Below, one piece after another: positions 1-64,000 of a DNA stretch of 64,000 nt. Origin of the DNA: Fusarium oxysporum f. sp. lycopersici 4287 (taxonomy: Eukaryota; Ascomycota; Sordariomycetes; Hypocreales; Nectriaceae); the NCBI RefSeq assembly GCF_000149955.1, contig NC_030995.1, positions 1,860,001-1,924,000 on the forward strand, written 5' to 3'. Below the pieces are notes generated by a model that saw only the letters and a program-made list of their open reading frames with translations, did not search any database and was not told the DNA's origin. The translations under genes were made by a program, and so were the position numbers. Position 1 is the stretch's first letter; every line of letters begins with the position of its first letter.

Positions 1-2147
1 ATCATTGCATTACATACGAGGCAAAAGCAGGAAGCTCACGCCAAAGTTGATGACGTAGACTCACATGGCTAATAATCCCCAGATTCAGTTCGATTGGCTA
101 CGCGTCGGTTACTCAAGGGACAAAACATGACGTGCGTGTTAAAGAGGGGGAACGATTAAAATCGATCAAGATCTCGGGCATTTTTAATGTTTGTTCATGT
201 TATTTGCTGGTGAAATGATTGACAAGTGATGTGTCTTGGCATTGGAATTATGCTTTTCTGTCAATCTCAGGCACAGAGGGCACTGACCACTACAAATGCT
301 GCTCGGCATTTTCAGCCCCTGAACATCACCTGTATCTTTAGCGAGTTGTGGTTGATTCGGTACATCCCGATGAGATAACGCGATGAAGGCGGAAAGTATC
401 AGGATGGCCTGGTTGCGGGCACGAGGTTTGTCGGGATACAGAATCAGATCCTCATGAATTACCTACGACAAGATCAAATGCTTGTTAGCTTTGCTCATAT
501 ATAAGCTTTCCAGCATTGGTCTCTGGACCCTTAGCTCATGATGATATACCGATAGGTGATTGTTCAAAACTTGGGATAGCCTCAGAGTGTTTGTAAGGTG
601 ATGGACAGTTATGATATATTCCTTCTTCTTTTCTCTCTCCCGCCTACATGGTCATCTGGTAATGAGATGTAGATATTTGATGGCGTCGGGATGGGCGACA
701 GGGTCCATCTCAGCTGCATAACGCCTATGGGTACATGTAAGCAGAGCCAGAGGTAGAGTAAGCTCAGGGTATTGACCGCTTATACAACATCTCTTCTCAT
801 CCTGCCCATTGATTGATTTCTTCATTTTGCAGTCCGTATTTTGTTTGTCATGACACCAACTGTTTCTCCAGCAAACACACAAACACATGGCAGTTCAAAC
901 ATGGACGATGAAGCCAATCCAAATGTCACTCTCCTTCATGCTTCACCCCACAACCGTCGTCGCACCAGATGTCCAAAACTTGGCATCGATTGGTCGCTGC
1001 ATCGCCATCCTTGCCAGCTGTGCTGTTATCCGCTCTTTCAGCCACCTCAATCAGCGCTTGCGGGAAGACATGGCAAGGCTTGGGCTTACGTAGGTAGTTT
1101 GCACAAGGAGAGCCCGAGAGTCAAGTTTCAGCATGTCAGCAGTAATATCGCTCAATCTTGATCTACAGTAACAGCTTCTTGTGACACCTAGTAAGTCTTT
1201 AATGTAGGAATCAGATTGTTCTCATAGCAATGTGTGTAAACATGTCTTGATTCTCTTTGTTGATGTTTGTCTTTGTCTTGAATCCAGCTCAGCCCAGCTC
1301 CAGTGCTGGCTAGCGGGTTTAGCTAAGTTCCCACCTGTGATCCTGCATCATCAGCAAAGTATCAGCATCAGCCGTCATCATGGGCATGCATTGGCATGGA
1401 TATTGATGAGATCCGTCCTTGATGGGCTCAACTACTATGCGCATACAGACACTACCACTCCAAAATAGTTAGCAATATCACCAGTTCTGCACCCAAAACA
1501 GAACAGAACAATCACAGCCCTAACATCTGCAAACAAAGACCAAGGCAAGGACCCTCAATCTCTTCTCATGTTCTATCCCCTTTCAGGTTTAGTCAATTGT
1601 GGCTCAAGGCCTCTCACCCCCGTCTAGAAAGGATCCGTCTCCTCATCTCCCCTTTTTTTAGCACAAGCAACACTCTAAAGATCCCCATAATAATAATACC
1701 AGCCCGTAACACTTCGCTGCCAGCTTTGCCAGTGGCCAGTAAGCACTGCCAGCCCAAAGGCCGCCTCATATCCCCTGCCTCTCTCTCACTGCCTCTGCCT
1801 CTTATTTTTTACTCCATTTCCAAGGACCCTCACCCAGAGAAACCAAGGTTCAGCCCAAAAAGAAACGGACGGATAATCCCTTCCATTTCCCATCCCATTC
1901 GCTTCGTTTCGCTTGCTCCCTCTCCTTGTTTCTTCCTCTTTTTTCTTTCCTATCGTTCCCCATCAAAACCACCAAACAAATCCACCCTCCCGCAAATTCA
2001 TCCTCTCTCCCCTTTTTGGATTGAGCGTGTCTTGGTTTCAGGCGCCCAATTCGTTTTCGACAACAGAAAGTACAGAGCTTGCTGGGCATCCTCTCCATCG
2101 AAACCTAATCTCGAAAAAATAGCCAAAAACCGTTGAACCCGTTCATC
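1..2147. other. Intergenic region and pyrimidine-rich leader
   Basis: No gene is supported here. Open frames are short, overlap on both strands and show no recognisable protein. The last 550 bases before the gene at 2148 are strongly C/T-rich on the plus strand, as is common in the 5' leaders of well-expressed filamentous fungal genes, so part of this stretch is probably promoter and 5' UTR of that gene. Confidence 0.5.
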
Positions 2148-2966
2148 ATGCGCTTCTCAACCGCCATTCTCTTCGCTGGCAACGCCCTTGCCGCTGTCCA
2201 GCAAGAGTGTCTCGCCAACCACCACGAGGACCTCGCTGCCTTTGCTGACTGTGCCAACAAGGGCGCTCTCTCCTACTGCCTCGCCAACCTCAAGGAGACC
2301 GACGAGGCCGCCCTCAAGACCTGCTACACCTCCGCCGGCTGCTCCTCCGACGCCGCCGCCAAGGAGGCTCACTACACCTTCGAGCGATGCTCCGAACTCG
2401 CCAAGGCCGGCGAGCTCAAGAAGCGCTTCAACGCCGCTCCCATGCCAGCTATTATTCCCCGCGTCGAAGCCGCCGCTGCCATCACCGACGGCCCCAAGGC
2501 CACTGGTGAGCTCAAGAAGCGTGCCGATACCTCGAGAGGAACCGACTGCTACACCACCTTCAAGAAGAGTACCGAGCAGTGCGACCTTGAGACCGTCTCG
2601 GATAAGACCAAGACCGCCACTTGCTACAGCACTGAGATCAGCACCAGCTCGTGCCGCGACGAGGTCCTCTGCACAACCGATTCTTCCGCCGATGATATTT
2701 GCATGACCAAGAAAGAGATGGACACCGCTGGTATCATCATCGCCATCGTCTTCGCTGCTTCAGCCGCTCTTATGCTCGGCTACCTCACCTTCATGTGCTG
2801 CCGCGACCGCAAGGAGCAGAAGCGTCTCGTCGCGAAGTCTGAGGCCGTCGCCCTGGCCCGTGCCGCCACAAAGAAGCAGCGCGCTGCTCAGCGCCAGCCC
2901 CTCATCCGCAACGCCTCTGGCCAATCCGCCCCCGGCGCCGGCAACCCCTTCCAGGACCGAATCTAG
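2148..2966 (+). CDS. Secreted/type I membrane Cys-rich protein with two Kex2-type sites
   Basis: Single-exon gene for a 272-residue protein. ATG at 2148 is chosen because translation from it begins directly with a signal peptide (MRFSTAILFAGNALA); the open frame extends five codons further upstream only through non-ATG codons. The lumenal part is Cys-rich: six cysteines between residues 21 and 81 and more from 134 to 185. The segment GELKKR occurs twice, ending at residues 93 and 125, and looks like Kex2 cleavage sites. A transmembrane helix at about 195–216 is followed by CC (possible palmitoylation) and a basic cytosolic tail of about 55 residues ending NPFQDRI. No family is recognised. It is probably a plasma-membrane or secretory-route protein whose ectodomain may be proteolytically released. 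Confidence 0.85.
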   Translation: MRFSTAILFAGNALAAVQQECLANHHEDLAAFADCANKGALSYCLANLKETDEAALKTCYTSAGCSSDAAAKEAHYTFERCSELAKAGELKKRFNAAPMPAIIPRVEAAAAITDGPKATGELKKRADTSRGTDCYTTFKKSTEQCDLETVSDKTKTATCYSTEISTSSCRDEVLCTTDSSADDICMTKKEMDTAGIIIAIVFAASAALMLGYLTFMCCRDRKEQKRLVAKSEAVALARAATKKQRAAQRQPLIRNASGQSAPGAGNPFQDRI

Positions 2967-4185
2967 GCGGATCGGTCTCGTCGAGGGAGGGTTACGGGAA
3001 CGAGTCAGCTTCACCGAGTCTCCGAAGAGTATTCTTTTCAAAACTGAGCTCTTCGGCTCGCCATGGAGCTGCCTCTTCCCAAGCGCTCGCCATCTCTTTA
3101 TAATGCCTGTGTGAATGACAGCGCGGGGAAAATATCCAAGGCTTGAAAATCTTCAAGGCCGAGGATGACGTGTTTTTCGATACCTTGATATCAGGCCCGG
3201 AGGGGAACAAACCTTACATGACATGTTTGAGTATTTTGGAGCAATGGGAAAGGATAAAGTCTGCAACTTTGGTGCGCGAATGTATCTATTCATCTACCTT
3301 ATGAAATGGGGACGGCCACAGCTAGACGTTGAATTAAAGTATTACGTGTGCTTCCATCTGGCCTCTCACATGTTGTTCATCTCGTAGCTTTTCACAAAAA
3401 TGGTCACACGCGGCACATACTCGCACCTGTTGAGGTGAGAGTTGTGACGGCTGAAAGTTTATGACGAACACAAGCCACTGGCGTTGGAAAGAGAAACGGC
3501 CAGATTTGGCTGGTACTTCGAGGCTAATTGTTGTGAGCTGTGTTGGTCAATCATCATCACGAACATTATTCACATTCACAGGCCAACTACACGCATTGTA
3601 AGGAACTAGTCAAGGCTTATGATGCTTGTGATCCGCTGCTTGAACAATACTCTTTCATTGAGCTCAGCGCTTTTTTTACGCTGTTCGAATTTCCTCATCG
3701 CTTCCCTTCAACTGCAACATTTGGCAGCAAATCGCACCTGGGTATCCATGCAAGATCTTCCTCTCGACTATTGGTAACACACTTGGTCAAAGTTCCTAGG
3801 ATTGAATCCGAATATATCTTCACCCAAAGGAAATGAGCTAACGCGTTGGATTTAGACGTCTTCCGTTGATGAGCAGTGCCAGAATTTCATGCCCGCAGCT
3901 GGTGCTGTCTCGGTGGGCCAGTTAGCCATATTGGGACTCACCCCGAATCGTTTGGTTTGTGATCAGTTGACTGAAGGATCGAAACGATCAAACCTCAGAT
4001 ACGTTTGACGAACCCTTTAGGTGTAAAGACGACCTCCCTCTTTTGTGACCTCCTAGCAAGGGGATAAGCTGATCACAACTTGCAGAGGGTTCGGGACCCA
4101 GAGGGGTGCTATCTCGCACCAGATCTCTGACAGACAAGGAATTACGGCTAGTTTGTCGGCTCGTCTTACGCTGCTGAGACTTTTC
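2967..4185. other. Intergenic region
   Basis: This 1.2-kb stretch holds the 3' flank of the upstream gene and the 3' flank of NST1, which converge here. No gene, RNA or repeat could be supported. Confidence 0.5.
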
Positions 4186-7100
4186 CTATATTCCCCCTCG
4201 CAGAGTTGCTTGACCAGCCACTGGGCTACCAATCTCACCTGGGGCACCGACTGCTCGATAAAATCCATCGTTTAGATCGGGTTCCCATCGGACGGCGTGG
4301 CTAAAACCTCCACTATTCTGTCGGATAACTAAAGTACCGCCTCCGTTGTTGGGGTTTCCTTCGGTGTCGCAAAGGTTGATGAGAATAGCTTCTGAAATAC
4401 TGTCGCCTGACAGTGCCTCAATTCTTGACTTCAGAGTTGAGAGGTCGATGTAACCTTCTTGGTCACCCGAGCCAGCGAGTTCCTGGCATGCCTGGCAGAG
4501 CATTGCGCGAAGTTGGGGGAAGCTGGGGTGTGACGCGGTTCGAAGAGAGTTGATTGCAGGAACAGGAGACATGCCAAAGCCAGGAGGTGCACTCGGTGCG
4601 CCCCAGACAGGATTGTTGAGCCCTGGAGGAGGCAAAGGATGTCCACCGACACCAGGAGGGCCCCACGGATTGGGGGCTAGCGGAAACGCTGAAGCCAAGA
4701 AGGGACTTGTGGTATAATCAGGCCTAGGTCCAGGTGGTTGGTTTCGCACCCCCATAATCCCTTCGACTTCGAGCGGCTCGTCATCTTCCAACAGAGCCCG
4801 ACTACCCAGATGTGCAGTTTCATCTTCTTTGTCGTCAGATAAGCGGCCAAGGTTTATGCTTCCAGGACGCCCAATGGGAGTAGGTCGCCCAATGGGTTGT
4901 GTTGGGGTTGGCGGTGTGTCAAATTGGAATGAACTTTGGCGATGATGCGTTGATGGAGGTATCTCCGTCGGTATCGGGAATCCATTCATGTCAAATTGAT
5001 CAACTCCTGGCTGTGAGAAACCTGGTGGTATCGGTAAGGGAAATCCACGTCCAGCTGGCCCGTTCATACCAGGAGGAGGCATCATTGCACCAGGCCCATG
5101 TCTAAACGCTGAAAAGCCATCCTGTGACATGCGATTAGGGAAACCTGGTGGGGCCGGGTGGTGGTGCAATCCCGGAGGCGGATGCATTCCCATAGGAGGT
5201 ATCTGGAAAGGAGATTGTCCTGACAGTCTCGGTTGTCCGTTTGTTGGAGATACGGAGTGAGAATGCTGAGTACTTGCGCTTCCGTGGCGCTGGCCAATTA
5301 GACCTGGGCTCATGATGGGTGTCATGGAATGAGGTGAAGGGTTTTGGCTTGTAGACGAAGCTGTAGCGGATTGCGCTCCACTGTCTTGCTGTGAGAGGGT
5401 CCGAGGTCTTATAGGAGTCGGTGCTTTGGACATTACAGGAGTGGCGACTGGAATCTTCGGGGAGGCGTAGCTTGCAGGATTCGACGGTTGTTGTGGAAGA
5501 GCTGCCGGGATCGGTACCGGATGCTGGGAACCACGCTTCGGGATTTGGATTGGTTGTGATGTCTGACTTGCCGACTTCTGAGCAGCCGCCTTCTCCTCCT
5601 TCAACTTCTCCTTAGCTTCTCGGGCTGCTTGGGCATCTTTCTGGGCTTTTGCAGCACGAGCTTCTTTGTCCCGCTTGTCGCGCTCTTGCTTGTCCTTCCG
5701 CTCCTGCGCCTCGCGCTCTTTCTCCTCCTTTTCTTTCTGTCGCTGTTCTTCCCTGAGCTTCTTCTCCTTTTCTTTGGCTTCGCGGGCCTTGCGGTCTTGT
5801 TCGGATCGCTCCTGAGCTCGACGTTGCCTCTCTGCCTCCTTGCGTAAGCGAGCTTCTTCGTCAGCCTTCTTCTGCGCCTCCTTTAGCTTTCGTTTCTCTT
5901 CGGCCCTGGCTTTCTGTTCAGCAACCCGTTGCCTCTCAGCTTCTAGCCGAGCAGCGTCTGCAGCAGCCTTCTCCGCCTCTTTACGCGCTTTCTCCTCGGC
6001 CAGTGCTTGCTTCTTCTGTGCAGCCCTGTCCTTCTTCTTCTGCGCGTCTTTGGCCTTCTTAGCTTTCTTCAATTCGGATTCTCGGTCTTCGGCCTCAAGT
6101 TCTTCTAGCAGCCGCTGTTGACGCTCCTTGGCGACTTTCTCCTTGTACGCTGAGAGAACCCTTTGTTCAAACATTCGGGCGGCGAATATCTGGAACATGC
6201 GTCGACCTTCCTCCATTCGTTGCTCCTCCGTCATTTGGTCCTGGCAGCAACACTCAGTATGGGACTGGGATGGTATCACAGAGGGGTTTGAGTATACCTC
6301 TTCCTCCTCATACTCCTCATCCTGACTATCATCAAAGTCATCTTCCTCGTCCTCATCTTCGTCGTATTCGTCTTCTTCAGGAGGAGGATGATTATGTGGA
6401 TTGGAGTATGAGCCATTAGGGTGTCCGTAGCCCCGTGAGAAGTGTTCGCGGGCGTCTTCTTCCCTTGCCATCCCTGGACGGTCAATCATGGAATCCCGGT
6501 ATTTGTGAGGTAAGCCCACGCTGCCTTGGGGTCGCTGAGATTGAGCAGCAGGTGGTGAAACAGGCGGTGAAGAGGGCGACGAGGAACCGTGTGCGGCAGC
6601 AAAGCGGAGTGGTGCGTCGCCAACTCGGATCTCTCTCTCCGGCCCCTCGATCTCCGGCCCAGGGAGAACTCGGTCAGAGTCGCTATATTCGGCAAGCTGC
6701 TTGCGGAGGTGGTCAACGAGGTAAAATAACGAGGCACTCGATCGTCCTCCACTTCGTCTTCGCTGTAAACCTCCTCCAGCTCGTCCTCGTCTTCATCGTC
6801 TCCCACATGTTCGACTATTCGACCGCGCGATGGCGGGCGGTTGGCATAACTTGATGGCAGACCCCGGGGCGGTCTTAGAGCGAAATCTCGAGCTGAGGGT
6901 AGCATAGGTGGTCCCTCGCCTTGGTTTGCGAATTGTTCGAGTTCCAGGTAGTAGGCATCGTAGAGGCCTTCCAGTTCTTCCTCAATTGCATTCCGCTTCC
7001 GTCCGCACACAGTGCAGCTGCATGTATGCTTCTGTTGCTCCTTCATCTTCTTCAGAACAGCATCCTTCTCGACTTTGACCAAGGATTTCCGCTCGTCTTC

Positions 7101-7727
7101 GCCCAATCCAAGCCAGAACGCTTTTATGCGTTCGCGCTCTTCTTGATTGCTAGTACTCCATATCTTATCGCGTGACATTCCAGGGCCTTGCGACAAGTGC
7201 GATTGGGGCTCAGATTCAAGAGTTTCGGGTACAGGTGATGTAGGATCGGCATTTCCTCCCTTCTTCTTTTTCTTTTTATTCTTCTTCGATTTGGAATCCG
7301 AAGGGGGGTGTCCGTTTGTAGTTGGGCCTGTTAATTCGCTCGCCAGGATATATTCATGTTCATCGTCGCTTTCGACCTCTTCGTGGTCAGCGGGGCCGCG
7401 CCCTGACATAGAACCTGTGCGTGCACCACCACTCGCGGCATTGTTGGTATGTCCGTTCGCAGCTTGCTGGGCGGCTTTTAAAGCAGCCTTCTGTCTACGC
7501 TTCTGCTTCTTGCGGTTGACTGTTGGAGCAGGGTCATTGTCGGGGTTGGAAGCCTCTAGTGGGGGGGCACTGGCTTTAGCAGTTGTGGGGGTCGAAGGCA
7601 AGGAAGACTCAGAGGTAGCGCCCTTGGGTACGGTGATAAACTTGGAGCCATCCTTGTTGGTGTATTTTGCCGTATTTCGTGGTGATACCGGAGTTTGGGC
7701 GGCCGGTCTTTGGTTGTTGGCCGGCAT
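4186..7727 (-). CDS. nst1: Stress response protein Nst1 (salt tolerance down-regulator), with a frame switch in the middle
   Basis: Minus-strand gene starting at 7727 ([20 protein letters not shown]). The N-terminal half matches fungal Nst1: a basic [11 protein letters not shown] stretch, a poly-Lys run, the conserved [26 protein letters not shown] block, Cys pairs in [24 protein letters not shown] (described here in parts) and an acidic stretch ending near residue 329 (about 6741). The C-terminal half ([11 protein letters not shown] onward, from 6471) has the long E/K/R-rich coiled coil, then a Pro/Gly/Met-rich low-complexity tail ending at 4186. The two halves lie in different frames. The junction lies between about 6741 and 6472. 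A plausible acceptor is CCAG at 6477–6474, which would restore an Arg codon before MAREED, but no convincing donor is visible. The conserved block expected just before MAREED in other Nst1 proteins is not found. In yeast, Nst1 negatively affects salt tolerance; the role here is inferred. Confidence 0.85.
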
Positions 7728-9104
7728 CGTAGGTTACGGAAGCAAAGCAGTCGAGGGCATGAAGATGCTGTGCGCGACACGTGTCTGTCGATGGGAGGAC
7801 GGCGTATGAGGAATCTGGTTCTGTAATACGCGAGAGCGTGTCAGCTTGGAAGCGGAGGGTATCGCGCGTGTCAAAACGGTGAAGTCGTAGTCGTTAGGCG
7901 GCTGCGGGCACGTTGCAAGTGGAGGGTCTCTGGGGACGGCTCAAAATGAGGCACTCACAGTCGGAGAGCGAGCGGCCAAGGTCAGGGTTAGGTCAGCGAT
8001 GACGCCTGCGGGGAAGGGGCCCAATGGATTGATTGTTATTGCTGCTGTTATAAAATCGTAAGCGCAGTCGGAGGGTTGTATAGATACTTCGGATTGAAGA
8101 TAAAAGAGTGCGGAAATGTTGTAACGTTCTTTGTCTGGTGTTGTTTGATGCTTCGAGGCTCAAGGCTCAAACAAGATGGGACGGTAGAAGTCACTCTTTG
8201 GTGGAGTTGCATAGCACCTGTACTTTCTCATGCAGCCGAACCTGCCCAGCGACACTGTGATGTGGTCAGGCACGCATCTGATTGACGGGATATGCCCCGC
8301 TATTCCCCTAGCCTGGTGTCCTGGTGTGATCTTGCACGTGATGTTGAGATCTGGCGATTTGGTTTGTTTGTGCCTTCCGAGGGTGGGGTTACAAACAGCA
8401 ACCTTGATGTCAACGTCACTCGTCTCGGGGCTACCCTGAACCTGGAGATGAAGCAGTAGAGACAATCAATTCACAACTCTCTCCTGTAAAAATTCTTTCT
8501 TGGCACGCACTGTTAGTGCGGTGCTAGGAGCGGGATTTTCTGCAGGCCACGCGACCACACAAAAACTGCGGGGACGCTATCGGCTCCCTAACAGCAGTTT
8601 TCAGAGAAGGAATTTTGGAGAGTTCGCCTTCTCTGACAACACCTTTGTCGGATCTAATGGCGGCACCTCAGAACCAGAACGCCTTAGATATCGGAGGGCG
8701 ATGCCCCGGGCATTCGTAGCGACATCCTTCCGATCAACGACGCCGATTGCGATGGGTTTTTCTCCTTTAAAGGCAAGCCGCACCGTCGGCCTCTGATCCC
8801 TTCCCGAGGTTTTTCCCTGCCGCCGCGACAGTCGACTACGAGCTACAACTTGGTTACTGGAGATTGTGGACTGCGTCAGCAGATGTAGTGATGCGCGAGA
8901 GAATTCTGGTCGGTGGAAAAAGTTCGACAATAGATTGCCCTCGAACCCGCTGACGGGTGACGGGCTTGAGAAATACAGCACCTTTTGTGCCATTGGTATG
9001 CTGGATGGTGAAGGAAGCGGGGTATCCTGTACCTAGCTAGCTCAGCACGTCTTTTGCTCCAGTAGGAGATTTGGCTTCGTTACAGCCACCCAGACGAAAA
9101 ATAC

Positions 9105-9124
9105 ACATACATACATACATACAT
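9105..9124. repeat. Tetranucleotide microsatellite (ACAT)5
   Basis: Five perfect ACAT units are visible in the intergenic region between NST1 and RHO2. It is a simple sequence repeat with no other apparent role. Confidence 0.9.
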
Positions 9125-11722
9125 AGACAATCAATTCTTTTTTGGCAATCATGAAAGACCCAATTCGTCTATTGGTTATTTCTCAACCGAAAGCTGCATC
9201 ATTATCTCCTGTCTGTTACTCAATTGTACACAATGTGTGCGTAACAAAGTAATCGTGAAGTGCATTCAATACCTACCTAAGCACACTTTAGTCTCGTGAC
9301 TTAAGAGAATCCAAGACTTAGGAAAGCTATTGGACTGGCCTTTGCTCCTCCACAAGCTCTGAAATCGATTAAGCAATCAACATTCCAATATTATGACAGG
9401 ACTGTAACAGGGACCAGTGCATGTTTGACAAACAGACTACGGCTTGGTTATTAACGGTGGGAAAACACCGGTCCCGTCTTCGCGAGACGATCAATACTCC
9501 ATAGACATAACCTTACCAGGGAGCAACCAAGGCAGATCACCATCAGAAGAAGCAGGCCCGAATTAGGATCTTCATATCTCATGCCGATGTGCAGAACAAA
9601 TTTGACCACCAAACTCGTCATCCATAGGCACCACGATGGTTGCCGACGCCGTGCAACATTAAACATGGCCAGCACAATCGCACAAGAGCCATATGAAAGC
9701 CTCATAGACTCGACTCTATCTCTTATGATAACAGCTGGATCAGACCATGTGCAACGAATCTACGACATACATCTCGGCGCGCAAACCTATGTGTGTGACA
9801 GGATACCAAATTGAGACGATGCCGTGTTGCCCCTTGTCCATGCATGTTGCAAACGACGGAGGACAGCATCGACGGGAGAGGACGACGCAACATGTTTCGG
9901 TTATTTGTCCATAGATAGACGAAGGATTCTCAATTGCTGAAATCTGTCCGTACAAACGCCGCCTGGAGTACCACTCACATTGAATCAGAGTTGATCGGAA
10001 GGGTAAACGGATGCGATCTTTGCCCACCAGACGAAGGGAATATGCAGGTAAGACTCAAGCAGCCATCAAGACGCTGACAGCTATGCATACATTATTGGGA
10101 CGAAGGATCGTGGCATCACCTGCAAACACCACCGCAGCCTTGTAGGGCAGTGAGTTTATTGCCTACTGTGACATCGGCCACGAGGCGTCGTTGTTGCATT
10201 CAACGCAAGCGGACATAGACAGTGAGACGGGCCAACTAGCTCATCGGGTATGCCCGTACAGTATGCTGTCATGAAGGATCCACGCAGGTGAGAATTGAAG
10301 TTTTTCTACACTAACGTCAGAGGGAAAAGGACCTTGAAGGGACGTTTGCAGACATCCGAACGTCAGCAATGCGGACCGCCGGCGCAACTCACAAACACCG
10401 AAATCCTTCTCATGGAATCCATATTATCATGTTAGCGTGAGGGAGCCAAGAAGATGGAGCGCATTAACGGGATCGTCCGCAAAATGGTCGAGTTGATCTC
10501 ATCCAATGCCCTCAAGTAGCATGGCATGAAGTCTTGAGACACGAGCTAGGGTTCTGTTGCTATTTCTATTTCCAGGGGACTTTTCCATCATCGCTGCACA
10601 ACAGGCAATAAGCGTCAGTGCTAAAGCAGTAGTTCGTCCTGCCCCTTGGTCTCCAGGGCTCCAGGGCTGGTTTGGTTCCTGTTTTTAGCTTACCGGCTGG
10701 CGGGTGTGGGTTAGTCTGCACAGCCTCAAATGGCGGCGGCCATGCATTTTTGCATCCCAGCAATGAGATTGGCTGGCATGACGAGCATCTCTGAGCCCAA
10801 ATGTTTAATCCTCCGAGCAAAGACAAGGGCACTTTTTATGTGGATCTGTTGATATGCTTGCCTAGATCTGAATTCTGTCGTTACTGTCGTATTGAAGGAC
10901 ACCTTGGCCCTGTCGTCTATGGAAGCTATCGATGCAGAAACAAAACACAGACAGCTAATTCGTTGAAGAAGATATGAGCATTGAAGATGATAGAACGGTC
11001 CGTGAGTTTTGTTTGGCTTGGCGGAGTTGGGTTGAGCTGAGAGGCTCCATGACGACGAAACTCTCCACCGACTTCTGTTTACCTAATTGAGTCTCTAGTG
11101 ACGATTTATGACGGTTACCAAAGCGTAACGGCTCTGCAATTTTGTTTCCAACCGACCGTTAGAAATACTTATTCAGATTCTTCCCATCGAGCTGGTACAG
11201 GGCGGAGAATGTCAGAATTAACCGAGCTGGCTTCAATCATATTACTTGTTTTGGATATACAGTTGTGGATGCTCCGCCACAGGGGGCTTGCTGTTTGTTG
11301 CAAGTCCATCAATGATCAACTCATGATGGGATGGGCTATGCTAATCAGATGCTGCTGATGACAAAACCTCCAATTGAAGTCCCTCAGTGACTTTTCCTAA
11401 AGCTACGTAGTCAAAATGTCAGAAGATGCCGTTGTAACGATCCATTCTCCGGCACATCTCGTGTACCTTAATCCATGTCGATCAACAACCACAGACTTGC
11501 CGTCGCATTCAACAAGAAGCAACTCATGCTGTCGAAGCCCACTTTGTGATAATGCGCAGTCCACTCAGGCAGCCCAGCTGTCACAGAACCTGTACTAGAG
11601 AACTTTCAGGGCTGTCGTCCTCCACTAGACCTCACCTCATCCTCAGCTAAAAAAGGTCCCCCGGACCCGTTTTCTTCGTCGAGGCTCCACATGGCCTACC
11701 CGTTCAGGGGAGCACCTCAGTG

Positions 11723-11758
11723 CAGTGAGTACAGTGAGTACAGTGCAGTCAGTGAGTG
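11723..11758. repeat. Short CAGTGAGTA-type direct repeats
   Basis: Two perfect tandem copies of CAGTGAGTA at 11723–11740 are followed by partial copies (CAGTG, CAGT, CAGTGAGTG) up to 11758. It lies about 1.1 kb upstream of the RHO2 start codon. Function is unknown; replication slippage is enough to explain it. Confidence 0.7.
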
Positions 11759-12878
11759 AATCTGTCCATCCATGGAAACGCGGGCTCTCCACCATCACCG
11801 ATGCCACCACCGTCGCCGTCGTAAACAAGCCCGGCTGTTCCAACAATAGAAAAGAGGCTGCCTCTCTAGCTTTAGATCTACGGCGTATAGTATAACTAAA
11901 CGTTAGTTTCTTGGGGATACCTTTAATTCGTATCAGATTATCGATCTATTCATTCCTTAACATCTTGAATGACTCGTTTCATCTTTTCTACACAATCTTC
12001 AGAATCCGATGTACATCAGCCCAGCCCAGTCCGCCTCAGCTCCATTTTAGACTGAGGCTAAAGAAACAGGTCTGACAAAAAAAGAACAGCACCACCTCAC
12101 CACAGTCCTTCACTGTCCTATCATCTCGGTCAATCAATCATCAGTCCTGCCCGTCAGTCTTGGTCTCGTATTCCCAGCCCATTAGACATCATTCTTTCAT
12201 CTTCTTTCTTGTTTCTCTACTATTCTATTCTTTGAAGAATTTGTTCATCCAACCAGTTCCCTGGCACTCGCTCCGTCCTAGACATTACTCTCACCATTAA
12301 AAACGCCCTGATCTCACTGCACAAACCCTGGACTGCACTGCATACCCTGGCAGCTGAACCGTATACTAGCACCGTATTTACGTACTGCCTGCACCTGCAC
12401 CTGGCCCGGCTTGTCCTGACCTGGCTGGTTCCATCTGGCCCTGTCCTCCTCGCTCCACGTCCGCGCGCTCATTCAGGTCCGGACGTCCCTTGTTACTTTA
12501 CTCACCCATCCTACGATTCTCTTACCAAAAAGTCCGTTGGCAAAAAAATAAGGGGTCCTATCCCAGATCTCGACGACATTTCTCTGACCGAACCGACCTT
12601 ACTCTCCAATTAACCATCATCACCTTCATATCACTCAATCCAGTCCTATCCAATCCCTTTCGGCCTAGCTTAGCTTGTTCCTGTTGTTATCACCGCGACG
12701 ACGCCCTCTTGATCGCTGTAGCTCGTTGCTCTTCCACCCATAATCAATCGACGGTAACGATTAACCGACGCATTACCCAGATCTGGGGCCCGTAGCAGAC
12801 TCCAGATCCGATTTCCTCCTACGATTAGTCTCGAAACGTCATCATCACGCAGCCTCGAGGTCATATAACTCAGTCATC

Positions 12879-13784
12879 ATGAGCGCAAATCCTAGCAACG
12901 TTATCCGCAGGTACGACTTCATCGCGCTCCCAAGCTCCGCTACCCATCAGGCCCAAAACGATACTCCTCCCTGCCACACCCATCATGACATACTCAAGAT
13001 ATTTGATGATCAATCGGATCACTAACGACGTACCGTAGGAAGTTGGTCATTATCGGTGACGGTGCCTGCGGCAAGACCAGTTTGCTGAGCGTATTTACGC
13101 TAGGTTACTTTCCTACAGTGAGTCCTCCAAATCTACATATCGTCATCAAACCTTGCTAACCTGTTTGCAGCATTATGTGAGCCTCGACCGTAACCCCTTG
13201 CGACGACGATTATTGACTTCGTATTATATAGATCCCCACAGTCTTTGAGAACTATGTGACAGATTGTAGAGTAGACGGCAAGTCCGTCCAGCTTGCTCTA
13301 TGGGATACCGCTGGCCAAGAAGACTACGAACGATTACGACCGCTCGCCTACTCAAAAGCCCATGTCATCTTGATAGGATTTTCCGTCGACACACCAGATT
13401 CCCTTGACAACGTTAAGCACAAGGTACGGCCCCTTCGGCATGCAATATGCGCTTAGTGATGAACCCTGGAAAGCTGACGTGTTTCTCTTGCAGTGGATTG
13501 AGGAAGCCACCCGCCTGTGCACCGGTGTTCCCATTATTCTCGTTGGTCTTAAGAAAGATCTTCGAGAGGATCCCGTCGCGATCGAAGAAATGCGCAAGAA
13601 GTCAATGCGTTTTGTGTCTGAACATGATGGAGAGGCAATCGCCCGGGAAATTGGCGCAAAGCGATATCTTGAATGCTCCAGCTTGAGCGGCGAAGGCGTC
13701 GACGACGTATTTGAGGCTGCCACTCGTGCTGCTCTGCTGACCTTTGAGAAGGGCGAGGGCGGCGGTTGCTGCGTTGTGCTGTAA
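12879..13784 (+). CDS. rho2: Rho-family small GTPase Rho2
   Basis: Five exons: 12879–12910, 13039–13117, 13171–13176, 13232–13423 and 13494–13784, giving 199 residues. The protein starts [19 protein letters not shown]. It carries the P-loop GDGACGKTS, the effector region [14 protein letters not shown], the switch II motif [15 protein letters not shown], a base-recognition motif GLKKDL (where Ras proteins have NKxD), and CSSLSG. It ends GGCCVVL, a CaaX box (CVVL) predicting geranylgeranylation and membrane attachment. The NVIRRK start and the body match fungal Rho2 rather than Rho1 (MAELRRK) or Rho3. Rho2 acts at the plasma membrane in cell wall integrity signalling and polarity. Exon 3 is only 6 nt (His-Tyr) but is needed for the conserved FPTHYIPT effector loop; the flanking introns are 53 and 55 nt with clean GT–AG ends. 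Confidence 0.95.
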
Positions 13785-14881
13785 AACCGTCAGCCATGCG
13801 CCTCCGAACGAACCACCATCCACGCCACTTGGATGTGCTCACACACAATACCAGGGACAACATGCAGCTGTTCCTAGGTTTCATCTTTAAGCGATCGATC
13901 ACCACTTCGCCTCGGCCGCACTATCAACATATGTTCAGACATCTGGAGACGAGTGTAGATTTTTGGATCATCAGGGAATCAATTTAGGATATAGAGGATT
14001 TATTGCTCGGCGCCCCAGGAGGACAACTTCCTTTCTTATATTCTACACTCGCTCACTCTCAAAACTCATCATCACGGAATTGAAGCTAAAGGCAGCATCA
14101 CATTCCGGCGTTTCGGCCGACCCGATCCTATTTACTATCTATCTATTCCACGGCCGATCTTCTCTCGAATGCCGACATCCTCACTATCACGTTTCCTTTC
14201 TGGCGTTGTTATTCAGCAGATAATCAATATGCAAAGACTCGCTCATTGAGTCTTCTCAGACACAACAAAGTGACTACCATCCAGCCATGTGCACCCTCAA
14301 TTTCCTTACGATCCGGAACTGCATTTTGGATCTGTTTCGAATACTGGTCATTTCATCTGACCTGACACTCTTAATATCTGAGCGGAATTGCAGAAACAGC
14401 TTTTATATACCTGGCATCCTGAGGAGAGACAAAAATCGGAGAGGAGCAAGGGTGCATGGGCAGAAAGAAGGACACTTGCATGATTTGGTTCGAGCGGGTT
14501 AAGATACGCATATTCACTCTCTGTATTAATAATTGGAATAGCGGCATAGAACTGGCTTTGTCGAGCGTTGGGAAGATGAGAGTGAATCAATGACATGGAT
14601 TAAGATGACGGGAGATTGGTGCTGTCATTTACGGACCTGATACTTAATGAGAGTGATGATCTTTGCATTTAATGTGGTTCATGCATAACTAGCTACCTTT
14701 CACGACGTCTTTGAAAGGATTGAGTGGCCTTAAGTAGTATCTTGCCTCCCCTTGAATGGGCTTAATAAGAATCGTAAACATTGGCTTTCTAATCACTATC
14801 ATCTGACAGCTGCCTTATCATACATACAGTACACTTTCTATTCTAAACATTTTTTTTCGGGTTGGGACAGTAAATAATACT
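13785..14881. other. Intergenic region
   Basis: This holds the 3' flanks of RHO2 and the convergent mL40 gene. No gene, RNA or repeat is supported in these 1.1 kb. Confidence 0.5.
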
Positions 14882-15433
14882 TCAATCGTTGTTCCTCTTC
14901 CACTCATGGTTCCATGCGTTCTTAGCTGGGTGATCTGTTTGATAACGCGCATACTCGATGGGAATTGCGTCAAGACCCCAGACACCCTTCTTTTCCATAG
15001 CAACACGGTACAGGTAGCCCTCAGCTCTGTTTCCCGGGCCAACTGTTTTGCGCAGCTCTTCACAAGCATTGTACATGCCGCTGAAGATGCGAGAGCGTTC
15101 CTGCTCAGTTGCTAGATGCTGCTGTCGACGGAAGAGTTGCCAAGCGCGGTGGATGGTCCAGTGGCGGAGGTATCGAAGACGGGCCATTCGTAGAGGAGGG
15201 GGAGCGGGAGAGAACATATTTTGGCGGAGCGTGCGGATGCGGTAGAAGTTTTCGGACTTCGGAGCTGCGTGCTTTCTGCGAGGAGGGACCTTGCCGGCAT
15301 TGGGGCTCTTCGGCGCGGCCTTGGGAGGTGTGCGGGCAAGCATATTCGCTGTGGTAGAGAAAAGACGGGTCGTTTGCGTCGTAGAAGCAGGCTGGCGGGT
15401 AAAGAGCCCGCGGAGAGAGAATATTGAAGACAT
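14882..15433 (-). CDS. mrpl28: Mitochondrial large-subunit ribosomal protein mL40 (Mrpl28 family)
   Basis: Single-exon minus-strand gene of 183 residues. The first 40 residues are rich in Arg, Ser and Thr without acidic residues (MSSIFSLRGLFTRQPAST), a typical mitochondrial presequence. A basic Pro/Lys linker follows, then the conserved core FYRIRTLRQNMFSPAPPPL and RMARLRYLRHWTIHRAWQLF, which is characteristic of the fungal mL40/Mrpl28 family. The C-terminal part contains GLDAIPIEYARYQTDHPA and ends KRNND. It is expected to be a structural protein of the mitochondrial 54S subunit. Length and architecture are normal for the family and no disruption is seen. Confidence 0.9.
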   Translation of the reverse strand: MSSIFSLRGLFTRQPASTTQTTRLFSTTANMLARTPPKAAPKSPNAGKVPPRRKHAAPKSENFYRIRTLRQNMFSPAPPPLRMARLRYLRHWTIHRAWQLFRRQQHLATEQERSRIFSGMYNACEELRKTVGPGNRAEGYLYRVAMEKKGVWGLDAIPIEYARYQTDHPAKNAWNHEWKRNND

Positions 15434-15584
15434 CGTAAGGTTTGGCGGTGCGAAGCAGGCGGGGAGGTCTCAAGTTGTTGACCAAGACATAAATATTCAG
15501 GACAATCGTATTGCAACAATGATGTAATCCAACTCAAGTTCGAAACGAATTGGCGTTAATTATCGTTCGGCGGTTCGATTCGTC

Positions 15585-17120
15585 TTAATTCTGTGTAGGG
15601 AAAGGCGCATTGAATGGTTGGGCCGAGACTTGTTCGCTTTGTTCGGCTTCTTCGTGGGCCTGACGCAGTCTTTCCTGAATCAATTGATCGTATGGTTGGA
15701 GTGCAGCTCGGCAGTCTCTCAACCGGGGCAAGTTATGCTCGACACTTGGGTTGAGACAGTCGTATTTGAAGGTTTGATTATTGTAGAGGCTCCAGATGTC
15801 CTGCAAGAGGAAATTGTTAGCTTAATTCGGTTCGGGTAAATATTTGACCGCGCCCAGCCCAAACCCAAGTCCAACTTCAACTCAGACTTCTAAGGTTTGT
15901 TTTAAGACGATGATTCCTCGAAGTTCCTTAAATCATTGCCTGAGGACAGTCCTGGAAGGTTGGAGACTTACCAATTGCCCCTGATTTTCGTAAATAAAGA
16001 GCTCTCCACGATTCCCACTACAGAACTGCCCCCACGCCATTGATCCCAGCGTGGTGTTCCAGTGGTCTGCAAGATCTTGCAGTGATATACCGGTGGCAGC
16101 TGTGAGAAGGTTCTCTAGTTCCTGCGAATGAACACGTTCGTAGATTCCAGGCACATCTTTGAGTTGAAGCAAAAGCCACGCAAGCTCTTGGGTCACTACA
16201 TGTCTCAAAATGCTGTCTTTAGTGTCTTGGCCCGGAAACACGAAATTGCTTCCTTGGGAACAAGATATCCAATCCTCCAGGATGGGCTTGAACATATCAG
16301 GACCTATCATCCCTCTTGTGCGTAGGATGTCCTGTCTCGGGTATCTGGCTCTGTGACTTCTGCCGACGAACAACTGAATCGTGCTGATGAACAATTCCGA
16401 GGCTGGCTTCCAGAGGGATTCGAGTCGTAGCTTGTGCTCATAGGAGCTTCGAGGGACTTGGCCTTCGAATTTGAAGTTCATGTGGCCCGGGGTGTTGTTC
16501 ACTCCTTCAGTGAACGGTAAGGAGTTCGAGTATCGGAAAATAAAGGTTCCAGGGGAGTATCCGAGAAACCACCTACCACGACACATGAACGGAAACTGAA
16601 TGACTCGGAAGTGTTCAAGGCGATTCCCTATCATGGCTGTTACTTGCCTCGCTATCTGCACCAGTTGATTGTTAATGGGCGTGCTTAGAAAGGCCCTAGG
16701 ATCAACAAGTCGGTTTTCCGTATGGGCTCGCAGTGTATACATGAGCTTTGGCCAGGTTGTGTTATCTATCTCGTTGAAGTTTTCCATAAGAGTGTTGCGA
16801 ACCTCTTCCGTCAAGCTGGCGACTGGTATCTCATTTGCGGTAAGTAGATCGTGGCATGCCTGGTAAAACGTTTGATCGACCACACTCTGATCGACCCTTG
16901 CTTTGAGATGATTCTCGATGGACCTATATCGTTGCTCTTCGGACTCTGCTTGCATGGTCCAGACGAAGAAATTGTGGGCACGAAAAAACACCATGCTGGT
17001 ACACGGGGTCCTGAGGCCCTCGCAATGAATACAAGCGTACGGATTCTGACTGCGTTGGGGACGACCACTTCCCCCGGGGCGGCCACGGCCGGCATTTCGA
17101 GATCCTCGAGGTCCAACCAT
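15585..17120 (-). CDS. Unrecognised protein with RG-rich N-terminus and Cys cluster
   Basis: Two exons on the minus strand: 17120–15972 and 15800–15585, joined in phase 0 across a 171-nt intron (GTAAGT … TTGCAG), giving 454 residues. The N-terminus is Gly/Arg-rich (MVGPRGSRNAGRGRPGGSGR), like RNA-binding RGG tails, and is followed by a short Cys motif, CIHCEGLRTPC. The rest is a globular, mostly helical-looking region without a recognised domain. The second exon adds a C-terminal segment ending FPTQN. The ATG at 17120 is the first in frame and gives a sensible start. No family was recognised; RNA binding is only a suggestion from the N-terminal composition. Confidence 0.75.
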
Positions 17121-18573
17121 CTAGAGACGATGTTAAAGAAACAACAATAGAAGCTTTTGGTATACATACAGTTTTGACCTGTAAGAATATACGGTTGGAA
17201 TACTCGAACAGATAGGTCTGATGGAAGCGGACGGAAATGGAAAGATTCAGATGACAAAGGAGAAATCCAAAGACTATGGCGATGCGTGGGGAAAATCAAA
17301 ACATTGAGGAAGCCGGAACAGGGTGCTTTTATTATGATATTTGTATAAAGAATCAATTTTGACTTTTGTGCTCCCCGAGAGATTTTACAAACTTCTGAGT
17401 ATTAAACTTACCTTAGGTAACCACCCTCAGGGAGGCAAGAAGACTTCTGACTTCTAGCCCAAATGACAAAAAGACCCAAATTCATTTAGTATAAATTTGC
17501 ACCAGTTAATATAGACTTGGTAGGCGTTAAGACTACCTAATCCTTTTGGCACCTTTATTCACTGTCAGAAGTTATCTTACTCCCTGACGGCCACCATTGC
17601 TAAACCAAATGGATGATAAAATAAGAAACAGTATTGATTCGCTCTTCAACACCATCAGAGTCGAAAGGTAGAAGAAGTCACGTTTTGAAGAATCACCGAG
17701 ACCGGAGCTCACCCGAGAAACAGCAGTCGCTGAATGGAACATGGTCCTGAACCAAAGCCTAGATCCTCCATAAGAGACCTCTTGAATACCAAAAGAATCC
17801 TTCGACCCCTTCGACAATGGACTCCTACTTGGCGGATTTAGAAGTAACGAAGAAAACCCCAGATATGTGGTAGAACTAGACGCTGAAAGGTTTCCAGTGG
17901 TGTAGATTAAGAGAGCGGAAGGACACCATTGACTAGAATCTTGTCGCACAACTTTACTATAGTAGGTAGTTTTGTGATGCTCTAATGACCCAAAATACGA
18001 ATATTTGCAAAACCGAAAAACTCGAGGTAGGGGTGAAATAAAATAATAGGAAAAATGTACATTTAGCTCTTGTGTGGTGGCAGTATTGATGGACGGCGCT
18101 GACTACGAGAAAAGGGGCACCGATGACCCCCGATATCGTGAACCTGAGGCTGAAGCGATACAATAAGAAAGCGTAACGGATACAGGTCTTACGCTAGTTA
18201 AATTAGATATTGGAGAGACAAAAGGATTTCGTTTTCAAAAGTAGTTTCATGGGTGTTAAGCCATCGTGAATCAATCAAGTTCTGATATCTTGCCCACAGA
18301 TTCACTGCCTCTGCCACCCGTCTTCACCTAACTTTCACACGGACTGACAGTCTCGACGTGTTCATGGATTTCATCCAAGTGTAAATCTGATAATTCTTCT
18401 GCACGCTTCTATTGTTTCCCTTTCGCCGCAAACAAACTTTACCTTAGGCACCAACAAACTCATCACACACCTCCCTTCACACGTAGACAAAAGTGTCTTC
18501 CAAGGTATTCGGCAGACATCATCCGTTCTCGGATACAAGCAGTCACTTATCGCAAAAGAACTAGGTAAACAAA
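17121..18573. other. Intergenic region
   Basis: A 1.45-kb A/T-richer stretch between two divergent genes, presumably containing both promoters. An open frame of 125 codons at 17572–17949 (minus) has no recognisable features and was not accepted. Confidence 0.5.
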
Positions 18574-19416
18574 ATGGACAGTCCTTACGCATCCAGCACT
18601 GACCTGTCTTCGGACTCCGCGCCTGATAATGCCCCTCAGGCTAATGATTATTGGACTCGACGCCGAGCCCAGGAACGTTTAGGGGAGCCTGGTGCTTCTG
18701 AAAATGGGCCCAGCCTGGAACCTGAGGACCGAGAGGATGTCCCTCTTGATTATGACAACTCTGACCAGGGAGAGCGTGAGGAAGGGTACGACATGCTCGA
18801 CGGGCCGCTCGTTCGAGGGGCGATGCACCGAGATCGTTCCATGAACGAGCTCGCCCCTGAGGAGCTCTCTGATGAGGAACTCTCCAGGGAGGAACTTCAG
18901 TTTGATGACGATGGAGTGGTTGGGTACTTTAGCGCTGCCATGTTCAACGAGACTGAAGAGGAGCACCGCCTGAGGTAAGATTTTGTAATTGCTTTTGGTT
19001 CTTATTTCTCGGAGACGCCCTCTATTAAGAAACCACAAAGCTAACTCACAGATAGCACCTCTAGCCTTGTCCAGAGCCCTTCTGGCACAGATATCCCGCA
19101 GGGAGTTCTTGCTGCAACTGCACAGATTGCGCAGAACAACCTCGCTAGGTCATACAACAACCTTACCGGCGGGCTTACGTATACTGCCCAGCGTGCCCAC
19201 GATGCCATGGCGACCACCGCCCAAGCTGGGGGCCACCTAGCTGAAGGGGCCTGGCGTGCTGGCAATGGTGTAGCGATTTGGGCTCAGGAGCGGTGGCCGA
19301 ACATGCCTCGTGTTATCAACCGCAGAGTGTTAGGCTCTCTGGCTGAGCTTGTGATGGAGGGTGTTCAAGCTTTGCCACCTTCGGACTCAATCATTCGCCC
19401 ACAAGGACGGCGATGA
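18574..19416 (+). CDS. Unrecognised acidic protein
   Basis: Two exons, 18574–18974 and 19056–19416, joined across an 81-nt intron (CTGAG|GTAAGA … GCTAACTCACAGATAG|C), giving 253 residues. The acceptor at TAG 19053–19055 is chosen because the closer CAG would introduce an immediate stop. The N-terminal half is very acidic (ELSDEELSREELQFDDDG). The C-terminal half is Ala/Gly-rich with many small residues (GGLTYTAQRAHDAMATTAQ, GGHLAEGAWRAGNGVAIWAQ) and ends RPQGRR. No known domain was recognised. The coding call rests on clean splice sites and continued open frame, so it is good but not certain. Confidence 0.7.
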
Positions 19417-19819
19417 ATTAGGGAGACCAAGGTAGGCTATGGCTTCTCTGTCGCTGTGAGTGGCGGGTTGGGTGCAGATACTGGCTCTCGAAGCCGATGG
19501 GTGTGGGGATTACGGGAGAAAAGTCTTTTGCTGTCCTTTGTGTTTGCTTTAACGGATGATACCACTGTATTACGAAAAGGAGAGCAATCAGCATGGCTTT
19601 TGGATAATTGAGCATGGAATTTGCTGGCGACAAGATAACGAGGATCTGTTGTCAAAGAAAGGAACATAGAATAGGAAGCATTCGGGACCATGCATCAAGA
19701 ACTGGCATATATAGAACAAAGTTGCTTTATTATGCAAAAAGACCACCATCGTATCGTCAACAAACTAAATTAACTCCAAGTCGCATGCCATAAACCTTTA
19801 CCCATTTTGAACCAAATCA

Positions 19820-22109
19820 TTAGTGCTCGTGTGTCACGTTGTTGAGATCCCTGAATTCGCCGCGTAGGCTCTCGATTCCTTCCGCCTTGACCTCGTCGAC
19901 AAGTTTGGCCACCTCAGGGGCAATGACGTTCTCATCAAAGCCGAAGTATTTGTAGGCGTCCTTACCAGGTAGTGATTTGCCGAAAGTGGTCATTGAGTAG
20001 CCAGCATCGGCGTATCGCTCCCAGCCGTTGACGGCGTAGGCCTCAATCACAACTCGAGGGGCGTTGGAGCGGTATTGAAGAACTTGGCGTTTGTACTCGA
20101 GGGGTTGGGAGTTGAAGAGACGCTGGCAAGGGAACGAGACCACGCGTGCCTTGATGCTGAACTTCTCCTTGAGGACCTGGCGGGTCTTGACGGCGAAGAC
20201 CATTTCGGCACCGACGCCGATGAGAGTAACGTCGGCATCCTTCTCCTCGATGAAGACATAAGCGCCCTTCTGAACACCTTCGCGGCTGGAGTACTCAGGG
20301 TACTGCTCGAGGTTCTGACGGGAGAGGGAGATGATAGATGGGGTGTCCTTGGCCTCGAGGGCGGTAATGAAGGCACCGGCCGTCTCTTCGGTATCGCAAG
20401 GTCGGATGTAAAGGAGGTTGGGCATGGAGCGGTACAGAGCAGGGAGAGCAATTGGTTGGTGGGTTGGGCCGTCTTCGCCAGTACCGATCGAGTCGTGAGT
20501 GGCAATGTGGATGGCTTGGAGGTTCTGAAGAGCGCCCATGCGGACACCGGGAGCGGCGTAGATGTAGAACATGAAGAAGCTGGAGGTGACAGGGAGGATC
20601 GTGCCCTTACCATAAGCGGCGAGACCGTTGGAGATGGAAGCCATCGCATGTTCGCGGATACCCCAATGAATGTACCGACCAGAGTAGTTGCCATTGATGC
20701 CGCAGGTGGTCTTGAGGTCGGGCTGTTACTGTGTTAGTGACAGGCTACCGGTTGTGTCAAAGGGGAACTTACATGCTGGAAGTCAACCTTGTCCTTCCAG
20801 ATCATGTTGACAGAGGGTGACAGATCAGCTGTACCGACCATGAAGTTCTTGAGTTTCGCAGCCAGAGGGTTACAGATGATACCGGCAGACTTTCGGGAAG
20901 GTGTAGGAGCAGTAGGGAATGACTCCTTGGCAGGAATGATGCTTCGCCAGTCATCAGTAAAGCGGCCCTCGACACGCTTCATGAACTCCTCATGAAGATC
21001 AGGGTACTCCTTGCTGTAGGCATCAACAAGACTCTTCCAATCCTCGACGAGGCGGTCACCACGAGTCTTGCGGTCGCGGAAGAAGCTGTAAACCTCATCA
21101 GAGACGACGTAATGCTTCTCAGGGTCCATGCCGAAACGCTCCTTGACGGCCTTGACACCATCGGGGCTGAAAGCGGCACCGTGGGCTTTCGCATCACCTG
21201 CAACCTTGCTACCGACTCCAATGATAGTGTGAATGTTGATGAAAGTGGGCTTGTCGATGCTGGCCTTGGCTTTGAGGAGGGCCTTGACGATACCCTCGAC
21301 ATCGAAACAGCCGTCCTCGACCTCGATAACCTCCCAACCACAGGCGCGCATCTTGGCGTTGACGTCCTCGGTGTTGCAGAGGTCGACACTACCGTCGCAG
21401 GTAATCTGGTTGTTGTCATACATGACAACGAGGTTGTTGAGCTTCCAATGGCCAGCCAGTTGAATAGCCTCAAGGGCGACACCCTCCTGTAGGCAAGCAT
21501 CGCCGATCATGCAGTACGTCATATTGTTGACGAGCTCGTATTTGGGCTTGTTGTAAGTTGCCGCAAGGTTCTTGGTCGCCATGGCGAGGCCGACAGCATT
21601 GGCAATACCTTGGCCAAGAGGACCGGTCGTCACTTCGATACCCTCATGCTCAATCTCAGGATGACCGGGCGCCAATGAGTCGTAGTTGGATGAGTGGTAG
21701 GACTTGAGGTGCTCGAAGGTCATGGCTTTGTAACCCGTGAGATGAAGGAACGTGTACTGGAAGAGGCATGTGTGGCCGTTGGAGAGGACGAAGCGATCGC
21801 GGTTGAAGTAGTCAGGGTCGTTGGGAGAGTACTGCATCACATACTTCCAGAGAGCGAGGCCAATGGCTGCCATACCCATGGCACCTCTATAAGTCAGTCA
21901 GTAAATGCCATTCTCTTGTCCTTCGATGCTGGTGAAGCTTACCCAGGGTGGCCACCCTTGAACTGCTCGCAAAGATCAGCGATCAAGCAGCGAAACTGTC
22001 GCAGGGCAAGATCAATTGTCTCTGCATCATCGTTCTTGATCAACTTGATGACGTTGGAAAGAGCTACAGGTTCTTCCTGTGTCTCTGGGGTGATTGCGCT
22101 GGGTGCCAT
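19820..22109 (-). CDS. Dihydroxyacetone synthase-like transketolase
   Basis: Three exons on the minus strand: 22109–21943, 21886–20773 and 20722–19820, giving 727 residues. The ThDP-dependent transketolase fold is clear: GGHPGGAMGM, NRDRFVLSNGH, TTGPLGQGIANAVGLA, the ThDP-binding stretch IGDACLQEG … YDNNQI (about 184–215), REHAM and THDSIGTGEDGPTHQP. The GDA (not GDG) in the cofactor motif, FNRDRFVLSNGHTCLFQY and KSYHSSNYDS agree with dihydroxyacetone synthase (formaldehyde transketolase) of methylotrophic yeasts rather than with housekeeping transketolase. The reaction known for that family is xylulose-5-phosphate plus formaldehyde to dihydroxyacetone plus glyceraldehyde-3-phosphate. The C-terminus NNVTHEH lacks a peroxisomal PTS1 signal, so it is likely cytosolic. 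It is divergently transcribed from the SDR gene and near a dihydroxyacetone kinase. A different acceptor aldehyde is possible. Confidence 0.88.
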
Positions 22110-23088
22110 CTCGGACTGGATCTGTGACTCTGTGATGCTCTTACAAGACGAGTAGGTGATGAGTGCAGCTGAGAAACATCGACAGTGCCTCTTGAGTTAT
22201 AGATATTTCGAAAAAGCATCTTTTGCGCGTGATCTTTCTCATAACGACGATGATGTTCGTTGTGCCCATAGCGGACCGGGTTACCCCAACAGGGCAGGGG
22301 AAAGCGCCGTGGGGATATGTGCGTTTGCCATTTGACGTGGGGTTCTTGATGAATTTGACATTATTTGGGTTGAGTGAGGATTGAGTTCTGGATCAGGAAG
22401 TTGGAGGCACCAGATCACGGCTTTGCCTGTTGAGGTTAGAGTTGAGATTGCGCTTAGAACTGCCATGGACTTGATGCTTGGGGTACACACCATGATAGTG
22501 TGGAGAAGGGTTGCAATTACCTGGGTGACGGAAATACTGCTGAGTTTAGTGCATTGGCTGTAATAAATGTTGTACAACTCTGGGTATCTGCATTCGCGAC
22601 AGAGACTGCTAGGTGAAAGAAATAACGGGACTTGCTTGTAGAACTGAAAGCCAACAAAAACAAAAGGGCAGTTCAGGGGCTAAGACGTGGTGGAGACACC
22701 CTGGTATTTGTGTCTTGACAAACAGCCGACCAGACCTTTTTGTCCCCCCTCTTTCAGCCTGGAAATACTGTATCTTAGCGAAAACCACGACTGTCGTATT
22801 GATATGTGACAACTTCCGGCTACAATTACCTCGTCGAATCAACCAGGAATAAGTCTTCAAAACCCAATTCGAGACACATCATTCTTCGCATCGACCTTCC
22901 ATTTGGACGCCACGACGGTAATGCTTGGCTCAACATGTCTTCGGCGCCTCCAGAAATGGATATCCGTCGATGGTATATCCTGACGAGCTTGCGTCTCCAA
23001 AACTCCTCTATCCCGGCAGCTTCGATCCTTTTCTTCAATTACCATTCTTTTACGACCTCGTTGATACCCATACAACTTCACCATCACA
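22110..23088. promoter_or_regulatory. Shared divergent promoter region of the transketolase and SDR genes
   Basis: A 979-bp stretch separates two start codons facing away from each other, so both promoters must lie here. No gene was found in it. The arrangement would allow joint control by one bound regulator, such as the Zn2Cys6 protein encoded at 31531. Specific sites could not be assigned from sequence alone. Confidence 0.5.
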
Positions 23089-24021
23089 ATGGCTCCCGCT
23101 ATCGTTTCCGACATTGAGCTCCCGGCCCATGTGCCCGAGACCAGAGAAACACCCGCCTCAAAAGCATCAACGTCCAAGCTCTTCTCTCTGGAGAACAAGA
23201 CTGTCGCTATCACAGGCGGAGCTCGCGGTCTGGGTATCACACTTGCCATTGCTGTCGTCGAAGCCGGCGGTAGCGTAGCTTGCCTCGATATTCTCGAGGA
23301 GCCATCACCAGCTGAGTGGGCACAGCTCAACAAGATCGCCACAGCCAACAAGGCTTCTGTCTCATACCGAAAATGCGACGTCACAGAAGAGCAGTCCGTC
23401 GAGACAGCGATGAAGGAGATCGCTGCTGAGGCTGACCAGTCTGGAGCGCCTTTCTGGGGAACAATTGCTTGTGCCGGCATCCAGCAACAAATTGCTGCGC
23501 TGGACTACCCAGCTGCCGACTTTGACCGTATCCTACGAGTCAATGTAACCGGTGTTTTTAACACTTGCAAGTATGCTGCACGCGTTCTGCGAGAGAAGAA
23601 CAGCCCTGGAAGCATCGTCATTATTGGAAGCATGTCAGGCAATATTGCTAACCGAGTAAGTCCTCAAAACATCACCAAGCATACCCAAAAAGCTAACAAG
23701 AAACAGGGCCTCTCTTGCACAGCTTACAACTCCAGCAAGGCTGCTGTTCAGCAAATGTGTCGATCGGTCGCTCAAGAATGGGGTCAGTACGGTATTAGAG
23801 TCAACACGTTGTCTCCCGGATACATTAGAACTGCCATGACGGATCAGTTGCTTCAAGAGAACCCTGAGGTTGAGAAAACATGGATGGCGGGTGCGTTGTT
23901 GGGTCGCCTTGGTGCCCCTGAAGACTTCAAGGCCCCAGCTGTATTCCTGCTGTCTGAGGGTGCTTCCTTCGTTCATGGAACGGATTTGAGGGTCGATGGA
24001 GGACATTGCGCATCTGCATGA
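23089..24021 (+). CDS. Short-chain dehydrogenase/reductase of the polyol/ketose type
   Basis: Two exons, 23089–23655 and 23707–24021, giving 293 residues. The 51-nt intron (GTAAGT … GCTAACAAGAAACAG) is a multiple of three without a stop, so an unspliced frame also stays open; removing it restores the standard GSMSGNIANRGLSCTAYNSS. The Rossmann motif is TGGARGLG (42–49). The catalytic Ser (181 or 183) and YNSSK (Tyr196, Lys200) are present, as are RVNTLSPGYIRT and the C-terminal VDGGHCASA. The IIGSMSG and RVNTLSPGYI segments resemble fungal D-arabinitol 2-dehydrogenase, L-xylulose reductase and sorbose reductase-type SDRs. It probably interconverts a polyol and a ketose with NAD(P)(H); the exact substrate is not readable from sequence. 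Confidence 0.88.
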   Translation: MAPAIVSDIELPAHVPETRETPASKASTSKLFSLENKTVAITGGARGLGITLAIAVVEAGGSVACLDILEEPSPAEWAQLNKIATANKASVSYRKCDVTEEQSVETAMKEIAAEADQSGAPFWGTIACAGIQQQIAALDYPAADFDRILRVNVTGVFNTCKYAARVLREKNSPGSIVIIGSMSGNIANRVSPQNITKHTQKANKKQGLSCTAYNSSKAAVQQMCRSVAQEWGQYGIRVNTLSPGYIRTAMTDQLLQENPEVEKTWMAGALLGRLGAPEDFKAPAVFLLSEGASFVHGTDLRVDGGHCASA

Positions 24022-24428
24022 TTGATTAGAGCGTTCGTTAATATGAGAAACTTTACGATTTGATTGTGGGATGCCCCAGAAACGTCAAACTGTCCGAGGG
24101 ATCTACTGATTGACCGCCCATTCCAGTACATTCAGAACGGAGACCGTTGCTAACGAGCGCCCGAAAGCCATCTTTGTACCCAATTAAGGCCGCATGAAAC
24201 GAGATAAAGTTATTTACCTCATTGAGCTATTCAAACGCCAGCTGACCTTAGTGTATGGCGTCCACACTGCCACCACCAAAATCATGGCGCTAATTCAGCC
24301 TCTGGTGTGAGTCGCGGAAGCCTTGCAAGGTTGTTTCAGTAATTTGGCTGCCTCAGCTGAACCCATATAAAACGAGACAACTACCCATATCTTTGTGCCA
24401 TTCAATCAATAACATCACATCAATCGCA

Positions 24429-25754
24429 ATGACCTCTATAGCCCTCTCAGAAAATGCACACAAGGCGCTGGAGCCTTTGCACCTCCAAGATCGTATCATC
24501 GGTACCATTTTCGGCTCAGCGCTTGGAGACGCAATTGGCTTATACACAGAGTTTCTGTCTGCCGACATCTCGGCAAAAGCATATCCCGACCGCAAATTTA
24601 CGTTGCTCCCTGCTGAAAAAGCGACACCTTTTCGACGCGACCATCACAGAAATTTCCATCGTACTGGAGAATGGACTGATGACACCGACCATGCTGTTCT
24701 GATACTGCTTTCATTCCTCCACAGCGATGGCAAGAAGCTTGATCCACAAGACTTTGCTTCAAGACTGTCAGTTTGGGTGCGTATGGGACTGAGAGCGCTG
24801 GATACCCTGCCTCTTGGTCTTGGACGTACAGTCGGTGGAATTGTGCGCAGCAAATCTTACTTAAACGATCCTGAGGGCACAGCACGAAATTTCTGGGTGA
24901 CGGGGAAGTACAATGCTGCGCCCAACGGAAGTCTGATGAGAACACATCCGCTGGGGCTCATGTGTCTTACCAAGTCCGTTGAGGAGACCTTTCAGGTCGC
25001 GGCCGACTTCTCTGTCGTTACACACGTTGATCCCAGATGTGTGGTCTCTTGCGCCATTGGCACGGCTCTTGTTCGTGGCCTTGTCCTCGGCGAAGTCTAC
25101 GAAGAGCGACATGTCGATGAGTTGATCGAAACTGGCCTCACGTGGTACAACGAGCGTCGCGAGAAAGAATTGCAGGATCCAGACAAGAAAGACGAGCCTC
25201 GCCTGGACGTTGAAGAGTTCAAAAAGCATGCGACAGCTCAATCTCTCGCGGACCTCAAGTTGGATGAGAGCTACAAGATCGGATACGTTTACAAGACATT
25301 TGGCTCTGGTATCCTGCTTCTTCGACTAGCACTGCGCCAACTCAAGTCTTCTGGACAACTATGCTCCCAGCTTGCCATCTTTGAGAAGCTCATCACCGAT
25401 CTGACGATGGAAGGCGGCGATGCAGACACAAACGCTTGCTTTGCCGGCGCTCTTCTAGGAGCATTGCTTGGATACAAGTCCTTGCCTCCACATTGGCGCG
25501 ATGGTCTCCGTCATGGGACATGGCTTATGGAGAAGTCTGAAGGACTGTGCGACGTGTTAGGCGTGACGAAGGGTTCATACTTCGGGTCGCGGGACAAGGA
25601 TACTGCGGAGGATGGTGGGCGTGGGTTCTTGACGGATGCACAGATGGAAGAGAAGTGTATGAGGATGCAGGCTTGGATGGCACAGGAGGAAACTGAATGG
25701 AAGAAGAAGCAAGAAATCGAGAAGAAGAAACCCAATTGGTTTCCTTGGAAATAG
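24429..25754 (+). CDS. ADP-ribosylglycohydrolase (DraG/ARH) family protein
   Basis: Single-exon gene of 441 residues. ATG at 24429 (context CGCAATGACC) is the first in-frame ATG; the frame continues 12 codons upstream only through a TTG. The family signatures are visible in order: FGSALGDAIG near the N-terminus, the metal-binding TDDTDHAVL, the central NAAPNGSLMRTHPLG, and MEGGDADTNACFAGALLGAL, whose Asp residues complete the dinuclear Mg site. The C-terminus is a charged tail ending NWFPWK. Family members remove ADP-ribose from proteins or cleave related glycosidic bonds. It lies between an SDR and a sugar transporter in a cluster that looks metabolic, so a role on a sugar-nucleotide or ribosyl compound is as plausible as protein de-ADP-ribosylation. 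Confidence 0.88.
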   Translation: MTSIALSENAHKALEPLHLQDRIIGTIFGSALGDAIGLYTEFLSADISAKAYPDRKFTLLPAEKATPFRRDHHRNFHRTGEWTDDTDHAVLILLSFLHSDGKKLDPQDFASRLSVWVRMGLRALDTLPLGLGRTVGGIVRSKSYLNDPEGTARNFWVTGKYNAAPNGSLMRTHPLGLMCLTKSVEETFQVAADFSVVTHVDPRCVVSCAIGTALVRGLVLGEVYEERHVDELIETGLTWYNERREKELQDPDKKDEPRLDVEEFKKHATAQSLADLKLDESYKIGYVYKTFGSGILLLRLALRQLKSSGQLCSQLAIFEKLITDLTMEGGDADTNACFAGALLGALLGYKSLPPHWRDGLRHGTWLMEKSEGLCDVLGVTKGSYFGSRDKDTAEDGGRGFLTDAQMEEKCMRMQAWMAQEETEWKKKQEIEKKKPNWFPWK

Positions 25755-25996
25755 TGGTTGGAATGATACTTTGTAGCCTTTTTATGGCATCTGTTTGACT
25801 GCTTTTAATCACCGGGATTATGTTACAGTTCCTGCTCTGTTAAACCGATGTAAACAATGACCTTGGTATTTGAGAAGCCGATAGCATATATAATACAGTA
25901 CTAAATGATCATAAATTCAACGTCATATTGACCATGATTCAACATAAGCAGAGGTATAACAGGCCCCTTTTCGTCCAACCCAGGTCCTCCAGCATT

Positions 25997-27813
25997 TTAC
26001 TCCCTCATATGGACCTCAGCCTCAAACTTCTCATTACTCTCAGACTCCCCAGTTTCACCACTGGCGCTCTTCTCAGAAGCCTCTCCAGGAACACCCATGC
26101 TGTGATCCCAATGAAGCAAGACCTTTGGACCAGTGAAGAGCTTGTCGATCTGCTCGAGAGACAATAGTCGGGTCTCGGGATAGAAGAAGTAGATGAGGGG
26201 AACGAAAAAGGCGTTGAAGATACAGAAGTAGATGTACGTCTTCCAGCCAATACTTGAGATGGACACGGGAGTGATCTCAACGACGAGGAAGGTGAAAATC
26301 CAGTTGGAGGCTGTTGCGAGGGCGGCGGCACGGGTTCGAATGGCCAGGGGAGCGTATTCGGCGGGCACTTGACTCTGTTAGCTGGGCTGGTTCTGGAGGC
26401 ATTGAAGTGGGTTGACTTACAGAGCCAGGGGATGGCGAGCAATCCGACAGCAAAGAAGAAGTCTATCGTTGAGTTAGCTAAGTTCTTTATCTCTCAGGGG
26501 CTGACTTACTGAACAAGAAGAGCATGACTATGGCGACAATACCAGGTCCAGGCTGCCCAGTAGACACAGTTCCGGCCAAGACCGCCATGCAGACTGCTTG
26601 ACCAGCGGCGGCAAACATCATCAACTTGCGGCGACCGAGACGATCGATGATCCAGATGGGGATAAGCGAAGAGAAGAAGTAGGCGACACCATTGAAGCCA
26701 GCAAGTAGGAGACTCAGGTTATGGGAAATGCCGACTGACTCTTGGAAGATGACGGGGGCGTACTGTAACTTGGTGTCAGTCGCTTGAGGTTTGATGGATT
26801 GAAACTTCTATTCAATTGACTTACGTATGTGATGAGGTTGATACCGGAAAGCTGTTAGAAGAGCGTGTTAACCAAACCTGATCGAGAAGACGATGCGAAG
26901 ATTCTTACCTGTTGCATGAACTGTCCGCCGATACCAAGCATTGTTCGATACAAGAACTTCTGCTCTCCATTCTTCCACATAGCCTTGAAACTGCTCGTCT
27001 GCGCCGCCTCGCGCTCCTCATTGATAGCATGCTGAATCTCAGCAATGGCACGGCTGACAGTCTCATCGTCCTTGGAGATAGACTTGGCATCTCGGCGCAC
27101 CGCCCAAAGAACCTCGCGTGCCTCGTCGTGAAGGTCATGGTTGATGAGCCAGCGAGGGGACTCGGGAAGAAGAACGATTCCGATGAAGGTTAAGATGGCA
27201 AAAAAGATCTGGAAGGCAAGGGGGAAGCGGAACTGGGCGTCATTGCTGACGTAGGACATGCCGTAGTCAACCCAGTATGAAAGCATGACGCCGAAGATGT
27301 TGATTGCGAGTTCAATGGCGAGGCCCTTGCCACGGTTGCTGGCTTTCATGAGTTCAGAGTGCCAGACAGCTAAAGACTGTTAGTTGAGATCTCTGATAGA
27401 GTCAGGGGCAACTTACGAATGGTACTGGTGTTCATGCCGTTTCCGAGACCAGCTACAATACGGCCAACGATCATCTGAGGGATTCCGAAAGCTGATGCTT
27501 GAAGAGCGGCTCCGATGCTGAGAACAACACAGCCCATCATGATACACTTGCGACGACCAAAGTACTCGCCAAAGATGAGACAGAAGATGGCGCCGAAGAA
27601 GCAACCGATCTCGTAAATGGCGACCACGGTTCCTTGAAGAGAAGAACTGCCATTGCCTCCATCTGTAGTGTCGATCTCGGGAAAAGTGTTGGTGAATGCA
27701 GTACCTGTCAACAGGCCAGACATAACACCCTGATCATAACCGAAGAGGAGGAAGCCAGAACCAGCCGTAGCCGTGATGGCCCAGTCCAAGGGCCTTCCAA
27801 CAAGGATCGCCAT
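25997..27813 (-). CDS. MFS sugar transporter (hexose/polyol porter type)
   Basis: Six exons on the minus strand: 27813–27417, 27369–26909, 26851–26825, 26762–26510, 26462–26421 and 26367–25997, giving 516 residues. The protein begins MAILVGRPLDWAITATAGS and shows the sugar-porter signatures: GYDQGVMSGLL in helix 1, FGEYFGRRKCI between helices 2 and 3, VGRIVAGLGNGM, LPESPRWL after helix 6, DRLGRRKLM in the second half and PETRLLSLEQID after helix 12. About 12 membrane segments are expected. Exon 3 is only 27 nt (LSGINLITY) and exon 5 only 42 nt. The last intron appears to use a CAAG acceptor 11 nt after a CTAAC branch point, because nearer AGs break the frame. It is likely a plasma-membrane proton symporter or facilitator for the sugar or polyol used by the neighbouring enzymes. 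Confidence 0.88.
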
Positions 27814-28940
27814 GATGAAGAATTTGATGAGAAGTGAAGAAAACAGAACAAGCTATTCAACAACCAATGTTGATGCTATCAGCAACAGTAAAAGATGGGG
27901 CGACTCCATATCAATATATACTGCCTCTGAAGTGACAATTCGGCGGCGAGAAAATTAGATCAATTGTTGACTCGCGCAAAACAAGGTTCGTTCCAAGGCC
28001 GTGACATGGCGCCAGTTCCCCATGGGGAGTCCACTGTACCGTAACATTGGATCATCTGGGGTTTTTGCGGGTTAGACGAACGGTTTCGGTTTTGAGAGAA
28101 GTGAGGCATTTGCAAGCGCTGGAGTGAATATGGAGCATTTAGGCAACCGAATTCAGGGATGAGGTTCCTGGGTTGCCCTGTTTCTGCGAAAGAGTGAATT
28201 GTAGCCGATGGAATGATACGATAATTTGTCATTGAAGATGAATGGCTTAGCGAAAACACCTGTGCATTGCAATCGATGTTGTAGTGGAAGACTTGTGGTA
28301 TTCTCAGGCGGGATAAGGTAGTTGCAGTATGTATGCCTAAGCGTAGGTCCCCTCGTAGGTGCCCTCCTGATGCAGCCACAGACAATAAGGTAGTCAATTA
28401 TTTGTGCAACGAACTAAGAGAAAGGCTTTGATGTCGGAGAAGACAAACACACCAACTCTCGAAATTACTCAACTGATCAAAGAAAAAGCGTGGTTTTGAT
28501 GTTGGAGCAGTTGGATGCTTGTCAAGGTCCGCTTAGACCTACCAAGATCGGCTGCAAGTCGGAGTTCCCCTCCCCATCTCCACTCCTTACTGCAACACCC
28601 CAGAATGGGTAATGGAGTTTTTGTTAGAGACGACACTAAGTCGCATACAGATGCCCTACACCTTACGCATTGTATACTCTCCAAGGGTGCGTATACTTCC
28701 CTTATCCGATTCGTTGTGAGATATATTCAAATGGCTGTTTGATGTTTTGCTGACACTATCGCGAAAAGAATAATGATCATGGTCGGATTAGGAATCTGGG
28801 AACGCTCTGCAGGAACCATAAGATAAAGATGCCATGAGGTATCAAAGACGAAGGACTGGCAAACTCCCTTTTGTTTGGACAAGTGTTGGCGCTTTGTGCG
28901 ACATCGACACCATAGCACACGACAAACACTCCTCAAAATC
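27814..28940. promoter_or_regulatory. Divergent promoter region of the transporter and dihydroxyacetone kinase genes
   Basis: A 1.1-kb region separates the start codons of two genes facing away from each other. Short open frames are present on both strands but none is convincing. As with the transketolase/SDR pair, this layout favours joint control. Confidence 0.5.
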
Positions 28941-30997
28941 ATGACACTAGGTATGCGCTTGTGGAAGCAAGACGAGCCAGTTGTTGACCAAAAACCTCAG
29001 GAAAGAGCTTCATCAATGGCGTCGCCAACTCAGTCGAGCGAAGCCTCAGGAGTTGCATTCTCCACGACCCATCGTTGAGTCTCGTCGCATCAGAGAAAGG
29101 TGATATGATGACCTGCAACAGCAAGCAAGACTAGACTGACAGCCGCTTTAGTTCTTTATCGACGAATGGACCAAAGCAATGACAAAGTCATCCTCATTTC
29201 CGGCGGAGGCTCCGGCCACGAACCCGCGCACGCAGGATACATCGGCGAGGGAGCATTGGACGTCGTGGTCGCTGGCGAGATCTTTGCCTCCCCTTCCGCT
29301 TCACAGATCCTCACAGGCCTACAGACTATCAAGTCGTCAAAAGGGTACGCCTATGCCCCATAGGGGTCGAGTGTCTGGCTAACCAGTGGTAGATCGTTGA
29401 TGATCGTCAAGAACTACACAGGTGACAAGCTCAACTTCGGCCTCGCAGCAGAAAAGGCAAAGGCAGACGGAAAGAAGGTTGAGATGATTATTGTTGGGGA
29501 TGATGTGTCAGTTGAGGGAAACACGCTTGTTGGTCAGCGTGGTCTTGCAGGAACAGTCTTCTGCCATAAGATCGCTGGCGCAAAGGCAGCTCAGGGGTAT
29601 GCATATCCATCATACTGACCAAGCCAAAGCTTACCTCCTTTACACAGAGCCTCCCTCGAGCAAGTCGCCTCCACTACAAGAAGAGCCGCTTCGCAAATGG
29701 CCACCGTCGCAGCGAGTCTCGATCGATGTAGTGTTCCCGGACGGGCGATTCAAGAAGCCCTTCCCCATGGCCAACTCGAATTCGGAATGGGAATACACAA
29801 CGAGCCGGGTGTCAAGCGCGAAGAAATCTCGAGCCTTGAGGTTACAGTTGAGAAGGCATTGAGTATGATGTTCACTCCCAAGGCCAATATGTGGCAACCA
29901 GAAAGGGGGCAGTGTGTAGCTTTGATGGTCAATAACTTGGGCGGCTTAAGTGTCTTGGAGATTAGTGTTGTTGCAGACGAGGTGGTAAAGCAACTGGTCG
30001 AACGCGGCATACATATCGAAAGGAGTCTTGTTGGCACTTTTGTTACGTCGCTCGATGGCCCTGGATTTTCTGTTACACTGTTGTCACTTGACGATGAGTT
30101 GACAGAACTGCTTGATGCTCCCACTACCGCACCTGCTTGGCCACGTTCGATTCACGGCTGGGCAACAGATATGGAGTCTGTATCAAAGCGTGAGACAACA
30201 ATTCCTGTAGCGAAGGGCAATGGCAAGGAGACGGGAGTAAAGGGTATGTTGAAGATGAAGCGATCTGCCAACATCAAACTGATCATTCGTAGTGCCGACA
30301 TCACTTGTCAAGGTTCTCATTGAGTCAGTGGCACGAACAACAACGAGGGATGAGCCAAAAATCACAGAATACGACACCCTGGCTGGCGATGGAGACTGTG
30401 GAGAGACGCTTCTGAATGGAGTAACTGGTATGTTCCCACCGAACCTCATCAATTGAGATACAGCAATGTTGATACCGTCTACGTGCAGGTCTTGTTAAGG
30501 AGTTCGAAAACGACGACGCAGTTTCCCTTGACATTGGCCAAGTCTTCCGACGAACAGCGGCAACCGCAGAAAGGAGCATGGGTGGCACGTCGGGCGCCAT
30601 CTACGCCATTTTCCTCAACGCTGTAGCAAACCGACTTTTACAAGTGACTGCCGAGTCTCCATCGCTAACGGTCTCCGAGTTCATACAACAAGCTCTGCAG
30701 GGCGGCTTAAGCGAGCTTTGCAGATACACACCCGCGCGTATCGGCCATCGCACACTAATGGATGCACTTATACCATTTGTCAAGAACTACTACCTGGATG
30801 GCTCACTAAGGGCTGCTCTGGTAGAGGCGCGAAATGGTGCTGAGAGCACACGGCGGATGGTAGCGGCCCTGGGACGGGCGAGCTATGTTGGACAGGAGAG
30901 GTTCGATGAAGAGGGCGGTATTCCTGACCCTGGAGCTCTAGGTGTTGTGAGCATTCTCGAAGGTCTTCGCGATGGATTAGATACTCGAGCCAATTGA
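28941..30997 (+). CDS. dak1: Dihydroxyacetone kinase
   Basis: Seven exons: 28941–28950, 29001–29099, 29152–29344, 29393–29596, 29648–30243, 30293–30427 and 30489–30997, giving 581 residues, normal for the family. The N-terminal DhaK domain has [15 protein letters not shown], the glycine-rich [15 protein letters not shown] (52–66) and GIHNEPG, whose His219 corresponds to the residue that binds dihydroxyacetone covalently. The C-terminal DhaL domain has [10 protein letters not shown] (398–407) for ATP-Mg binding and [12 protein letters not shown]. The enzyme phosphorylates dihydroxyacetone (and usually glyceraldehyde) to DHAP with ATP. The first exon is only 10 nt, but the joined start MTLGKSF agrees with known family N-termini. 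The C-terminus DTRAN is not a peroxisomal signal. Its partner in the cluster is probably the dihydroxyacetone synthase-like gene at 19820. Confidence 0.93.
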
Positions 30998-31530
30998 GGT
31001 GATTGGCGCAGTCGGCAATTGGATGGAACTGTTTCTTCGCTTCAAGTTCCTGGGGGATATCTTTATCCTGATGATGATGATGATGGTCTAGCCGAGTATA
31101 GTCAAGGCAGACCAGGATGAAGAGCACTGTCCACCCACTAAAAGAACGCCACACTGCCTTTCCAGAGCACACAGGGCAATTGTAAGCGGATGTGAACTAA
31201 TCCCAGTTCAGGAATGTTTCGAGTTGAAGACTTGTTTGTCGGGGAACCAGCAAAGACTCGCTTTTTTATTCATTTCAGCATCAATTACTTGCAAATTAAT
31301 AGATCATGTCAGTATTTTAGTTCCCTCTAACCGTTTTATGGAAAAATTGCCGATCACGAGTCTGTTTTGGTATGGCAGGTCGGACCCCAGATTCTGGCGT
31401 CTACAATTGCCCTGCCCCTCCAACTTTTGGACATCTTCACTCTCGCCTTCACTTTCATCTCCACTCGTTCTCCCAATAGGTCATATCACCAATTCTCACC
31501 CGGAATCCCAATCCCGGCTACAGTTGACTT
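30998..31530. other. Intergenic region with a short (ATG)5 repeat
   Basis: This 530-bp stretch follows the kinase and precedes the regulator gene. It contains five ATG units at 31071–31085 and a C/T-rich part just before the regulator start. No gene is supported. Confidence 0.55.
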
Positions 31531-33553
31531 ATGGACCGTCCCTCCGCATCCCGGGCCCGAGTCCGGTCCGAACCCATCAAGCATAAGCGGACCCGCTCCG
31601 GGTGTCTCAATTGCAGACGGAAGAAGCGTAAATGTGATGAGAGTCGGCCGGCCTGCGGAACGTGTCGTCGTCGCAATGAGTCTTGCGAATGGGGTCTCAA
31701 GATTGCGTTTCGAGCCGAGCATGCTCAATGCTTAAATGCGCGGCATCCTTCGATGAGGAAGATGGCGAGGAGGAGACAGCCGAGGGAGTTTGAGATTCTG
31801 GATGTGACGGATGAAGTCATTCGTGATTACAATGGTGCTGAGACGGAGGAGGAGGATAACGAGACTAGTGATGATCATGCGCGGGCAAGCACTTCTGGTA
31901 TGAACTTGATCTGCATCATGGGTCGTGTGTAGATCTAACATTCTTCTAGGTCGCTCAAATCTCATCGTCGGTGGAAGACCTCGCGCCGCAAACAATACAT
32001 CAAGTGGCTATGTCTCTATACAGCGAGCACCGGTAGTCGATATCTCATCACCGACATCACAGCGCCAGACCGAAAACGCCGTAGCCGACCTACTTTATTT
32101 CAGCCAAAACGGGCAATCTCATTCCTCAGTCGACATTGATCCTGCTCTGCAGGTTTCCATGGAGGCGATCCCAATTGACATGATAACAGACTATCCGTAC
32201 ATCGACCAGATGCAAGCATTTACCCCTGAGGGCATCTCCGAGGACGGTATCTTCTTGCCAGGCTCTGCGTACCACGAGTTACACTCGACACTCCGTAATC
32301 ATCTCATCCAAGAGACGCGGTCAATTGCTCCAACAAGATCAACAACGCCGCATATAGAGGTTGAAAGCTCAGGGGGCGTCTCCTTGGAAGAAACCGAGGT
32401 CACGATCCCAATACAAGAGTTTCAGCCCTCACAGACACTACTGCTCTCTCAGCAAGAGGAATGCTCGCTATGGAAGAACTACTTTGATGAAATTGCCCCC
32501 TGGCTCGACAAATTCGACCGAGACCGCCATTTCCAGCAGATTATTCCTACAATGAGTAAAGACAACGACCACTTACGATACTCGATGCTGGCACTCTCAG
32601 CACGACAACTCGAACTTAAGCATACACTACCGACGAATCGTAGCCTCGCCCTCTATCAAGAAGCCATTCATATGCTCCTTCCACATTTGCCGACCCGCGG
32701 AACAGCTGTTATCGCCACCTGTGTTATCCTTTGCGTGCTGGAGATGCTGAGCTGTTCACCAAAGGCCTGGCAACGCCATCTTGATGGCTGTGCGAGTCTC
32801 ATGGAAGCTGTTGGCATCAATGGATTTGTAGGAGGGACAGAGCAAGCCTTGTTCTGGTGCTTTGCGCGTATGGATATCTGCGGTGGACTCATATCGTCTG
32901 TCAAGACTCTCATTCCTATCTGCCATTGGGCCTCCAAGACGTTATCTATCGAAAACGATGTCGAGCTCTTCAAGAATGCTCCAACGTTTGAGGACTGGGC
33001 TAATTATGCTGTGTATCTCACCGCTCAAGTCCTGGATCTGTTAGCTGCCTCCCCTACTGATCCAACTCGCGATGAAGCCAAGTTTCGGACTCGATGGCTC
33101 AAGTTGTGGAAGTATATCTCTGAATGGTACCAAGAACGCCCAGCTCCATTGCATTCCATCATGACGATCCCTTCGAGCGAGTCATCCCCGTTTCCGACGA
33201 TTTTGTATTCGAACCCTGCTGCCATGTCAGGGAATCAAATGCATCACGCAGCATCGATTCTTATGCTACAGAACCAGCCATCGACAGTACGACTAGGCCA
33301 TGCTTCCAAACCAAGAAGTATCCTCTGGCATGCAAGACAGGTATGTGGCATAAGTATGTCGAATGAGCATCACGGTGCCTGGACGAATAGTGTGCAACCG
33401 CTGTGGATTGCTGGTAGATGCATGAGCCATCCAAGTGAGCATAAAGCGATCTTGGAAATGTTGGACCGGATCGAAAGGGAGAGTGGATGGAGTACAAAAT
33501 GGAGAGTCGACGATCTGAAAGAATTCTACAAGTGCTCCTTGTCAACTGTATGA
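31531..33553 (+). CDS. Zn2Cys6 transcription factor (Fungal_trans_2 type)
   Basis: Two exons, 31531–31897 and 31950–33553, giving 656 residues. The DNA-binding binuclear zinc cluster has cysteines 25, 28, 35, 42, 45 and 52 (GCLNCRRKKRKC … ACGTCRRRNESC), flanked by basic residues. An acidic linker follows. The C-terminal regulatory region has the helical signature of the Fungal_trans_2 group, including the late segments HARQVCGIS, GAWTNSVQPLWIAG and SHPSEHKAIL. It sits at the edge of the six-gene metabolic block, in the same direction as the kinase, and is the obvious candidate for a pathway-specific regulator; this is inference from position. A GTATGT near 33340 could be read as a donor, but the uninterrupted frame there matches the family, so no intron is called. 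Confidence 0.9.
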
Positions 33554-33980
33554 AAGGGATGATTTATGAAATTCGGAGTTACCAATGGGTCAAAGACAGA
33601 CTAGGAGGTGTGCAGTTGATATTCTTGGTGATATTTAGCGTTTGTAGTTGCAGTGGGACTTGGCTTTGGTTTCATGGAGACTTTTAAGAAAAATTCCAAG
33701 TGAACTTTTTTTACCCAGGAATTAAAGTTCCCTTTAGGGGTCGACTGTGAAATTTGGAAAACGCGTTTGATATTTGCGTTGCTGAGCGGAGGCCTTATGC
33801 TGGGGCTCACGTGCCAAGGGAAAACAGGTGAGATGGTCATAGGTCAAAAATAATCCCACACTTCTCGAGCATAAGTCAAGATTCCCCCTCACTAGTCAAC
33901 CCAAACGGAATCTCAACAAGCATAAGTCTTCCGCATCACATTCATTTTGATTCATTTCTCTTCATTGTATTCCCATCGTC

Positions 33981-34958
33981 ATGTCGTTGTCCAAGCCCGA
34001 GCGTGTTCATGATCTTATCGCCCAGAATCCTCGAGTTCGTGTCTGGGTTCATCCGCTCGAGTGGTCCGAGATTCACCTTAAACTTCTCAACGCCTCCTTC
34101 ACTGAAATTGACACCGTTAAGATCTCTGAGAACCACGAAGACGGGAAAGTTCAGACATCTGAGACTCAGAAGCCCGCGGTGTCTGACTATCGAATCGTCA
34201 GACAGTTCGCGCAAACCCCGATGAAGAGCAAAAACCTCAAGATTTTGATCTGTGACAACGGACCTCTTAAGCTCCTCCGGTAACAATCCAGATACTAGCA
34301 TCTCCATGCTAATGATCCTAACTTTGAGACCTAGACCTCGCGGATACTTCTGCTTCGGCGAGGAGAAACCGCTTGATCTTCAGGGCGCGATCTTCAACCA
34401 ACGCGAAGCTGTTCACAAGGACAGTTACGCTGGGGCATTCGCGTTCATCCAGGGGAACCTGATCAGGAACCTCCGTGAAGGACTTTTTCCTCTTCCTAAC
34501 CGTCTTCGTCATGACCCTGCCGCCAAATGGTTAAGAGAACTGCGAGTCAAGAAGATTGAGCCCCAGGATCAGTGGCGTGACCCCTACATCCTTTGTGTCC
34601 TTCTCGGGCTTGCTCAGTCTCAGGCAGAGGATAAAACCTCCCCCAAGTATCCTTTCGCCGAGGATCATATCTTCAAGGTAAACCTACCCCTGGTGCTTAC
34701 ATGACTCGTCTAGGATGTTTGTTGACACTAGTGTAGACTTGTGCTGCGTTGACTGATGACAAGAACGAGGACTTCATGTATTTTTATACCGCTGAGTTCT
34801 CGGTTGCTTTCGTCAGCAAGTTCGAGTATCCCCTTGATCTGAAGAAGCCAAAGGATGCCATGTCCTCCGAGCTGTCCATCGGCAGGAAGCAGATCCTCTA
34901 CCGGCCCTACAAGACCTTCCGGGCTCGTCTCCTCGCGGAGATCTCCTCTGCCCTGTAA
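33981..34958 (+). CDS. Unrecognised fungal protein
   Basis: Three exons, 33981–34279, 34335–34677 and 34737–34958, giving 287 residues. Both introns (55 and 59 nt) have GT–AG ends and give consistent phases (2 and 0). The protein begins MSLSKPERVHDLIAQNPRVR and ends LLAEISSAL. It has no signal peptide, membrane segment or recognised motif; it reads as a soluble mixed alpha/beta protein with conserved-looking segments such as YPFAEDHIFK and YFYTAEFSVAFVSKFEYP. Codon use and the joined frame support a real gene. Its function is unknown, and it could be one of many lineage-restricted fungal genes. Confidence 0.75.
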
Positions 34959-35898
34959 GCAGATGGAGCTACCTGTCGGTTCGGGTAGGCTCCGGGTCTG
35001 AGAATCGATTCACTATCGGCCGACTGGGATGAACAAGTCTATTTTGTTTTTTTTTGTCGGGACGACAACTTCAGTTGAACCAATTAGTGGCATCCTACTG
35101 ACTATGGATGCACGATATGCATGGATACGGCACCACTTTTCTCATTGCTAGAGCCCATATGAAATTTGTTTAGGTAAGTGTTTATCCTTCGGGAGATCGT
35201 CTATAAAGGTGTAAGACCATTAACAAGCTGACCACGATAGAACTCTAAAGTTCAAATAGGTTATTATCGGGGATCCCGATAGACGAAGGAAGCACCGAAC
35301 TGCCTATTCGGTTGCGATTCATGTTACATGCCGTACGCATTAGTATTTAAAGACCATGGCGGAACATGTATACCTAGTTACTTTCCACCAGTCTTTATAC
35401 AGCTCGTCACTCCAATACGAAACTCTAAACACAATCTATCGTACTACAACGGTGCCGTGGGCGGCTAAGTTGCCTGATTGAAACAAAGTGGCCGGGGTCC
35501 CCCTTGCAAGGCTGGGATGGCTCCCCGTGGGATACCGAAACATCGGCCGAATTACTGTCTCTTCCTGAAGCACGCTCATCACGATCTAGATGAAACTAGG
35601 GTGTCTTTTGTTCATTGCTGGCGGTTTCATGGACGCGTTGCTCCGAAGTTCTCGACCATCTGTCGACTGGGAACCCCTGCTAGTTCCCGTGGGCTTCCCG
35701 GGTGGAGATTAGAGGACCTTGAGACTGAATCAGTTGAGGTCGGAAGTTGAGCAGGTCAGTATTCGATCTTTTGCGATGTTCTGAGTATAAAAGAGCCAGT
35801 CTATTCGTCAAGCTGAAGATGTTTTCACAGGTCACTCACCGATCATCTACTACTCCCTTATTCAGCTCCAAAGATTCTCCTCCGTTCTTCTCTGCACC
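34959..35898. other. Intergenic region
   Basis: A 940-bp stretch upstream of the expansin-like gene, including its promoter. A 90-codon open frame at 35478–35750 has no recognisable features and no splice partners. Nothing else is supported. Confidence 0.5.
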
Positions 35899-36680
35899 AT
35901 GAAGTTCACTTCTGTTCTCCTCGCCGGCCCAGCTCTCGTTGCTGGAAGATATCTCAGTGACGAGGTCACCTCTGGAACTTCGACTCACTACGGCGGCAAT
36001 GTTTCTGGAGGCAACTGTGGCTTTGTTTCCTACACGATTCCTTCTGGCATCTATGGCACTGCTTTCTCTGGCCCCAACTGGGACAATGCTGGAGTCTGTG
36101 GTAGCTGTATCGAAGTCACGGGCCCAACCGGCAAGAAGATCAAGGCGATGGTGAGTACCCTTATGGTCTGATGGTTTGTGAGGCGAGCTGATGTATCTTG
36201 CTCTTAGATCGTCGACAAGTGCAACGAGTGCAACAAGGGTCACTTGGATCTCTTTGAAAATGCCTTTACTGCTGTTGGCGGTACGAACGGCCTCGTTCAG
36301 ACCAGCTGGAGACTGATTTCGTGCGATATCACTACACCTTTGGTCCTGCGTAACAAAGAAGGTGAGTTGGCAACATGCTCTGCTCTTACCGCACCCCAAG
36401 TTCAACAGCTAACGCTATCTTAGGCACAAGCGCCTACTGGTTCAGCATGCAAGTCCGCAACAGTAACCTCCCCGTCAAGAGCCTTGAAGTTAGCACCAAC
36501 AGCGGAAAGACATGGACCGGAACGACTCGACGTGACTACAACTTCTTCGAGAACCCCAGCGGTTTCCTGGTCGATACTGTCGATGTCAGAATCACCAGTT
36601 CCACCGGCAGCACCATCATCGTCAAGAACGTCGGAGCCAAGCCTTCAACTGAATACCCAGCCAGCGGCAACTTTGCTTAA
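35899..36680 (+). CDS. Secreted expansin-like protein
   Basis: Three exons, 35899–36150, 36208–36361 and 36424–36680, giving 220 residues. A signal peptide (MKFTSVLLAGPALVAG) is followed by a double-psi beta-barrel domain: STHYGGN, GNCGF, AGVCGSCIEVTGPTG and VDKCNECNKGHLDL, with the acidic VDxC motif of this fold. The C-terminal third (from about 137) resembles the second expansin domain: YWFSMQVRNSNLPVKSLEV and a WTGTTRRDYNFFE segment with exposed aromatics. Such proteins loosen cellulose and other wall polymers without hydrolysis. In fungi they act on plant walls or on the fungus's own wall. The two-domain layout and length match microbial expansins; the substrate is not known. Confidence 0.87.
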
Positions 36681-37359
36681 GATAACGGAGTTGTTTCCCT
36701 GTTTCCGGAAGAACAGTTGGCAATGGAGGGTTGGTGGAACGCTGTTACGAAGGTGATTTGATGGCGGAAAGATTGGGGGCCATTCTTGGGAGATTGTACA
36801 TATGTAGATTCTTCGTATATATCAACCTTTTCATCGATGGCATCAAGAGCTTGAAAATTTTAACTCAGTGAAGCCTTAGAGTGGAACTAAGTCCACTTTA
36901 TGAAAAAGTGTTGATGTAGAGCATGTCCGCTTACATGAGCAGTCCGAGATTATTTCTCACAGTGACTGTAAAGCCAAATCTTAGATATCGATTTTAGGCG
37001 CTGCTCTCAACATGATTGGTCGGCTTAATGTTGCTTGGCGTCGGATATACGTGGAATCTGACGTCTGTTTTCCATCTACACAGACCATCCAAACACTTTC
37101 ACCTCACACCATCTTATCTCAGAAATACCCGACAAAGACAAGCGATGTCAGCTCTAGGCGTCAGCAAAGTGGCCATTCCATCATGCTGCGGGCGTGTATT
37201 TTTAGCGCTTATAAGACACGTATAAATCAGCATTTCCTGATTTTTGAAAATGGTTTCTTTGCTAGACGTCTGATAATTCCTACAGCTAACTCTTCTGTGT
37301 CTCGATTCTCATCAGGCCCCGTAACGTTTCTCAAGTGGCTATACGCGTCCTTTCCAAAA
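36681..37359. other. Intergenic region
   Basis: This 680-bp stretch is the 3' flank of the expansin-like gene and the promoter of the next gene. The reading frame of the next gene is open back to 37012, but the extension lacks any family resemblance and is not included. Confidence 0.5.
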
Positions 37360-38310
37360 ATGTCCAGTCCAACGGCAAACGAGGAGACTACCCTCCTTGA
37401 TACCTTCGACTCTCGCGAGACCCACGAAATCTACAATATCAAACCCCATCCGATCACCGGCCGCCTCATAGATTCCTATCCAGTCACTCGTACAAAGCCC
37501 ATGCGCGTCCTATGCCTCGGACAATCAAGAACAGGCACCATGGCCCTCTTCATGGCCCTCAAGCAACTAGGCTATACGCCATACCATATGTCCACCCCCC
37601 TCGGAAGCCCCAAGACGAACCTAGGTCTCTGGCGTGAAGCTCTTGATGCCAAGTTCTATGGGAAGGGCAAGCTCTGGGGTCGTGAAGAGTTTGACAAGAT
37701 ACTTGGGCCGTACGATGCCGTGGCTGATTTGCCGGCCATCTGCTTCGTTGAAGAGCTCGTGGCCGCGTATCCTGAAGCCAAAGTCATCGTCACTCAGCGC
37801 GATGTAGATAGCTGGCTTCGAAGTATGGACTCGACGGGAGGCCGAGTCCTCCGATGGCCCCTATGGAATACCCTCGCAAGATGGGATACCGCACTAGCTG
37901 GCCCGTTCTGGGGGTTTTCAAAGAAGGTCATGCCAGCCAACTTTCATACCATGACGGACTTCTCTGATAAGTCACCAGCTCGCCAAGCCTTCCACGATCA
38001 CTACGACCTCGTCAAAAGGATGGTTCCGTCTGAAAGAATGCTCGAGTTCAAAGTTCAAGAGGGATGGGGTCCGCTTTGCAAGTTCTTGGACAAGGAGATC
38101 CCTGGGGAGGAGTTCCCGAAGCTGAATGATTCAAAGCAGTTTGTTTTGGCACATAGTTTGATGTGGTGGATTGCTTTTGCCAAGATGGTTGGAAAAGCTT
38201 CGTTCATGACTGCTGTCTCTGGAGTTATTGCTTCGGTATTTGCGATGTGGAGGTTGAAATATGCTGTTAAGATCGCTGCTATGCTTAGGCCAATCGCCGA
38301 CTTGTCTTGA
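37360..38310 (+). CDS. Sulfotransferase-like P-loop protein with C-terminal membrane segment
   Basis: Single-exon gene of 316 residues from ATG 37360 (MSSPTANEETTLLDTFDSRE). The frame is open upstream to 37012, but this start places the conserved core at its usual distance from the N-terminus. The core RVLCLGQSRTGTMALFMALKQ is a P-loop-like 5'-phosphosulfate-binding motif, and VIVTQRDVDSWLRSM corresponds to the 3'-phosphate-binding region. This matches the fungal Sulfotransfer_4 family, often misnamed NAD-dependent epimerase. The last 50 residues contain a hydrophobic segment (FMTAVSGVIASVFAMW), suggesting membrane attachment. The acceptor substrate is unknown and sulfotransferase activity has not been firmly shown for most fungal members. 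Confidence 0.85.
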   Translation: MSSPTANEETTLLDTFDSRETHEIYNIKPHPITGRLIDSYPVTRTKPMRVLCLGQSRTGTMALFMALKQLGYTPYHMSTPLGSPKTNLGLWREALDAKFYGKGKLWGREEFDKILGPYDAVADLPAICFVEELVAAYPEAKVIVTQRDVDSWLRSMDSTGGRVLRWPLWNTLARWDTALAGPFWGFSKKVMPANFHTMTDFSDKSPARQAFHDHYDLVKRMVPSERMLEFKVQEGWGPLCKFLDKEIPGEEFPKLNDSKQFVLAHSLMWWIAFAKMVGKASFMTAVSGVIASVFAMWRLKYAVKIAAMLRPIADLS

Positions 38311-39306
38311 TTTACTGGGGTCTTGTAAGTAATGGGGATGCTTTCTTGTTTACCCTTGCTAACGATATATTCGCAGTTTGATATTCGAATAGTTGAATAC
38401 GGCTTTTTGTTACCGAAAACTGAGTGCAATGCCCAGGAGTCGATCAGTGTCAAAAGGATCATCCACATCAGCCAGTGCCTTATGCCAGATGAAATCCTTC
38501 TGTGTCTACAGGGATCCATTGAATAAACTTTTCTCGGAACTCCTGAAGAATCAACTTGCTCAGGACAATGTTTCCGCCTGGTGGTCAAGGGATGGTTTCC
38601 GAATAGACTTCACCTGATCGACATCAACGTTTTCGGGCGTAACTATAAAGCCATCCGTGCTCGAGACTTCCAGTCTAGGCTGGCCTAAACATAAATGCTG
38701 AGCTATTGAATTTTAACGTAGTCCGGCTGATAGCCATACCTTTTCATATTAGTTCCAATCGTCCTTTCACCGACTTGGTCCATCACAGCACAGTGTTTCA
38801 CCGTATCTCGTCTAGTTCCGCTCGGTTCATCTACCGAACGACCCAAATACCTGGGAATCAAGAGTCAAGACGGGCACTATCCCCAGTTCAACCATTTTCG
38901 AGGCCGTTTCTTGCTATACGAGCCGAGAACCGGCTGTCACGGCCTTCAGGTCCAGGGTCCTTGAGTTACTAGTAATTATGCGTTATCATTCAGAGTAGCT
39001 TCAACCTTAACCAGTAAATTCCAGACACTGTAGTCTTTACGACAATGGAGAGTGGCTTGAGTTTCCCGCGCTAATACTACGGAAACCGTCTAGTGTTGCA
39101 CCAATTCCGACGACCTGAGAATAGTGGTTCCTTTGTTCGTAGGTCTCGAATGTCTCACATTCCTCATGACGCAGTGGGCTGGACTTGGACCTGAAACTTA
39201 TAATTCAATCGCCACTATGTGAGCTCATATAAGTTTCGAAGCTTTCACTCGGATTCTTTGCCAAGACCCTATACTGTATCATACTTCACATCTCAAATCT
39301 TTCACC
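38311..39306. other. Intergenic region
   Basis: A 1-kb stretch with no supported gene. It ends in the promoter of the small secreted protein gene at 39307. Confidence 0.5.
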
Positions 39307-39662
39307 ATGAAATTCATCACAAGCCTGATTCTCTTGGCCGCGGCCTTTGTGTCAGCGAAGCCTGCCGGAACAGCAGAGTGTGCAGCAATCTACCAGAGAT
39401 GTATTGAAACAATAACGGTACGAAAAGCTTGCGTGGTGTTGGTCCAAAGCTAATATCTTTATAGCCACAAGAGTGCAAGAAGACTGATCGAGATTGTCTT
39501 TGTAAAGCTTGGGATGATGTTATAACGTACGTACAAGTTTGAAATCTGTCCAACCTCACATAAACTCATACTAACGACGGTCTCTGTAGATGTTTGGTCG
39601 ACTGTCCAAATACTCCACGCTACTGGTTAGCGAAGGAAAATGCTAGGGGCTTTTGTACATAA
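39307..39662 (+). CDS. Small secreted CFEM-like cysteine-rich protein
   Basis: Three exons, 39307–39417, 39465–39526 and 39590–39662, giving 81 residues. The longest uninterrupted frames are too short to reveal it; the splice sites (GTACGA … TATAG and GTACGT … CTGTAG) join it cleanly. A signal peptide (MKFITSLILLAAAFVSA) precedes a mature part of about 64 residues with exactly eight cysteines at 25, 32, 41, 48, 50, 59, 63 and 80. The order and spacing, including the DxxD-C-x-C core (TDRDCLC), C-x3-C and a final 16-residue gap, resemble the CFEM domain, apart from a longer first gap. No GPI signal is present. Secreted CFEM proteins bind haem or iron or act at host surfaces; this one could be a candidate effector. 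Function is inferred. Confidence 0.75.
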
Positions 39663-40288
39663 GATTAATGAATATACAAGCGTGCATTTGTTGTTCAACC
39701 TCACTTTCTTATCCGTCTACATGACAAGATAAGCTACAACGAACAAGCCCATATCGCTGTGTTGTCGCAGCTTGCTCACAACAACTCAAGCATATCAGAA
39801 TGGTGACATTTCAGCAGAACCATGGATGAGAGAAACTGCAAGCTACTTCTAAGGAGACAATGCCATTGACTGGATAATATGCAATGGTACCGGGACCTTG
39901 AATAATCAAGGGAAGTCTGGGACGTCGTCTTTCACTTCTGGTTGTTACGAAGGATATTTCAGGTCTCAATCCTGAACGAATGTCTCCTTACTGGGACGAA
40001 ATACCGGATATGATGTGTTTATGAAAACTCACAACCGCTTACATGAAACTCATAAACCGCAATCACTTGCTGCTTTCAAATAAAGGCAAGAAGAACATCG
40101 CGTGAGCTCATCTCAACTGTATTAGGTTTACAGAACTGAGAAGCTGTCATGCCAAGTAACGACCCTAATATCACTCTTCCTACCTTGAATGCAATCTATC
40201 AACACGAGGAATCTTTCGTCGTTCTGGGAATCAGTTCGAATTGTCTTTTGTGGTCACTGATCTTTCGGCACTCTCGTGTCACTCCGTC
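39663..40288. other. Intergenic region
   Basis: This 626-bp stretch holds the 3' ends of two convergent genes. No gene, RNA or repeat is seen. Confidence 0.5.
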
Positions 40289-41248
40289 TTAGGGTAGTTC
40301 CACGGGATCAGGCCGATGAGGAGCGAGTGTTCCTTGTAACTCGGCTGTTTGACGGTCCGCTGGAGCATCAGAGGGCTTCGATCCAACCAACTCCTTGGGT
40401 CCATTATCCGTTTCTGTCTGACCCGGTGCTTCGGTCATCTCCTGCCCCGTCTCTGGCATCGTCTCCGGCTTCTGCGCACGACTCTTTCGAAGTAGATATA
40501 TAACCGCAACAGCAGTTCCGCAAACCACAGTCAGGCCCCCAACGACACCGCCGACCATTGCACCCGTGTTACTCCTCGATTCAGATCGATTGTCATCAGA
40601 GACCTCGGCAGTGGCTTCTGTGGCGCTTCCCGACGAGGTGGTGCTTGTCTCTGTGACAGCTGTTATGTCGCTGGAAGCTTTCGATGTCTCACTTGGCGAT
40701 GTCGTTTGTGAAACGGTTTTTGTCAATGCCGGGACTTCTGGAGTGATGTAATAGGTATCTGTTGCAGCGGCGGCATCGCAGGCGACGTAGGTGTATTTGT
40801 GACCTTCGTCCATGATCAGGTATGCAAAACTGCAATGTTCGACCTTCTTGCTATCAATCCATTAGCCACTTCATGGATCTATAGTACCAGGATGTCATTC
40901 TGAACTTGGGGTTCTCTGTCTTCCCGCAGCCATCTAATCAATCATGCTGGTCACGACATCGCCCAGCAAGAATACATTTCGAGCCGCCAGCACTCTTACA
41001 CATGCCCCAAAGGCCATTTTGGGTACTGAAGCGACACACACTGCCAGACTCGGCTGTTGTCATAGCTGCTGGGTCGCCATTTTGTAACCGCATGTTATCA
41101 TTTCAGAAGGTACAGCGCGTTGTTTAAGGCGCTGAGGCGTCTGGCTGGGCTGCAATGTCTCAGTTGCAGTGGGCAGCTCGGCGTAGAGCGCATTGCTGTG
41201 GCATATGTATAACTGAAACAATTGGAGAATCCATATTATTTGCTGCAT
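40289..41248 (-). pseudogene. Disrupted Cys-rich membrane protein gene (frameshift plus in-frame TGA)
   Basis: On the minus strand, ATG 41248 starts a signal-peptide-like segment (MQQIIWILQLFQLYICHSNA) and then ITCGYK. At an A4 run (41083–41080) the frame must shift by one base to continue NGDPAAMTTAESGSVCRF, GLWGMCKSAGGSKC and GRCRDQHD. A TGA at 40940–40938 then stands where the family usually has Cys. After it come LDGCGKTENPKFRM and, across a 58-nt intron (40887–40830), CFAYLIMDEGHKYTYVACD, a Ser/Thr-rich stalk, a membrane helix (GAMVGGVVGGLTVVCGTAVA) and a cytosolic tail ending at 40289. The layout is typical of fungal Cys-rich ectodomain–stalk–TM surface proteins. With two lesions this copy probably cannot make the full protein unless the sequence is wrong here; the last exon alone is open for 174 codons. 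Confidence 0.65.
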
Positions 41249-42280
41249 ATTGGGCTGTTTGGTCTCACCTGAGAGGGGGAAGAGAGGCAAGAAATTGAAC
41301 AGCGACAGAGAAGAAACACGCCAAATTTAATTGTTTTCATGTCCTACTTCTGTTTAACTGTGGGGACTTATCATGCTGAATCCAATGTACAATTCATCAA
41401 CCCAGGATGATTGTCAAGGATCGCATGTGTTGGTTGTGTCGTCGAACGGCCGTGTTAGTACCGTTTTAGACGGTTGGCCTTGACCGTTTTCATCGGAATT
41501 CGATGCCATGTTCCTTGCAGCAAATCGTTATCTTAACGCGGTTTTCATTGGGTGATACGACTTGGCATCTGACTTGGCTCGATACGGCAAGTTCCACTGT
41601 CATAACCCTTGCAGAGTCTGTGATCCTTGTCTTCTGCAAGTTGAGTGATTAACCCATCCAAGCTCCAATGATGAGATGACAGGCTCGGTCTAACGTGCCG
41701 AATTGAGATGAGATGAAGGGAAGGAAGAAGTAAAATTTGAGACGAGAAGGATTCGCCTCTGCTTATATCCCCCCGACAATCGTGCTCTTGACGGGAGTTT
41801 GCGCTGACTCAAATCAGTCAGCAAATTGACCTCGGAATGTAATCACAGATAGCTCATGATACCACGTCACAAATAGTTAGAACACTTCGTATAATATTGA
41901 CCCAATCCAATGATTACAAGATCAAGCCCCTGCTAGCTCCCGTGTAAACGAGGTCCCCGAATATTGAGCAGTGGAGGTGGGCTGACCGCTGACGCTGACG
42001 CTGACAGCCCAGGCTTCTCAGTAACGTGCCCTCGGCCTTCAAACGGCGCTGCCGGGGTGTGGCCTTTAGCGTCTGTTAGCGGGCCCTCGTACTGGACGAG
42101 GCGTTTGTGTCTCAACCCAACCCTTCCCTTCAAGGCGATGGTGCTGTGCCTCGCCCTTCTCTCAGCCGCGCGAGTAAATTAATTATTGTTCTTTTAGTTT
42201 TCCCCTTCTTTTTCTTTCTCATCTTCATGCCTTTTTTTTTTTTTTTTTTTCCCCTGTTATGGACTCCAAGTGTTGACGAA
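41249..42280. other. Intergenic region with a T19 tract near its end
   Basis: About 1 kb between two divergent genes, presumably with both promoters. A run of 19 T occurs at 42232–42250, 30 bases before the preferred start of the glycosyltransferase gene. No gene is supported. Confidence 0.5.
42232..42250 (+). repeat. Homopolymer T19
   Basis: Nineteen consecutive T in the leader of the glycosyltransferase gene. Length may vary between isolates or be a sequencing uncertainty. If the upstream ATG at 42227 were used, this tract would encode poly-Phe and slippage would change the frame. Confidence 0.9.
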
Positions 42281-43842
42281 ATGCATCGCAAGGTTTTTGT
42301 TCTGAGTGTCCCGCTCGTCTGCTTCTTGTTAGTCACAGCGAGCTTGTATCTTGGTCGAGATCATATAACCAGATTATCTGAGGCATACCTACCGCTTCAT
42401 GCCCCCTCCTCCCTTAAGACCACGTCTACGGAAACAATACCTTTACCTTTGAGTACGACGTCAGTTCTGGATGACTCGCCTGTTATTGAGGAACCTCCTT
42501 CATATTCGACACTTGACACTCACACCACAAGTACAATCGAGGTACATACTACACCAACGATCTCCTCTACAACTTCAGCAGCACCGTCACCAACAATTAC
42601 GAAATCTGCCATCCCAATCGCAAATGGTGAGTTGCTATCTTTGATCTTTTGGATAAGAGTGACTAACATGTCCCAGGCTCCGTTCTCTCTACCGAGCGCA
42701 TTACACCTTACATCCACGCAATCCTCGATCCTACTTCAAAAGAGCGCCCTCGTCTTCAATGCCCTCCCTTGGACACCAAGCGATACAAGGACCTTCAAAA
42801 GAAGAAGGACACTCGCGGAGGCAAAAACGACGAGCATCCAATTGACTTCTTCTTTGCCCTTAATTTGCGCAATGTCGTAGGCCTTCTTCCTCGCCTCATG
42901 GGCAGCATTGTGGAGGCCATTCAATTCCTTGGACCTGAACGATGCGCCCTCTCAATCGTCGAAGGCAATTCTCCCGATGGAACTGCCGACGTTCTTGTCG
43001 CCTTGCGCCCATTCCTCGAAGAGCTTGGAATTACTTACTTTTACAACAACTCTGCGATTAACCCGTCCAAGGGTCCTCGCATTCGCAAGTTGGCCCAATT
43101 GCGAAACTTGGCCTTGGAGCCGCTGTTTAAGAAGAAGGTTCCCGCTGCCGATGACACTACTGTCCTCTTCATCAACGATGTAGCTGCTTGTCCGGATGAT
43201 CTACTTGAACTTGCGCTTCAGCGTCGTAAGCTGAATGCCGATATGACCTGCGCTATGGACTTTACCTACGCTGGTCCTGATCCCACATTCTACGACGTAT
43301 GGGTAAGTTTGGCTCGATCTCTCTGACCACAGTGAGAAACTAACACACTGCAGGTCGCCCGAACACTAGCGGGAGACACATTCTTCCCCATCCCCGAAGA
43401 CGGATCATGGGACAATGCCTGGGACTTATTCAGAGGAAACCGAGAAGCACGAATGCGATACGACGCCCATCTTCCTTTCCAAGTCTTCGCCTGCTGGAAC
43501 GGCGCAACAGCCTTCTCAGCCGCTCCAATCCTCAGCGGCCTACGGTTCCGCGATCCCAAAAAGGACGAATGCTTCCAAGGCGAGCCGCAATTGTTCTGCA
43601 AAGACCTGTGGCACAAGGGCTACCGAAAGATCGCAGTCGTACCCAGCATTAGTCTGGAGTACACAGATGCGAGAGGCAAGGATATCAAGAAGTTGAAGGG
43701 CTTTACGAATGAGGTTATACAGCATATGGAGGAGGATAAAGCCCATATTGAGTGGCAGTACGAGCCGCCGGAGAAAGTCAAGTGCATGCCTTCTTTTGAT
43801 CGCCAGACGTGGCTACCGTGGGATGAGTCATTGAAACGATAG
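42281..43842 (+). CDS. CAP59/CMT1-type glycosyltransferase (GT69, alpha-1,3-mannosyltransferase-like)
   Basis: Three exons, 42281–42626, 42677–43302 and 43354–43842, giving 486 residues. ATG 42281 (MHRKVFVLSVPLVCFLLVTA) is preferred because it gives a short basic N-terminus and one signal-anchor helix, as expected for a Golgi type II protein; an in-frame ATG at 42227 would add a poly-Phe stretch. A Ser/Thr-rich stem (about 40–115) precedes the catalytic domain: FFFALNLRNVVGLLPRLMGS, SIVEGNSPDGTADVL, KLAQLRNLALEPL, VLFINDVAACPDDLLEL and MTCAMDFTYAGP. The INDV motif is the likely acidic nucleotide-sugar/metal site. The family includes Cryptococcus Cmt1 and Cap59, involved in surface polysaccharide mannosylation. 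The acceptor in this fungus is not known. Confidence 0.9.
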
Positions 43843-44533
43843 ATGTTTTACGGTTGTTTTCTTTTGTTTTTTTTCTGCAATTGGGTTATACCAGCATTGT
43901 TAGACTTGGGTGGTGTTGATGGAGTTCATTCATGGCTGTCTATTCTCTGTACCAAACAATCATAAACTTCACGATGAAATCATCATACGTTTCCGAGCAT
44001 CAAGATAATGGCTTGAAGGCCGTTAATGGCTAGTTCATGGATGACGATTGTCATGTGCAGAATGGTTACATCGAGTCGGAAGTGGCGTGTCCACCGTCTC
44101 GGTTCAACGTTAACTCAGATCGCCAAGGGCACGCTAATTCGCTGCAAGTCACTGGGTAGTGCTCAGCCCTAGCGACTAATTATAGGCCATCGTAAAGTCA
44201 ATGCGAAGCCACATCGAACACGGACATGGCCGTTGCGATAGCTGCTTACTGGTCATGGAGCACCTGAAAGGCGAAAGCGCCTGGTATGAACATTCACTCG
44301 GGCCATGGAGATCTCTACTTTTATGTTGAGAAATTAATTACAGCAACACTGTTGACAATATCTAATTCATCTAGTGTCTTACGTCGTAATCTATCTGATG
44401 CGTTCTGAAGTCATTCGAGGGTATGAGCTAGCGGTAGAGCTCCCAGTGCCAACAAGCAAGATAACATAAATACCCCCATCCAGAAATCCATTCTCATACA
44501 CAAATCCGTGTGTTCTTCATTCATCTCTCAGTC
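43843..44533. other. Intergenic region
   Basis: A 690-bp stretch between two convergent genes. No gene, RNA or repeat could be supported. Confidence 0.5.
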
Positions 44534-45976
44534 TCACATTCCCTTTCCCTGAATACGCTCCGCAGCAATACCATAGGCAGAGAGGGTGTCGCCAACCTCA
44601 CATGGATCCTCTCCGAACTCAACCTTCTCAAATCCTTGTGGGCGATCCTTTTCCAAGGCCATCTTGCCCATTTGCGCCTGGCATCGGAAGCTTCCAAATC
44701 GATATTCGACCACAGACCGACCGCCCTTTGAAGCGTCACCCTGAACAATGAGCTCGGTGATCTCATCGACCTCAAAGACGAAGCGTTCCTCGAAGAACTC
44801 TGTGAGGCAGCTGGGGTTAACAAAGGTGCTTTTCCCAGTGATGATGAGAACACGCGATGCAGGTCCCATAATGGCTTGTTTCCCATATTTGACGCGGTTG
44901 TGAGTGACTCGCACAGGGAAGCCGCGAACACTAAGACCCTGTGTAAGAGACTTGGAGAGGAGAAGCTGAGCAGGGCCGGGAGTGAAGAAGACGACCTTTG
45001 CAGCTGCGGTTTCGTGGCGCTGCCAGTCGGGCTCGTTAATGACAGAGCACCAGATGCGTCCGACGTTGCGGATCTGTCCAAGCAGTTCATGATGAGTAAC
45101 ATCAGGTGGGAGATTGGTCAACCAAAGGGCGCAGTTCTGCTCTGGGGTGAGACTCAAGGCGCTTGCATTTCGGGTGTTATGTTCTCCTTTGTAGTTGTCG
45201 GAGAAGATAGACTCGCGCCCTTCATCTTCGCGGGTCGTGTGACTGGGAGGGCGAGTAATAGCAGCCATGGGCCTGAAGCCACGGGCATTTTCTTGACGAG
45301 CAGCCAAAGTCAACTTTTGACGATGGTCGTCTTGGTTCTGGAGGAAAGGTCCCTTCTTCAGAGCGTCCTCGAGCCAGGACGGGAGAACAGGACGCTGAGC
45401 CTCTTGGATGGGAGTAGGTGGTGTCCGAGCCGGGGGGAGAGTTGTTGGGGAAGCCATGCTTTGGTGCTCGTTGATTCCGAGTTGGCTGAAGTGCCCCCTG
45501 AGGCCTTCCCATAAGGCTGGAGACGGAGCCAAGGCCCCAGGAAACAGGCTTCTGGTTGAAGCAGCATGGTCGGGAGGAGGAACAGCAGGCTGGCGGATAG
45601 GATTGGCTGATGTAGCTAGCCCAGCCACATTCGGGTTGAAGGGCATAGGCTTTTGAGGCGTGAAATTGCAAGGCTCATGGTTGCGCATATACATAGAGAT
45701 TGGGTCGGTTCGGAACTGAGGAGCTCGATAAGCGGGAGTTTCCTCAATGACAGCGTTCAGATTGGCCTGGGGAAGAGGGCCTCGATCCCTGTGGAGACTA
45801 GGTGATTCACCAGCAGCCTGTGAGAACGGCATGTGGGATTTGTTCTTGAGTTCGGAACCTGTGCTGATAGTGCTAGGCCTTGTGAATGGGCTGCTTAGCT
45901 GATAAGGCGGAGGAGTAACGTCAAGATCAGGGCTGCTGGAACTCTCACGAGTGGTTGGAGTGGGAGGCGTTTCCAT
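44534..45976 (-). CDS. RNA-recognition-motif protein with long disordered N-terminus
   Basis: Single-exon minus-strand gene of 480 residues, ATG 45976 (METPPTPTTRESSSSPDLDV). The first 280 residues are rich in Pro, Ser and Thr and look disordered. From about 285 an RRM-like fold is visible: NCALWLTNLPPDVTHHELLG (RNP2-like strand and helix 1), GRIWCSVINEPDW and AAAKVVFFTPGPAQLLLSKS (RNP1-like strand and helix 2), followed by FPVRVTHNRVKYG. A second folded region starts at SRVLIITGKSTFVNPSCLTE and may be another RRM-like unit. The protein ends RIQGKGM. RNA binding is inferred from the domain; targets are unknown. Confidence 0.83.
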   Translation of the reverse strand: METPPTPTTRESSSSPDLDVTPPPYQLSSPFTRPSTISTGSELKNKSHMPFSQAAGESPSLHRDRGPLPQANLNAVIEETPAYRAPQFRTDPISMYMRNHEPCNFTPQKPMPFNPNVAGLATSANPIRQPAVPPPDHAASTRSLFPGALAPSPALWEGLRGHFSQLGINEHQSMASPTTLPPARTPPTPIQEAQRPVLPSWLEDALKKGPFLQNQDDHRQKLTLAARQENARGFRPMAAITRPPSHTTREDEGRESIFSDNYKGEHNTRNASALSLTPEQNCALWLTNLPPDVTHHELLGQIRNVGRIWCSVINEPDWQRHETAAAKVVFFTPGPAQLLLSKSLTQGLSVRGFPVRVTHNRVKYGKQAIMGPASRVLIITGKSTFVNPSCLTEFFEERFVFEVDEITELIVQGDASKGGRSVVEYRFGSFRCQAQMGKMALEKDRPQGFEKVEFGEDPCEVGDTLSAYGIAAERIQGKGM

Positions 45977-48471
45977 CTTGAAGAATAGTCAAGATAGAAC
46001 TGGTGGTGACGTTGATTTGAAGATGAATAATTCTGATGTGCTGGATAAGTGTCGATAAAGTAGGGTACAGTAGAGGAGAGTTGAGTGAGATGATGAGAAT
46101 CAAGATTCGAAAGCCAGTAGAAGCGAGGAACAATTTATAGTCCACCTTATTTGAGAGTTGAGATTGCGTATTGTCGTAATTGAATGGTCCGTGAACAGCA
46201 AAATTATCGTTGAACAATGGCAGTGGTCGTTTCTATTCATTCATCCTGTCTTCATTGATAGAAGCCGATGTGTGAAGCGGGGTTCCGAATAGAAACAATA
46301 GTGAACAGGTAAAAAGAATTAGAAAAGACTGAGCTATATCATTGAGAATTTGCGTCGCCAAACTTTTCACGCCGCGGTGGTTGAAGCACTCGGTTTGCAG
46401 CCGTGGCCCTCGGGTAGCTGCGCAGAAGATGTAGAAAAGCCTGCCGTCAGACAATAACTCAAATTGCGGTCAAGGATATTTGGATCGGCGAAGGAACGTT
46501 ATTTGTAAGAGTGAATTTCAAGTTTGCGATTTGATATTTGATGATATGGTTGCTTGGTGGCATACGCTGTCTGTGTCTGAATTGTAGCACCTGGCAAGCA
46601 GCTGCTAGGCATGCGTCGTTTGATATCGACCGATGACGCCGTATTTCAGCTTCAGTGACTGTTAACCAGGCCTGGTGAATGATTTGATGCCCACAGACAA
46701 GCGGTGTATGCTTCAAGAAAGAGATGTGACATCTTGCCGTTGAGTGTCACCCTGGATTTCTCTCAGTTCAGACCCAAGACCCTATACACTGATGGCATTC
46801 TACGATCCCACCTAGGTAGACAACCCTGCCCTGTTGATTGTTCATCCTGAGTTCAATGCTGCGCAATCTATCGCACTGTGTTCGAAGAGCTATGGTATCC
46901 CATGCCTTCTTCGGTATTTGCCCTTGTCTAGCACCCAGTGACTTCCCTGTTCCGGGCGAGCATCGCAACGCCATCCCCAAGACCGCACTGGCCCTCCACT
47001 TGGTGAGCTGTTGCAAGTAATTTGCTCTGCATCTTCCAACGTATGTACCTCTGCGGAATTGTGCGTGGGGTTTCACAGCTGTCACAGCCGTCAGTCCTTT
47101 GACCTGGTAGTAAAGACCATTCATTACCCAATCGCCCTTGCGGCAAACAGAACAACCAGGTGTTTTCTAGACGCATGCCCACAATTTCTATGGTAGAGAA
47201 TAGAGCGAAATGGGTTAGCCACTTGCTGAACATCGGGACAAGTTCAGCTTCAGGCTTGTGGGGGCAGGATGAACATCGCCACGCCCAGGATGGCAGGGGG
47301 TCCAGAGAGAATTGTTGAAGAATGCCATCTTGTGTGAGATTAATGAGAGAATTCCTGCCGAGACAGTGATAGACAGACAATTCAGACTAAAGCCTCTCTG
47401 ACTCGTAGTCATGGCATCTATCAGAATGGATGCATACCATGTCATCTTCACCGTGGATTCAAGTTTTTCCATGCTTCTTCGACTCGTTCCAACGCCTGAT
47501 AATATCTTCGAAATTTACTTGAGATGTCGAGTTGCTTATCCCTCCATCCATGGCTTCTTCCTCGACTAGAGGAGTCGATTCGACAACACGAGAACGAACT
47601 GAAGGACAACTAGCCGAGTTTACGAGTGCTGGCCTGAGGAAGTCGTACCAATTTCCTCAGGCAATGTATGCTCGCCTCCCTCTCATTCAATGATAGACAT
47701 TTAGTCATGTCTTTGTAGGACTAGTGGATATCAGAACTATCCGATACGCAAGGCTTCGTCGGGGCCCATGACCTCGAGATTTGCACAGCTCCAGGATGTC
47801 AGCACAGTATCTGTACATTAATCAATTTTTCATTCCAATTTCCGTGTCAAAAAGCCTGTTGAACTTGATAAATGCTTTTACTTTCAGACTGTTCATGGCG
47901 AAACATGGCTCGTCGGTTCACAGTTTGGCAGGCGATGTGCTTTTTCAGAAAGGCCTGGCTGGCCACAAGGACTCAGCGACTTGATGAGGTCGGATATACA
48001 ATGACGTGCGAATCTGCGCTGGTCATCATTGCCCATGCAATGATGGATCAATGGACGTGGCGTGTAAGTCCGTCCAGCAAAGGCCACTTCTGGGACGTGT
48101 CGTTTGTGAAGTGCAAGCGCCGAACCCGAGAGCAATTCGGTCGATAATGCCCAGCATTTTGAACGAGAGTCCAACAGCAAGAAGGATGAAGTGCTAGTGA
48201 TCCAATTCTGGCATTGACGTACTAGAATTTGGCTGCAATCTTCATCAACATCGACACTTGGGAATTGTAAAGCATTTACGTACGGTTGGCAGAACAGCAT
48301 AGATGATATGCATGCACTGAAAGAAGAAAAAGGCAGAACTCTCTTTCCTACTAATAACCAGGTAACATCGAAAAGAATACAACAGCATGTCGGTCGGTTC
48401 CTGCTGATAACGACTTCATGTCCGCTGGCCTCCCCACTTGTTATCGTGCTAGACACCAAAAAAAATTAACT
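45977..48471. other. Intergenic region
   Basis: About 2.5 kb with no strong gene. Open frames of 118–188 codons on the minus strand (46768–47380 and 47893–48459) lack recognisable features. A weak spliced candidate at 47550–47821 is listed separately. Confidence 0.45.
47550..47821 (+). CDS. Possible small spliced gene, weakly supported
   Basis: Two short exons, 47550–47665 and 47719–47821, can be joined in phase across a 53-nt intron (GTATGC … TTTGTAG) to give 72 residues: MASSSTRGVDSTTRERTEGQ … VSTVSVH. The ATG follows CCATCC. There is no homology that I recognise, no signal peptide and no domain. It is listed because both splice sites and the join are regular, but chance could produce this. 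Confidence 0.25.
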
Positions 48472-48564
48472 TGCGGTTTATGTGGATCGAACACATGACC
48501 TTCAGATATCAATTGATTGAAGTTTGACTTCAGTCTGACGCTCTCCCAACTGAGCTAAACCCGC
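48472..48564 (-). tRNA. tRNA-Phe (anticodon GAA) with a 20-nt intron
   Basis: The minus strand reads GCGGGTTTAGCTCAGTTGGG, then an anticodon arm with CTGAAGA loop (GAA), a 20-nt intron right after position 37, the rest of the anticodon stem (TCTGA), a T arm GTGTTCGATCCAC and acceptor strand AAACCGC plus discriminator A. The A box and B box internal promoter elements are intact and the anticodon and T stems pair fully. In the acceptor stem, base 5 (G) faces A at position 68, a mismatch; the standard partner would be C. The intron position is the usual one for eukaryotic nuclear tRNA genes. Confidence 0.88.
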
Positions 48565-49777
48565 TTGTTGAATTCTTGTCAATTATTGCAACTCATGACC
48601 ATTCAATTTGAGGCATTGCTCCGCAGACGATTGAAGAAAGGCGACGGAGAGATGGCATTTCCAGCCAGGAGCCCAGCGTCTGTCGCTGTTCTGCCGCTCA
48701 TCGAACTCTACCTTATTGCCCAAAGTTAATTGGTCGCTTGGAGGATGTGTACAGTGAAAGTCAATTCAAGCTCTGCCTCTCTCCTCTGATTTGCAGATGA
48801 TGTTACGCAGACAACCATCAACAGCATCGTATCAGGAGACTAGCGAGTGAATCGATTTGGCTATAGTAGCACACGACATGAATCTGGGAACTTTCTTTTC
48901 CTCGTATGGAGCGGCAAAGCTCACTCCCCGTCCTTGATGATATGATGCTGCCTCATGAAGTGCCTTGTGTTGAGCCTCCTGAGCTATCGAATGTGGGTGC
49001 CTTGTGCGGGAGCTGGGCGAAGTAGGGCTGAAAATGCAAGAGGTGTAGACAAAATAATACAGGTAACTTCCGAAGCACAAGCCTAGTTATCACTGTCAGT
49101 TTGATCATCTTGGGGCCTCTTTTCTTTCAGCTACCTGCACTTGCCAAGTGGGGCCATGTTAGGCAGAGGCCCAAGCTTCCTTAGCGGGTCCGGGGAGGAG
49201 TCAGGACTTACAGGGGCCCCCACAGGGGCTTTTGAGCTGTAAGTCCTAGGCCAAGGGATGGGATGGGATGGACGGCAAACATCACCTCACTTTGATTCTG
49301 GCCACTGAGATCAACGTTTCAAATGATGCACGTAACACAACCAACAATCATGCATTGATAGACATCACTTTCTTGTTATTTGTCTCCCGTCTTTCAAAGT
49401 AATGACCAGTCAGAGGTCTATCAAGCTACAATTGGCGGGTCATGGCTATGTCTTTACCCAACAACCAAGACGCCTTTTTGCGGACTGCCTTTACATGTGC
49501 CTGTGCATGCAGCTTCACCTGCTGCCGCAAGCAATGGCTGACAATGGCGTCAAGGCCAACGGTGAGGCAGCAATGGCACCAGGCATCAGCAAGTCCTAAG
49601 CTATCGGATTGGATCCCATCCCTGCCAATCCTGTCCTTGGAAGCCAAAAGTCGGCTGTATTTACTGTGATTTACTGGCGCTGGATCTACACTCTAAGCCC
49701 AGGCTTGTTTTATCTTCTCTTTCTCCCCTGCTAGGACGTTTTTGAATTTTAATCAGGCACCTCATCTATTGTCAAAT
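48565..49777. other. Intergenic region
   Basis: A 1.2-kb stretch between the tRNA and the AAA ATPase gene. Open frames are under 85 codons and not recognisable. The last few hundred bases are probably promoter and leader of the ATPase. Confidence 0.5.
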
Positions 49778-52160
49778 ATGACCCGCCTTCCGCCTCCTCC
49801 TCTCAGGCGATACTCATCCTCCACCATTTCATCATCCTCCTCTTCCTCCTCCTCCACCCGATACGCCAGAAGATCTCGGTTCAGCATGCTCGAAAACGTT
49901 GGCGAAAACATTTCTGACATGGCATGGAAATGGAAGTACAAGCTTCTCCATCGCAAGAAATCCCCTCTCGATGAGCCACTTGATCTTGAGAAAGAGTACA
50001 AGGAGGAGGAGCCCGAGGAGATAAACAACAAAGATCCGTCGTTTGGTGCCGACACCGTCATACAAACCCTCTACGAGGGAAAGAACTCGGACCCTGCAAG
50101 GAATGATTGGGACTGGCAAGACTTCCCACCCAAGCAAGTGTCCAAGGCCATTGCCAAGGCTCGAGACCGTGTTGCCATTAAGGTGTACAAGATCAAAGAC
50201 ATCCAGAAGGGCGCTATCTCAAACCGATACCCTCTCAAGTACCACCAAGTCGATGTCCAGAACCCTCTTCTTGTTAGCGCAATCGAGCCTATCCTGAAGA
50301 AGGAGAACCTCCATCTCGATGTCCATGATACCGCGGTCTTCAAAGAGCCTTTCCGCCCTCTGTGGTTCTGTCAAGATGAGATCCGAGACTTGTATCGCAA
50401 TACCAAGCAGGACGACCCGCTGAAGGGATATCTGCAACTGTTCCTCAGAGTTCTTGATGAGATCTTCCGCGATCTCAAGATCAAGCGACGGAATTTGCTT
50501 GACAAGGATCTCATTGACTTCCGAACGGCCTGGACTCTATTCCCCAGGGACTCTACAGCCTACAGCTATGGAATGAACTCCGAGTTCATTGCAAAGGTGG
50601 ATGGTACGGAGTACGACACCAATGAAGGTGTCATGCAGCTCGTCCTGACGGCCAAAGTCATGGCTTTCAATGGCGAGGAGTTCATCTGGAGGAAGAAGTC
50701 GCTTACGATCAACGAGTTCGCTGGAAACAAGCCCATTCGTGACCTTCGCCATTACCCTTTCGAAAGGCATCCAGAAAAGGATGCTATTGAACAGCGCTTG
50801 GTGTCGCGGGGCCGCAAAGTTCTTGACCTACAGGGCTTGACGTACTGCTCATACAACGGCATTGCTCTGCACCCGGGAGAATCTGGCGTTGAAAAGCATA
50901 ACGTGGAGTGTCGTATCCTAGTCGATGTGGTCGGATATAACAAATACCACCTTGCCCAAGGAAAGCGCGAAAATAAGGACCCAGAGATCGAGGTGGTTGA
51001 TGTATCGCGCCGCCGCCGTAGACAGGATCTCGCCGACGCCAAGCCTGAAGGCAAACACCCCAAGACACAGCAGAAGAGGCTCAATGAGGAGGATCAGACC
51101 AAGAACAGAGAAGAGCTTCTTCAGAAGCCCAAAGAGCTTGCATTCATGACCGAGCTGATTGGTGGATACGCCTTGAAGAACAAGCTCTGGGGTGAGATCA
51201 CTGATGCCTGATGTTCTGTGCTTGTGCTAATAATTTATAGTTTATTTCTATGTCGAGGATCTTGAGCCCATTGTCTGGAACGATCAAGCGTATTCCCACC
51301 TCGTCTTTGACGAACAGCAAAAGGATTTAGTGCTGTCGTTCGTTGAGAATCACAGCCTTGCCAACGGCGCCAAAACGGCTATGGAAGATGTAATTGTCGG
51401 CAAGGGCCAAGGTCTCATCATGCTTCTGTCTGGTCCTCCTGGAACAGGAAAGACCCTCATGGCCGAAGCGATTGCGGATCGCACCCATCGTCCTCTCTTC
51501 TACTTGCAGGCTGAGGATCTGGGTATTAATGCTGCCGCTCTGGGTGCAAACATCAAGCGAGTGTTTGAGATGGCTACGGAGTGGAACGCTGTCATCCTGC
51601 TTGACGAAGCGGACGTCTTCATGGCAGAGCGTAACCCCAATGACATTCATCGCAATGAACTTGTCAGCATCTTTCTTCGCGAGCTCGAGTACTATCGCGG
51701 CATCATCTTCCTCACCACCAACCTGTACCATACCATTGATACTGCGTTCCGCAGCCGAGTCAGCTTGCATCTCCTCTTCAAGTCTCTCACTCGTGAGGCT
51801 CGCGAGACCGTTTGGCGCAAGTTCCTCCAACGTCTGCCTGACAGTAACCGCATCACAGATGTCACGGACGAATCTCCTGCCACGGGTTCCACCACGCCTA
51901 GGAACGACGGCACAGACGAAGATGCTGGAGGAGAGATCACCGCAACCTATGAAGACAAGCCGCTCGATGACGAGGACATTGCAGAATTGTCACTCTGGCA
52001 ACTCAATGGACGAGAGATCAAGACAGCTGTCAAGATGGTGCGCAGCTGGTGCGATCACAAGGGGTATATCATGACGCTGTCGCGGTTGGAGAATGGTATC
52101 AAGGTAACGAGCCCGCATTCGAACAAGGATGGCGATGTCGATAAGGATCTTTACGAGTGA
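49778..52160 (+). CDS. AAA-family ATPase with fungal N-terminal domain
   Basis: Two exons, 49778–51191 and 51241–52160, giving 777 residues; the 49-nt intron (GTGAGA … TTTATAG) joins in phase 1. ATG 49778 is used because the frame upstream is open only through non-ATG codons. A Ser-rich basic N-terminus (poly-Ser at about 16–27) precedes a large domain of about 350 residues typical of fungal stand-alone AAA proteins (LWFCQDEIRDLYRN, SYGMNSEFIAKVDGTEYDTN, GLTYCSYNGIALH). The AAA module has Walker A SGPPGTGKTLMAEA, Walker B AVILLDEADVF, sensor 1 IIFLTTNL and arginine-finger region DTAFRSRVSLHL. After it comes an acidic insert and a small helical lid (LNGREIKTAVKMV). It probably remodels protein complexes; the specific partner is unknown. 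Confidence 0.9.
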
Positions 52161-52485
52161 TTTTGTGTTTTCTCTCTTTTGTTTTCAAGATACCAGTCTG
52201 TTTGTTGGTGGTTCTATTTTGTTGTGATGTGATGCTTTATTACCTTATAAGTCAATGAAAATATTGCAATTCTTTAGCACTTTGATCCCAGATGAACCAG
52301 AAGCATATACGCGAACTCGCTGCTATTCCATGTACTACATACCAGTGCTTTCGTAATACCTTTCCTAAACCATGCCTGATCATCCCGAATATCATAATTT
52401 ACAATAAACCTCAAAAACCAGATGTCCACGCTACCATCCTTTATCGCCGAAACAAAAGTTTTGCATGTGTATATTAGACATTAAT
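52161..52485. other. Short convergent intergenic region
   Basis: These 325 bases are the 3' flanks of two convergent genes; nothing else is seen. Confidence 0.5.
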
Positions 52486-55264
52486 TCAGCCCCTTGATCG
52501 CAGTCCTCTTCGGACACCAGTTTGTGCTGCCCTGCCCGTCTTGGTCACGCCTGTAGGTGCAGAACCCTTGACCTTGGTGGCTGTGGCTTTGGCTGCTCCT
52601 CGTCCTCGCTTTGCGGCGGGAGCTTCAGCAGCCTTTGAGCTTGGAAGCTCGCCCTTCCCAGCCTTTCCCTTTGTGGGCCGACCACGAGCCTTGGGCCTCT
52701 CTGGTTCAGCCTCAGTCTCGGCCTCGACAGCAGGTTCTGGTGCCTTCTTCGCGGCAGCTCGACCACGAGGCTTGGCAGTAGGCTTTGGTTCTTCAGGTTC
52801 GGCGGCCTTGGAGCGAGTAGACTTGCCACGCTTGGGTGCGGGCTCTTCCACAACTTCCTTGGCAGCCTTTGCAGGCCGTCCTGTCTTTCGGCCTGTAGAT
52901 TTGCTTGGTTCCTCAACAACTGGCTCCTCGGCTTTGCGTGTTGTACGGCGCTTCTTGGTCGCAGGTTCAGGTGCTTCAACTTCAGGCTCAGGCTCGGGTG
53001 CTGTGCGTTTAGAACGACCACGCTTTGTGGTGGCGGTCTCAGCAAGGACAACTTCAGCGGCCTTGGCTGAAGCAGCTGCGCGTCCTCGCTTCCTGGGGGC
53101 CAACTCGGGTCCAGATGCAGCATTCTCGGCCAACTTAGTAGCTGTCTTGGCAGCTCCACGCTTCTTTGTAGGTGCAGGCTCAGCTACGGCCTCTTCGACA
53201 GCCTTTGAGGCAGCTGCCCTTCCACGTCGATTGGGAGCCGGTGCTGGTTTTTCCTTCTGGGGCAGACTTAGCAACACGGCCACGTCTCTTGGGCACCGGC
53301 TCTTCAGCCACGGTGTCCTCGACAGCTGCAGCACGACCTCGCTTTCGCGTCTTGGGCTCTGGAGCAGACTCCTCAGCTGCTGGCGCCTCAGCCTTAGTAG
53401 CAGGGCGACCACGTTTCTTGGGAGCTTCGGCGGGCGCTTCTTCTTTGGGCGCAGCTGCAGTTCGGCGACCACGTTTTGTGACAGGTTCTGCTTTCTCAGC
53501 TGGAGGGAGAGCAGCAGCAAGCTTTCTTGTAGCTCGGCCTCGCTTGGCTGGAGAGGGAACTGTGCGTGGCTTGACTGTGCGTGTGCTTTTCTTTGTGGCA
53601 GGAGCATCATCAGTCGAATCGGCACCTCGCTTTGCCCGACCAGCACGCTTGGGTGCTTCCACTTCTGGCTCGACTTCTTCTTCCTCTTCTGTTGGTTGAG
53701 GAGGGTTCTTCGGTGGCCTGCCACGTGGCTTTGGTGTTGTCGTAGGAGTCGCTGCGGCACGGAGTCCAATTGTTGTCTTAGGTGTCCGGGCTGTCGTAGC
53801 TCTTCGAGGTGTCGTTACAGCCTTGCTAGCGCTGGCAACGCGGCGGCCTCTAGCAGACAAGGGCTTGGATGCGCTAGGAACAGTGATTGGAGTGGCATCC
53901 GACTTTCTGGGTCGGCCTCTCTTTGCGGTGCTTGGGGGCGCGGCTGGAGTGGCTACAGCATTGCTCTTTCGTGGGCGTCCTCGTTTTTGGGGGGTCTGAT
54001 CCGCGAGAACACTTGCAGGCATGGACTTGCGGGTTCGTTTCTGGGCTGACGAAGGAGCGTTCTTAACCACGGGTGATGCTGGCGCAGAAGCAATGCTTCG
54101 GCGGCCACGAGTCGGCTTTGTAGCAGACCCCGAAGCCTCTTCCACAACCCCTTGTGTGCTTCGTCGGCTCCGCTTTGCAGATGCTGGCGCAGGTTCTTCA
54201 GCAGGTGGCGGTCCGTCCTCAGGCGCAGGAGCTTGGGAATTGAATGTTGCCTTTTCAGGCTCTGACATTGATTTCAGTTCAACGACTAGGGAGGGAGTGA
54301 AACTAGCTCTTTCGGTCTGTTGTTCTAATTGTGTCGAGGTAGCTCTTCGATTCTGAGACTCATCTGGTTGAGGTGTCGCCACGACTGCAGGAGGTGGCGC
54401 TGACATGCGCTTCATGATACCTCTGCCAACCGAAAGCAACGCGCTCTTAAGCGAACTAGGTCCTGTGGCAGGGGCTGAGGCGATCTCTGGTGATTTGGAT
54501 TGATCTTGTCCTGGGGTTTGTTGGCCATCAGTGGCCCTGTTATCGTCGGCGGCTTGCTCGATGGGTGTCTGGGTGGGTGTTTCCTCAACGCGATCGGCTT
54601 CACCATTTGCGGCAACATTGTCAAGTTCTTGCTGGGAAAGTAATTCTTCGGGCTCCTTTTCTGAGGACTGGACAATGGTCTCGGTATACTCATGAATCTC
54701 AACGCGTGACTCCACTACAACTGGCTCAGGATCAACGCCTGCTTCTGCGGCCCCTTCTTCGGTGGTATTTGACTGAATGATCGAGTTCTCTTGCGTGCGT
54801 GCAGCAGATTCTTGCAGCGGCGAGAATGGGGCGCGTTCGGGGGAAGTAATATGAAGCGCATCGGTAGGTTCCTCAACGGTAGCGGATTCTTGTGGCGTAT
54901 CATCTTCAGGCGATTTAGAATAACGCGAAGGCTGCTCAGGAAGAGCAGAGACATCGGGGGACTCGAGACCGTCGCTGTTGAAGGTTGTATCGCGCTGCCA
55001 GGGCCAGCTAGGAGGAGGACCAGGGCTTAAAGCAGTCGAGGGTGCACCTTCAGGAGCCGGGTTTCGGGGCATGAAAAGAGGGTTGAATAAAGGGGAAGCC
55101 TCTGGGCGATATGATTCGGCGAAAGAAGCATCATCAGCCTCGGGCATGGTGTTGGGCACACCAGGCGACGAAGAAGCGACAGCGACGCGCTGAGCAAACC
55201 CAAGCCAATTTGAGGATCCGGAGCCAGAGCCGGAGGGGGGGTCCTGGCCAAAGTTGTAATCCAT
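52486..55264 (-). CDS. Large AT-hook repeat protein, probable chromatin protein
   Basis: Minus-strand gene starting at ATG 55264 (MDYNFGQDPPSGSGSGSSNW). The N-terminal 300 residues are acidic and Ser/Pro-rich. The rest is a long series of AT-hook-like motifs spaced by Ala/Glu/Pro linkers: QKRGRPRKSN, AKRGRPRKSD, KPRGRPPKN, KKRGRPATK, KARGRPTKG and many weaker KRGR repeats, ending RRGLRSRG. The coding frame changes near 53256–53311. A 55-nt intron 53311–53257 (GTGGCT … CTAAGTCTGCCCCAG) fits both phase and branch-point position and would give 907 residues, but the donor is weak, so a frameshift is the alternative. AT-hooks bind the minor groove of A/T-rich DNA; a nuclear chromatin role is inferred. 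Confidence 0.8.
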
Positions 55265-56467
55265 TGCTAAAGGCGAAGCTGTAGATGGGTCATTGATAAG
55301 AGATTGAATTGTCAAGAAGAGAAAGAAAATTGAGGTTGAATTTTGTTTTGTTGTTTACTCGATTCGCATGATGATGTATGACCCAAGCCAAAGCTCGTGT
55401 TGCGACGCGCTTCGTGAGCGCGATTAGAGTGCTTCTCCACTTTTCGATGAGGGATGACATAATGTGTCTTCCCTGTCTGTTCGCGCGAGCACTTACAGTT
55501 GATCTGATCTTGGCGCTTGGCATTTGAGCTTGGCGTTGACATCCAATCTTTAATCTTGCTTGATCATCTCAACCTCAATTCGAATGTTGATGTTTCAGTA
55601 TTAAGATTTGTTTTCGAGGTTCAAGACATGGATGACAGAAGCAGCATGACTCAGGCACGGATATTACCCAGCCTCGTATTCATGTCCACGCCCTGTGCAA
55701 CTTCACGTTGCACTCCATTGGGACAGTTACTCAATAGCGATCCCCAATGTGTTGATGCATGGAGCTGACAGAAAATACGATGCGTTCAATTAAACAACAG
55801 CGCTAGAGACACCTCCCTACAACTGTATCCGCTATAAAGTTATCTCTTTACCCCCGAAGGTTTAGGCATGTGATGCAGACCCAGCTAATCTTGCACTGCC
55901 ACCGCCTAAAGCCCAATCAGGGAGTCATCAAACAAAGCACCCAGCTGCTCTCAATGAAACGGCCTGCAAGTGACGTTATATCAGCCAAATCAGGTATCGC
56001 GAGGCCTCCTCTACTGTACATATGTATGGTACACTCAGGGTCCCTTACCGCTATTCCCCTGCGGTTCTTATCGGCCGTGCTCGATGACTACCGGATACTA
56101 CCCTGGGCAAAGAGGTTCTTCCTTAACAATACCGTGACAATGTCCCGTCTATTGTCAGCAAATTGTGGTGGCCACTTACAGCCACTGCGTTAGCCCACCG
56201 GGTCCTATTGTCAATGCACCACTTCCGCTATTGCAGATGCCTTCATAGCTAGCATCCCGGCTCCTCGGCTTGGCAATAATTCGCTCAAACACTGCCTGCT
56301 CGCACTCTCTTCTTGCTCAAACGAGTTGGTCTGCAACCTGCTCACTTACTTTCCTCGGAAAACGGCACAGAACATCTAGACTTTACGCCCGTTCGAGTTG
56401 CAAACGGCCCTGAAACACCTTCTCACTAGGGCATCGTCTTGGGCGTTTTAACGCCAAACAGACGAAC
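55265..56467. other. Intergenic region
   Basis: A 1.2-kb stretch between two divergent genes (AT-hook protein and Trk transporter), holding both promoters. No other feature is supported. Confidence 0.5.
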
Positions 56468-59116
56468 ATGTGGCGCCCAAATCTCAATTTTGTCAAAATA
56501 CACTGTGAGTGCCGTTCTACTGAGAAGGTGCTGATAGGATGCGGCTGACAACGCTACTCGGCGGCACGTAGACATCTACATCATCTGCATGGGTCTGTCG
56601 AGCTTCTTGTTCATCTATCCGGAAGGCAAGCTGAGTGCAATCGATGCCTATTTCTTTGGCGTTAGCGCCTCGACCGTTACCGGTTTAACTACGTGAGCCA
56701 CTTTCTACAACACTTGTGGGCTTCAACGGTGCTAACCGTTTCCACTACAGAGTCGATGTTCCTGTACTGAAGACGTACCAGCAGCTGTTTCTGTACTTCG
56801 TTCCCCTGGTTTGCAACATTGTGACAATCAATATCATTGTTGTAGTGGTGCGCCTTGTCTGGTTCCGAAGATACCTCAAGAATGCTGGTCAGTTCGTTCT
56901 CGCCTGTACTTGGCGGCCATTACTGACATTTCGCCATATAGCTCCTGCTCTACTCAGCAGACGCAGACCAGTGGACCTGGATCCTAAGGAGGACCCGGAA
57001 AATGCAGCTGACAATCCTCTTTCGGAAGTACTTGATAAAAGACCGGGACTTGCACGATCTGTCACAGAACGCGTTCATAAGAATGTCGCGGAGCAGGATG
57101 CACTCCCGCCGATCGAGGCTCGGAGTCGGACTGATCCAGCTCCTGATCATCCACACCAACGGCCTGTAGACATTCTTTCACCCACAATTAAGGAAGAGAA
57201 GGTGAAAGAGGGAGACCAGCACGAAACAAGAATCACTTTCGATCCTTCGACCGATCACCATCCTCGCCATGAGCAGCAGGAGTCAACTCTATATATCCCC
57301 GGCCCTCGCGCTCGAGACCAAGGTACGCCCACGATTCACTCCTTTTCTCGTACCAACTGACATATTCAGGCCTTCCTTTTGTCGAGCTAAATACTGAACG
57401 ACGGTTCAGCCGAGATACTCGAGATGGTACGACCCCTGTCTGTTACTGCATGTATTGCATGTGACGTGAGCTAAGCCCTCCTTCTAGAAGATGTTATCGA
57501 ACCTATTTCGCGAACTCAGTCCACGCCTGTTGGTACCCTTCGCCGTAGACGCAGCGCTGGCCTTAGTCTGGCTCAAGTCCGTTCTGTCGAGCGTGTCGCT
57601 ACCGTAGCTTCGTCGCTCTTTGTTATTGGCAATCCTGCTCAAGCGCCTAAGGAGCGTCCGCTGGCCAGGGCACCAACACTTGCCGTGGGTGACTTTCCCC
57701 GTTTATCTCGAGAGGTTACCATAGGGCGTAACTCCATCTTTCACAACTTGTCGTCTAAGGACCGGGAGGAACTGGGTGGCATCGAGTACAAAAGCCTGAA
57801 GCTCCTACTCAAGATAATTATTGGTAAGTCTTCGGGCAATTGGCCAGGGACAGCCTGCTAATATCTACAGGCTACTATGTTTTTCTTCACTGCCTCGGGG
57901 CTGTCTGCTTGATAGCATGGGTTCAGCATGCTCCCAACAAATACGTTGAGTACATTGACAAGTGCGGGCAAAATCGAATTTGGTGGTGAGTTTCCTCCTG
58001 GGTTATGGCTTCTGTCCTTCTCACCTTTTATATAGGGCAGTCTACTCTGCTCAAACAATGATCACCAACTTGGGTTTTACCTTGACTCCTGACTCAATGA
58101 TATCTTTCAATGACGCTCCAGCTCCCCTGCTCATCATGAGCGCCCTCGCCCTGGCTGGCCACACCTTCTATCCTGTCCTCCTCCGGCTAGTTATTTGGGC
58201 TACCTCGAAGGCCGTCTCGAAGCAGTCCTCCCTTCAAGAGCCGTTGCACTTTCTTCTCAATCACCCACGGCGATGTTATACTCTACTTTTTCCCAGCGGG
58301 CCAACCTGGGCGCTTTTTGGCATCCTTGCCCTCCTTAATCTCGTTGATGTTCTATTCATCATACTCCTTGACCTAGACAACTCGACTGTGACGGTACTTC
58401 CTGGGTGGCAGAGGTTCTGCGCCGCCGTGTTTCAGGCTGTTAGTTCTCGGCACACTGGTACAGCCAGTTTTAACCTTGCCAATGTTAACCCGGCTGTGCA
58501 AATGGCTTTGCTCATCATGATGTACATCTCCGTATACCCAATCTCAATCGTCGTTCGATCTTCAAACACCTATGAGGAGCGCTCTTTGGGCATTTACGAG
58601 CATAGTCTACAATATGATGAGGAAGATGGCGGCTCATATTTTGTAACCCATCTCCGGAACCAGCTGAGTTTCGATTTGTGGTATATCTGTCTTGGGCTTT
58701 TGTGTATCTCTATTGCTGAGCACAAGAAGATCATGGACGGCAATGATCCGGTGAGTATGGCTCCACAAGGCATTGGATACAACACTCACCATAATAGGCA
58801 TTTACAATGTGGCCAATGTTGTTTGAGGGCGTTTCAGCATAGTAAGGATGACACCCTTCATCATCAGCAGAACTAACCGTGACCTAGCTGTAATGTCGGC
58901 TTGAGTTTAGGATATCCTACCATCAATTCGTCTTTTTGCACCGAGTTTACGACATTTAGTAAACTCATCATCTGCGCCATGATGATTCGTGGACGCCATC
59001 GTGGACTTCCCTATGCCTTGGACCGAGCTATTGTCTTGCCAACAGAGAAGTCATTGGGTGCTGAGACTATCACCCAGCCCCACGAGTCGCATGAATCTCA
59101 CGAGCATCGTGAGTAA
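56468..59116 (+). CDS. trk1: Trk-type potassium transporter
   Basis: Ten exons: 56468–56504, 56572–56692, 56751–56887, 56942–57322, 57370–57426, 57488–57823, 57871–57985, 58036–58750, 58798–58841 and 58888–59116, giving 723 residues; all junction phases agree. It starts MWRPNLNFVKIHYIYIICMG. The four pore-loop filters of Trk/Ktr/HKT proteins are present: SASTVTGLTT, AQTMITNLGFTLTPDSM, the segment HTGTASFNLANVNPAVQ, and SAYCNVGLSLGYPT. LLIMMYISVYPISIVVRSSN is the typical helix after the third filter. A long cytosolic loop between the first and second MPM units (about residues 115–320) is hydrophilic and poorly conserved, as in fungi. It takes up K+ at the plasma membrane. The C-terminal region (RGRHRGLPYALDRAI) is normal. 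Confidence 0.93.
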
Positions 59117-59877
59117 TTTGGACAACACAGAGTTTCTTCTTGATCATACACGACACTGGTTGGATGAGACCACGGCCTTATTTATTTTACTTTTTTATCG
59201 TTCGTTTTGTCTTTCGTCGATAGCATAGCGAGGTCAGAGTTACGCTTAGAGGCGTTCGGTGGATAGACTGGGAGATCCGCAAGACTTTGAACGGAGCATT
59301 AGATGCATCTTCGCCGTCCTGAGCCATGGCTCAAGAACTCTTTTTCTACAACAGAGTAGAGGTTTTGTTCCCAGCTTTTCTATTATAAACAGGCTCGGCG
59401 CTCTGGATCATCAGCATTTGGGATACAAGACAGCATAGGAAGACACGCCAGAGTCTTCGAATAGAGTGTTTCTTCTACCTTTTCCCACTGGGCGTGTGTT
59501 TTGTAACTCTTTGGTCGACATAGCAGTGAATCTCGGAATAACTCAGCCAATTCTTTACCGAGTTGCGGTTCTTCATAGACAGAGTGCAAAGTTTGATCCA
59601 ATTTGCCCTTCTGTTGTTGAACATTAATATCTTCAGAACTTTGTTGTGGAACCTTTTTCCCCAAGACACAAAACTTTTACCTTCAGGCTCCAAGTGAGTA
59701 TAAAACCTCGTGCATCTTTCTTCATTCCGAGCAGTCATTTCTCGACACATAAATCCCTTTCACGATTACTCTCGAAACACGAACTCATCTACACCCCGTC
59801 CCATCCCTTGCAACGAATTTCGGCCACTCCACTGTCGAAGCTCTCCAATCTTCTTATAAACTAATACACAATCAATC
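59117..59877. other. Intergenic region
   Basis: A 760-bp stretch. On the minus strand, 59383–59664 is open for 93 codons with protein-like composition but has no ATG near its start. Nothing is called. Confidence 0.45.
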
Positions 59878-60138
59878 ATGGGTCTCTTCTTTTGTCCCTT
59901 CGGTGGGCTTGTTAGCTGCGTAAAGACATTCCTTGGCGTCTCATCCGCCGTGTATGTCTTACCACCTGACTTGGTATGATTCCACCAGCTAACAATATTT
60001 TGCAGGTCATGCTGCGTTTTCACATTAGGCAGTGGGCTTCATATGGCCTTCAATGACGAGACAGAGGATTCGGGGCTCTGGGATGAGAAGTCTAATCAGG
60101 GAATACTTTGGTCGTATGATGATGAGCCTTCGGTTTGA
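59878..60138 (+). CDS. Possible small Cys-containing protein
   Basis: Two exons, 59878–59951 and 60006–60138, join in phase 2 across a 54-nt intron (GTATGT … GCTAACAATATTTTGCAG) with a good branch point, giving 68 residues. The protein starts MGLFFCPFGGLVSCVKTFLG and ends WSYDDEPSV. The first half is hydrophobic with four cysteines (CPF, SC, SCC), and MG plus Cys could support N-myristoylation and palmitoylation; the second half is acidic. The start sits in an ATCAATCATG context typical of fungal starts. No family is recognised. Confidence 0.45.
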
Positions 60139-61540
60139 ACCATGCACCGTGTATTTCTCCCGGCAGCCTTTGGTTCGTAGCCTCCGGTGCTGGCGTTTTC
60201 TACTGTACTCGATTGCATTTTCGACATTTCGTATTCTTTCAAGTCTGTTCTTGAAAGGATTTGTACAAGTTCAAGGAGTTCAGTGGTTGGAGAAGTCGGG
60301 GGGCAAAGTCTATTCGCCCGGTCATGCATGCGTTTCGGATCAAGCTTTGGAAAAGCCTGTATGCAAGAATGAGCTTACGACTTAAACGCTGCAATGAATG
60401 ACTTTCAGGTTCTTCATGAAAGGCTATCATTCAATTAACTTACTTCTCTGGGAAAGACTGGCTCGAGATTCCTCATATGCTACGTTGGTAATGGCTATCA
60501 CACTTCTACACAAATCACACATGAGCCCTCACTGGTGCAACGGGACTTGATGAAATCTTCAATTTCGACCTCTAGCAAGCGTGAAGCTTCGGCGCGGGAT
60601 GAACCAAGTATGCCAGACCTTTAATCTACACTCTTTAACAAAGGGCCCTGGCACGTATTTGTTCTCCCGACTGAAAGCAGAGCCGTAATGTCTGTCGATT
60701 ATCGCCTAGTACCTTCAGCGAGCCTACAATAAAGGGAAGGGAAGTTTGTTCACTGGAATACATGGAGACAAATAGACGAAGCATTGGTCGGCTTGTAGTG
60801 AGTGAAGTATGTTTCACAGCTGAAGATGAAAGACGTCCTTCGCCCCTGGGTTTCTTCTACATGATTCCCGGTTCAGCTTCGTGATACTACATACTACATG
60901 ACCTACAACGGCGAAATCAAGGCTCCAGCTCGCCCATTTCCAGATCTGATTCCTCCTTGACTCGAAAATGGAAGTAGCTTGGCACCAACCATACCTACTA
61001 CCAGATGTCATTGGCATTGGGACGATATCGAATTATAACGGAAAGGGGATTCGTTATAAGCACATTTCATAAAGCATGTGCCAACCAAATCCTCACATTT
61101 GTACAATTCTCACTAAGGAAGTCCCGAATCCCTTTCTTTCGCTTTCGACCATTCCGTATCATTGTCATCTATCTTGGTCTGCGTACCTAGTCCACTTTTG
61201 TAAAATGTCTGATGCTTTCAAATACTTCAAATCTCAGGGGCTGCTCTTCAAGGGCCGCGGTCGCAACTCCCCAGTGGGTTCTAGGCATTAGAGGAGGCAG
61301 AGTGTTTAAATCCTTCCGAACTCATCGTCGCGACTGACTTAACTCGTCGTTGACCCCTTCCATCATTGTCATCCTGGGAGTCAAACGACTTCAAGCCAGA
61401 CACCTTGGTAAACAACTTGGACCTTTACACACAACTCTCAATTCATTCTATCATTTACAACCCGCCCATTTCCATCGCCGTGTCAACGTTATTCAGTATA
61501 CCACCCTCTCAGCATCACATCATCACCCTCCCTATTCAAC
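60139..61540. other. Intergenic region
   Basis: A 1.4-kb stretch before the S33 peptidase gene. Several short open frames overlap on both strands; none is supported. The final part is C/T-rich and is probably the promoter and leader of the peptidase gene. Confidence 0.45.
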
Positions 61541-63351
61541 ATGAAGCTCATAAACATTATTCCCATGCACCTGTTCCTGCAGAGCACACACGCTACATTT
61601 CTGCCCAAAGATGACCTTCCTAATATTCCCAAAGACGTTCACGTTTTCTTTCCCGATGATCGCATCAACTGGACCCGGTGCAATTTGGGCATTGATGAAT
61701 ACAAGAAATATCAAAAAGCTTTCGAGTGCGGTAATCTAACTGTTCCTCTCGACTATACCGACAAATCCAGTAAAAACACTACGACATTGAATTTAATCAA
61801 GCTCAGAGCCACCAAAACCCCGTTCAAAGGCAGCATCATCGTGAATCCTGGTGGTCCCGGTGCTTCTGCACTCGACGCTGTTTTGACGCAAGGACAAGAT
61901 ATGGCAAACATCACTGGCGGATTCTACCATATAATTGGTTTTGATCCACGGTAGGTGACATATCAGCTATGACAGGTTCAGTAGAGTCAAAGCTAACCTA
62001 GAATTAGTGGTACTGGCAAGACGATGGTTCCGCATGGTGATGAAGGATTTCCGGGGCAAATGATCGAAGAGCTCTTCTACACCTTCCAAAATTCGTCATA
62101 TTTCATCACTCAACAATTACTTAGCGATGCTTTGGATTATACACGCACTATTACGGAATCCTTTGTTGCGAAAGACGCGGATCTTAGGAAGTTCCGTGGC
62201 ACTACATTCGTCGCCAGAGATATAGCGGAAATTGCTATGGCATTGGGTGAAGGTAACAGCATCAACTACTGGGGTACGTCGTACGGCACGGTCCTAGGCC
62301 AGGTTCTGGCTAGTATGTTTCCTGGCCGTATTGAACGCATGCTTCTCGATAGCAATCTGCTCGCCGACGACTATGTCAATAACCTCGCGCTCAACAGTAC
62401 CAAGGATGCCGAAAAGGCCTTGTATCATTTCTACGACGAGTGCATGGCAGCCAAAAATGATTCATGTCTCTTAGCTAACAAGCTTCCCAAAGGACCAGAT
62501 GACTTCCTCAAGGTCCTCAATCATGTCTTCATGGTCTGCACAGGAGTTGGGGGGGGGTTACACAGCACTAAATCACTCTGGCTGACTGGTTCGATTTTAC
62601 TCGCTCTCTACGAAGTAAAAGGATACCTTTGGCTGGATGAGCTGATTGTTACAGCTTTGGAGGGCAATCGTTCGATGTGCTCCCAGGAAATTGGTGACTG
62701 GGCATCTCCATGGAACCCTCAATCCGATCTTGCCCATCTAGCGATCTGGTGCAGTGACGCAAACGTTCGTGCTGAAACTATTGAGGAAATTAACTCTTTG
62801 TACGAAAGCAGTCAGGCTAATAATAACCCTTTCTTCACCCCGGCCCTGCTTCAACGCTCGGCGTGTTTTCATTGGAACACGCACGCAGCTGAGCCGATAA
62901 ATCTTACAAGCCTTGAAAGAGTCGAAACAAAGAACCCAATCCTTCTCGTCAACGGTAAATACGATCCGGTGACTCCTTTGGATCATGCCCGGAAGATATC
63001 TGCCCGGTTTCCTGGAAGCCGGGTTGTTGTTCACGAAGGTGTTGGTGTAAGTACAATACCATGTCTTGAACTGATGGTGATACTAACAGAAATTCATAGC
63101 ATTGCTTCGGCGCCCATCCTTCCAGTTGCACTCGAGAAATTGTAGCCAGATATTTCATCGATGGAAAGTTGCCCCCAGCAGAGGCCACCTGCAAGCCGGA
63201 CGTTGATGCCTTTGAGATTGTTGAGATTATACGTGAGGAAAGGGCAAAGGACGCCGGAAATCATAAGATTCCGGTTTTCCTGTGGGTAGTGCTCGGTTTC
63301 TTGGGTTTTATCTGCGTGTGTTTGTTTGTGTGTTTGTATTGTTCGAAATGA
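61541..63351 (+). CDS. Secreted/membrane-anchored S33 peptidase (tripeptidyl aminopeptidase-like)
   Basis: Three exons, 61541–61950, 62008–63046 and 63100–63351, giving 566 residues. A hydrophobic start (MKLINIIPMHLFLQSTHATF) is a likely signal sequence. The alpha/beta-hydrolase fold has the oxyanion segment NPGGPGASAL, GFDPRGTGKT, the nucleophile elbow YWGTSYGTVLG (Ser228), the acid in LLVNGKYDPVTPLDHA (Asp456) and the catalytic His484 in GVGHCFGAH. This order and the late C-terminal segment define the TAP-like S33 family, which removes tripeptides or other short units from peptide N-termini. Unusually, the C-terminus has a hydrophobic helix (VFLWVVLGFLGFICVCLFVC), so it may be membrane-anchored with the enzyme outside. 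Several N-glycosylation sites (NLT, NTT, NIT) fit a secretory protein. Confidence 0.9.
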
Positions 63352-64000
63352 AACAAAGCTCCTGGGCTGATATAAATTAGTAGAACAGTATTAAAAGTAT
63401 ATGACTATTCCTTCTTACAAGATTACCTATTGGATGTTTCTGCGAAAAGAAAAGCTGACTGGTTGCTACTCGCAGCTCAACTCAGATGTTTTTTGATGAT
63501 CTATAACTGGGGATACCGGTGCTGACAAGAAGCGATTGAGAGCCCAAATTAATGCTTATTCCTATATCGTCTCCGCTGCGGTGCCTTAGCCTACCAGCCA
63601 TGAACAAGCCTAAATAGCTATCAGCTGTCCTTATTAATGCTCCTCCAATATGAAGTTGAGGATCGTATCTCAGCTATTGTAGGGTAGGCAGGAGGTAGCT
63701 CTAACTTAGCGTAGTTGATAGATCAGCATCGCCAGATTCTAGAAGGATTAAACTTTGCAAAGTTCCAATTAAATGGAGTCCCAACCCACTCCTTCAACCG
63801 CGCCATAGATCAAAAGAGCAATCACATCCGCAACCATGAAGAATATTGCCGGTATCCGTATCTGACTGCCCGAAGCCCCCCGGTCAATCTCAGATTGCAC
63901 CATTGGCTCAAGTGATGGCGTCGATAAGACATTTCTCGTCTCGCAAGGGGAGGCAAGAAAACCTAGGGACCTTTAGACTGAGTGACAAAAAGATTTCAAG
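63352..64000. other. Right-end flank
   Basis: The 3' flank of the peptidase gene and 600 further bases with no supported feature. A 66-codon open frame near 63715–63915 is not recognisable; the start of another gene beyond the window cannot be excluded. Confidence 0.4.

Follow-up and report, generated by a model that had tools for sequence, protein, structure and literature searches.

Gene clusters of this general kind are already known, an example being the erythritol cluster of Yarrowia lipolytica (EUF1, EYL2, EYK1, EYL1, EYD1), in which genes for a Dak-type kinase, a dehydrogenase and a regulator lie together (PMC5992420, PMC9835291). Adjoining genes for a regulator, a polyol dehydrogenase and a Dak-type kinase are also found at the Fusarium oxysporum f. 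sp. lycopersici 4287 locus described here, and in Yarrowia these come with an inducible bidirectional promoter; as described, the Yarrowia cluster carries isomerases of the TIM and RpiB types but lacks a transketolase, whereas the reverse holds at the Fusarium locus. The xylulose monophosphate pathway of methylotrophic yeasts likewise has at its core a transketolase-family enzyme paired with dihydroxyacetone kinase, its enzymes being peroxisomal (PMC6918578); unlike that pathway, the Fusarium cluster includes a sugar porter, a short-chain dehydrogenase (SDR) and a Zn2Cys6 regulator. A kinase and a transketolase are also combined in the bacterial D-apiose pathway (aplK, aptA, aptB), where, for Escherichia, a pair of oxidoreductases is hypothesised in place of the isomerase (PMC13001218); there the transketolase is given as a product of two genes, with aplK as kinase, whereas a single full-length transketolase and a kinase of the Dak type occur at the Fusarium locus.

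Gene content and organisation

Within the window (the whole 64,000 nt stretch analysed), six genes lie next to each other:

19820..22109, minus strand: transketolase-like gene (dihydroxyacetone-synthase-like), 727 aa, spliced model, exons 22109-21943, 21886-20773, 20722-19820
23089..24021, plus strand: SDR, 293 aa, exons 23089-23655, 23707-24021
24429..25754, plus strand: ADP-ribosylglycohydrolase-like gene (ADPRH), 441 aa, one exon
25997..27813, minus strand: MFS sugar porter, 516 aa, spliced model, exons 27813-27417, 27369-26909, 26851-26825, 26762-26510, 26462-26421, 26367-25997
28941..30997, plus strand: dihydroxyacetone (glycerone) kinase, Dak1/Dak2, 581 aa, spliced model, exons 28941-28950, 29001-29099, 29152-29344, 29393-29596, 29648-30243, 30293-30427, 30489-30997
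31531..33553, plus strand: Zn2Cys6 regulator with PF11951 domain, 656 aa, exons 31531-31897, 31950-33553

Positions 19820 and 33553 are the stop codon ends of the two outermost genes. Splice sites were set by consensus and open frame rather than by transcripts, and two introns of the kinase have alternative splice sites that likewise keep the frame. All six models are free of internal stops and all six proteins score above their Pfam family cut-offs, bearing out the claim of an earlier note that the six families are adjacent with no unrelated gene between them. The models also agree with the layout given there, two divergent pairs plus two genes, in the order transketolase/SDR (divergent), ADPRH, MFS/kinase (divergent) and regulator. 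No further gene was recognised inside the six-gene stretch, and the ORFs directly flanking it, most of them judged by eye only, gave no sign of membership.

The kinase matches PF02733 and PF02734 (Dak1 and Dak2 domains), qualifies as ATP-type and exceeds the curated glycerone kinase cut-off TIGR02361 (614.1 vs 574.95 bits), a score that supports its predicted identity as a dihydroxyacetone kinase, as the note had proposed; its best PDB match is 26vk. The MFS porter matches PF00083 (TIGR00879, 319.5 vs 237.8 bits), and the regulator PF00172 and PF11951. Among the best PDB matches of the SDR (PF13561/PF00106) are polyol and sugar-acid dehydrogenases, the family as judged from sequence being too broad for naming a substrate.

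The transketolase and formaldehyde

The transketolase matches PF00456, PF02779 and PF22613, scores 687.4 vs 682.25 bits for TIGR00232, and has the catalytic residues of its family intact, with 70-90% to its best 120 homologues. The positions aligned with yeast R359, S386, H469 and R528, which we take to be phosphate-binding residues, are kept in 121/121 sequences. Its predicted structure has a mean pLDDT of 72, with low confidence across the stretches that hold active-site residues. Dihydroxyacetone-synthase-like transketolases are present in many filamentous fungi among the homologues listed. A homologue in Purpureocillium lavendulum is named nst1, and NST1 lies in the window; a connection between the two was rejected, since the additional N-terminal portion of the Purpureocillium protein has no match in the window.

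Several homologues carry the database names dihydroxyacetone synthase or formaldehyde transketolase (annotation only), in line with a model of cytosolic formaldehyde capture. The enzyme would then be a dihydroxyacetone synthase proper (xylulose 5-phosphate + formaldehyde -> dihydroxyacetone + glyceraldehyde 3-phosphate), with the kinase completing assimilation and the porter and SDR supplying pentose to renew the acceptor. The pairing with a kinase is that of the xylulose monophosphate core, and DAS-annotated genes of Trichoderma polysporum on oat leaves were up together with FDH and ALOX (PMC11121786). We nevertheless consider this model somewhat unlikely, as alcohol oxidase, catalase and demethylase are absent from the cluster, the xylulose monophosphate pathway includes neither a sugar porter nor a polyol-type SDR, and the window transketolase ends in HEH and has no PTS1, a PTS1-like end being absent from 119/120 of its best 120 homologues as well. 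Alcohol oxidase was found neither among the six genes nor in the ten flanking ORFs scanned, and a GMC protein near the transketolase paralogue on C13 is unlike PDB alcohol oxidases (one exon compared). A methanol cluster on C13 was rejected, the exon of this GMC oxidoreductase matching only cellobiose dehydrogenases (E 6.3e-4 and 1e-3). Lacking both PTS1 and alcohol oxidase, the cluster is thus not the textbook peroxisomal formaldehyde system.

Shared promoter words

Two sequence words recur in the intergenic regions of the cluster:

22774..22785, plus strand: CTTAGCGAAAAC, transketolase/SDR promoter
22817..22827, plus strand: CGGCTACAATT, transketolase/SDR promoter
28197..28207, minus strand: CGGCTACAATT, MFS/kinase promoter
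28246..28257, plus strand: CTTAGCGAAAAC, MFS/kinase promoter
31398..31408, plus strand: CGGCTACAATT with one mismatch, kinase-regulator intergenic region
31515..31525, plus strand: CGGCTACAATT with one mismatch, just upstream of the regulator start

Both words are thus present in two divergent promoters located 5.5 kb apart. The 61.2 Mb genome holds 5 exact copies of CTTAGCGAAAAC (reversed-pattern control, 5) and 8 of CGGCTACAATT (control, 18). Their common occurrence in the divergent promoters suggests, at the level of sequence, a single regulon, and with near-copies at the regulator and neither word in the ADPRH promoter, five genes look like one regulon. The note's reading of the six genes as an inducible pathway is partly supported.

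The ADPRH protein matches PF03747 and contains WTDDT and GGDADT motifs, and its predicted fold agrees with the ADP-ribosylglycohydrolase family; it belongs to neither the Tri1 nor the DraG equivalog (67 vs 490 and 59.2 vs 337.05 bits, respectively).

Linkage in other fungi

Linkage was read from contigs and locus tags for the transketolase, kinase and ADPRH genes. The transketolase and kinase genes are on one contig in 11/12 comparable strains (6 strong and 5 weaker cases) spanning five Pezizomycotina classes, a spread that points to an old linkage, the two being unlinked in Xylariales sp. PMI_506, and this contig sharing makes dihydroxyacetone a likely shared intermediate. ADPRH is on one contig with the kinase in all nine comparable strains, and with the transketolase in six of ten. 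Conserved co-location, which the note proposed as a check, is supported at the level of contigs and locus tags for the kinase with either partner, and less so for transketolase with ADPRH. Many genera in the transketolase list (e.g. Colletotrichum, Metarhizium) are absent from the best 120 kinase homologues. A scan of genome contigs for bacterial relatives gave 2 remote matches among 207 candidate stretches, too little to be informative.

The four of ten strains in which ADPRH and transketolase are unlinked, together with the absence of the words from the ADPRH promoter, indicate that the six-gene pathway may be five genes plus one, and ADPRH looks like either a hydrolase in an accessory role or just a linked gene, a looser companion of the five-gene regulon. 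The same two observations would fit a locus with no single pathway, its neighbours having loosely related roles; this is improbable, since it leaves aside the transketolase-kinase linkage over five classes and two rare words common to distant promoters.

Proposed pathway

A kinase that passes TIGR02361, its linked transketolase, a sugar porter with a polyol-type SDR, and the shared words lead us to propose, tentatively and at somewhat less than an even chance, a cytosolic inducible regulon for the catabolism of an imported sugar or polyol through dihydroxyacetone. The MFS porter would take up the compound, the SDR may oxidise it to a ketose (both the substrate and the enzyme order being presumptive), and the transketolase would cleave this ketose, a sugar phosphate serving as partner, and would free dihydroxyacetone if it works in the direction of cleavage. 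The Dak kinase would then form dihydroxyacetone phosphate for glycolysis, and the Zn2Cys6 protein may switch the two divergent promoters and, probably, also the gene that encodes it. The dihydroxyacetone pathway suggested by the note is consistent with co-location, promoter words and glycerone kinase score; its extension to all six genes as one is less certain, ADPRH being looser.

The Yarrowia comparison offers another possibility, in which the Dak kinase acts on a tetrulose or other ketose that the SDR produces, in the way that EYK1 acts on erythrulose, the transketolase merely feeds products into the pentose phosphate pathway, and dihydroxyacetone is no intermediate. Dak-type kinases of that cluster do act on erythrulose (PMC5992420); the window genes include the Dak-type kinase, polyol dehydrogenase (substrate predicted) and regulator by which an erythritol cluster is recognised, and the set of Dak kinase, SDR and PF11951 regulator recurs on C4 of the same genome. 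No RpiB- or TIM-type isomerase lies beside the window kinase, one RpiB being found on C4 and one TIM on C5. As the only RpiB found in the genome sits in the separate C4 cluster with another Dak kinase, identity with the erythritol cluster is ruled out. This location, together with the glycerone kinase equivalog score obtained for the window kinase, makes a ketose kinase route rather unlikely.

For the preferred route through dihydroxyacetone, the chemistry of transketolase is restrictive: to our knowledge, for the enzyme to yield dihydroxyacetone either the acceptor must be formaldehyde or the donor must be a branched ketose, so that an ordinary straight polyol without formaldehyde leaves the kinase unexplained. 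A branched plant cell wall sugar of the apiose/apiitol type is one candidate, though a long shot: the polyol would be oxidised to apulose, the cytosolic transketolase would move its two-carbon end to glyceraldehyde 3-phosphate, and dihydroxyacetone would be left for the Dak kinase.

Conclusions

No description of such a cluster was found in the literature searched by text, nor any paper that combines dihydroxyacetone synthase, dihydroxyacetone kinase and ADP-ribosylglycohydrolase, or apulose and transketolase; a search with locus tags, some of them guessed, gave nothing on the cluster among the matches listed. A Fusarium verticillioides transcriptome cluster with a transketolase C-terminal domain is another cluster (PMC10512309). 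The locus described here is a conserved, probably co-regulated cluster in which kinase, sugar porter and dehydrogenase genes accompany one for a dihydroxyacetone-synthase-like transketolase. If the apiose/apiitol route were true, the filamentous-fungal 'dihydroxyacetone synthase' family would have a role other than formaldehyde. The inducer of the cluster, once found, would make the role of this enzyme family testable.

Gene content of the cluster

The dihydroxyacetone-linked gene cluster at 19820..33553 is real and conserved. The genome carrying it measures 61.2 Mb in 71 contigs, with the window at C10:1860001-1924000, and the spliced models of all six genes are intact and match the families named in the earlier note: a transketolase (-), a short-chain dehydrogenase (SDR, +), an ADP-ribosylglycohydrolase-like gene (ADPRH, +), an MFS transporter (-), a Dak kinase (+) and a Zn2Cys6 regulator (+), which also carries PF11951. 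The kinase, 99% identical to a protein of Fusarium oxysporum NRRL 32931, scored above the TIGR02361 glycerone-kinase equivalog cut-off (614.1 versus 574.95 bits), the MFS protein above that of the TIGR00879 sugar-porter subfamily (319.5 versus 237.8 bits) and the transketolase barely above that of TIGR00232 (687.4 versus 682.25 bits); this scoring covered the five genes other than the regulator. The best PDB matches of the SDR include polyol and sugar-acid dehydrogenases, a group too broad to name the substrate, and the Asp closing its second strand suggests NAD over NADP, by a general rule for the family.

An alignment of the ADPRH with 25 relatives shows conserved WTDDT and GGDADT motifs, and the predicted structure of the protein (mean pLDDT 91.3) matches structures of its family, with an immunity protein (6dre), MJ1187, DraG and ARH3 on top among the best 50 matches, at 16-22% identity. 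Its target may be a glycoside of the compound taken up, which it would hydrolyse; alternatively, the gene may be a bystander linked to the others.

Other features were seen elsewhere in the window:
35899-36680 (+), two short ORFs, an expansin-like secreted protein by eye
48472-48564, ARAGORN tRNA call with unreadable anticodon, possibly a false call
49742-52160, DUF7025 ORF then AAA ATPase ORF in the same orientation, probably a single intron-containing gene

Linkage in other fungi

Linkage was read from contig sizes and locus tags among the best 120 matches each for transketolase, ADPRH and kinase, with strains paired by eye. Unnamed entries and species represented only by differing assemblies or strains were dropped (for example F. 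lateritium, F. nematophilum, Talaromyces marneffei, Purpureocillium lilacinum, Akanthomyces lecanii and Aspergillus fumigatus). Within these matches, the co-location proposed earlier held for transketolase and kinase, on one contig in 11 of 12 comparable strains (sole exception Xylariales sp. PMI_506), and for ADPRH and kinase (9/9), but only in part for transketolase and ADPRH, which shared a contig in 6/10 and were apart in Aphanocladium, Lecanicillium, Cordyceps javanica and Paramyrothecium. Transketolase-kinase cases with near tags or a contig <100 kb were counted as strong (six strains); the five weaker ones, on contigs of 0.9-6.2 Mb, were Dactylonectria estremocensis, Aulographum, Lophium, Phlyctema and Talaromyces islandicus. 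The linked strains span Sordariomycetes, Leotiomycetes, Dothideomycetes, Orbiliomycetes and Eurotiomycetes, the last through a weaker case.

Strong transketolase/kinase linkage
Cosmosporella, tags Fc.00g071100 / 071140
Pseudogymnoascus verrucosus, tags VE01_01891 / 01890
Chaetomium olivicolor, tags 5132 / 5135
Arthrobotrys megalospora, tags 005143 / 005145; second such kinase elsewhere
Eremomyces, 37 kb contig
Sporothrix curviconia, 72 kb contig

ADPRH-kinase linkage was strong in six strains (Fusarium sp. DS 682, F. austroafricanum, F. zealandicum, Neonectria ditissima, Cosmosporella and Stylonectria), and transketolase-ADPRH linkage in two (Cosmosporella and Cylindrodendrum). The Cosmosporella tags ending in 100, 120 and 140 leave space for one gene inside each pair, which fits the gene order in the window. 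Two P. lilacinum entries (P0158 and P0213, 685-708 aa) carry SDR (69-70% identity) then ADPRH (64-67%) as one predicted protein, either a true fusion or neighbours merged by gene prediction, and one F. verticillioides entry likewise joins kinase (92%) and regulator (95%); both orders are those of the window.

Transketolase and possible sources of dihydroxyacetone

The window transketolase was aligned with 120 homologues (n = 121, yeast numbering). Positions R359, S386, H469, R528, H103, H263, D382, E418 and H481 are conserved in 121/121, D477 in 120, H69 in 119 and H30 in 113, and we assume the roles generally given to these residues. Because the aligned residues are conserved in 113-121 of the 121 sequences, the protein is, as judged from the alignment, a complete transketolase-type enzyme that sugar phosphate would still fit. 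His stands at the R94 position in 121/121, and Ile, Leu or Phe at the R99 position in 118/121; these two positions correspond to residues 120 and 127 of the window protein, near the active-site histidine H103.

The methylotrophic yeast system is described as peroxisomal (PMC6918578). In contrast, PTS1 is absent from the window transketolase and from 119/120 homologues, and the enzyme is therefore probably cytosolic. For a cytosolic transketolase, dihydroxyacetone could come from formaldehyde or from a sugar, the donor then being a branched ketose, for instance apulose; the sequence favours neither source. In favour of formaldehyde, the DAS-annotated genes of Trichoderma polysporum rose on leaves together with FDH and ALOX (PMC11121786); a sugar is favoured by the porter and polyol-type SDR in the same gene set, and by a bacterial apiose precedent (PMC13001218).

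Shared words in the divergent promoters

The transketolase/SDR and MFS/kinase intergenic regions share two words, CTTAGCGAAAAC (first) and CGGCTACAATT (second), 43-49 bp apart:
22774, first word, transketolase/SDR
22817 (+), second word, transketolase/SDR
28197 (-), second word, MFS/kinase
28246, first word, MFS/kinase
31398 and 31515, second word with one mismatch, kinase-regulator intergenic region

Both words were chosen post hoc, after inspection of the promoters. Paired shared 11-mers 11-80 bp apart in both promoters arose in 8/3000 dinucleotide shuffles, and a lone shared 12-mer in 350/3000, so that the first word is not significant by itself. It has five genome copies (reversed control 5), the calculated chance of any two of five random sites falling within 5.5 kb being ~0.002, and the second word has eight (control 18). 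The second word flips orientation relative to the first between promoters, which speaks against simple duplication. Its one-mismatch level was reached by 2/300 random 533-bp stretches of the window, and at ≤1 mismatch it has 627 sites in the genome (control 831). Neither word occurs upstream of ADPRH, where the closest matches have 4 and 3 mismatches, and the first is also missing from the regulator promoter (best 4 mismatches). The cluster is probably co-regulated.

Related clusters in the genome

Three more Dak1 loci were found beyond the window, on contigs C4, C5 and C9; no comparable cluster is seen around the C5 or the C9 kinase. At C4:4630780-4638300, a Dak kinase lies with a PF11951 regulator, a class II aldolase, an SDR and the only RpiB found in the genome. 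By gene content this looks like an erythritol cluster in the Yarrowia sense, with the aldolase in place of Yarrowia's TIM-type isomerase; no TIM-type partner is present in it, and the one TIM found in the genome is on C5. The RpiB, Dak kinase and TIM of Verticillium dahliae have consecutive accessions (PMC10778863). A transketolase paralogue, 45-72% identical depending on the matched stretch, lies in C13:145000-167400 together with two SDRs, a class II aldolase, a GMC oxidoreductase, a sugar porter and a PF11951 regulator; the same region has a second transketolase-like copy, which looks decayed. Neither the C13 nor the C4 cluster has convincing copies of either promoter word. The contents of C4 and C13 therefore indicate that the fungus reuses one set of parts across several clusters. 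The cluster in the window is a variation on known fungal polyol clusters.
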